Both the position numbers and the translations under genes were made by a program. The notes under the pieces are model-generated. The model searched no databases and was not told where the DNA came from. It saw only the letters and a program-made list of their open reading frames with translations. From a virus: a DNA stretch of 35,327 bases. The stretch is taken from positions 1-35,327 of the IMG/VR virus record IMGVR_UViG_3300027522_000013. One strand, given 5' to 3'. Below are positions 1-35,327 of this stretch, one piece after another (position 1 is the first letter of the stretch; each line of letters starts with the position of its first letter).

Positions 1-136
1 CGGAACACAGCGTTACAAGATTGTTGAGGAAGCTATTAAAATGGGCTTTTCAGGAATCGGAGTTGCTTCTAACTTTATTCATGTTGACATCCGCGACTTG
101 GACACTAACGAGTCTCCTGTAATGTGGACGTACTAG
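1..136 (+). CDS. M15-type peptidase (endolysin), C-terminal part
   Basis: This is the last 44 codons of an open frame that enters from the window edge and stops at TAG 134-136. It holds the second half of a zinc D-Ala-D-Ala carboxypeptidase-like domain. The segment GFSGIGVASNFIHVDIR contains the distal zinc-ligand His and the typical FIHVD signature of the M15 family. Its N-terminal half is at 35119-35327 at the other window end. The gene therefore lies between the small and large terminase genes and would cut peptide cross-links of the host wall at lysis. The large terminase begins one base after the stop. The assignment is firm for the family; the role as endolysin is inferred from phage context. 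Confidence 0.8.
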   Translation, partial: GTQRYKIVEEAIKMGFSGIGVASNFIHVDIRDLDTNESPVMWTY

Positions 137-137
137 T

Positions 138-1391
138 TTGGCTGATTTAGAGGTAAAACTATTACCTTGGCAGCAAACAGTATATGAAGACAAGACACGC
201 TTTAAGGTTATAGCAGCAGGTAGACGTACAGGTAAGTCACGACTAGCTGCATGGGCTTTAATACTTAATTGTTTGTCAGCCAAGAAAGGTCAGGTGTTCT
301 ACGTTGCCCCTACACAGGGTCAGGCTAGGGACATTATGTGGCAAATGCTTCTTGAGCTTGGACATGCTGTCATTGCTTCCAGCCATGTTAATAATCTACA
401 GATAAAGTTTGTCAATGGCGCACTCCTGACACTCAAGGGAGCCGATAGACCAGAGACAATGCGTGGTGTCAGCCTTAAGTTCCTTGTTATGGATGAGTAC
501 GCAGACATGAAGCCAGAGGTGTGGGAGCAGATCCTGCGTCCTGCACTTGCGGATCAAAAAGGTGATGCAATGTTCATTGGTACGCCAATGGGTCGGAATC
601 ACTTCTATGATCTATACCAATACGCTAGTATTAGTGAAGACGATACATTTGTTGGCTATCACTTTACAAGCTTTGATAACCCCTTGCTAGATCCTGAAGA
701 GATTAGAGCTGCTGAAAAATCAATGTCAGCCTTCTCTTTTCGACAGGAATTCATGGCATCTTTTGAGGCTCACGGTAGCGAGCTGTTTAAGGAAGATTAT
801 GTTAAATTTAGTGAAGAAGAGCCTAACGATGGTGACTATTACATTGCTGTCGATTTGGCAGGATTTGCAGACGTACAGAAAGTCACTACCAAAACTAAGC
901 GTCTTGACCAAACGGCTATTGCTGTGGTTAAAGCGGGTACTGAAGGTTGGTGGGTTGCTAATATCATACATGGGCGATGGGGCGTTGAAGAGACTGCCAG
1001 AAAAATCTTTGAAGCAGTCAGAGACTACAGACCTTTAGCCGTAGGGATTGAGAAAGGCGCACTAAAGAACGCTGTACATCCTTACCTAAACGATCAAATG
1101 AAGAAGAACCAACGGTTCTTTAGAGTTGAAGAGCTTACACACGGCAATAAGAAGAAAGTAGACAGGATTGTGTGGGCTTTGCAAGGTCGTTTTGAACACG
1201 GCAACATTTCCTTAAACAAAGGTAGTTGGAATAGTCAGTTTTTAGATGAGTTATTTCAGTTTCCTAATCAATTAGTCCACGATGACTTGATAGACGCACT
1301 GGCATATATAGATCAACTTGCAAAAGTTTCCTATGCTTTCGACTATGAAGAAGAAGACTACGAATTCCTAGACAAATACGCAGGGTATTAA
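138..1391 (+). CDS. terL: Terminase large subunit
   Basis: This is the DNA-packaging motor ATPase and headful or end-cutting nuclease. The 417-residue product has a Walker A loop AAGRRTGKS (residues 26-34), a Walker B LVMDE (115-119), and a C-terminal RNase H-like nuclease with YIAVDLAG (Asp 238), GIEKGALK and the closing HDDLIDALAY motif. Length is normal for podoviral large terminases. The frame is closed by a stop at 120-122 and the only reasonable start is TTG at 138, just after the endolysin stop; no strong ribosome site is visible, which suggests translational coupling. It is followed after two bases by the portal gene, the usual packaging order. Confidence 0.95.
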   Translation: MADLEVKLLPWQQTVYEDKTRFKVIAAGRRTGKSRLAAWALILNCLSAKKGQVFYVAPTQGQARDIMWQMLLELGHAVIASSHVNNLQIKFVNGALLTLKGADRPETMRGVSLKFLVMDEYADMKPEVWEQILRPALADQKGDAMFIGTPMGRNHFYDLYQYASISEDDTFVGYHFTSFDNPLLDPEEIRAAEKSMSAFSFRQEFMASFEAHGSELFKEDYVKFSEEEPNDGDYYIAVDLAGFADVQKVTTKTKRLDQTAIAVVKAGTEGWWVANIIHGRWGVEETARKIFEAVRDYRPLAVGIEKGALKNAVHPYLNDQMKKNQRFFRVEELTHGNKKKVDRIVWALQGRFEHGNISLNKGSWNSQFLDELFQFPNQLVHDDLIDALAYIDQLAKVSYAFDYEEEDYEFLDKYAGY

Positions 1392-1393
1392 CT

Positions 1394-3355
1394 ATGCTAG
1401 AAGATACAGAGAACTTTGCTACAGAACAAGACCTAGAAAACTGGGTAATACAGAAGTGTGATGGGTGGCGAGATCACTTTGAAGATAATTATTCACAAAA
1501 GTTTGATGAATATTACCGTCTGTGGCGTGGTCATTGGTCTGCTGAAGATCGCACTCGAGCCTCAGAGCGTTCTAAGATCATTTCCCCTGCATTACAACAA
1601 GCAGTTGAGTCTTCAGTAGCAGAGTTAGAGGAAGCTACCTTTGGTCGTGGCAAATGGTTTGATATTAAAGATGATATACATGACCAACAGCCTGAAGATA
1701 TAGTTATGTTGCGTCAGCACCTTGACGATGACTTTAAAAAGAATAAAGTGCGTAAGGGCGTTGCTGAATGCTTAATTAACGCTGCTGTTTTTGGTACAGG
1801 TATTGCTGAAGTAGTGTTAGAGGAAGAAAAAGAAATGGCACCCGCTTCTCAGCCTGTTATGGGTGGTGAGTTACAAGCAGTAGGTGTAACAATCCGTGAC
1901 CGTACCTGCGTTAAACTACGTCCTGTAATGCCTCAGAACTTCCTTATTGACCCTGTAGCTACTGATATTGATTCAGCTTTAGGATGTGCTATAGATGAGT
2001 TTGTATCTTCACATTCAGTAGAACAGTTACAGGAAAGTGGTGTATATCGTGATGTTGATGTTTCTTCGTCAGCTACTCCTGACTTTAATATAGAGCCAGA
2101 TCAAGACTTAACTCGCTATGATGATGATAAGGTACGACTTACTAAGTACTATGGTCTTGTACCGCGACATTTGCTTGTAAAAGCGATGGCCGATAAAGAT
2201 TCAGAAGATGAAGTTGTTGAATTAGACGGAGAAGAGGATAGTTCTTATTACGTGGAAGCTGTTGTTGTTATAGCTAATGGCGGTACATTGCTTAAAGCTT
2301 CTGAAAATCCTTACATGATGCAGGATCGTCCAGTAGTGGCATTCCCATGGGATGTAGTCCCTAGCCGTTTCTGGGGCAGAGGAGTATGTGAGAAAGGCTA
2401 CAACAGTCAAAAGGCGTTAGACGCTGAACTACGCGCTAGGATAGACGCTCTTGCCTTGACCATACATCCTATGATGGCAATGGATGCTTCCCGTATGCCT
2501 AGAGGCGCTAAACCTACAATCCAGCCAGGAAAAACTATATTAACCAATGGCAACCCGTCAGAGATACTACAGCCATTTAACTTTGGTCAAGTCAATCAGA
2601 TTACCTTTGCACAAGCACAAGCTTTACAAACAATGGTGCAGACAGCCACAGGCGCTATTGATTCCGCTGGCATAGCTGGTTCCATTAATGGTCAGTCTAC
2701 TGCTTCAGGTGTCTCTATGTCACTAGGTGCTATTATTAAGCGTCACAAGCGTACCTTGATTAACTTCCAAGAAGCATTCCTAATACCTTTTGTTACTAAG
2801 GCAGCATGGCGTTATATGCAGTTTGAGCCTGAGATGTACCCAGTAGCTGACTACAAGTTCCATACGTCTAGCTCACTAGGTATTATTGCTCGTGAGTACG
2901 AAGTTACTCAGTTAGTACAGCTGCTACAAACTATGTCTCCAGACACTCCTATGTATCCTAAGCTGGTCATGTCTATTATTGATAACATGAACCTAAGCAA
3001 TCGTGAAGAGCTTATTAAGGTACTTGAGCAAGCTAATGCTCCTAACCCTGAAGCTGAACAAGCGGCACAACAAGCAGCACAACAGGCACAGGAAGCTCAG
3101 CTGGCTTTCCAAGCTTCACAGTCCGCTGCACTTAATGGTCAAGCACAAGAGTCAGCTGCAAGGGCGCAAAAACTTACTGTTGAAGCGCAGGTCATACCAC
3201 AAGAGCTTGAGATTGATCGTATCAAAGCTGTTACAACTAACCTTAAAGCAGGTGATGCAGACGATAAAGAGTTCCAAAAACGTATTGAAATATCCAAGCA
3301 AATGCTTAAGGAAAGGGAAGTAGCTGCTAGAGAGGGGAAAGTACAAGGTGCCTAA
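1394..3355 (+). CDS. Portal (head-tail connector) protein
   Basis: This is the dodecameric ring at the capsid vertex through which DNA is packaged and ejected. The 653-residue product sits between the large terminase and the scaffold/coat genes and has the size expected of a podoviral portal. The middle contains the conserved-looking region around KALDAELRARIDAL and the Gln/Ala-rich helical C-terminus (about residues 550-640) typical of portal crown/barrel helices. There is no catalytic motif. The assignment comes from position, length and general sequence character; I cannot place it in a portal subfamily without a profile search. Confidence 0.85.
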   Translation: MLEDTENFATEQDLENWVIQKCDGWRDHFEDNYSQKFDEYYRLWRGHWSAEDRTRASERSKIISPALQQAVESSVAELEEATFGRGKWFDIKDDIHDQQPEDIVMLRQHLDDDFKKNKVRKGVAECLINAAVFGTGIAEVVLEEEKEMAPASQPVMGGELQAVGVTIRDRTCVKLRPVMPQNFLIDPVATDIDSALGCAIDEFVSSHSVEQLQESGVYRDVDVSSSATPDFNIEPDQDLTRYDDDKVRLTKYYGLVPRHLLVKAMADKDSEDEVVELDGEEDSSYYVEAVVVIANGGTLLKASENPYMMQDRPVVAFPWDVVPSRFWGRGVCEKGYNSQKALDAELRARIDALALTIHPMMAMDASRMPRGAKPTIQPGKTILTNGNPSEILQPFNFGQVNQITFAQAQALQTMVQTATGAIDSAGIAGSINGQSTASGVSMSLGAIIKRHKRTLINFQEAFLIPFVTKAAWRYMQFEPEMYPVADYKFHTSSSLGIIAREYEVTQLVQLLQTMSPDTPMYPKLVMSIIDNMNLSNREELIKVLEQANAPNPEAEQAAQQAAQQAQEAQLAFQASQSAALNGQAQESAARAQKLTVEAQVIPQELEIDRIKAVTTNLKAGDADDKEFQKRIEISKQMLKEREVAAREGKVQGA

Positions 3356-3611
3356 AAATACTCCAGCAAAAGGCAAGGCTAAGGTTAAGATTACAGCTAA
3401 AGGTAAAAAGATTAGCTATGGTCAATCAGGCAAAGCTAAAGACGGAGGTTCAAGGGTAAAAGCAGGTACATCTAAAGGTGATGCGTACTGTGCTAGAAGC
3501 CTTGGTATTAAGAAGGGCCTATCTAAAGATAAACAAAACGACCCAAACACACCTAACAACTTATCACGAAAGCGCTGGAAATGTTCTGGTGCTAAATCTA
3601 GGAGAAAATAA
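3348..3611 (+). CDS. Small basic phage protein of unknown function (KGDAYCARS type)
   Basis: This 87-residue, very Lys-rich protein starts with GTG at 3348, overlapping the end of the portal gene by 8 bp. The N-terminus is low-complexity basic (repeated KGKAK/AKGKK). The C-terminus carries a compact motif GDAYCARSLGIKK ... NNLSRKRWKCSGAKS with two cysteines. I have seen this arrangement downstream of portals in environmental phages, but no function is known to me. A nucleic-acid or capsid-assembly role would be a guess. It shares its operon with the portal. Confidence 0.7.
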   Translation: MPKNTPAKGKAKVKITAKGKKISYGQSGKAKDGGSRVKAGTSKGDAYCARSLGIKKGLSKDKQNDPNTPNNLSRKRWKCSGAKSRRK

Positions 3612-3612
3612 A

Positions 3613-3705
3613 ATGCCAATGGGTATAGGAACATACGGAACTAAAGTAGGAAGACCACCTGCTAAAAAGAAGCCAGTTAAAAAGAAAAAAGTAAAAAATA
3701 AATAG
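3613..3705 (+). CDS. Tiny Lys-rich protein (30 aa) after the portal
   Basis: The open frame encodes MPMGIGTYGTKVGRPPAKKK followed by a nearly pure lysine tail. It lies one base after the previous stop and has a ribosome site (AGGAG) within the end of that gene. The MPMGxGTYG start is a recurring signature of small phage proteins near the portal. It also contains a GRP core with flanking lysines, as in an AT-hook, so DNA binding is possible but unproven. Confidence 0.6.
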   Translation: MPMGIGTYGTKVGRPPAKKKPVKKKKVKNK

Positions 3706-3706
3706 C

Positions 3707-3735
3707 TTGACTTTAACAGTCTACTGTGGTATAAT
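3707..3735 (+). promoter_or_regulatory. Sigma-70 promoter (TTGACT-17-TATAAT)
   Basis: The -35 box TTGACT is at 3707-3712 and the -10 box TATAAT at 3730-3735, separated by exactly 17 bp. It lies in the gap before the 3782 gene and would drive the scaffold and coat genes. The spacer itself holds an inverted repeat ACAGT-CT-ACTGT (3716-3727), which could be an operator. Confidence 0.8.
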
Positions 3736-3757
3736 AGGTAGGTACATTACTTAAATA

Positions 3758-3779
3758 ACTGTCCTAAGGGAGAAACAGT
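3758..3779 (+). promoter_or_regulatory. Leader hairpin enclosing the ribosome site of the 3782 gene
   Basis: ACTGT (3758-3762) can pair with ACAGT (3775-3779), putting the Shine-Dalgarno AAGGGAG (3766-3772) into the loop just before ATG 3782. The same two 5-mers also occur, in the opposite order, in the promoter spacer upstream. The stem is only 5 bp, so this is suggestive only. Confidence 0.3.
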
Positions 3780-3781
3780 AA

Positions 3782-4045
3782 ATGATTGATAAAGAACTAG
3801 AACAATATTATAACACATACCGCGACCTATTTGCAAATGAAGGTTTTAAACTTTTAGTACAAGATCTTACAAATAACGCAAATGTTATTAATTCGGTTGA
3901 AGCAACTAAAGATAGTAACGATATGTACTTCCGTAAAGGACAACTGTCCATTATCGCAAATATTATTAATTTAGAAGCTCAGATTGAAGCAGCCGAAGAA
4001 AGTATACAAGCAGAGGAAGCCACAGAAGAAGCAGAAGCAGCCTAA
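3782..4045 (+). CDS. Small acidic helical protein, unknown
   Basis: This 87-residue product is strongly acidic, with a predicted helical C-terminus rich in Glu and Ala (AEESIQAEEATEEAEAA). ATG at 3782 follows a good AAGGGAG site. It is the first gene behind the 3707 promoter and its stop overlaps the next start (TAATGG). The position upstream of scaffold and coat suggests a head-assembly or decoration role, but nothing in the sequence proves it. Confidence 0.7.
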   Translation: MIDKELEQYYNTYRDLFANEGFKLLVQDLTNNANVINSVEATKDSNDMYFRKGQLSIIANIINLEAQIEAAEESIQAEEATEEAEAA

Positions 4046-4275
4046 TGGCCTTGCTATTTGATTTTGAATGTGAGAACGGCCATGTGAATGAACGCATGGT
4101 TGACTCTGATTGTACACACATGCCTTGTCTTGATTGTAAGTCAATGGCTAAAAAACTCATATCTCCTGTTCGTTCTCGACTTGATCCTATATCTGGTGAT
4201 TTTGTGGGTGCTACTGATAAATGGATGAAGAACAGAAAACAGAAGTTAGAGCAAGAACGCAAGGCCAACTCTTAA
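4045..4275 (+). CDS. FmdB-like zinc-ribbon phage protein
   Basis: The 76-residue protein has paired metal ligands at the N-terminus: C9-x3-H13 and C28-x2-C31 (plus C23), the spacing of a small zinc ribbon resembling the FmdB family. The C-terminus, with LDPISGDFVGATDKW followed by a basic helix, is a pattern recurring in small phage proteins next to scaffold genes. It overlaps the 3782 gene by one base. The biochemical role is unknown; a nucleic-acid or protein-binding zinc knuckle is plausible. Confidence 0.7.
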   Translation: MALLFDFECENGHVNERMVDSDCTHMPCLDCKSMAKKLISPVRSRLDPISGDFVGATDKWMKNRKQKLEQERKANS

Positions 4276-4332
4276 TAATTAGAAGCTTTGTATAATACAC
4301 CTCCATAATGAGATTACTCACGGAGTTTAATA

Positions 4333-5136
4333 ATGGCAAGATTAATAGACGAGCGTACTGAAGAAGAAAATCAAAAAGTTGACAGCGGAAATGAAGAAGA
4401 AGTAAGTCAGATTACAGAAGCGGAACCTGTTACACAGGAGACTCCCCCACCTGAAGATGACATCCCTGACAAGTACAAAGGAAAAAGCACTGCAGATATT
4501 GTACGGATGCACCAAGAAGCTGAAAAGTTACTTGGCCGTCAAAGTAGTGAAGTAGGGGAATTACGTTCAGTTGTTGATAACTACATTCAGACACAACTCG
4601 ACACAACAACACCAGCAACCCAAGAAACTGAAGAAGACATAGACTTTTTCTCTGATCCCGACAAGGCTGTCGAAAGAGCAATTAGGAATCATCCTTCAAT
4701 TAAACAAGCTGAAGCAGTAACTCAGCAGTATAAGCAGTCAGCAGCACAGTCCCACTTACAGGAAAAACATCCTGATATGAAGACTATACTAACTGACGCT
4801 AAGTTTGTTGATTGGATCAAAGGGTCAAAGATTCGTACACAGCTTTTCGCACAAGCGGACACACAGTATGACTACGAAGCTGCTGATGAACTTTTCACTA
4901 ACTGGAAGGAACGTCAACAGGTAGTAACTCAAACTGCCGTTAATGAAAAAGCTAGTCGTAAAACCGCAGTTAAAGCAGCGTCTACGGGCAATGCTAAAGG
5001 CAGTGGAGAAACGGCAAAACGAAAAGTCTATAGACGTTCAGACATTATTAAACTTATGCAGGACGACCCTGAAAGATATTTGTCTTTAAGTGATGAAATC
5101 ATGCAAGCATATCAAGAAGGTAGAGTCCGTAACTAA
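4333..5136 (+). CDS. Scaffolding protein
   Basis: This 267-residue, highly charged protein lies immediately before the coat gene. The N-terminal third is acidic and disordered (many Glu, Pro and Thr). A helical Gln-rich middle region (AEAVTQQYKQSAAQ) follows, and then a basic C-terminal segment (AKRKVYRRSDIIKLMQDDPERYL) that would bind the inner face of the coat shell. This layout, length and position match podoviral scaffolds, which shape the procapsid and then leave. ATG 4333 has a GGAG ribosome site. The assignment is from composition and synteny. Confidence 0.8.
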   Translation: MARLIDERTEEENQKVDSGNEEEVSQITEAEPVTQETPPPEDDIPDKYKGKSTADIVRMHQEAEKLLGRQSSEVGELRSVVDNYIQTQLDTTTPATQETEEDIDFFSDPDKAVERAIRNHPSIKQAEAVTQQYKQSAAQSHLQEKHPDMKTILTDAKFVDWIKGSKIRTQLFAQADTQYDYEAADELFTNWKERQQVVTQTAVNEKASRKTAVKAASTGNAKGSGETAKRKVYRRSDIIKLMQDDPERYLSLSDEIMQAYQEGRVRN

Positions 5137-5158
5137 ACTCTTTTAAGGAAGTATTATC

Positions 5159-6112
5159 ATGGCAACATCAGTATATCCCGCCACAGGCGGTTTCGTAGAT
5201 AACACAAGCGCAGCGAAGTTCATCCCAGAAATCTGGAGTGACGAAGTTGTTGCTGCATACAAAAGCAATCTAGTACTAGCTAATCTCGTTAAGAAGATGA
5301 GCATGACAGGTAAGAAAGGTGATGTTATTCATGTCCCTAAGCCTACTCGTGGTTCCGCTACTGCTAAAGCAGCTAACACAGCTGTAACTGTTCAGATGAA
5401 CGTAGAATCAGAAGTCTTGATCAACATCAACAAGCACTATGAATTCTCTCGTTTGATTGAAGACATCACAGAAGTCCAAGCTCTTGCTTCTCTCCGTCAG
5501 TTCTACACAGGTGACGCAGGTTACGGCCTAGCTCGTCAAGTTGACACTGACCTGATTGACTTGGGTAAGTCTTTTGGAGATGGTGATGGATCTGATTGGG
5601 TTCACTCTAACGTCTATAGTTTTGACGGCAGCACAGGTATCCAGACTTATGCACTAGATCAGGTAGCCGCATCTGACGTGTTTAACGATGCAGGATTCCG
5701 TGACGCTATCCAGAAGCTTGACGATGCAGACGTTCCTATGGACAACCGTACCTTCACTGTACCTCCTTCATTGCGTAATGCAATCATGGGTGTTGATCGT
5801 TATATGTCTTCAGATTTTGTTGAAGGCCGTGGCGTTCAGAACGGTAAGATTGGCAACCTGTACGGAATTGACGTATATGTATCCAGCAACTTGCCTGTCA
5901 TTGAAGCCGCTGCAGCCAACAGCGCTGGCGGGGCTGTTAAAGCTGCTATCTTGTGTCACAAAGACACTTTGGTCTTAGCAGAGCAACAAGCTATCCGTTC
6001 ACAAACTCAGTACAAGCAGGAGTGGTTAGGAACTCTCTACACTGCCGATACTTTGTATGGTGTTCAGGTATTGCGTCCAGACGCTGGTATAGTTCTAGCA
6101 GTAAACGCTTAG
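5159..6112 (+). CDS. Major capsid protein (HK97-fold type)
   Basis: This 317-residue protein follows scaffold directly, with a good AAGGA site before ATG 5159. The N-terminus (PEIWSDEVVAAYKSNLVLANLV) and the segment GDVIHVPKPTRGSA are typical of phage coat N-arm and E-loop regions. The C-terminal part (VYVSSNLP ... GVQVLRPDAGIVL) resembles the A-domain and beta strands of HK97-fold coats. Codon use is notably cleaner than in neighbouring genes, as in highly expressed proteins. A strong terminator follows at 6122-6149, consistent with a high-output transcript ending here. Confidence 0.9.
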   Translation: MATSVYPATGGFVDNTSAAKFIPEIWSDEVVAAYKSNLVLANLVKKMSMTGKKGDVIHVPKPTRGSATAKAANTAVTVQMNVESEVLININKHYEFSRLIEDITEVQALASLRQFYTGDAGYGLARQVDTDLIDLGKSFGDGDGSDWVHSNVYSFDGSTGIQTYALDQVAASDVFNDAGFRDAIQKLDDADVPMDNRTFTVPPSLRNAIMGVDRYMSSDFVEGRGVQNGKIGNLYGIDVYVSSNLPVIEAAAANSAGGAVKAAILCHKDTLVLAEQQAIRSQTQYKQEWLGTLYTADTLYGVQVLRPDAGIVLAVNA

Positions 6113-6121
6113 TAACAAACT

Positions 6122-6149
6122 GGGGGGTTCCAATAGGAGCCTCCCTTTT
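6122..6149 (+). terminator. Intrinsic terminator after the capsid gene
   Basis: A 10-bp stem (6122-6131 with 6136-6145, two G-U pairs) closes on an AATA tetraloop and is followed by TTTT. It lies 10 bp after the coat stop and 37 bp before the next gene. Some read-through must occur, because I see no promoter between it and the fibre genes. Confidence 0.85.
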
Positions 6150-6185
6150 ATTTATATTACTCTTTTGTTTTCCTAGGGGCTATTA

Positions 6186-7196
6186 ATGGCTATATTCAGA
6201 GGTGATGGTGGTGCTGGTGATTCCAATACGGATGCTACACTATCGTTAGTAACAGCACAGGCTGTAATAGCGACTACGAAAGCAAGTGATGCAGCAGCAA
6301 GTGCTTCAAGCGCTAGTACATCAGCTGCTACGGCAACAACCAAAGCAAGCGCAGCAAGTACATCGGCAACAGCAGCAGCTAACTCAGCTACAGGTGTATC
6401 GGACTCTGCTACAGCAGCGGCTAACTCAGCAACAGCAGCCGCCAGTTCAGCAAGCGGCTCATCTACATCAGCATCAGCAGCAAGCACATCAGCATCAGCC
6501 GCGAGTACATCAGCGACAGCATCAGCTAACTCAGCAACAGCCTCTGCGTCCAGTGCCTCAGGTGCTAGTACGTCAGCATCCACAGCTACTACCAAGGCTA
6601 GTGCGGCAGCCACGTCAGCAAGTGGTGCATCTAGCTCAGCATCTACTGCTACTACCAAAGCATCCGAAGCTAGTACATCAGCTTCAGGAGCAAGCACATC
6701 AGCCAGTGGCGCAAGCACTAGCGCGTCAACAGCGTCAACTAAAGCTAGTGAGGCAAGCACTTCAGCAAGCAATGCAGCGACAAGCGCGACAGCAGCAGCC
6801 TCTAGTGCATCATCGGCCTCTAACACATTAGCAGCATCAGCACTTAAAGCTAACAACCTATCGGACTTAGCAAGCGCAAGTACAGCTAGAAGTAATCTAG
6901 GCTTAGGTAATATAGCTACTACAGCTATCTCTGCTTACGCTACAGCAGCCCAAGGCGCTAAAGCAGACGCAGCTCTAGTAGCGTCTACAGTGTCCACCTA
7001 TGGCGCTACGCTAATAGATGACGCTAACGCAGGAGCAGCACGTACCACGTTAGGCTTAGGAGATATAGCTACTACAGCTATCTCAGCATATGCAACAGCA
7101 GCACAAGGCACAAAGGCAGACTCAGCTTTACAATCTAACTCAACTTTAAACGCAGACAACATGACTGCTGGTACGCTACTTGGCGGCACTTACTAA
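6186..7196 (+). CDS. Ala/Ser/Thr-rich tail fibre-like protein
   Basis: This 336-residue product is more than half Ala, Ser and Thr. It starts with a short MAIFRGDGGAGDSNTDATL head. A long heptad-like Ala/Ser/Thr tract follows (about residues 30-220: ASTSASAAS, TTKASAAS, AANSATA), giving an extended trimeric stalk in known phage fibres. A C-terminal part with a duplicated motif IATTAISAYATAAQG (about residues 240-255 and 295-310) follows. The closing TAGTLLGGTY resembles the end of the 17846 gene product, suggesting a shared docking or termination module. It is probably a tail fibre or appendage stalk; receptor-binding residues are not recognisable. Confidence 0.65.
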   Translation: MAIFRGDGGAGDSNTDATLSLVTAQAVIATTKASDAAASASSASTSAATATTKASAASTSATAAANSATGVSDSATAAANSATAAASSASGSSTSASAASTSASAASTSATASANSATASASSASGASTSASTATTKASAAATSASGASSSASTATTKASEASTSASGASTSASGASTSASTASTKASEASTSASNAATSATAAASSASSASNTLAASALKANNLSDLASASTARSNLGLGNIATTAISAYATAAQGAKADAALVASTVSTYGATLIDDANAGAARTTLGLGDIATTAISAYATAAQGTKADSALQSNSTLNADNMTAGTLLGGTY

Positions 7197-7208
7197 AGGT
7201 ATTTAAAA

Positions 7209-9794
7209 ATGGCAACAAAAATAGTAACTAAGAACAGTAGTACTGGCGGTAGCGCACCTTCAGCAAGTGATCTTGTACAAGGCGAGTTAGCGGTTAACGT
7301 CACGGATAAGCGTTTGTATACTGAGAATGCTTCAGGCGCTATTGTCGAGCTAGGTACTAATCCTGCAGGCGCTGTAACAATGGCGAGTACTCTAGCTGTT
7401 TCAGGTGTTGTAACAGCCAACGCAGACGTAACCTTTGCTAATGGCGCAGATATCATCACGGCTTCAGCAGGAACAAGCAACTTCCGCGCAGGTGTCAACG
7501 CAGGTAACAGTATTGCAAGCGGTGGTAATTATAATGTTGTCGTGGGCGATGAGGCAGGTACTGCGCTTACTACTGGTGATGAGAACGTAGCTATTGGGTA
7601 TGCGGCTTTAGATAATTCTGATGTAGGTTCTTTTAATACAGGCATTGGAAAGTCTGCTTTAGGCAATGATTCAAAAGGCTCAAGAAGCACAGCGGTGGGT
7701 AACTCTGCACTGCAAACTCAAAACTTTACTTCAGCCACTAATGCTTATAACTCAGCCTTTGGTTTCAACGCAGGTGGCGCAGTAACCACAGGCACAGACA
7801 ATACCATCATTGGTGGCCTAGCAGGGGATGCCGCTACTACAGCGGCAGGTATTACAGTTGTAGGCAAGAGTGCAGGTAGTGCAATAACAACAGGTGGAGA
7901 CAACACAGCTATAGGTAAGCAAGCGTTAAAGTCTACTACTACAGGTACATCTAACGTAGCTGTGGGTAAAGATGCCTTAGAGACGGCTACTACTGCAAGT
8001 AATAACACTGCGGTTGGTTTTAAGGCTCTTGAGGCAAACACCACAGGCGCAGGTAATACCGCAGTGGGTGCAATAGCTTTAGACGCAAATACCACCTCAG
8101 ATGACAATACGGCAGTTGGTTACGCCGCATTAACTACAAACACTACAGGTTCTAATAATACGGCAGTTGGAAGAAGTGCTTTAGCACTAACAACTACAGG
8201 TTCAGATAACACTGCTGTGGGTCGTATAGCGTTAGACGATAATACAACGGGTGCAAACAATACGGCAGTTGGTTCTTCAGCTTTAACCGCAAACACCACA
8301 GGCGCACAAAACGTAGCTAGTGGTACTCTTGCTTTAGCACAGAATACTACAGCAAATGATAATACCGCAGTAGGTTATCAGGCATTAACAACAAACAGTA
8401 CAGGAGCATCTAATACTGCCATAGGTAAAAATTCTTTAGCAAACAACACTACTGCCGCTAACAATACAGCAGTGGGCTTTAACTCTTTAGGCGCAAACTC
8501 CACAGGCGCAGAAAACACGGCGATGGGTGCTGAAGCTGGTGATGCAATTACTACTGGCGCAGAGAATGTTGCCGTTGGTTATAGTGCTTTATCAAACACA
8601 ACCACAGCTAGTTTTAACACCGCAGTAGGTAAGTCCTCTTTAGGCTCAAATACTACAGGGGCTAACAATACAGCAGTTGGTAAATCAGCAGGAGCCGCAA
8701 ACACCACAGGCACATATAACACATCAGTGGGTTCATTAGCTTTAGAGAGTACAACAACGGGTATTTCAAATACTGCGGTGGGTGGACAGGCACTACAAAC
8801 CAACACCACTGGCGACTACAACGTGGCTATGGGAGTCAATGCACTTGATAAGAATACTACAGCAAATAACAATACAGGTATAGGCGCGGGAGCTTTAGCC
8901 GCAAACACCACAGGTGCTAATAACGTAGCAGTCGGCACTGATGCTTTAGACGCAAACACCACTGCGGATAATAATACTGCAGTTGGTTATGGTTCTTTAG
9001 GCCTAAACACCACAGGCACAGCAAACGTAGCAATGGGCTTTGGAGCGTTAGATGCTAACACCACAGCCTCTAACAACACAGCCTTGGGTTTTAACGCTTT
9101 AACCACTAACATAACAGGCGCTAACAACACTGCTGTTGGAACATTCGCTTTGCAGACAGCGACAGGTTCAGGGAATATTGCCGTGGGTATGGACGCAGGA
9201 GACTCCGTAACTAGTGGACAGTTTAATGTATTGCTTGGAGAGAACGCGGCTAGTGCCACTACAAACCTTACAACGGGTACTGGTAATTGTTTAGTTGGTT
9301 ATCATAGCTACACAACGGCGGCTTCTTCGGACTATGCAAACGGGTTTGGGTTTAGTGTTGGGGCAGAAGCGGGGTACACAACAGTTGGACAGGGCGTCGC
9401 AGATATCAGAGCCGCACACGGTAACGTAACATGGGCAACAGTATCTGACGAACGCTACAAGAAAGACATTGTAGACTCTACAGCAGGTTTGTCTTTCATT
9501 AATGCTCTACAGCCTCGTACCTTCAAGTACAAGAACCTTGGCGAACTACCTGAAACCTTTAATGCTTATAAAGCTGACTCTACCAAAGTCTTTAAAAACT
9601 CTGACACCAACCACGGCTTTATAGCCCAAGAAATCAAAGCGGCTATAGATGCTGACAGTAGCATTAAAGATGGCTTTAGACTTTGGGACGACAGAGAAGA
9701 TGGATCACAGGAAGTAGCAGAAGCCGCATTAATACCAATCTTGGTAAAAGCAATACAAGAACTCACCGCACGAATCACAACCCTAGAAGGATAA
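7209..9794 (+). CDS. Tail fibre with YadA-head-like repeats and S74 chaperone domain
   Basis: The 861-residue protein has three parts. Residues 1-100 are a docking region (SASDLVQGELAVNVTDKRLYTE) seen in many marine phage fibres. Residues 109-682 hold about 34 repeats of roughly 17 residues built on NTAVGxxAL...NTTGxN, matching the left-handed beta-roll head of YadA-type trimeric adhesins. The C-terminus (from about 735) is an intramolecular chaperone of the endosialidase/peptidase S74 kind, with SDERYKKDI (predicted cleavage Ser 746) and GFIAQEIKAAI. The chaperone would trimerise the fibre and then cut itself off. It is probably the main host-recognition fibre. Confidence 0.85.
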   Translation: MATKIVTKNSSTGGSAPSASDLVQGELAVNVTDKRLYTENASGAIVELGTNPAGAVTMASTLAVSGVVTANADVTFANGADIITASAGTSNFRAGVNAGNSIASGGNYNVVVGDEAGTALTTGDENVAIGYAALDNSDVGSFNTGIGKSALGNDSKGSRSTAVGNSALQTQNFTSATNAYNSAFGFNAGGAVTTGTDNTIIGGLAGDAATTAAGITVVGKSAGSAITTGGDNTAIGKQALKSTTTGTSNVAVGKDALETATTASNNTAVGFKALEANTTGAGNTAVGAIALDANTTSDDNTAVGYAALTTNTTGSNNTAVGRSALALTTTGSDNTAVGRIALDDNTTGANNTAVGSSALTANTTGAQNVASGTLALAQNTTANDNTAVGYQALTTNSTGASNTAIGKNSLANNTTAANNTAVGFNSLGANSTGAENTAMGAEAGDAITTGAENVAVGYSALSNTTTASFNTAVGKSSLGSNTTGANNTAVGKSAGAANTTGTYNTSVGSLALESTTTGISNTAVGGQALQTNTTGDYNVAMGVNALDKNTTANNNTGIGAGALAANTTGANNVAVGTDALDANTTADNNTAVGYGSLGLNTTGTANVAMGFGALDANTTASNNTALGFNALTTNITGANNTAVGTFALQTATGSGNIAVGMDAGDSVTSGQFNVLLGENAASATTNLTTGTGNCLVGYHSYTTAASSDYANGFGFSVGAEAGYTTVGQGVADIRAAHGNVTWATVSDERYKKDIVDSTAGLSFINALQPRTFKYKNLGELPETFNAYKADSTKVFKNSDTNHGFIAQEIKAAIDADSSIKDGFRLWDDREDGSQEVAEAALIPILVKAIQELTARITTLEG
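7533..9255 (+). repeat. About 34 diverged 51-bp coding repeats (YadA-head-like)
   Basis: The repeats encode units of about 17 residues starting N-T-A-V-G. They are diverged at DNA level, so they are old or selected, but stretches such as AACACCACAGGCGC recur and could recombine to change fibre length. Confidence 0.85.
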
Positions 9795-9799
9795 TAACC

Positions 9800-10045
9800 A
9801 TGACAGACCGTACAGACGCAGAACTAGCAGTAGACTTCACAGCAATGGGACACAGCATTGCATTGATTACAGACGTAATCGCAGGAAACAGCATGGCAGA
9901 AGATGATGCCGCAGATAGGCAGGACTGTGTTGATCGTAACACTCAGCACCTTGAGCTTATGAAAGCTAAGAGCGATTGGGGTAGTGAGAGTTTTACCGCT
10001 ACTGACTCAGCTATCTCAGCAGGTAATGGCTACACCGCATCATGA
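9800..10045 (+). CDS. Small phage protein, unknown (81 aa)
   Basis: ATG 9800 follows the fibre gene by 5 bp and gives 81 residues: an acidic start (MTDRTDAELAVDFTAMG), a mixed helical middle and a Ser/Thr/Gly-rich end. A longer in-frame start at 9683 would lie inside the fibre gene and is unlikely. The stop overlaps the next ATG (ATGA at 10042-10045), so the two genes are probably translationally coupled. No domain is recognised. Confidence 0.65.
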   Translation: MTDRTDAELAVDFTAMGHSIALITDVIAGNSMAEDDAADRQDCVDRNTQHLELMKAKSDWGSESFTATDSAISAGNGYTAS

Positions 10046-10203
10046 GTTATTTAATAGACCTGTATGTACTTGCAACTTCACTAGTGACTATCGCTAGTGT
10101 TGTTTGTAACTACACAGACACGCCTAAGGACGATGCGCTTGTAGCTAAAGCGTATAAGTTACTTGAGCAGTTTGCATTCTTAGGTCACAAGGGAAAGCAG
10201 TAA
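10042..10203 (+). CDS. Small single-pass membrane protein (53 aa)
   Basis: The product starts MSYLIDLYVLATSLVTIASVVC, a hydrophobic segment of about 20 residues, followed by a polar KDDALVAKAYKLLEQ helix and a basic tail. The gene overlaps the previous one by 4 bp. Similar micro-proteins with a TPKDDAxVAK motif after the membrane helix occur near lysis genes of marine phages. It could be part of the lysis set, but no function is shown. Confidence 0.65.
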   Translation: MSYLIDLYVLATSLVTIASVVCNYTDTPKDDALVAKAYKLLEQFAFLGHKGKQ

Positions 10204-10207
10204 CCCT

Positions 10208-10930
10208 ATGAAAGGTGCATTAATTCTCATTTTAATGTTTTTTTTTGCAACTGCATTGGGTCAAGAAGAACCAATGGGCGATACGGACTCAACCAACAAT
10301 CAAGATGGTAATTTAAACACTAACACCGTTGGTTCAACCGTTAGTTCTAACAACCAAAGTAAAGATGAAAGTGTTTCCAATACTTACAATGGGGCAGGAT
10401 CATCTTCTGATATGCCAGTTGGCAGTGCCATCGCTCCTAGTTACATGTCCAACGGAATGGAAACATGTCTAAGCGGTAGCGGTACATCTATTCAAACAGG
10501 TTTAATCGGTTATACCAAAGGCAGTTATCAAAAGGATGTTGACTGCAATAGAAGACGTGATGCAAAAACACTTAGCGATCTTGGCATGAAAGTGGCGGCC
10601 ATTGCTAGAATGTGTGAAGACGTTAAAGTGTGGCGTAGTCTTTTTATATCAGCAACACCTTGTCCAGTATTGTCAAGCGGTCGTTTGGTAGTGGGTAAAA
10701 GAGCATTCTTATTAATGAAAATGCAACCTAGTTTATACATACCAGATTATGGTGATGTTTATTTAAAGCGAACTGCAACATGGTCTAAGAAAATCCCAAC
10801 ACCAAGATACACAGAAACTCAAGAATGGTACAATTCAATTTTAGGAATAGGTGCAGAAGATGAAAACAAAGATGAAGAAAGCAATATTGTTGAGTCTGTT
10901 TCTGACCAGTTCCGCAGTGCAAGGAAGTGA
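10208..10930 (+). CDS. Exported cysteine-containing phage protein, unknown
   Basis: The 240-residue product begins with a clear Sec signal peptide (MKGALILILMFFFATALG, cleavage probably before QEE). An Asn/Ser-rich linker follows, then a compact domain with four cysteines (in ETCLSGSG, VDCNRRRD, ARMCEDVK and TPCPVLSS) that could form two disulfides in the periplasm. Exported soluble phage proteins are unusual outside lysis, superinfection exclusion or virion assembly. The next gene is also exported and overlaps this one by about 70 bp. I recognise no named domain. Confidence 0.75.
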   Translation: MKGALILILMFFFATALGQEEPMGDTDSTNNQDGNLNTNTVGSTVSSNNQSKDESVSNTYNGAGSSSDMPVGSAIAPSYMSNGMETCLSGSGTSIQTGLIGYTKGSYQKDVDCNRRRDAKTLSDLGMKVAAIARMCEDVKVWRSLFISATPCPVLSSGRLVVGKRAFLLMKMQPSLYIPDYGDVYLKRTATWSKKIPTPRYTETQEWYNSILGIGAEDENKDEESNIVESVSDQFRSARK

Positions 10931-11720
10931 ATTAGATTCTTTAATTGCAACTTCTTCTGCCATTGTTGACCAAATTAATAAAGGGATTTTAATGACAGGC
11001 GCGGCTATGGGGTATTCCCACACTGGCACTGGTATTTCTGATGGTCAATTAGCAGGTACAGCATACATATCTAGTGATCAAGTCTTAGCATATAACGCGG
11101 CTTTGTCTGGCATGGTTTCATATATGCCTTATGGTTCAGCAGAACAATACCTCGAAGAACAAGCAGAAGCAGAACTTCAGTTGATGGAGGACGCCATAGA
11201 TGTGTTTACTACCGTAGTAATAGACATGGTTGCAGTCCAAGAAGTTTCTGAATTAGCTTCCGAAGCGTCAACTCCTGACGATGAAGCGGCTGTGCAAGAA
11301 TATGTGACTAACAACACTGATGCACTTACTATAGATCAGGATGACGCTGATACTTACAATCAATCTTTGGATGACATAGAGATACATGCTAACGCGGCAG
11401 GTGCTTTCTTAGGTGTAGCGGCCAACGCTGATGCTGTTGCTTTCTTAGATCAAGGCGCAATGGATAATAATACTCGCATTGAAGACAACACTCTTAGCTA
11501 CAGTGCATCCAACCAAGCGGTTAGTTTAGCTTGGATTTCTGGCAATCCTGCTACAGATGTTTATGTGAACGGCACAGATCAATTTAATATTAATCTTTAT
11601 GTCAGCCATGCGGATATCTTAATTTCAGGAGAGTCTAGTGAACTCTACCTTACTGGTCCTACCTATCTTGGTTATGAATGCTTTGTTACTCAAACTAACT
11701 GTGAAGAAGGTGAAGGGTGA
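10860..11720 (+). CDS. Second exported phage protein, acidic, unknown
   Basis: Starting at ATG 10860 the product is 286 residues with a signal peptide (MKTKMKKAILLSLFLTSSAVQG, cleavage before SELDS). A closer ATG at 10872 would give the same mature protein. The mature part is acidic and Ala-rich with a likely helical centre and a beta-rich end containing two cysteines (YECFVTQTNC). It overlaps the preceding gene by about 70 bp in another frame and ends in a GTGA overlap with the next start. The two exported proteins probably work together; the function is unknown. Confidence 0.7.
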   Translation: MKTKMKKAILLSLFLTSSAVQGSELDSLIATSSAIVDQINKGILMTGAAMGYSHTGTGISDGQLAGTAYISSDQVLAYNAALSGMVSYMPYGSAEQYLEEQAEAELQLMEDAIDVFTTVVIDMVAVQEVSELASEASTPDDEAAVQEYVTNNTDALTIDQDDADTYNQSLDDIEIHANAAGAFLGVAANADAVAFLDQGAMDNNTRIEDNTLSYSASNQAVSLAWISGNPATDVYVNGTDQFNINLYVSHADILISGESSELYLTGPTYLGYECFVTQTNCEEGEG

Positions 11721-12226
11721 GCCTAGAGAATACAGAACTAAAAATAGGCGATGTATCTTTTAAGGGTGTCTATATTGCCATTTTGTTTAGCTTGGCAACA
11801 ACATTAGGTGGGGGCGTCTGGACGGCAAGCAGTCTATATAGCAGACTTGAAGCTGTAGAATCTACGCAAATACCTGACATAGCACCGCTTGAAGAATCAG
11901 TTTTAACAAACAGGCAAGAGTTAAATGCTCAAATAGAACTGATTAAACAAGAATTAAAAGATAATAATGTATCGCAGTTGCAGGGCAAACTTGCCACGCT
12001 TGGTACTAACCTAGTGACTATACGAGATCAACAGGAAAAACTGTTAGCGATTGACTCAAGCGTCGATCAGTTGGAAAAAGACATATCACGCATGATGGCT
12101 ATTGTAGAAAAAGCTGAATTGCTGACTAAGGCAATGTCTGACCTAGACGCAAGAATGAAGGTATCCCAAAGAGAAATTGAAGATCTTTGGCAAGGCATGG
12201 ACTACATTAGTAATCCTTTAAAATAA
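11717..12226 (+). CDS. Membrane-anchored coiled-coil protein, spanin-like
   Basis: GTG 11717 overlaps the previous stop (GTGA). The 169-residue product has a short cytoplasmic N-terminus, one membrane segment (about residues 16-36, VYIAILFSLATTLGGGVW) and then a long coiled coil (residues 45-155). That is the topology of an inner-membrane spanin (Rz-like), which with an outer-membrane partner fuses the envelope at lysis. Holin-type genes follow directly. No Rz1-like lipoprotein is evident, so it may be a unimolecular variant or a structural anchor. The assignment is by topology only. Confidence 0.5.
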   Translation: MSLENTELKIGDVSFKGVYIAILFSLATTLGGGVWTASSLYSRLEAVESTQIPDIAPLEESVLTNRQELNAQIELIKQELKDNNVSQLQGKLATLGTNLVTIRDQQEKLLAIDSSVDQLEKDISRMMAIVEKAELLTKAMSDLDARMKVSQREIEDLWQGMDYISNPLK

Positions 12227-12263
12227 TAAACTATTATAAACTTTATATAAAGGAATATATAAG

Positions 12264-12434
12264 ATGGGTGAACCAACTAAAGAAGCGTTAGATGTAGTAG
12301 CAGCCTCAACAGCAGTATTGTCTCTTGCCTCTTGGTTGCCTCCTACTGCTTCTATTTTGACTATAGTTTGGTTAGGTCTACGTATTTGGGAATCTGAGAC
12401 AATACAAAATATAGTTAATAAAAAACCTAAGTAA
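12264..12434 (+). CDS. Holin-like small membrane protein (56 aa)
   Basis: ATG 12264 with an AAGGAA site gives 56 residues: MGEPTKEALDVVAA, a hydrophobic stretch (STAVLSLASWLPPTAS), a second one (ILTIVWLGLRIW) and a basic end (VNKKPK). The WLPPxAS-LTIxWLxLRIxESET signature resembles class II-like holins of podoviruses. It would open the inner membrane at lysis. Position between the spanin-like gene and the three-TM holin supports this. Confidence 0.65.
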   Translation: MGEPTKEALDVVAASTAVLSLASWLPPTASILTIVWLGLRIWESETIQNIVNKKPK

Positions 12435-12442
12435 AGTTTATC

Positions 12443-12471
12443 TTGACTTTTAACTAAAAATAGTGTATAAT
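12443..12471 (+). promoter_or_regulatory. Sigma-70 promoter (TTGACT-17-TATAAT) abutting a start codon
   Basis: TTGACT is at 12443-12448 and TATAAT at 12466-12471, spaced 17 bp. The ATG of the next gene is at 12473, so a transcript begun 6-8 bp after the -10 would start inside that gene. The promoter probably serves the 12856 gene and the tail genes beyond. Confidence 0.75.
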
Positions 12472-12472
12472 A

Positions 12473-15665
<3,193 letters not shown>

Positions 15666-15666
<1 letters not shown>

Positions 15667-16310
15667 TGACATACTTACAACTTGTAAACAGTGTACTTCG
15701 CAGAATTAGAGAAGATGAAGTCTCAAGTGTTTCTCAAAATAGTTATTCTAAACTTGTAGGGGAGTTCGTTAACGATGCTAAACGCTCAGTAGAGGACTCT
15801 TATGATTGGACTGCTTTACGTACTACACTAACTGTCTCTACAACTGATGATGCCTTTAACTATACCCTTACTGGCTCTCAGAACAAGATGAAGTTATTAG
15901 ATGTCATTAATGATACCTCTAACTTCTTTATGCAGTATCGTACCTCTAGGTGGTTTGACAATGCTTTCTTAATCAACGATGCACCTACTGGCACACCTCA
16001 GTTCTATAGCTTTAACGGTGTAGACGCTAATGGCGACAATGGTGTAGATCTTTACCCTAAGCCCGATGGTGTGTATCAAGTACGCTTTAACGTAGTATTA
16101 CGTACTGCTGACTTTACCTTGGATGAGGATAAGCTTACAATACCCTCCTCTCCTGTAGTTCAAATAGCGACTGCTTTGGCTGCTAGAGAGCGTGGTGAAA
16201 CTGGCGGCACTAGTGCAGCAGAGTTGTTTAGTTTAGCTGACAGGACACTCTCAGACGCCATAGCATTTGATGCTGCTCAACATCCTGAAGAAACTATCTG
16301 GTATTCTTAA
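15666..16310 (+). CDS. Tail adaptor / head-completion protein (gp4-like)
   Basis: This 214-residue protein begins with a helical region (MTYLQLVNSVLRRIREDEV). Beta-rich segments follow (RTTLTVSTTDDAFNYTLT, the DVINDTSNFF region) and a helical end with ALAARERGETGG. This resembles the tail accessory or tubular proteins (P22 gp4 / T7 gp11 role) that plug onto the portal. ATG 15666 overlaps the previous stop by one base. The next gene is the partner stabilisation protein, the usual pair. The assignment is by order and general character. Confidence 0.65.
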
Positions 16311-17846
16311 ATGGCACAACAACTACAGAACATCACAGTAGCAGCACCAGCTTTCTTTGGTCTTAACACGCAGGACTCACCTATTGGTGTTGATCCTTCC
16401 TTTGCATCCGTTGCTGACAACTGTGTCATTGACAAGCTAGGACGCATAGGTGCGCGTAAGGGATACGTAGCTGTCTCAGGTAATGGCTCTTCGGTGTTAG
16501 GGAGTAGTCGCGGCATTGAGACAGTCTTTGAGTTTGTGGACACTAGCGGAACTAAGGTTGTCATATCCGCAGGTAACAATAAGATATTTAAAGGCACTAC
16601 TACTCTTGTTGATATTACACCTAGCGGGTATTCCCCGTCAGCTAATAACTGGAAGTGTATTTCTTTTAACAACCATTTGTATATGGTACAATTAGGACAT
16701 GTACCTTTGATTGCTACTGACGAGTCAGGTTCCTTTGTCTTAGAAGCTATTACTTCTCATTCACATGCCACAGGTACAATGCCTCTAGCTAATGAAGCTT
16801 TAGCTGCCTTTGGTAAGTTATGGGTAGCGGACATTGCAGGAGACAAGCATACAGTCTATTGGAGTGATACACTCAATGGTCATGCTTGGACAGGTGGTGC
16901 TACAGGTAGTCTTAACTTAACAACTGTATGGCCTACTGGTCACGATGAAGTAGTAGCACTGGCGGTCCACAATAACTTCTTAGTCATCTTTGGAAAGAAG
17001 TCTATACTTGTGTACTCAGGTGCTTCTTCCCCTGCTTCCATGACCCTAGCTGATACAATAGAAGGTGTAGGTTGTATAGCCCGTGACTCAGTACAGCACA
17101 CAGGTACGGACATCTTGTTCCTATCGGACTCAGGTGTACGTAGCTTTGGTAGGACTATACAAGAAAAGTCTATGCCCATGCGTGACATTAGTAAGAATGT
17201 ACGTACTGATCTTATGCACGAAGTACCACTACAGACTAACGCTATTAAGTCTGTATACAGCGCAGATGAAGCTTTTTATCTCATAACGCTACCTAACAGT
17301 AACTTAGTCTACTCTTTTGACATGCGGTCGCCCTTGGAAGATGGGTCACAACGTGCAACCTCTTGGTCTAGTCTCTTGCCTTTGTCACTGACAACCCTTG
17401 AAGATGGTACAATATACTTTGGTCTTGCTGCTGGTATAGTTAAGTACAGTGGCTACTTAGATGGCACCGCTAACTACCAGATGCGTTACTTTAGTAACCC
17501 AATGGACTTTGGTAATGCTTCCAACTTGAAGTTCCTAAAGAAGTTTACTATCACTGTCATTGGTGGTCAAAACACTAACTCTACTTTAAGCTGGGGTTAT
17601 GACTATACGACTAACTTTACTAAACAAGTATTTAGCTTGTCAGGTTCAAGTAATGCAGGAGAGTATGGTCTTTCGGAATACAACACAACCGCTGAGTACA
17701 CCGCCTCTGCTGTTATCAACACTCCTAAAGTTAACACTAGTGGTAGTGGTGAAGTTGTTACTATAGGTGTTGAGTCAGAACTAAATGGTTCAGCTTTTTC
17801 AATTCAAAAAATAGACATACATGCTCTACTAGGGAGACTTATTTAA
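16311..17846 (+). CDS. Tail hub / DNA-stabilisation protein (gp10/gp12-like)
   Basis: The 511-residue, beta-rich protein starts MAQQLQNITVAAPAFFGLNTQDSP, the recurrent opening of podoviral tail proteins that clip below the adaptor. It has repeated blade-like segments (YVAVSGNGSSV, LYMVQLGHVPLIA, KLWVADIAGDKHTVYWSD, FLVIFGKKSILVYSG, DILFLSDSGVRSFG) suggesting a propeller. In P22 the equivalent is gp10, in T7 gp12. It follows the adaptor without a gap. Confidence 0.7.
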   Translation: MAQQLQNITVAAPAFFGLNTQDSPIGVDPSFASVADNCVIDKLGRIGARKGYVAVSGNGSSVLGSSRGIETVFEFVDTSGTKVVISAGNNKIFKGTTTLVDITPSGYSPSANNWKCISFNNHLYMVQLGHVPLIATDESGSFVLEAITSHSHATGTMPLANEALAAFGKLWVADIAGDKHTVYWSDTLNGHAWTGGATGSLNLTTVWPTGHDEVVALAVHNNFLVIFGKKSILVYSGASSPASMTLADTIEGVGCIARDSVQHTGTDILFLSDSGVRSFGRTIQEKSMPMRDISKNVRTDLMHEVPLQTNAIKSVYSADEAFYLITLPNSNLVYSFDMRSPLEDGSQRATSWSSLLPLSLTTLEDGTIYFGLAAGIVKYSGYLDGTANYQMRYFSNPMDFGNASNLKFLKKFTITVIGGQNTNSTLSWGYDYTTNFTKQVFSLSGSSNAGEYGLSEYNTTAEYTASAVINTPKVNTSGSGEVVTIGVESELNGSAFSIQKIDIHALLGRLI

Positions 17847-18079
17847 TGTCCAACTATACAAAGACTACTAACTTTGCGACTAAAGACTCTCTCAGTTCGG
17901 GTAATGCGAACAAGATTGTTAAAGGAGCAGAGATTGATACAGAATTCAATAACATTGCCATAGCTAGTGCTACTAAAGCCAACACTGCTGAACCTACTTT
18001 TACAGGGACTGTCACTGCTCCCACCGTAACTGTCACAGGCACCTTAACGGCTGATACAATTACTGGAGGAGCATACTAA
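17846..18079 (+). CDS. Small tail-fibre-like connector protein (77 aa)
   Basis: The product starts MSNYTKTTNFATKDSLSSGNANKIVKGAEIDTEFNNI, a docking region found at the start of many phage fibres. It ends after a short Thr/Val beta tract (GTVTAPTVTVTGTLTADTITGGAY). It looks like a fibre N-terminus without a body, ending like the 6186 gene product. It may be a stand-alone adaptor for the fibres or a remnant. It overlaps both neighbours by one base. Confidence 0.65.
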   Translation: MSNYTKTTNFATKDSLSSGNANKIVKGAEIDTEFNNIAIASATKANTAEPTFTGTVTAPTVTVTGTLTADTITGGAY

Positions 18080-19185
18080 TGGCTGGATTTTGGGAAGGCC
18101 TTGGAGGATTATTAGGTGGAGCAGGTTCTTACTATTTAGGAAAGGAGAACATTGCTGGTGCAAAACAGTTGGGTTTAGATACCCAAGCAGGTGCTGACCT
18201 TTTAGCGGAGCAAGCTCGTGCAGGTACTGAGTTTAAACCTTATACTGTCACTAGTGGCTTAGGCAACGTAGGCACAACAGCTGAGGGTGGTTTTAACATT
18301 AACCTATCCCCTGAGCAGGAAGCCCTACAGAGCCAGCTAATGGGTCAAGCAGCTGGTTTGTTTGGTCAGGTAGGGCAAGACCCTGCTGCACAGCAATCGG
18401 CCATCTACGAGCAACTGAGAGCCACTCAGCGCCCTGAAGAGCAACGTCAGCGTTTAGCAACTGAAGAACGTATGTTATCTCAAGGACGCTTGGGTATGCA
18501 ATCTAGTGCTTATGGCGGTGCATCGCCTGAGTTACTAGCACAAGAGACTGCTCGTCAGGAAGCAATGGGTCGCGCTAACATTGGTGCTAGACAACAGGCT
18601 CTATCGGAACAACAACAAGCACTAGCTGGTGGACAAGGTTTATTAAATGCTGGATACTCTCCACAGCAGCAAGCTTTGGCTATGCTACAGAGTAGCTCAG
18701 TACCTGCTGGCTTTGCTGATATTGGCCGTAGGTCAGGCACAGAGTTTAGTTCTCAGTTAGGACTAGGCGGCTTAGAGTCTCGTCTTGGTGCTGAAGACTT
18801 AGCCAATAGATTACAGCTACAGCAAGGGCAAGGCGCTCTTGATACTATCTTTGGTCAACAAGCTACTCCTTTGGAACAAGCGCAGATAGCTGAGATTTAT
18901 GCTAAGATGGGAGGCAATCCTAATAGTGGCGGTCTTTGGGGTGCTATTTTCTCAGATAGTCGTCTAAAGGAAAACATTGAAACAATAGGTAAGGACACAA
19001 GAACAGGCTTGACATTGTATAACTTCAGCTACATTGCTGATCCAAGTAGTGTTATATATGAAGGTGTCATGGCTCAGGAAGTTCTTGACTATATGCCTGA
19101 AGCAGTAACTACCGCATCTAACGGTTATTATGCCGTTAACTACGAGATGCTAAATCTGGAAATGAAAGAAGCGGAGGTAGCATAA
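18079..19185 (+). CDS. Internal-virion-type protein with C-terminal S74 chaperone-like domain
   Basis: The 368-residue protein has a Gly-rich hydrophobic N-terminus (MAGFWEGLGGLLGGAGSYYLG) and a long Gln/Ala-rich helical body (residues 75-260: RQQALSEQQQALAGGQGLLNAG). It ends with a compact domain at residues 288-365 resembling peptidase S74 (SDSRLKENIETIGKD, predicted nucleophile Ser 292; YEGVMAQEVLDYMPEAV; YYAVNYEML). Helical Gln-rich proteins at this place in the late operon are normally ejected with the DNA. A trimeric chaperone on such a protein is uncommon to my knowledge. It overlaps the next gene by one base. Confidence 0.65.
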   Translation: MAGFWEGLGGLLGGAGSYYLGKENIAGAKQLGLDTQAGADLLAEQARAGTEFKPYTVTSGLGNVGTTAEGGFNINLSPEQEALQSQLMGQAAGLFGQVGQDPAAQQSAIYEQLRATQRPEEQRQRLATEERMLSQGRLGMQSSAYGGASPELLAQETARQEAMGRANIGARQQALSEQQQALAGGQGLLNAGYSPQQQALAMLQSSSVPAGFADIGRRSGTEFSSQLGLGGLESRLGAEDLANRLQLQQGQGALDTIFGQQATPLEQAQIAEIYAKMGGNPNSGGLWGAIFSDSRLKENIETIGKDTRTGLTLYNFSYIADPSSVIYEGVMAQEVLDYMPEAVTTASNGYYAVNYEMLNLEMKEAEVA

Positions 19186-20630
19186 TGGCTAGTCAAGATT
19201 TAGCGAGACTACTTACAGGCGTAAGTGGCGCACAAAGACCTAACCCTAATCAGGGTTCAGATGAGTGGCGCATGGCTTTCGGTGCACAACAGGCGCAGAA
19301 CCTAGGGAATGCTGTGGGTAATGTACCTACGATGTTTGGTGGTGAGCGTAGTGTTAACCCACAGGAAGCAATTCAGATAGGCATGGGGCAACTGGATCAA
19401 GGAAGCATAGAGGACTTAAAAACCTTGGCACGTATGCAACAAATGCGTGGTGACTTGGAAGGAGCTGCTAGGACTGCTGCTAAGATTCAAGCTATGCAAG
19501 ATAAAGAAGCAAGTGCTTTGTCTCTAAGCGCCCAAGCTCAAGCAGTCATTGAAGGTTTACCTGCTGAGTATGCTGGCCTGAAAGGAGCTATAGGAAAAGG
19601 AAACATCGAAGCCCTTAAAAAAGGAATTGAGATACTAGGTACTATACCTAAAAAACCTACTAGGGAAATAGCTAACCTAGTTAATGTGGCTTCTGGTAAG
19701 TCCGTTAAAGAAATAGAGCTTAGAGATGGAGTACCCTATTCTATGACAGGTACTAGACTAACACCTCAAGAATTAGACGGCTTTGTTGTTAGCAAGACTG
19801 TTGTTAAACCTTCTCGTGCGCTTATAGATCAAAGAGTCAGCCCGACAGAGGAAGCTCAGGCTGCTGCCTTGGCTCTAAATCTAAATGACCAAAGATTAAT
19901 GTTTGAAACTGTACAACCTGAGCAGGAAGCAGCTAGACAAAAACTAGAAACTGCTCAAAGGGTATATACTTCTATTGCAAAGGGCGCACCCAGTGGTACT
20001 GCTGTTGAAATAGCAGCTAAATGGGCTGGAGATATACAGAGTCTATATGCGTTGACAAACAAAGAAGCACCTCAATCAATATTATCCGCTGTAAACGATG
20101 CTTCCTCTTTAAAACAAATTGGCTTTGAAGCAATGCTGCCTTTAATTGAAGCACAGGGAAGAGGTTTTACAGATAAAGATAGAGAACACGCTAAAACAGT
20201 ACTCCCAGGATTGTCACAATCGTGGCAATATAACGAAATGGTAGCAGATTTAGATACTATAGGTGCCTTAAAAACGCAAGATCAAATGCGGTTTGCTACT
20301 AAACGTAAAAACCTTACGGAGATTACATCTTCTGGTAGTGAGACTTTATGGAGTAATTATTTAAATGATCTCCCATTGTCTAAGGTTGAAAAAACAACTA
20401 GAAACGGTTTGACTTATGATCGTTTAAAGCCTATTAGAGACAATGAAGACTTGTCTCAGTACTGGGTAACTGAACGTCCTGAAGGTTTTAAAGTGAAAAA
20501 TGGAACAAAAGTTACTGAACTAAGCATGTCGGACATAAGAGACACAGCAAAAAACCACGGTATATCTGCTAGAGAGTATTTAGCTGATTTATCAGAACAG
20601 GGCTTACTCATTGATGGGGTTTATAAATAA
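19185..20630 (+). CDS. Internal virion protein, unrecognised (481 aa)
   Basis: This mostly helical, Gln/Ala/Leu-rich protein begins MASQDLARLLTGVSGAQRPNP. No enzyme motif is seen. Its place as second of three large genes at the end of the late operon matches ejection proteins such as T7 gp15. It overlaps both neighbours by one base, so the three products are probably made in fixed ratio. Confidence 0.6.
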   Translation: MASQDLARLLTGVSGAQRPNPNQGSDEWRMAFGAQQAQNLGNAVGNVPTMFGGERSVNPQEAIQIGMGQLDQGSIEDLKTLARMQQMRGDLEGAARTAAKIQAMQDKEASALSLSAQAQAVIEGLPAEYAGLKGAIGKGNIEALKKGIEILGTIPKKPTREIANLVNVASGKSVKEIELRDGVPYSMTGTRLTPQELDGFVVSKTVVKPSRALIDQRVSPTEEAQAAALALNLNDQRLMFETVQPEQEAARQKLETAQRVYTSIAKGAPSGTAVEIAAKWAGDIQSLYALTNKEAPQSILSAVNDASSLKQIGFEAMLPLIEAQGRGFTDKDREHAKTVLPGLSQSWQYNEMVADLDTIGALKTQDQMRFATKRKNLTEITSSGSETLWSNYLNDLPLSKVEKTTRNGLTYDRLKPIRDNEDLSQYWVTERPEGFKVKNGTKVTELSMSDIRDTAKNHGISAREYLADLSEQGLLIDGVYK

Positions 20631-23581
20631 TGGCTGTTATTACTATAGAAGGTTATAACCCTACTATACCAGAGTCATCAAATGGCAGTGTTGTTGATAT
20701 AGAAGGATTCATTACTCCTAATCAAGCGTTACAACAGCTTAAAGCGGAGCAAAAGGCTCAGATGTTGGCTGATTTGCCTCCTTTTGACCCAGCTGAGTTG
20801 CCTGAACTACCAACAGGAGAGTGGGAAACTACTGGTCAGAAAACAACTGGAGAACGAACCAGAGAAGACATAAAGCGTTTTTTTGAACCTATAACTAATC
20901 CTGTGTTGGAAGTGATGAATGCTGTGAACGCTGGTATTTACGGCACTGCTTTTGATTTAGCAGTGGCTCCTTACGAGTTAGCTACGGGAGAAACCGTAGA
21001 CCGTCCTTCTCAAGTTAAAAACCAGACTTTTATGCCTAATCCTGAAGATGCTGAGTTCCTTGATAAAGGTGTTTTTTATGCTTCTCTTGGTGTGGGCATA
21101 AACGCAGCGGCTAGGTTAGCTGTGGGAATGCTAGGTAAAAACATGGCGCTAAAAGTTGGGACTAGGTCAGGTTATAATCCTCTAACAGGTAAACCTTTTG
21201 CTAGGGTTGGTGGAGAGTCTAAAAGAGCCGCCATTACTAGAGATATAGCATCTACTTCTATGTCTGGAGAAGTGTCTATAGGTTTGGGCATGGCTTCTGC
21301 TGGACAGCTTTCCGAAGGTTTTGATGTTGAAGTTTATGATGTTGATCCTTTAAAACTACCTTTAGAAATAGCAGGTGCGGTAGCAGTAGCTACAAGACCT
21401 TCTACTTACCTAGACTTAAGCACTGGCTATGCCCGTGATGTAATGCGTTCATATAGAGATATACCTGTTGATCCTTCACTTATTAAAGGTTTATTGACAC
21501 CAGAAGAATCAGCCATCCTCAGGCAGTGGGAAGAAAAGTTTGGTGAACAAAACATTGTTAAAGCTAGTCAAGAACTTAGAGGAGGAGCTGCTAATACTGC
21601 TGGTAACAGAATAAGCCCTGTAGAAGCTAGACAGGCGCTAGAAAATGCTTCCGAAGATACTGTTTTATCTGTAGCGCAGAAGGTGGATGATGCTGGAGTT
21701 TTTACTCTACAAAGATCACTTGCCGCTGAAGACCCTATTTTTGCTGCTGATGTTAAAGAAAGTATAGACTTTGCTCAAGCTTCTTTAGCTAAAGAGTTTA
21801 AGGACTTAATGAACCCCTCTACAGGTGAGTTTAGCTTTGATGCCTTTAAACAGTTAATGCCCAAGATACAAGATGATTTACTGAGACAAGTAGACGATAG
21901 ACTGTCTGCTGCTCAAGATAAACTAGCTACTATTACTAGGATCTATGAACATGATCCTGTAGCTGCTTCTAAAGAGTTTACCAAAGTTTTTGATGAAGTA
22001 CTTGCGGACATAACAGCACAAGAACAGCGATTATGGGGTACTCTGAATGATACTGTGGTTGTACCTACTGCTTCTTTAAGACAAGAGGTTGCACGTATAT
22101 TATCGGAAACAACAAAACAAACCACACTACCTAAAGAAATCATTGAAGAGATGTTAGGCAGGAAAATAACTAGAACTAGTCAGGGTTGGAGATTAACTAA
22201 GGGGGTTGGAGATAAACCTGCTGCGCGTCCTAAAGTTGTTCTTTTAAATGCAGAAGCGCCTTTAGTTTTAACAGAACTTAGAAGTAAGTTATCTGCTATG
22301 AGTAGAAATGCTAACAAAGCAACTGAGCCATCACTACAGTACGACCAAGGAGTTCTTATAAAACTTCAGCAAGCTGTTCTTGATAGCCTAACTAGAGGAT
22401 CTGATGGTGTAGACCCTGCTCTAAGAGAGGTTTATATAGCTGCTACCGCTTTTACTAAAAAGAAGCACAATGCTTTAACTAGAGGCACTTTAATACCTTC
22501 TGTTCGTAAAGCTCCTCAGGAAAGAAAGTTAGGTAAGCTATTAGGGAAAGACACTAAAGATCAAGAAGACATTGCTGTTGCAGCAAGTGAGCTAGAAAAA
22601 GTCTTTAACGTAGCACCTGTGACTCCTGAAGCTAAATCAGCAGCACTTAAGAACGCAGAGCAATATTTGTTAAATAAGTTTTCAAAGGAAGTTGATCCTA
22701 CAGATTTAGCGACCTATGATCTATTCCTAGCTAATCACAGGGATTGGATCAGAAAGTTCCCTGAGATAGGTAGTATTATTAAAGATGCACGAAAGAAAGC
22801 TAAAGCACAAGGAGTAGTTGTGCAGAACGCCTTAAAAGCACAAGAGGCTAAGAGACTTGACGAGTTTTCTACTATAGCAGGTGCTAATCCAGAAAGAGTA
22901 ATGGAGACGATACTTCACAGTGCTAACCCTTCTCAAACCTCTGCTAGGTTTAAGCGTCTAATAAGCGGAAACAAAGTAGCCTTAGAAGAGTTTAAAACAG
23001 CAATCTCTACTAAAATAGCTGCTGAGTCTTTAAGGATGGTAGACAAACAGGTTGCGGGGGCTGGTAGACAAGAAGTGATACAGCCTGATTCTTTCAGTGT
23101 AGTCCTTGACAGGCTTGGCCCTTTAACAAAACAGTTTTTAAGTAAAGCAGAAATGGCTAACTTAGAAAGAATACATAATTACTCAAGTGTTATAATGAGA
23201 GACTTACAAACCTCCGTTGCTAAAGGGACTCCTCCATTTACGGCATCTACACTAGCATTAGAGTTTCTAGCTAAGTTAGGTGCTTTAAGAGCAGTGAGTG
23301 CTGTTACAGGTTCACAGTCTATTGTATTGTCTGGTGTTGTTTCTAAAGGAGCCACAGAGGGGGTTAGACGTTTATCAGTAGACCAGACCAAGGCAGTGAT
23401 GAAAGAGGCTTTTAAAAATGAAGAGCTTATGAAAATACTTCTGAGTCCCAACATAACTCAAAAACATCTTGAAGCATTACAGAATCCCAATAGGATTAGG
23501 ACGGGACGTATCTTGTTCAATGCTGTTACAGAGAGATTTACAGAAGATGTAGATGAGTTAAACACACTACAGACACAGTAG
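20630..23581 (+). CDS. Large internal virion (ejection) protein
   Basis: This 983-residue protein is the last late gene. The N-terminus is acidic and Pro-rich with repeated IEGYxP/IEGFITP. Two moderately hydrophobic stretches around residues 100-120 and 145-170 (GVFYASLGVGINAAARLAVGML) could insert in the envelope. The rest is long helical sequence rich in Lys, Ala and Glu. Position and size fit the T7 gp16 class that lines the DNA ejection channel. I see no lysozyme or transglycosylase motif. The transcript runs into the convergent terminator region at 23589. Confidence 0.65.
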   Translation: MAVITIEGYNPTIPESSNGSVVDIEGFITPNQALQQLKAEQKAQMLADLPPFDPAELPELPTGEWETTGQKTTGERTREDIKRFFEPITNPVLEVMNAVNAGIYGTAFDLAVAPYELATGETVDRPSQVKNQTFMPNPEDAEFLDKGVFYASLGVGINAAARLAVGMLGKNMALKVGTRSGYNPLTGKPFARVGGESKRAAITRDIASTSMSGEVSIGLGMASAGQLSEGFDVEVYDVDPLKLPLEIAGAVAVATRPSTYLDLSTGYARDVMRSYRDIPVDPSLIKGLLTPEESAILRQWEEKFGEQNIVKASQELRGGAANTAGNRISPVEARQALENASEDTVLSVAQKVDDAGVFTLQRSLAAEDPIFAADVKESIDFAQASLAKEFKDLMNPSTGEFSFDAFKQLMPKIQDDLLRQVDDRLSAAQDKLATITRIYEHDPVAASKEFTKVFDEVLADITAQEQRLWGTLNDTVVVPTASLRQEVARILSETTKQTTLPKEIIEEMLGRKITRTSQGWRLTKGVGDKPAARPKVVLLNAEAPLVLTELRSKLSAMSRNANKATEPSLQYDQGVLIKLQQAVLDSLTRGSDGVDPALREVYIAATAFTKKKHNALTRGTLIPSVRKAPQERKLGKLLGKDTKDQEDIAVAASELEKVFNVAPVTPEAKSAALKNAEQYLLNKFSKEVDPTDLATYDLFLANHRDWIRKFPEIGSIIKDARKKAKAQGVVVQNALKAQEAKRLDEFSTIAGANPERVMETILHSANPSQTSARFKRLISGNKVALEEFKTAISTKIAAESLRMVDKQVAGAGRQEVIQPDSFSVVLDRLGPLTKQFLSKAEMANLERIHNYSSVIMRDLQTSVAKGTPPFTASTLALEFLAKLGALRAVSAVTGSQSIVLSGVVSKGATEGVRRLSVDQTKAVMKEAFKNEELMKILLSPNITQKHLEALQNPNRIRTGRILFNAVTERFTEDVDELNTLQTQ

Positions 23582-23588
23582 TAACAAA

Positions 23589-23626
23589 AAGCCCCCTAGG
23601 TTTCTTTCTTAGCTCCTAGGGGGCTT
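23589..23626 (-). terminator. Convergent-operon terminator hairpin
   Basis: A perfect 12-bp inverted repeat (23589-23600 with 23615-23626, arm AAGCCCCCTAGG) has a 14-base loop. Read leftward it is followed by a T5 run (the A's at 23586-23590), making it an intrinsic terminator for the ribonucleotide reductase transcript. Read rightward the T run is poor, so it stops late transcripts less efficiently. It sits between two converging genes, 8 bp from one and 34 bp from the other. Confidence 0.9.
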
Positions 23627-23659
23627 ATGTACACTACAGTATACATTGTACAACATACA

Positions 23660-25537
23660 CTACACTATTTCACATGTACCACCTACACAGGCTAACTCTT
23701 GACTGCCTGTTGTATTATCCTCTTGTTCAAAATGTACAAGGTCATTCCAATCTACACCTTTAGGCATCCCTGCTAGTAACCTTTTGTATTCTTCAGCACT
23801 GATGTCCTCATAGGGGGCTTGCTGATACACATGATCACTCACTGGCAACAAGCTGATGCCGCTAACGGTATCAAAGTTTTCCCATATCCACTGTGCTACT
23901 TGCAGGAACTCGTCATCCGTGTAATATACAGTGATGCTTGGTTTATGCTCACACCAATGATCTTGGTAAGCCTTCCACAGCTTTAACTGCTCCATAGCGC
24001 CTACTTGTTTCACAGTCACTGAACCTTTAGGGGATTTCACAGGAAAACCAAACACCAAGGATTCCGTAGACATTACATCTTGTTCTACTGGGAATCCTGC
24101 GGCTTGCATAAAGACTGCCAGCGGGTCTTTCTTATCCGAACGTACTCTTCTAATGTAGTTGTCAGAGAAACGAGGGTGAATGCCAGAGGCAGAGTCAACA
24201 AGCTGAGATACAGTACCGCTTGGCTTAACACATGTAATAGCCACAGACTGATTAACACCAAGCTTCTCAGCCCATTTCTTGTTGGTAACGACAGCCACTC
24301 TTTTAAGGTCTTCAAGGTTTTCATTTAGTCTATCCGTACAATGGTTAAGTAAATTGTTATCCATGATACCTGTTAAGCTGACACCTAGTAACGCCTCTTC
24401 CTCTGTGTTCCTCTTCCAAATAGCCCTCAAGTATCTGAAGTCAGTCAAGGTGGACTGTAGTGTGCCTATGATCGCTGCAATCTCTACTTTCTTCTTGAGT
24501 GTTGCTACTGTATCATCTGCACGTACAACCACCTCAGACAGGTTACAGAACTGATTACTCCGCAAGATAATCTCAGAGCATGGGTTAGTACCAAAGTCCT
24601 GCTCTGCGTCCCTACGTCCGTTCTTAGCCGCTATCTTCTGTGCCGCTACTCGACTAAAGATACCACGCTCTCCTGCCTTAGACTCGTACATGGTCTGCAT
24701 CTCAGATAGGAAGGACTCAAAGTCAGGCTTCTCTGTGTACGCTACGCTGTTATTAGCAAGCCTACGATGCCCTTCAGTTCTCCACCAATCTCCTGACTTA
24801 GCTTTAGCCATGCGAGGGTCAGACAAGTTAGACAAGCTAATTAATGCTGAACGTCTTACGCCTCCAACAACCACAATATCAGCTATCTTACAGCAGATGT
24901 CATGACATTCAATGCTTGTCAGCTTACGACCTTTAGCTTTCTGAAAGATCTCTACGCAGAAGTTAAACAAGTCAACCAAAGGCTCTGGCCCACTAGCTCT
25001 ACCACCAAAGGTCTTGAGTCTTTCACCTGCTCCTCTAACTCTACTCACATCCCACTGTGGTATCTTACCAGCATACAGCATAGCAATAAGCTCACGGAAT
25101 GCTGAAGCCCATCCAATCTTACTATCACTGACAACAATCACGCTATCGGTAGGGTGGAATGTCTCAGCTATTACAGGTAGCTTGTTAATAAAGTTACGTT
25201 CAACACTAAAGCCTACACCAGTACCGCACATAAGTACATACATTAGTTCATCAAAGCTGCGAGGTGAGTCAATGTGTAAGTAGCTACAGTTGAAGCCAGC
25301 TACGTTGTCCTTAGCTAACGCTGGCCCTGCTGTCATCATACAGCGCATACTGGGCATTACTTCTAGGTTGTAGATAGCGTCATAGATCTTCTTGCCCTCC
25401 TTTACTGTGATCTGCTCACGATCACGCCAGAATTGTACATAGCGGAAGACTGTCTCAGCCCAAGTCTCCCTACGGTTATGCTCAGGTATCCAACGCGCAT
25501 AGCGGCTCTTGTGTATAAACTGTTGATACTGATCCAT
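23660..25537 (-). CDS. nrdJ: Class II (adenosylcobalamin-dependent) ribonucleotide reductase
   Basis: This enzyme reduces ribonucleotides to deoxyribonucleotides using coenzyme B12, feeding phage DNA synthesis. ATG 25537, with an AAGGAGA site, gives 625 residues. The radical-chemistry residues are in place. Cys 84 is in GFNCSYL, Cys 320 and Glu 322 in NPCSE, and Cys 331 is 11 residues later, the same spacing as Cys408/Glu410/Cys419 of the Lactobacillus leichmannii enzyme. The C-terminal redox pair is Cys 617 and Cys 622 (CVGGTC). It resembles the monomeric triphosphate reductase type but is shorter than the 739-residue bacterial one, as in marine podoviruses. It is last in the leftward operon and overlaps the previous stop (TAATG). 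Confidence 0.95.
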   Translation of the reverse strand: MDQYQQFIHKSRYARWIPEHNRRETWAETVFRYVQFWRDREQITVKEGKKIYDAIYNLEVMPSMRCMMTAGPALAKDNVAGFNCSYLHIDSPRSFDELMYVLMCGTGVGFSVERNFINKLPVIAETFHPTDSVIVVSDSKIGWASAFRELIAMLYAGKIPQWDVSRVRGAGERLKTFGGRASGPEPLVDLFNFCVEIFQKAKGRKLTSIECHDICCKIADIVVVGGVRRSALISLSNLSDPRMAKAKSGDWWRTEGHRRLANNSVAYTEKPDFESFLSEMQTMYESKAGERGIFSRVAAQKIAAKNGRRDAEQDFGTNPCSEIILRSNQFCNLSEVVVRADDTVATLKKKVEIAAIIGTLQSTLTDFRYLRAIWKRNTEEEALLGVSLTGIMDNNLLNHCTDRLNENLEDLKRVAVVTNKKWAEKLGVNQSVAITCVKPSGTVSQLVDSASGIHPRFSDNYIRRVRSDKKDPLAVFMQAAGFPVEQDVMSTESLVFGFPVKSPKGSVTVKQVGAMEQLKLWKAYQDHWCEHKPSITVYYTDDEFLQVAQWIWENFDTVSGISLLPVSDHVYQQAPYEDISAEEYKRLLAGMPKGVDWNDLVHFEQEDNTTGSQELACVGGTCEIV

Positions 25538-25938
25538 TAATTGTTCTCCTTGGTTACGATGTCTGTAAGCTTGTTTAAATACCACTGTGCTTTCCTTAAG
25601 TCCTCTACCTGCTTACCCTTGTAGTCATAACGCCAAAGGTACTTCATGGTGTTGCCTTTGAGATAGCCCTTAAAAGCTACTGAGGACATGGACTCTTCAA
25701 TGGCTTCTATACACTCAATGTTTCCTGTGTTGTAGTGTATAGGCCTGTTGATCACATCCTCTCCCCAATCAAGGTCTTGAGTACAACCTTCCTTTACAAG
25801 CATCTCGTGTGCCTCTTCCATTGCTGGGTCAATCCATTTGTTAAAGATAGCGTTTGCTTTATCATTCGCTCTCTCTATAGCAGGGTGTGCCTTACGTAGT
25901 CTGTCCCAATCCTCTGGTGTTGCATCATTAAGTCTCAT
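25537..25938 (-). CDS. DUF3310-domain phage protein
   Basis: The 133-residue product has a charged helical N-terminus. Residues 65-125 match the DUF3310 pattern: PIHYNTGNIECIEAIEESM, then GYLKGNTMKYLWRYDYKGK and EDLRKAQWYLNKL. The family is widespread in phages and often annotated as a nucleotide kinase, a claim with little support that I know of. Location directly upstream of ribonucleotide reductase fits a nucleotide-metabolism role. Start ATG 25938 has an AAGGGG site; it overlaps both neighbours. Confidence 0.8.
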   Translation of the reverse strand: MRLNDATPEDWDRLRKAHPAIERANDKANAIFNKWIDPAMEEAHEMLVKEGCTQDLDWGEDVINRPIHYNTGNIECIEAIEESMSSVAFKGYLKGNTMKYLWRYDYKGKQVEDLRKAQWYLNKLTDIVTKENN

Positions 25939-26113
25939 CTATTGTATCCCCTTCCAATTTAAAGTCTTCAGCAATCTCATCAAAGTCTCTGATAAGCATA
26001 TGTTCAAAAGCTTCCAGTAAATCTTTGGTGCTTATCCCCAGCATCTCAATCACCAGCAGCTCATCCGCATTTACTATAATCTTCTCTTTAAGTTCCTCTA
26101 AGGTTAAAGACAT
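25928..26113 (-). CDS. Small acidic protein (61 aa), unknown
   Basis: ATG 26113 follows an AGGGAAA site and gives an acidic, Leu/Ile-rich helical protein (MSLTLEELKEKIIVNADELL ... DEIAEDFKLEGDTIDET). It overlaps both neighbouring genes by about 10 bp, consistent with coupled translation. The LTLEELKEKI start resembles small phage proteins encoded beside endonuclease I or ribonucleotide reductase, but no function is known to me. Confidence 0.7.
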   Translation of the reverse strand: MSLTLEELKEKIIVNADELLVIEMLGISTKDLLEAFEHMLIRDFDEIAEDFKLEGDTIDET

Positions 26114-26475
26114 TGTTTTCCCTTTATATATTTAGTCAGTTCCTTTGCCGTGTCTAGTGTATAATGCTTAAAGCCGTTCTTAACACACCACTCACCCATT
26201 GTAATCTTACCGCCCTTCCTTACCTTCTTGTTGGGATTGCTTAGGACAAACACTAGTTCCCAGTTGTCGAGACTATCTCGCACCGCTGTATACTTCTGTG
26301 TATCTCCTGCCCTAAAGAACCCCTTGCATTCTATCAGTACCTTCTTTTGCTCATGTACAAAGTCAGGTATGTACTTTCTATGTGTCGTGTAAGGTAAGCT
26401 GTAAGGCTCAAACAAGTACTGACCATCTAGCTTCTCTGATAAACTCTTCTCTAGTCCTGATCTAAACTGAGTCAT
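26104..26475 (-). CDS. Endonuclease I (Holliday junction resolvase, T7 gp3-like)
   Basis: It cleaves branched DNA, freeing packaging substrates and breaking down host DNA. The 123-residue product keeps the family plan: FRSGLEKSL with Glu 9, KYIPDF with Asp 38, LIECKG with Glu 49 and Lys 51 (compare Glu20/Asp55/Glu65/Lys67 in T7), then RFVFSN-like ELVFVLSNPNKK and a C-terminal EWCVKNGFKHY. Length is slightly below T7's 149. The start overlaps the exonuclease gene by 14 bp and has a GAGGAG site. Confidence 0.92.
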   Translation of the reverse strand: MTQFRSGLEKSLSEKLDGQYLFEPYSLPYTTHRKYIPDFVHEQKKVLIECKGFFRAGDTQKYTAVRDSLDNWELVFVLSNPNKKVRKGGKITMGEWCVKNGFKHYTLDTAKELTKYIKGKQCL

Positions 26476-27214
26476 TCAGCGTCTCCTCTATCGTCAGCCT
26501 GTGAAAGCTATCCCAATCCCTACGCATATAGAGCAAGTTCCAGCATGTCTCCAGACGCTCCTTCCAATCTTCAGGGTGAGCCTTTTGCCATGCTTCCTGT
26601 ACCTTAGCCAGCATCTTAGGCTTACGTACATCAGCCAGTAGCTTCTCTGCTTTCTTAGGGCCAATACCTACAAGACCTTGAATTCTGTCAGTAGAGTCTC
26701 CTGTAAGCATCTGTATGCACATCTTGTAGTAGCCTTGATCTTCACATATATAGTATACAGTTTCTTTATTAAAGTTGTAATGCCAACCCTCTACCATGTC
26801 AATGTCTTTATCTATATGTGCTATGACAAAGTGTTCCTTAGCATCTAAAGCTTCCTGCGCCCATATACTGACTACATCATCTGCCTCACAACCGTCTGAC
26901 TTATGGTGGCCTAAGCTGTAGGCGTACTCATTAATTGCCTTGCGTCTTTCCGTAAGCTTGGGATCAGGGTCTTCTTCGCCTTGTTGTTTTCGGTTGTTCT
27001 TATAATCCTCAGCTATCTCATAACGAAAATTACCTGAGCCTTTGATAGCTACGAACACTTTACTACTACAAGTGTCCCATCCTATCTTCTCTATCTCCTC
27101 ATCATAATACTTCTTAGCTGTCTCTAAACTAATGCCCTTCATAGCTATCCTGTAGATAATTGAATCAGCATCAATGAAGCATTTGTCAAATGGCTTACCC
27201 TTTGGCTTATTCAT
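26462..27214 (-). CDS. 5'-3' exonuclease (FEN/T7 gp6-like)
   Basis: It removes RNA primers and degrades DNA from 5' ends during replication and recombination. The 250-residue product has the metal-binding acidic clusters of the flap-nuclease family: FIDADSIIY near the start, CEADDVVSIW, IAHIDKDIDM, and TGDSTDRI. The helix-hairpin-helix-like QGLVGIGPKKAEKLL follows. The fold and order match phage exonucleases. ATG 27214 has a GGGAG site and overlaps the end of the preceding gene. Confidence 0.92.
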   Translation of the reverse strand: MNKPKGKPFDKCFIDADSIIYRIAMKGISLETAKKYYDEEIEKIGWDTCSSKVFVAIKGSGNFRYEIAEDYKNNRKQQGEEDPDPKLTERRKAINEYAYSLGHHKSDGCEADDVVSIWAQEALDAKEHFVIAHIDKDIDMVEGWHYNFNKETVYYICEDQGYYKMCIQMLTGDSTDRIQGLVGIGPKKAEKLLADVRKPKMLAKVQEAWQKAHPEDWKERLETCWNLLYMRRDWDSFHRLTIEETLNDSV

Positions 27215-27692
27215 TCATATCTCCCAAGGCTGAATCAATGTACCACTTGGCTGTCTCTACGTCACACTTGAACCACTCGTTACGTTGTTCGTAAGCATTG
27301 CCTAGTAGAGCGTGAGACATGGACTCAAGACGCCTACGGTCTGTTGTAGTTACCGTATGCTCGACCACATAGTCACGGAAGGGTGAGGACGTTTGATACT
27401 GATTAGCTCTGTCCTGTGTATCAATAGCCATCCCTACCTTGACCCAACCTTTCCATGCGGGGTTAGTGATGATGTACACCTGACCCTCTAGGCTCGTGTC
27501 ATAGTTAGCTAAGGAGCTAAATGCTGCCTCTTCAAAGCCCTTGTAGCGTCCAGCTTTGTGCAATGGGTGTGTCTTAGGGATGTACTTACCATCCACCCAC
27601 ATGCGTGTATTCTGTCTAGCCTGTTGGGAGTCTGCTTTCCTACGTCCACCATCAACACCATTTAAATACCACCACTCCCCTTCTTCAAACAC
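27207..27692 (-). CDS. T5orf172 / GIY-YIG-like nuclease-fold protein
   Basis: The domain reads GQVYIITNPAWKGWVKVGMAID, RANQYQTSS, the TDRRRLESMSHALL helix and NEWFKCD. This is the T5orf172 (Mug113-like) variant of the GIY-YIG fold, with VYIITN and KVGMA in place of GIY and YIG. Upstream is a tryptophan-rich segment (EEGEWWYLNG). I chose GTG 27692, which has an AGAGG site and starts just after the DNA polymerase stop (161 residues). The frame stays open to ATG 27875, also with an AGGGAA site, which would add 61 Thr/Ser-rich residues overlapping the polymerase gene in another frame. The role is unknown; it could be a nuclease or DNA-binding protein, or a decayed homing enzyme. Confidence 0.75.
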   Translation of the reverse strand: MFEEGEWWYLNGVDGGRRKADSQQARQNTRMWVDGKYIPKTHPLHKAGRYKGFEEAAFSSLANYDTSLEGQVYIITNPAWKGWVKVGMAIDTQDRANQYQTSSPFRDYVVEHTVTTTDRRRLESMSHALLGNAYEQRNEWFKCDVETAKWYIDSALGDMNE

Positions 27693-27720
27693 ATAATCAC
27701 CGCCTCTTGTGTTAGTAGGG

Positions 27721-29448
27721 TTAGTGGGTGTCTGCCCATGTGTCTCCGACTTTGTAGTCACCAGCGAGAGGGCAGTTGAGGTTGTAGTAAGTCCCTGCGG
27801 CTTGCATACAGCTGGTTGCAAGTCTCCCAAAGACATCTGCTTTTCCTGCTCTAACTTCAGTTTGGATTTCATCATGTATATTCCCTATAAAGTTATAGTC
27901 TATACCCCATAGTATAGCATATTCATTAAGTAAACACAACGCTTTCTTCATTACAATAGCACCTGATGACTGCAATAAAGTATTCAATGCCGCGTGTGCT
28001 GATCGTACATAGACCCTTCGCTTATCCAATCCAAGAACATAGCCTCTTCCAGCCGCCACTCCAACTCGTTCTCGTAGGCTTGCAAGAGCTGGCGTATTTC
28101 TAAGGAACTCTTCTTTAAGTCTCTTACCATCACGCTTAGTTCCTCCAACGATACTTCCGATTTTCTCGTCACCAGCCCCATACAAGAAAGCGTAGATGAA
28201 AGTCTTTGAAAGATCTCTAGTTTCAAGGCCAGCAGCCAACTGATTTGCCGTGTGAATGTCTCCGTTGAGTATTTCATTAGTGTATCCCTCGTCATTCATG
28301 TAATGAGCCAGCATTCGCAGCTCAAGTCCGCTTGCATCCATACCTACCAACTTGTATCCCTCTGGCACAATCCACACATCTCTGCACTCTCTGCCATAAG
28401 GTGATTTAATTGCTGGAATCTGGCCCATGTTAGGACTAGAGTGTGTCATGCGTCCCGTTACTGCCCCATTGGGGTTGACGTACCCATGTACTCTACCGTC
28501 CTTCTTAACCGCCTCTATCCAGCTCTGAACCTGTGCGATACGCTTCTGTATCATAAGGTACTCGCCTATCAATACCGCCTGTGGTATACCCTTAACTTCC
28601 CTAAGGACTGACTCGTCAACAATGGCCTGTCCTTTCTCAGTAAACTGCTTAGGTTTCCAGCCAAAGTACTGTAAGTGTCTGCCTATCTGTTGTCGTGACC
28701 CTAGGTTAAACATAGGGAAGTCAATGCGGCTAAAGGGTGCTACCGCTGTTTCCCATTGCTCTCCTAGGAACTTGAGTCCAACGACACTAATCTCGCCATC
28801 TTTCTTAATCTTAGGTGTAACTTGTTTGATGAATGTAGGCAATGGCTTGAATACCTCGTGTACCTTATCCTCAAGGTCGTACTTCTTCTCCTTAAGCTCT
28901 GCGAGTAATAAAAAACATTTCTCTTGATCTAAGAGCCATCCTGTTTTAATTTGCTTTGATACAATAGCTTGTACTTGGTGTTCAAGATCAATGCTTTCAG
29001 CGCCAAAATCTCTAAGCTCCTGAAGTAGTCTATTGTACACCAGCGTATTAACTCTAACATCCTGTACACAATACTCCACCATATCCTGCGAGAAATTATC
29101 CCAATCACTGTAATCACCTTTCGGTTGGTTTAATAGCGAACCCCAGTTCTCTAAGGAATGTCCACCGTCCCTTGATGGGTTAGCTAAACGTGATAGCACT
29201 AGGGTGTCCGTAATCTTACACTTGCTAAAATCAGTACCTAATAATCTCTCCAACACTGGTATGTCATAGCCAATTATATTATGGCCTATCACTTCACAGT
29301 TATCAAAGCCTAGAAGCCACTCATTGAAGTCAAACAAACTGAAGCCGTGAAACTCAAAGAACTCTTCAGTGCCTACAATGTGAGCAACGATACACCACAC
29401 CCTATCAGGGTTTAAACCGTTAGCCTCTATGTCAAATACTATTTTCAT
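27721..29448 (-). CDS. DNA polymerase, family A (T7 gp5-like)
   Basis: The replicative polymerase has 575 residues. The N-terminal 3'-5' exonuclease has FDIEANG (Asp 6, Glu 8), GHNIIGYD (Asp 62) and YCVQD (Asp 130). The polymerase part has motif A GMDASGLELR (Asp 371), motif B RDLSKTFIYAFLYG (Lys 415) and motif C IHDE (525-527). The residue equivalent to E. coli Phe762 / T7 Tyr526 is Tyr 419, as in T7. It is shorter than T7's 704 residues, probably in the thumb/thioredoxin-loop region. It overlaps the helicase stop by one base (TAATG). Confidence 0.95.
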   Translation of the reverse strand: MKIVFDIEANGLNPDRVWCIVAHIVGTEEFFEFHGFSLFDFNEWLLGFDNCEVIGHNIIGYDIPVLERLLGTDFSKCKITDTLVLSRLANPSRDGGHSLENWGSLLNQPKGDYSDWDNFSQDMVEYCVQDVRVNTLVYNRLLQELRDFGAESIDLEHQVQAIVSKQIKTGWLLDQEKCFLLLAELKEKKYDLEDKVHEVFKPLPTFIKQVTPKIKKDGEISVVGLKFLGEQWETAVAPFSRIDFPMFNLGSRQQIGRHLQYFGWKPKQFTEKGQAIVDESVLREVKGIPQAVLIGEYLMIQKRIAQVQSWIEAVKKDGRVHGYVNPNGAVTGRMTHSSPNMGQIPAIKSPYGRECRDVWIVPEGYKLVGMDASGLELRMLAHYMNDEGYTNEILNGDIHTANQLAAGLETRDLSKTFIYAFLYGAGDEKIGSIVGGTKRDGKRLKEEFLRNTPALASLRERVGVAAGRGYVLGLDKRRVYVRSAHAALNTLLQSSGAIVMKKALCLLNEYAILWGIDYNFIGNIHDEIQTEVRAGKADVFGRLATSCMQAAGTYYNLNCPLAGDYKVGDTWADTH

Positions 29449-31076
29449 TAAAACTCCGTCTCATTACCTACTGGACAACTGGTTTCTATCATTCTACCAC
29501 TGACCTTATCATAATACAGGTAACACGCTGGTCCTGTCAAGCCCACGAACCTATTTTTTAACACTCGTACACAGGTCGTGTTGCGTGTCTCAGGGTCTGC
29601 GTGTTGCTGATCTCGCTCTAAGCCAATAACAATGTCACTGAGTTGTGCTATTGCTGCTGAACCTCTCAACTCACCTAAGCTAATCCTGCCACCATCTTCA
29701 TGCGCCTTTGAGCCACTAGGTCTACGCAAGTGTGATACTAAAAATAGCCCTACACCTGTCTCTTGCACTAGCTTTCTAAGGTTTGTCATAATGCTGTCAA
29801 TAGCTTTACGCTCGTCACCGTTGTCTTGATCGCTGACCACGATGCTGAGGTGATCCAAGATGATCCACTTGCAGTCCAAGCCTTTAGCCATGTAACGTAT
29901 GCGGCCTAATAGGTTGTCCTCGCTCGTAGAACCCCAGTGGTCAAACATATAGATACGTCCTGACCCTAACGTCCTGTCCCAGTATCCTTTCTTCTCTTCT
30001 TGAGTCACTGTCTTGTCAAGGTGAAGCTGCTTGTTAGCCTCAATGGACATGATGCCCAACGCTGTCTTGGGTATGTCCTCCTCTAACGCTAGGATACCTA
30101 TGTTGTCCTCAGTAGCTCCAAGCAAGTAATGCTCAAGCTCCCTGACTATCTGTGACTTACCCATACCTGAGCCAGAGGTAATGGTCACTAGCTCCTTAGG
30201 TCTAAAGCCGTGGGTGTACTCATTCAGGCATGACCACGGATAGTCAATGGACTTCACGTTGGACTGCTTGATGATCAGATCCCAAGTCTCATTACCTGCC
30301 ACGATACCGTCAGGCTGATAGGTCTTAGCGTTCCACCACTCCTTAACAAAGTCCTGCACCTTACGAGCCTTGAGCATGTCCCCTGCATCCTTCATGGGCA
30401 GTGTGACATTCTTGGCCTTGTTGGGGGTGAACAAGTCCAGTACTGACCTTGCGGCCTCTTGTCCAGCCTTATCATTATCAAAACATATGACCACGCTATC
30501 AAAGGACTCAAGCCACTCTAGGTTAGCCTTGATGTCTTTGGCGGCACTGGCCGCGCCTGATCTAATGGATACAACGGGCCACTTACCGTCAAACATTTCA
30601 TTGACTGCGAGTGCGTCTGCTTCTCCCTCTACTACTGTAATGTATTTACCACCTGCCTTAAATGCTTGCTGACCAAACAGCCCTGCATTGTCAAAGGAAC
30701 CCGTGGCATAGAATTGCTTGTTCTCTACAATCCGTACCTTAGTCCCTGTAGCCACGCCTGTATCTTTATCGTGGTAAGGGTAGTGGTGCTTAGTTATCGT
30801 CCCGTCAGTGCCGTACTCAACCGTGACACCATAACGCTTGGCCGTGTCTTGGTTGATCCTACGATCAGGGATTGCCGCTATTACACCTGTCATCTCTAAT
30901 GTCCTTGCGCTTGTCGCGGGTTTATGGTTTGGTATTGTACCGTCTCCATGCTCGTAGTGTGAACAGCCACCCGAAAAACAGGTGGCGTGTCCATCGGAAT
31001 AACGAGCCAGATTGTTGGATGAGCCACACGATGGGCATGGCTCATGTCTAACAAAGGTTGACTCTTCCATAGTCAT
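29448..31076 (-). CDS. Primase-helicase (T7 gp4-like)
   Basis: It unwinds the fork and makes primers. The 542-residue protein has a zinc-binding domain (Cys 14, 17, 33, 38 in CPSC and CFSGGC). A TOPRIM primase core follows (VVEGEADA with Glu 150, and CFDND at 198-202), then a RecA-like DnaB-family helicase with Walker A SGSGMGKS (301-308), LALEED and WIILDHLSIV. This is the full bifunctional T7 architecture. It starts 2 bp after the single-stranded DNA-binding gene and overlaps the polymerase start. Confidence 0.95.
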   Translation of the reverse strand: MTMEESTFVRHEPCPSCGSSNNLARYSDGHATCFSGGCSHYEHGDGTIPNHKPATSARTLEMTGVIAAIPDRRINQDTAKRYGVTVEYGTDGTITKHHYPYHDKDTGVATGTKVRIVENKQFYATGSFDNAGLFGQQAFKAGGKYITVVEGEADALAVNEMFDGKWPVVSIRSGAASAAKDIKANLEWLESFDSVVICFDNDKAGQEAARSVLDLFTPNKAKNVTLPMKDAGDMLKARKVQDFVKEWWNAKTYQPDGIVAGNETWDLIIKQSNVKSIDYPWSCLNEYTHGFRPKELVTITSGSGMGKSQIVRELEHYLLGATEDNIGILALEEDIPKTALGIMSIEANKQLHLDKTVTQEEKKGYWDRTLGSGRIYMFDHWGSTSEDNLLGRIRYMAKGLDCKWIILDHLSIVVSDQDNGDERKAIDSIMTNLRKLVQETGVGLFLVSHLRRPSGSKAHEDGGRISLGELRGSAAIAQLSDIVIGLERDQQHADPETRNTTCVRVLKNRFVGLTGPACYLYYDKVSGRMIETSCPVGNETEF

Positions 31077-31078
31077 TA

Positions 31079-31444
31079 TCAGAAGTCCTCACCACCTTCC
31101 TGCTCCGCAACTTCCAGTACCTTAATCTTATTCAGATAAGTACCTGTCCCGTGTACAGGATGAGGCTGACCCTCTGCCCATAACAAGCGCACCTTAGACC
31201 CTCGACCAATTCTACCTGCAAAGGGCTGACCATCTACATCCATTACTGGCACATCATACTTGGTGCTGAACTTGCGCTGCTTTACTCCTTCATACTCTCG
31301 CATCTTGATGCCCATACCAGACAAATTATCTGCGGTGTCTTCATCAACACTAATGACCACTGAGTATTTACCTGTAGACTGACCCTGATACATCTCATGA
31401 GTGTCTAGGTTCTCAAACGCTATTGTACCTTCTACTACTGCCAT
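31079..31444 (-). CDS. Probable single-stranded DNA-binding protein (gp2.5-like)
   Basis: The 121-residue protein is beta-rich (TIAFENL, KYSVVISVD, RKFSTKYDVPVMD, RGSKVRLLWA, YLNKIKVLEV), as expected of an OB fold. It ends in an acidic tail closing with Phe (EQEGGEDF), the hallmark of phage T7 gp2.5 and bacterial SSB tails that contact polymerase and helicase. It is the first gene of the replication cluster, directly before primase-helicase, the T7-like order. The leader upstream contains the shared 23-bp element and a consensus promoter. Family assignment rests on these features, not on a strong motif. Confidence 0.75.
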   Translation of the reverse strand: MAVVEGTIAFENLDTHEMYQGQSTGKYSVVISVDEDTADNLSGMGIKMREYEGVKQRKFSTKYDVPVMDVDGQPFAGRIGRGSKVRLLWAEGQPHPVHGTGTYLNKIKVLEVAEQEGGEDF

Positions 31445-31494
31445 AATTACTACTCCTAGTTGTTGTGATACTACTTAAGTATCGTTTGGTTTAA

Positions 31495-31517
31495 ACTTTA
31501 ATTATAATCTTTAAAGT
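31495..31517 (-). promoter_or_regulatory. Shared leader element, leftward copy
   Basis: A 23-bp element with inverted arms ACTTTAA and TTAAAGT around a 9-bp centre is identical in 22 of 23 positions to 34644-34666, in the same orientation relative to transcription. It lies between the 31540-31568 promoter and the SSB gene. A TACTTAAGTA palindrome lies just downstream, and TTCTTAAGAA just upstream by the -10. Confidence 0.65.
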
Positions 31518-31539
31518 ATTTCTATCGCTTCTTAAGAAT

Positions 31540-31568
31540 ATTATATCATCAGTTATCACTCTTGTCAA
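31540..31568 (-). promoter_or_regulatory. Consensus sigma-70 promoter for the replication operon
   Basis: On the minus strand TTGACA (31563-31568) and TATAAT (31540-31545) are separated by 17 bp, a perfect consensus. Transcription would run leftward through SSB, primase-helicase, polymerase and on to ribonucleotide reductase. The -35 lies inside the end of the preceding small gene. Confidence 0.88.
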
Positions 31569-31734
31569 ATATATATTCATCCTTATTGTATGACTCATTA
31601 AAACCATCCATAAGGGCATCGTTTGAGTGTCTGGCACATTCTCCACATAGGTCTAGGTATGCGCCAGTATTAGCATCTTTCTTTTTTAGTTCATATTCAC
31701 TCATTATCACATCACATGCTTTACATCTACTCAT
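31549..31734 (-). CDS. Small zinc-finger-like protein (61 aa)
   Basis: The product has two cysteine pairs, CKAC (residues 4-7) and CGEC (30-33), spaced as in a small treble-clef or DksA-like zinc finger, and an acidic tail. ATG 31734 overlaps the previous stop (ATGA) and has an AAGGAGAAG site. The end of the gene overlaps the replication promoter. A regulatory or host-takeover role is plausible but unproven. Confidence 0.7.
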   Translation of the reverse strand: MSRCKACDVIMSEYELKKKDANTGAYLDLCGECARHSNDALMDGFNESYNKDEYIFDKSDN

Positions 31735-31964
31735 AACTCTTCTCCTTTACCAAAAGCAAGCATATACTGCTCACGCATTACATTAATGTCCTGAGCATAG
31801 TATTCATCCCTAACCTGCCTAGTGACTCTCTGTGTCAGTTCAGATAGCGACATACAGTATACTTGATACTCTACTAGCTCGTCTACCATATCCTGCGCTG
31901 TAGGCTCTATCCAATCATTGCAAGGCTCGTCATATCCTATTAGACCCTCTTTAATCCTGCTCAC
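31731..31964 (-). CDS. Small early protein (77 aa), unknown
   Basis: GTG 31964 has a GGGAG site 7-8 bases upstream and gives MSRIKEGLIGYDEPCNDWIEPTAQ and on to an ATGA overlap with the next gene. A TTG at 31979 is the alternative start. The protein is acidic and helical. No family is recognised; its place in the coupled row of early genes supports that it is real. Confidence 0.6.
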   Translation of the reverse strand: MSRIKEGLIGYDEPCNDWIEPTAQDMVDELVEYQVYCMSLSELTQRVTRQVRDEYYAQDINVMREQYMLAFGKGEEL

Positions 31965-32148
31965 TGTATACTCTCCCAAAAGTTATTAAAATGAACGGTA
32001 AGTATAGCAGTATGCCCTCAAAAGGTAAAGCACTTACTTCTTCCGTTTCCTTGTTCATTGTCCAAACTGCGCGACTATCTGCAAACTCAAGGAACAAGCC
32101 GCACCCGTTAATCAGTTCTATTGATAAGTGTCTACCGAATATAATCAT
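31951..32148 (-). CDS. Small early membrane protein (65 aa), unknown
   Basis: ATG 32148 has a perfect AAGGAGAAG site and overlaps the previous stop (ATGA). The product is MIIFGRHLSIELINGCGLFL, a polar middle, then one likely membrane segment near the C-terminus (GILLYLPFILITFGRVY). No homologue is known to me. Confidence 0.65.
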   Translation of the reverse strand: MIIFGRHLSIELINGCGLFLEFADSRAVWTMNKETEEVSALPFEGILLYLPFILITFGRVYSEQD

Positions 32149-32315
32149 TCTACTTCTCCTTTTACTGGTAGTGCTTGTTTAATATCAGTAGCACACTCCG
32201 CTTCCAAGACTAACGGTTTACATAACTCCTTGCACCATTGCTTAAGCGTTAACCTTGTATTCATCCAAGATTTCCACATCTGTTTTTCGTCCATCGTATC
32301 TATTAATCTAGCCAT
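32145..32315 (-). CDS. Small early protein (56 aa), unknown
   Basis: The start MARLIDTMDEKQMWKSWMN is followed by a Cys-containing basic helix (QWCKELCKP) and ends in GEVE with TGA overlapping the next ATG. It overlaps the preceding gene by 8 bp and has a GAGGAG site. The evidence is coupling, ribosome site and open frame; there is no recognised domain. Confidence 0.55.
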   Translation of the reverse strand: MARLIDTMDEKQMWKSWMNTRLTLKQWCKELCKPLVLEAECATDIKQALPVKGEVE

Positions 32316-32463
32316 CTTTCTCTTGCTCCTCTTTACGTTTAATGTCTGCGAGTGCCATTGCTATCTCATAAGGTTGCATAGGCGGGTAATCATCTTCGTC
32401 AATCAGCTCCTCATCACCATGCAAATAGTCCTCACAACTGCCATTCCATCCACCTATGTTCAT
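32308..32463 (-). CDS. Small acidic early protein (51 aa), unknown
   Basis: ATG 32463 follows a GGGAG site and the stop of the preceding gene overlaps it (ATGA). The product has a Gly/Trp-rich start (MNIGGWNGSC), an acidic middle (DEELIDEDDYPP) and a charged helix (IKRKEEQEKDG). Small acidic early phage proteins often bind host enzymes, but nothing specific is visible here. Confidence 0.55.
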   Translation of the reverse strand: MNIGGWNGSCEDYLHGDEELIDEDDYPPMQPYEIAMALADIKRKEEQEKDG

Positions 32464-32624
32464 ACATCACTCCCTAAAATAACCACTATAAATGTATACC
32501 ATACCATTGTCAACAACAGGCCACCGCAACCTAATGCCGTCCAGCCAATAGCCGCAACAAGAAACTGCTCTCTCTTTTGCTTACTTAACTCGCGTTTTGT
32601 TAGTATCTTTCTCGCATTATTCAT
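32460..32624 (-). CDS. Small early membrane protein (54 aa), unknown
   Basis: ATG 32624 has a GAGGTG site. A basic N-terminal third (RKILTKRELSKQKREQ) precedes hydrophobic segments from residue 21 to 50 (FLVAAIGWTALGCGG, LLLTMVWYTFIVVIL). The arrangement predicts an inner-membrane protein with its basic end in the cytoplasm. It is coupled to the next gene by an ATGA overlap. Confidence 0.6.
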   Translation of the reverse strand: MNNARKILTKRELSKQKREQFLVAAIGWTALGCGGLLLTMVWYTFIVVILGSDV

Positions 32625-32688
32625 AATACACCTCGTATATGGCCCTGTATTGCGTTCTAAGAGCCTTTAGCTTAATTTATGGGCTACC

Positions 32689-32808
32689 CTATTGGTTACC
32701 CTTATACTTGCTTAGACGTTCATTCTGTATAATTAGCTCACTTTGCCAGACTGCCCAACATGCGCCAATTAATACCAATGCGGCCATTAATTCCATTATT
32801 ATTTGCAT
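32689..32808 (-). CDS. Tiny membrane protein (39 aa), unknown
   Basis: The frame gives a single membrane segment (IIMELMAALVLIGACWAVW) followed by a polar helix (QSELIIQNERLSKYKGNQ). The ribosome site is weak (GAGAG). It lies 10 bp after the stop of the preceding tiny gene and is separated from the next by 64 bp with no frame I can support. Confidence 0.45.
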   Translation of the reverse strand: MQIIMELMAALVLIGACWAVWQSELIIQNERLSKYKGNQ

Positions 32809-32818
32809 AATTTAGCTC

Positions 32819-32911
32819 TCATAATAGATTGACTCCCAATAGATAGACAAGCGTTATTGTACACCATGTACAAATTGCAACTGTCAACCAATCCATCTTG
32901 CGCTTGTTCAT
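32819..32911 (-). CDS. Tiny membrane protein (30 aa), unknown
   Basis: ATG 32911 overlaps the stop of the Gp88-like gene (ATGA) and has a GAGGTG site. The product is MNKRKMDWLTVAICTWCTI followed by more hydrophobic residues, a basic head plus one membrane segment. It is very short, but the coupling and ribosome site favour a real gene. Confidence 0.5.
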   Translation of the reverse strand: MNKRKMDWLTVAICTWCTITLVYLLGVNLL

Positions 32912-33588
32912 TGTGTCACCTCTATAGTCTGTATTAGGTTTTTAATTTGTTTGAGCATACTAACGCCATGAGCGGGATATGCAACATGTTTTACTGTTTT
33001 ATTCCAACATGCTCTACATGGTCCACATTTGCCCTCGCGTGTACCAGCCTCACACAACGTCATTACAGGCGTTAGATACTCGCGGCTGGGTATAATTGTG
33101 CTAGTGTTGGCCGCTTGTATCAATTCACCTGTCACGCTATCGCTGGACAATCTAACAACTACATTCGGTAGCTTTTGCATATCAGCAAGTACAGGCATAA
33201 ACTTTTTAAACTTATGCATACGCGTTGGTAGCCAATGATTGCACCAAGGAGTAGCGGCCATAACTGACAATATCTTTTTAGCCAACCGTAGGTCGTAAAC
33301 ATCGCCTGAATCAAACCACCTAAAATAGCGATCATTGTCTAATTCCGCAACCATTACAGCTACCCAGTCCGCTTGTTGCCAGTCCTCGCGATTATGCTCC
33401 CTTGGTGCTTTTACGTTGGGAAACCTATAGTTACCTGTAGTGGCATAGCAACCCTTACAAGCTGGCACTAGATCGCCCTTGCTATCCTTAGACGCTGGAC
33501 AAGTATCAAGTGCTTGCAATGACCATGAACGACAAGGCATCTTGCTGGGTCTGCTAAATTTTGGTTGTGCATTCATGAATTTAACCAT
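32908..33588 (-). CDS. Gp88-like cysteine-rich phage protein, possibly radical-SAM-like
   Basis: ATG 33588 with a GGAGG site gives 226 residues. Features are SWSLQALDTCPAS, then CKGCYATTGNYRFPNV, a central FRWFDSGDVYDL, VVRLSSDS, and the C-terminal CGPCRACWNKTVKHVAYPAHG. The pattern C...CxxCYA early, SGD in the middle and CxxCxxCW late matches the 'gene product 88' family of mycobacteriophages, and more loosely the Gp37/Gp68 phage proteins. The clustered cysteines suggest an iron-sulfur or zinc site on a barrel fold; function is unknown. It lies at the upstream end of the early leftward row. Confidence 0.65.
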   Translation of the reverse strand: MVKFMNAQPKFSRPSKMPCRSWSLQALDTCPASKDSKGDLVPACKGCYATTGNYRFPNVKAPREHNREDWQQADWVAVMVAELDNDRYFRWFDSGDVYDLRLAKKILSVMAATPWCNHWLPTRMHKFKKFMPVLADMQKLPNVVVRLSSDSVTGELIQAANTSTIIPSREYLTPVMTLCEAGTREGKCGPCRACWNKTVKHVAYPAHGVSMLKQIKNLIQTIEVTQ

Positions 33589-33589
33589 A

Positions 33590-33931
33590 TTATGCCTCCT
33601 CCTCTGCTCTCGAACCCGTATCAATTAACCATTCTGCTTTTGTTTCTTTAGCTTTAATATACGCATCGTGCCATGTGGCTAAACCCTCTGTTACTCTGGG
33701 ATCACGCAACACCACCTCGCGGCTCCGTTTAACAAAGGCTTCACCTACAAGTTTCTTTGCAAATTCTAGGACCGCATTGCCTTTCTTTTCATAATCTTCG
33801 CCTATAGACCAACAAGATGAATCTTTACCGCCTGAGGTATCTATATAAGCTAAAGTCTTCCAGTGTTGTGATTCGGTTGATAATTTTAAATCTTCGAGCC
33901 TACCTTGTATTAGTATCTCTAGCTTATTCAT
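33590..33931 (-). CDS. First leftward early protein (113 aa), unknown
   Basis: This gene is nearest the leftward promoter and so would be the first phage product made from that transcript. ATG 33931 has an AAAGGTAG site. The product is helical and charged (MNKLEILIQGRLEDLKLSTE ... WLIDTGSRAEEEA), with no recognised motif. First-position early proteins often act on host transcription or defences; that is context only. Confidence 0.65.
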   Translation of the reverse strand: MNKLEILIQGRLEDLKLSTESQHWKTLAYIDTSGGKDSSCWSIGEDYEKKGNAVLEFAKKLVGEAFVKRSREVVLRDPRVTEGLATWHDAYIKAKETKAEWLIDTGSRAEEEA

Positions 33932-33997
33932 AATGACTACCTTTAGTTGATAATGATTCTCATTTACAAGGGTTCCTTTCCCTTGCCTCTTGCACCC

Positions 33998-34026
33998 ATT
34001 ATAGAGCCTTATCAGCTACATGCTAA
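33998..34026 (-). promoter_or_regulatory. Leftward early promoter (TTAGCA-17-TATAAT)
   Basis: On the minus strand the -10 TATAAT (33998-34003) and a four-of-six -35 TTAGCA (34021-34026) are 17 bp apart, about 67 bp before the first early gene. It would transcribe the micro-gene row. Confidence 0.6.
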
Positions 34027-34259
34027 TGCTTTGTGTGCATGACCTTAATAAACTATATGCATCTAATGCATAACCTACATGCTACCTTCTATCACACGCG
34101 CCCGTGTACGCGAGTACTACATACTGTCAGCAATGTCAACCACTATTATTCTCAAGCATAGCCCATTGATAATGTCAACAACTGTTTCATCATGTATACC
34201 TTAGGGTATCCACATGCACACTCACACTTCCCTTATGCAATACCCGTGCCAACAATGGG

Positions 34260-34341
34260 CCGCATGTATAACCTGTGTATAACTTATGCACAACATGCGG
34301 ACCCTGTGGGTAACTATGTGCAAAACCTGTGGATAACTTTG
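34260..34341. other. DnaA-box cluster, probable replication origin core
   Basis: Boxes matching TTATNCACA occur at 34274-34282 (minus), 34284-34292 (plus) and 34328-34336 (minus), with a one-mismatch copy at 34305-34313 (minus). The first two form a 19-bp near-palindrome, TGTGTATAACTTATGCACA, enclosed by an 8-bp inverted repeat CCGCATGT/ACATGCGG (34260-34267, 34293-34300). The minus-facing boxes share the wider context CCTGTGNRTAACT at 34272, 34303 and 34326, like iterons. Confidence 0.6.
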
Positions 34342-34544
34342 GGGACGGGGGGGCGCTGGGGGTATCGCAGGATTGTTACTGTACCCGCCAGTATACAAAA
34401 TAGTAGGAAATTGGGATTGACACCTGTATCCTCATGTGTACTGTAAGTCTTTGTTATATATAAGTAAACATAGGTCGCCCACAGGGATGACACAAGCTAA
34501 CAAAAGGGACATGGGAATAACTTTAATAATATAGTAAATAAAGC

Positions 34545-34573
34545 TTGACTTAAGGGCTTAGATATGATATAAT
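34545..34573 (+). promoter_or_regulatory. Rightward sigma-70 promoter (TTGACT-17-TATAAT)
   Basis: TTGACT (34545-34550) and TATAAT (34568-34573) are 17 bp apart. It faces the small terminase gene, 142 bp away, and would start the rightward (packaging/lysis/structural) transcript. Confidence 0.85.
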
Positions 34574-34643
34574 AACTAGTATAATAAAGAGATAAAGATA
34601 ACCAAGCGCCTTAAGACTACTTAACGGAACACTTTAAGATTAA

Positions 34644-34666
34644 ACTTTAAAGAATATAATTAAAGT
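34644..34666 (+). promoter_or_regulatory. Shared leader element, rightward copy
   Basis: This is the same 23-bp element as 31495-31517 (one mismatch, in the centre), located in the leader of the rightward transcript between promoter and small terminase. Arms are ACTTTAA and TTAAAGT. It is a candidate binding site for a regulator acting on both operons. Confidence 0.65.
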
Positions 34667-34674
34667 ATATCCTA

Positions 34675-34694
34675 AAGTATACTTAAGTATACTT
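34675..34694 (+). promoter_or_regulatory. 20-bp perfect palindrome in the rightward leader
   Basis: Two head-to-tail copies of AAGTATACTT, each itself a palindrome, give a perfect 20-bp dyad centred on CTTAAG. It ends 21 bp before the small terminase start. It could be an operator or an RNA hairpin near the ribosome site. Confidence 0.6.
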
Positions 34695-34715
34695 AAGATA
34701 ACCAAGGGATATATT

Positions 34716-35132
34716 TTGAGTAGCGAAAAGCAATCTAAAGAGGGTCAGTCCGCGAAGCGGATTGGGCGGCCAAAAAAGAAAGATGTTGTGTCAAAGACAA
34801 CAGGCTCCCGTAACAAGGTAGGTCGTCCTAAAGGTGATGCTTCAATCATCAACGACTATAAAGCTAGGATGCTTGCTTCCCCTAAGTCTAGGAAGGTCTT
34901 GGATTCTATATTGTCAGCAGCCTTGGACGATGATCATAAGAATCAAGCAGCGGCTTGGAAGTTGTGTATGGATAGATTACTGCCCGTTAGCTACTTTGAG
35001 AAAGATAAGGCAACTGGTGGAAAGAGTGCAATCAATATATCAATCACAGGCGTGGGTGGAGAAACTACTATCATCTCAGGCGGTAACGAACAAGAACCCA
35101 TTGAAGGGGACTACACTGATGTCGAGCATTGA
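34716..35132 (+). CDS. terS: Probable terminase small subunit with two AT-hooks
   Basis: TTG 34716, behind an AAGGGA site, gives 138 residues. Two AT-hook motifs (IGRPKKK about residues 16-22 and VGRPKGD about 36-42) precede a helical region (NDYKARMLASPKSRKVLDSILSAAL, AAWKLCMDRLLP) and a beta-like tail (INISITGVGGE). A DNA-binding head plus oligomerising helices, one gene before the large terminase apart from the endolysin, fits the small packaging subunit that recognises viral DNA. It overlaps the endolysin start by 14 bp. Confidence 0.75.
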   Translation: MSSEKQSKEGQSAKRIGRPKKKDVVSKTTGSRNKVGRPKGDASIINDYKARMLASPKSRKVLDSILSAALDDDHKNQAAAWKLCMDRLLPVSYFEKDKATGGKSAINISITGVGGETTIISGGNEQEPIEGDYTDVEH

Positions 35133-35327
35133 TCAAGAGCTAAAGTACTTTGCTAAAGCAGAGTTTGCCTGTCAGTACACAGGTGAGAATGAAATTAAAA
35201 ATGATTTCTTAATAAAACTTGATAGCTTGCGCGATGTCTGTGGTTTCCCTTTTATAATAACAAGTGGTTTTAGATCAAAAGACCATCCCATTGAACGAAG
35301 CAAGGAAAATTTAGGAACTCATGCCCA
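35119..35327 (+). CDS. M15-type peptidase (endolysin), N-terminal part
   Basis: ATG 35119 overlaps the small terminase stop and gives 69 residues before the window ends. FIITSGFRS and KENLGTHA are the M15-family motifs, the latter carrying the first zinc-ligand His. The C-terminal half is at 1-136. Joined directly, the frame continues (CA + C gives His) but the short segment with the family's zinc-binding Asp (HxxGxAxD) would be missing, so some tens of bases may lie between the window ends. Confidence 0.8.
   Translation, partial: MSSIDQELKYFAKAEFACQYTGENEIKNDFLIKLDSLRDVCGFPFIITSGFRSKDHPIERSKENLGTHA

Follow-up and report, generated by a model that had tools for sequence, protein, structure and literature searches.

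Organisation of the locus

The window, by which we mean the whole stretch of DNA analysed, is a single IMG/VR virus contig of 35,327 bases. Its gene order is TerL, SU10-like portal, scaffold, capsid, two fibres, A, B, C, a 56-aa transmembrane (TM) protein and a three-TM holin. The features that concern us are listed below.

10042..10203, plus strand: 53-aa ORF with a hydrophobic N-terminus, directly upstream of A; at most a candidate member of the module
10208..10930, plus strand: A, exported protein of 240 aa, ATG start
10860..11720, plus strand: B, exported protein of 286 aa, ATG start
11717..12226, plus strand: C, protein with a single N-terminal TM segment followed by a periplasmic coiled coil
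12264..12434, plus strand: 56-aa single-TM protein, between C and the holin
12473..12856, plus strand: three-TM holin (PF11351 GTA_holin_3TM, phrog_3427)
35113..35322, plus strand: N-terminal part of an M15 (phrog_894) endolysin, cut by the record end
5..148, plus strand: C-terminal part of the same endolysin gene, at the record start just before TerL

The reading frame of B opens at a GTG at 10851 and ends at 11720; the ATG at 10860 is the better start and gives the 286-aa product. A and B lie in different frames and overlap by 71 nt counted from 10860 (80 nt from 10851), in agreement with the preliminary description of this DNA, which had put the overlap at about 70 bp. B and C overlap by 4 nt, and the holin starts 247 nt downstream of C. 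The family of the 56-aa TM protein is found near the module in 17 of 58 non-redundant loci and also in relatives without A-B-C (non-redundant sets, here and below, were made by shared 4-mers with thresholds of 0.6 to 0.85).

The two endolysin pieces match different parts of one profile, phrog_894 positions 38-112 at 35113-35322 and positions 126-180 at 5-148, with about 13 profile positions unaccounted for between them. As the M15 gene is divided between the two ends of the record, the contig, although labelled "linear", probably represents a circularly permuted genome, close to complete, that encodes both holin and endolysin.

Elsewhere in the window, the interval between holin and adaptor (12856-15666) encodes a protein of 936 aa that contains long repeats of PTPTPV and DTG/TTG and has a weak collagen-repeat match, and the minus strand at 32908-33624 encodes a homologue of the GP88 family (PF17338, E 2.5e-31).

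The A, B and C proteins

By our own heuristic, both exported products carry the Sec signals that had been claimed for them. That of A occupies residues 1-18 (MKGALILILMFFFATALG, followed by QEEP). It is succeeded by a stretch rich in Asn, Ser and Thr and predicted to be disordered (residues 23-83), and then by a folded Cys core at about 85-215. The four cysteines that had been noticed in one exported protein are those of A, at 87, 113, 136 and 152, and they are invariant in a 14-sequence alignment as well as in a 54-sequence one. Beyond the signal, no further convincing TM segment was found in A. The window A has an SPase I-type signal and lacks a lipobox; among pelagiphage-type loci, a lipobox is present on A itself in 6 of 31. 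The AlphaFold model of A has a good core, for which Foldseek returned no match in the PDB (best E 1.5), and a sequence search of the PDB with A found nothing. Residues 28-152 match phrog_20531 (E 8.6e-10). In public records, CRP-810 gp53, labelled "OmpA family protein", is an A protein, with no Pfam match at E 0.1.

Protein B likewise starts with a Sec-type signal by the same heuristic (MKTKMKKAILLSLFLTSSAVQG, followed by SELD). It has one marginal 19-aa hydrophobic window (KD 1.51), which falls inside a helix of the AlphaFold model; the latter is an all-helical bundle with a small C-terminal part, at pLDDT 88. Foldseek found nothing for it in the PDB (best E 0.33, generic helical proteins), and sequence search of the PDB gave weak helical matches only.

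Protein C, which had been described as a coiled-coil membrane protein starting at 11717, has one TM segment near residues 13-36 followed by coiled-coil periodicity, with a best heptad window of 0.92 that was reached in 15 of 1000 shuffles. It would be oriented N-in, with an i-spanin-like topology. A terminal NPL motif is invariant in 28 of 28 aligned members and is retained in the shorter C of pelagiphages. Against spanin families, the best match of C was phrog_739 at a non-significant E of 0.052, and one of the 28 aligned C proteins reaches E 0.0069 against a spanin family; no Pfam match lies above the cut-off.

Some further observations concern C in other phages. Two genes labelled "lysozyme", at L079 3292-3873 (CRP-207 gp73) and L080 7327-7749 (CRP-810 gp51), actually encode C, a TM coiled coil. 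Pelagiphage C genes (L228 9995-10318, L200 9183-9536 and others) have a His-rich stretch in the middle of the coiled coil, such as TSHSHDFDHTHD, for which metal or pH sensing is possible. In some pelagiphages a second TM coiled-coil gene lies between A and B (L170 7770-8150, L179 6032-6397, L192 4994-5374).

The preliminary description had made its proposal depend on conservation of the signal peptides in relatives, and the signals are indeed kept. The heuristic passes 97 of 111 non-redundant A proteins, 62 of 62 non-redundant B proteins and 39 of 40 pelagiphage-type B proteins, but only 3 of the 371 ORFs taken from these loci as controls; ORFs whose start lay no more than 90 nt from the beginning of the locus were dropped from the counts. 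Since 55 of 104 C proteins pass as well, signal peptides are not separable from N-terminal anchors by this means.

Distribution of the module

Among 58 non-redundant A loci, B follows in 53 and C in 52, always in this order, and the exceptions all end shortly after A or B at the end of the locus. A, B and C are one gene module. The window type of B is present in 45 non-redundant loci, in 43 of which the overlap with A is 56-86 nt, the other two overlaps being longer. In SAR11 phages, A and C occur with an unrelated exported B: a protein with an N-terminal domain, a long Glu-rich linker and a C-terminal part, whose N-terminal domain has a weak CBM_4_9 match only. Homology between the two B types is not detectable (hhalign probability 0.1).

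Relatives of A were found by tblastn in 11 of 50,697 phage records, namely six SAR11 phages (including the T4-like Mosig), the Roseobacter phages CRP-207 and CRP-810, one Votkovvirus and two uncultured phages. HTVC027P, for which PMC12753301 presents transcriptomics, has no A relative among the phage-collection matches listed. Scans of IMG/VR gave 40 loci for A and 47 for B, and three further A queries gave at least 587, at least 547 and at least 395 stretches encoding A relatives. Two contig pattern scans with roseophage-type A queries, whose patterns reach close relatives only, detected no host or prophage copies.

Within the window's own lineage, 32 of 80 loci with relatives of its capsid protein (MCP) were taken for comparison. 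In 14 of these the sequence continues for at least 6 kb beyond the capsid gene, the shorter ones being dropped, and A is present in 5 of the 14. This rules out A as a core gene of the capsid lineage. We found no description of the trio in the open-licence literature.

A lipoprotein related to A

Directly upstream of A, the phages CRP-207, CRP-810 and ct7L0027 have a gene, A0, for a small lipoprotein. Its product has a lipobox, and the lipid cysteine and four further cysteines are invariant in 12 of 12 proteins. The A0 profile matches the Cys core of A with a probability of 97.3 % and an E of 2.5e-11. A strict pattern finds A0 in 18 of 44 non-redundant roseophage-type loci, a count to be read with the fact that the pattern misses the A0 of CRP-207 and of ct7L0027. 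A sequence search of the PDB with A0 gave one weak match only (E 0.74). The homology of A0 and A, together with the lipobox on some pelagiphage A proteins, is the main evidence in the sequences that A may act at the outer membrane.

Position in lysis cassettes

Of 38 non-redundant loci with flanks, loci without 2.5 kb on both sides being dropped, 29 have a homologue of a holin or an endolysin no more than 2.5 kb from the module, and 20 have one within 50 nt. The seeds for "holin homologue" include the phrog_2524 family and an EF-hand 2TM protein, neither of which is annotated as a holin in the library; without them L130 and L142 are lost and the count becomes 27 of 38. In L003, L037, L055 and L105 the order is M15 endolysin-A-B-C-holin with gaps of at most 15 nt. 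In the roseophage-type loci L427, L439, L443 and L487, A0-A-B-C stands with the EF-hand 2TM gene, a holin-like phrog_2524-type gene and an M15 or GH108 endolysin.

The position is not universal. No lysis homologue lies within 2.5 kb in nine of the 38 loci, and most of the 44 non-redundant roseophage-type loci have none among the seeds used. In CRP-810 the holin and endolysin are about 23 kb from the module, and Baldr and HTVC202P have the module beside TerL and the endolysin elsewhere.

Relation to spanins

The window contains no credible lipoprotein gene, its two lipobox ORFs both being antisense to genes and distant, and therefore it has no canonical spanin. A credible lipoprotein gene was likewise not found in Votkovvirus S28C10. 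In the 11 lysis cassettes scanned, the sole credible lipoprotein is A0 (six of roseophage type) or there is none (five of window type). A u-spanin HMM found no match in 250 (redundant) A loci. In the reverse direction, 2 of 80 u-spanin loci, the near-identical L404 and L408, hold A0-A-B-C beside an intact u-spanin; the order in L404 is M15-small TM-A0-A-B-C-u-spanin-TerS-like gene-TerL.

The slot next to TerS can be compared among related phages. In the HMO-2011-type phages CRP-345 and CRP-1 it holds the EF-hand 2TM gene, an M15 endolysin (phrog_465) and a lipoprotein-TM u-spanin; that of CRP-345 (gp68, "spanin2 family") matches phrog_1804 at E 1.7e-4. CRP-207, which lacks a u-spanin, has A0-A-B-C adjoining its EF-hand 2TM gene in the corresponding region. 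The slot of CRP-212 and CRP-738 contains neither the module nor a u-spanin. In the window's lineage, the near-whole records G005 and G006 lack A, and no credible lipoprotein gene was found in them; therefore the lineage can lyse without the module or a recognisable substitute. Strict replacement of a spanin by the module is thus ruled out, both by the loci with module and u-spanin together and by G005 and G006, with neither module nor credible lipoprotein.

Other phages without A-B-C have other genes in the slot or near lysis genes. In G010, of the window's lineage, the matching slot, if the record is circular, is occupied by a TM coiled coil and by three further proteins: one small and exported, one a lipoprotein and one lipase-like. 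In the slot of L337, a relative without A-B-C, a lipase-like protein (13161-13865, minus strand; GHSLGG motif, by eye) lies beside a small lipoprotein, and the two might be another envelope-breaching set. Proteins of about 150 aa with a C-terminal TM segment occur near lysis genes in L317 (5989-6447), L301 (12115-12579) and L339 (4323-4784).

Proposed role and alternatives

It is recognised as unsolved how the outer membrane is opened by phages in which no spanin can be identified. According to a 2018 survey, 91 of 677 genomes had no spanin, and proteins of other types might take over the task (PMC6139136). The module described here is widespread and occurs in SAR11 and Roseobacter phages, and its proteins have no functional annotation, or "lysozyme" and "OmpA family" labels that our searches do not support.

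We propose, at roughly even chances, that A-B-C is a late lysis-cassette module acting as a spanin-like, multi-component, envelope-bridging device that breaches the outer membrane, belonging by sequence to no known spanin family. Membership of lysis cassettes in several lineages, the anchored coiled coil and the lipoprotein relative all point to such a role. The sequences themselves show the genes, their order and overlap, the conserved export signals, the Cys core, the A0-A homology and the nesting in lysis cassettes. The preliminary description had offered, among other options, a two-part outer lysis device working with the 11717 protein. The outer lysis device is partly supported and has the most support of these options, as A, B and C co-occur and, in many loci, sit in lysis cassettes; "two-part" was too few, there being at least three parts, and four in roseophage-type loci. 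Our confidence is capped by the co-occurrence with a u-spanin and by the accessory distribution, and the window A has no lipobox to explain a hold on the outer membrane, which counts against the spanin-like reading. The same is true of the loci in which the module stands away from lysis genes, CRP-810 among them, and of CRP-212 and CRP-738, with neither system in the slot.

The device might work as follows. C would be the inner-membrane partner, N-in, with one TM segment, a periplasmic coiled coil and the conserved NPL as a docking tail. A would be the partner on the outer-membrane side, soluble in the window phage, predicted to be lipid-anchored in some pelagiphages and accompanied by its paralogue A0 in roseophage-type loci, and B would be a periplasmic connector whose fold is swapped between lineages. 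All parts would be made late, with Sec exporting A and B before lysis. Once the holin fires and the endolysin cuts the peptidoglycan, the complex would be freed to pull together or disrupt the membranes. In this scheme we infer the late timing, the localisation, the formation of a complex and the act on the outer membrane.

More tentatively, A-B-C(-A0) may represent a class of outer-membrane-breaching device not yet described, distinct from spanins and from disruptins and made of a Cys-rich protein on the outer-membrane side, a periplasmic connector that can be exchanged and a coiled coil anchored in the inner membrane. Its use by widespread SAR11 and Roseobacter phages would account for part of the "spanin-less" phages. 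We hold this wider claim to be possible rather than probable.

Superinfection exclusion, or late modification of the envelope, is unlikely but accommodates several of the facts. A (with A0) at the outer membrane and B and C in the periplasm would jointly mask receptors or keep out the DNA of a second phage. An accessory module in the window's lineage, its co-occurrence with a u-spanin, its presence in different phage types including the T4-like Mosig, and the replacement of B in pelagiphages by a protein that weakly matches a carbohydrate-binding domain would all suit such a system, and exclusion systems such as Cor have small lipoproteins of comparable size. It fits poorly with those several loci in which the module is nested between endolysin and holin genes a few nt away; moreover, A, B and A0 have no match to PADLOC models, and C has coiled-coil matches only.

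We consider control of lysis a rather less likely role. The periplasmic proteins would restrain the holin or endolysin next to them or set it off, for instance as a sensor of lysis inhibition. Cys-containing periplasmic proteins can be antiholins, T4 RI being an example, and the abutment of module genes on holin or endolysin genes and the presence of the module alongside a u-spanin in L404 would be in keeping with this. Yet the module is found with holins of different types and with M15, GH108, amidase or GH24 hydrolases, it lies far from the holin in CRP-810, and three or four proteins are many for such a task.

It is improbable that the proteins form an exported late surface or matrix set, an adhesin or a decoy shed with cell debris, acting through the low-complexity Asn/Ser/Thr stretch of A; this N-terminal stretch recurs in relatives even though it is predicted to be disordered, but C and the lysis-cassette position would be left unexplained. 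That the products are virion components with a removable leader, as their place beside the fibre genes in the window might suggest, is very improbable given the conserved Sec-type signals of A and B, the TM anchor of C and the varying position of the module relative to structural genes.

If the spanin-like reading of A-B-C is true, concrete genes are named here for a direct lysis assay; if the module is instead an exclusion system, it is still a widespread and unstudied envelope complex.

Comparison with known systems

One close analogy is with the two-component spanins, such as the Rz/Rz1 pair of phage λ. Like Rz, C is a coiled coil anchored in the inner membrane; the exported partner or partners are encoded in overlapping neighbour genes at a lysis-cassette position; and roseophage-type loci have a small lipoprotein, A0. 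The lipobox typical of Rz/Rz1-type o-spanins, however, is absent from A and B of the window, which have SPase I-type signals, and is present in roseophage-type relatives by way of A0. Furthermore, the module comprises three to four genes over about 2 kb, and the window C has no significant match to Rz/Rz1 families.

The u-spanin (gp68 in CRP-345) resembles the module in occupying the lysis slot beside TerS, in phages that are sisters of CRP-207; it differs in being one protein with an N-terminal lipobox and a C-terminal TM segment, and no such ORF exists in the window. Lipoproteins of the Cor superinfection-exclusion type resemble A0 alone, as small envelope lipoproteins. A and B of the window have no lipobox, and the Cor model matches just one of the 12 A0 proteins (E 0.02), the match being confined to the signal peptide. 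As for phrog_20531, a family of unknown function matched by the window A, by pelagiphage A and by 6 of 12 A0 proteins, it gives no information on the trio.

Because the window has no lipoprotein feature and its proteins match no spanin family, we would not classify the module as a two-component spanin, although it may function in the same way.

What the first reader, a model, noticed from the sequence alone, without database searches (positions are those of the whole stretch)
31549..33931. Row of tiny, translationally coupled early genes rich in membrane peptides
Ten leftward genes, eight of them 30-77 codons, are chained mostly by ATGA or short overlaps with good ribosome sites. Four have one predicted membrane segment (32819, 32689, 32460, 31951) and one has a zinc-finger-like cysteine pattern. 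Their position, first from the early promoter, is where host-takeover and anti-defence genes sit. None resembles a known family to me, so this is the likeliest place for undescribed functions.
Basis: partly seen in the sequence, partly recalled or inferred. Interest (0 to 1): 0.65.

Follow-up and report, generated by a model that had tools for sequence, protein, structure and literature searches.

The report
Phage early operon of small genes
A marine bacterial virus carries, just behind its predicted first promoter, ten tightly packed and mostly tiny genes that comparison with relatives shows to be real; most have no known function, and in related viruses the same stretch holds genes that protect the virus from bacterial defences, so it is a likely store of new host-takeover and anti-defence tools.

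Summary
The ten-gene row is real. Dinucleotide shuffles never gave comparable chained ORFs (86% covered; shuffle maximum 40%). Against diverged relatives the eight small genes show pN/pS 0.12-0.40 in frame; pooled, the shifted frames give above 1. Corrections: the 226-aa gene belongs to a known family (GP88, PF17338), and the 65-codon 'membrane peptide' is predicted all-beta, so three membrane peptides remain, not four.

The row runs from a host-type sigma-70 promoter (34026-33998) to a perfect extended -10 promoter (31568-31540) serving SSB/primase. Genes 8, (9) and 10 are a core beside SSB; genes 1-7 are an exchangeable cassette. In relatives that stretch holds an ArdC anti-restriction gene beside GP88 and a C5 DNA methyltransferase between genes 8 and 10. 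Position and company support 'early host-takeover/anti-defence island'; no gene's function is shown.

Extra find: the operon's leader carries a Fur-box palindrome (TGAGAATCATTATCA, 33948-33962), conserved among relatives with different first genes and recurring upstream of GP88 in unrelated phages, suggesting that early expression is tied to host iron regulation or titrates Fur. DnaA boxes lie further upstream.

Verdict: new members of a known kind of locus, with several undescribed gene families and one unexpected operator.

The parts
33998..34026 (-). predicted early sigma-70 promoter TTAGCA-N17-TATAAT
   Evidence: 10/12 match; TATAATGGG(T/C)GCAAGA block conserved in relatives with different first genes
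33948..33962 (.). Fur-box-like palindrome TGAGAATCATTATCA in the operon leader, 35 nt after the -10 box
   Evidence: only match in the window to TGAKAATNATTMTCA with up to 1 mismatch, 0.05 expected; recurs in leaders of relatives
33590..33931 (-). g1, 113 aa, first gene of the operon; homologues also first after the leader in L083-L087
   Evidence: pN/pS 0.46
32908..33588 (-). g2, 226 aa, GP88 family (PF17338)
   Evidence: E 2.5e-31; 281 related stretches in IMG/VR; pN/pS 0.20; barrel-like model, pLDDT 71
32819..32911 (-). g3, 30 aa, single predicted membrane span
   Evidence: intact homologue in L112 at 76% DNA identity, pN/pS 0.24 in frame
32689..32808 (-). g4, 39 aa, single span followed by a SELII motif
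   Evidence: homologues in L112, L114, L115, pN/pS 0.12-0.20; SEL[IM]I shared with other small span peptides of the group
32460..32624 (-). g5, 54 aa, basic N-terminus plus one span
   Evidence: family in 39 of the fetched loci; pN/pS 0.12-0.32
32308..32463 (-). g6, 51 aa, acidic, WNGSCED(W/Y)LHGDE motif
   Evidence: family in 56 of the fetched loci; pN/pS 0.18-0.28
32145..32315 (-). g7, 56 aa
   Evidence: 23 matching loci, most in phages with a different neighbourhood; pN/pS 0.40 against L112
31951..32148 (-). g8, 65 aa, conserved core gene, predicted all-beta (not a membrane peptide)
   Evidence: 366 related stretches in IMG/VR; model pLDDT 88; pN/pS 0.12
31731..31964 (-). g9, 77 aa, GTG start, conserved core gene
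   Evidence: family in 51 of the fetched loci; pN/pS 0.28
31549..31734 (-). g10, 61 aa, CxxC...CxxC zinc-ribbon-like core gene
   Evidence: four invariant Cys in 27 sequences; family in 101 of the fetched loci; pN/pS 0.16
31540..31568 (-). second promoter TTGACA-N17(TG)-TATAAT at the end of g10, serving SSB/primase/polymerase
   Evidence: 12/12 match; 12/12 at the same place in 21 of 59 distinct relatives, 38 of 59 at 10/12 or better, against 13 of 272 control segments

Best explanation
This is the first (early) transcription unit of a marine podovirus-like phage. Host RNA polymerase starts at 34026-33998 and makes one mRNA whose ten genes are translated by coupled re-initiation. Genes 1-7 are an exchangeable accessory cassette of small effectors: GP88, three single-span inner-membrane peptides and small acidic or soluble proteins. 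Most are likely to blunt host defences or alter host physiology in the first minutes of infection. Genes 8-10 are a more constant core next to the replication genes, probably small binding proteins that act on host machinery or on the switch to replication. Shown: genes real, under selection, modular, bounded by two conserved promoter-like sites, and sharing the place with ArdC and DNA methyltransferase genes in relatives. Inferred: early timing, coupling and every molecular function.
For: Purifying selection with frame controls (pooled pN/pS 0.25 and 0.21 in frame, 1.1-1.8 out of frame); ORF chaining far beyond chance; gene order kept with genes inserted or lost (L112 lacks GP88 but has g3, two extra genes, g4-g7 in order); conserved bounding promoters; anti-restriction or methylation genes in the same stretch; over-representation of span peptides; early-to-middle transcription of the distant GP88 homologue HTVC027P gp33 (PMC12753301).
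Against: No gene of this window matches a characterised anti-defence family; the PADLOC scan was empty too, but that library describes defence, so it says little. Known anti-restriction genes are a small minority among 129 sampled neighbours. Other genes of that stretch (ThyX, pyrimidine-dimer glycosylase, PAPS reductase) point to nucleotide metabolism or DNA modification. No expression data exist for this phage, and its host is unknown.
Confidence: 0.6

Rival explanations
1. An early host-takeover and regulatory operon without a special anti-defence role: the small proteins redirect host transcription, replication or membrane physiology, and the methyltransferase/ArdC neighbours are incidental passengers of a variable region.
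For: The most conserved genes (g8, g10) sit beside SSB in most fetched relatives; g10 has a zinc-ribbon-like pattern typical of small nucleic-acid or protein binders; the authors of PMC12753301 suggest that unknown early genes of HTVC027P help start phage transcription.
Against: ArdC appears next to GP88 on different sides in two unrelated phages, and a methyltransferase lies inside the core of three loci, more than a passenger view would lead one to expect.
Confidence: 0.28
2. The span peptides act late or in lysis (holin- or exclusion-like) and only happen to lie in the early operon.
For: g3-g5 are short single-span peptides.
Against: They lie between early-operon genes with no promoter of their own apart from an internal TTGACA-17-TATAGT match inside g5, and their relatives lie in the same stretch next to the replication genes.
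Confidence: 0.07
3. The smallest frames are chance ORFs that are not translated.
For: Frames of 30 and 39 codons are common by chance.
Against: Shuffles and in-frame selection with intact homologues.
Confidence: 0.02

Closest known systems
GP88 family, Pfam PF17338 (phrog_1392), unknown function
   Same: g2 matches at E 2.5e-31 over residues 28-208 of the longer frame, above the gathering score; homologues in Acinetobacter phage AM24, pelagiphages HTVC027P and HTVC033P, Roseobacter phages and Caulobacter phage Seuss
   Different: The annotated phages examined show unnamed small genes beside GP88; a homologue of g8 was not found in any phage record and g10 only at E 0.03 or worse
Early (class I) region of T7-like phages
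   Same: Small, tightly packed genes read first from host-type promoters, ahead of the replication genes; anti-restriction genes in the homologous stretch of relatives
   Different: No Ocr, kinase or single-subunit RNA polymerase was recognised here; replication genes have a second host-type promoter of their own; divergent layout with DnaA boxes (comparison from own knowledge, not tested gene by gene)
HTVC103P-type / HMO-2011-type marine podoviruses
   Same: Closest isolate primases (50% identity, HTVC115P and HTVC103P) and the longest DNA-level polymerase matches; portal distantly like HMO-2011-type portals (21-26%)
   Different: 35-kb record against about 54-kb genomes; g8 has no match in 50,697 phage records
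ArdC anti-restriction protein / polyvalent proteins (PMC5512222)
   Same: An ArdC-N plus MPTase protein occupies the early stretch beside GP88 in L040
   Different: Not present in this window

Membership tests
GP88 (PF17338) | Profile score above the curated cut-off | tested here: met
   109.7 bits against 24.4
Radical SAM enzymes (considered for GP88) | CxxxCxxC motif | tested here: not met
   Invariant cysteines are C30-x13-C44-x2-C47 and C179, C188-x2-C191-x2-C194; no CxxxCxxC
Radical SAM enzymes (considered for GP88) | (Beta/alpha) barrel fold | tested here: inconclusive
   Model pLDDT 71; SuiB Z 4.7 (rmsd 6.1, 152 aligned) and lipoyl synthase Z 4.3 (rmsd 6.2, 159 aligned) lie among unrelated TIM barrels; Foldseek best E 0.088
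Zinc-ribbon proteins (g10) | Two CxxC knuckles | tested here: met
   C4, C7, C30, C33 invariant in 27 sequences
Zinc-ribbon proteins (g10) | Zinc binding | not testable with these tools
   needs purified protein
Single-span membrane peptides (g3, g4, g5) | One hydrophobic span of helix length | tested here: met
   17-residue Kyte-Doolittle maxima 2.1-2.2
Single-span membrane peptides (g8) | One hydrophobic helix | tested here: not met
   Predicted four beta strands, pLDDT 88; no helix
Known anti-defence families (window genes) | Match to a characterised family | tested here: not met
   None in Pfam or PHROGs; the PADLOC library holds defence, not counter-defence, models
T7-like early region | Single-subunit phage RNA polymerase gene | tested here: inconclusive
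   PF00940 gave no match in the record, but its control rang nowhere
Fur operator | Match to the palindromic Fur-box consensus (consensus from own knowledge) | tested here: met
   Exact match to TGAKAATNATTMTCA
Fur operator | Iron-dependent Fur binding | not testable with these tools
   host unknown; needs footprinting

The most novel reading that the evidence does not exclude
The early operon of these marine phages is wired to the host's iron regulator: a Fur box in the leader lets Fe-Fur hold or time early expression, or titrates Fur away from its targets, so that a cassette of small host-takeover and anti-defence genes is switched by host iron status. The same palindrome recurs in noncoding control regions of unrelated phages, including the terminal repeat of T5 and upstream of GP88 in a spring-water phage.
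Probability: 0.35. Interest if true: 0.75.

Novelty: new member of a known kind. Interest (0 to 1): 0.52.

Why it matters
The row offers several undescribed small gene families with solid evidence of being real, a defined promoter pair and a clear comparison set, in a stretch where relatives keep anti-restriction genes. That makes a focused screen for new counter-defence or host-shutoff proteins practical. If the Fur-box reading holds, it would link the iron status of marine bacteria to the very first step of phage gene expression, which is directly testable in model phages such as T5.

Tried and rejected
Chance ORFs: rejected by shuffles and frame controls. Membrane peptide for g8: rejected by structure prediction. 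GP88 as a canonical radical SAM enzyme: motif absent; fold search undecided. Solved-structure sequence search with the GP88 profile: nothing. Fold search of g8 against viral models and, as a second look, PDB: no significant match; PAS/LOV sheets at Z about 4 are tied with unrelated rows and were not used. Genome scan for GP88: a single 18.5-kb contig binned with a Halieaceae MAG, too little to name a host. Literature search for GP88/PF17338 mostly returned progranulin. Literature searches for Fur boxes in phage early promoters gave nothing that describes this (open-access library only).

Full report
What the window is. A 35.3-kb IMG/VR virus record. Rightward genes match terminase large subunit, portal, scaffold, major head protein and tail or fibre proteins; leftward genes match ribonucleotide reductase, nucleotide kinase, endonuclease, exonuclease and primase/helicase, and 27721-29448 gives the DNA polymerase matches in known phages. 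The primase is closest among isolates to pelagiphages HTVC115P and HTVC103P, at 50% identity.

Observation. The ten frames exist as described. Their chaining is far beyond chance: SD-led chained ORFs of at least 30 codons cover 86% of the g3-g10 strand against a shuffle mean of 10% and maximum of 40% in 1000 shuffles. The 238-aa frame should start at ATG 33588, right after the preceding stop and behind GAGGAGG.

Are the smallest genes real? A separate contig, L112 (IMG/VR 3300028045_000919), lacks GP88 but holds g3, two extra genes, g4, g5, g6 and g7 in the same order with intact frames; L114 and L115 hold g4, g5, g6, g8 and g9, L115 also g10. Counting substitutions on aligned codons gives pooled pN/pS 0.25 (L112) and 0.21 (L115) in frame, against 1.13-1.78 in the two shifted frames. 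Per gene the in-frame values are 0.12-0.40. g1 gives 0.46 and GP88 0.20 against other relatives. A further IMG/VR record, L002, carries the whole cluster at 99-100% protein identity.

Structure of the locus. Between GP88 and SSB, relatives differ greatly. Clustering 2114 predicted ORFs from the fetched loci gave 474 clusters, 216 of them singletons. The g8 family is in 120 loci, g10 in 101, g6 in 56, g9 in 51 and g5 in 39; these counts are biased because many loci were fetched by GP88 or g8. g8-(g9)-g10-SSB is the usual order. So g8-g10 is a core and g1-g7 a cassette. A perfect extended -10 promoter overlaps the end of g10 and is at the same place in many relatives (38 of 59 at 10/12 or better, against 13 of 272 control segments). 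The replication genes therefore seem to have their own host-type promoter.

What the cassette may do. GP88 is a known family of unknown function. Its AlphaFold model (pLDDT 71) is barrel-like, and it has two sets of invariant cysteines; a metal-cluster enzyme is plausible but not shown, and the canonical radical SAM motif is absent. HTVC027P gp33, a 33% identical homologue by tblastn, is reported as highly expressed at 6-9 h in infected SAR11, function unknown, and all early genes of that phage are of unknown function (PMC12753301). In L040 an ArdC-N/MPTase protein ends just upstream of GP88; in MW202796 an antirestriction protein follows GP88 directly; in L154 a C5 methyltransferase (Pfam E 9.8e-51) sits between g8 and g10, with homologous frames in L158 and L174. 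Among 129 sampled neighbour proteins other hits include pentapeptide repeat, PAPS reductase, ThyX, pyrimidine-dimer glycosylase, MarR and DUF932, so the stretch is not purely anti-defence. Small families with a predicted span number 32 of 154 against 11.7 from residue shuffles; this null is only a rough guide. g4 ends its span with SELII, and other span peptides of these phages carry SEL[IM]ID at the same point.

Control region. The leader block TATAATGGG(T/C)GCAAGA(G/A)(G/A)CAAGGGA...CTTGTAA...AAT(G/A)AGAATCATTATCAACTAAAGG is shared by relatives whose first genes differ (L201, L203, L207, L209, L210, window). Those five were fetched by part of this motif, so they show conservation of the flanks, not frequency. 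The palindrome is the sole match in the window (0.05 expected). In 1.4 Mb of fetched loci there were nine distinct exact matches, all outside predicted genes, none in a shuffle; leaving out motif-fetched loci, exact matches remain in the window and its near-identical records, L083, L032, L064 and MW202796, with one-mismatch boxes in L040, L050, L084/L085 and L174. Most loci with a DnaA array but a more distant leader lack the box (6 of 33 have it), so it is not universal in the group. A scan of IMG/VR for TATAAT followed by the box gave 104 stretches; among those listed as new loci, 65 boxes were outside predicted genes and the rest inside. BLAST of the leader against known phages hit, in all 60 sampled records, only the box portion, including the T5 and phi92 terminal repeats; single E-values are weak (0.09-4), and it is the shared position that speaks. 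Reading it as a Fur operator rests on the consensus as I know it; no binding was tested.

DnaA boxes. The same intergenic region has four TTA(T/C)NCACA sites within 34274-34336, and 41 locus strands (some of them overlapping records) have three or more boxes within 120 nt, often spaced 11, 22 or 31-33 nt. This suggests use or titration of host DnaA; it was not pursued.

Verdict. The kind of locus is known; the families and the operator are the new parts.

Noticed in passing
window 33948-33962: Fur-box-like palindrome TGAGAATCATTATCA in the early leader, conserved in near relatives and recurring upstream of GP88 in unrelated phages and in T5/phi92 terminal repeats.
   Followed up: partly
window 34274-34336: Cluster of DnaA-box-like sites (TTATCCACA, TTACCCACA, TTATACACA, TTATGCACA); relatives have phased arrays at 11/22/31-33 nt spacing at the same place: possible origin or DnaA titration.
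   Followed up: partly
window 33966-33986: CAAGGG-loop-CCCTTG stem predicted near the 5' end of the early mRNA, present in most relatives with the leader block.
   Followed up: no
window 32485-32513: Internal TTGACA-N17-TATAGT (11/12) inside g5, upstream of g6.
   Followed up: no
window 34545-34573: Extended -10 promoter TTGACT-N17(TG)-TATAAT on the + strand ahead of the rightward 138-aa frame at 34716.
   Followed up: no
L154:2164-3279, L158:3148-4263, L174:3021-4136: C5 DNA methyltransferase frame inserted between g8 and g10, overlapping the g8 stop.
   Followed up: yes
L308:980-994 (T5 record 9579-9593): Exact Fur-box-like palindrome inside depositor-annotated direct repeat C / palindromes G and H of the T5 left terminal repeat, with a one-mismatch copy 35 nt on.
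   Followed up: partly
window 32689-32808 and L085:5655-5777, L091:2934-3056, L089:5154-5258: Otherwise unlike single-span peptides share SEL[IM]I right after the span.
   Followed up: partly
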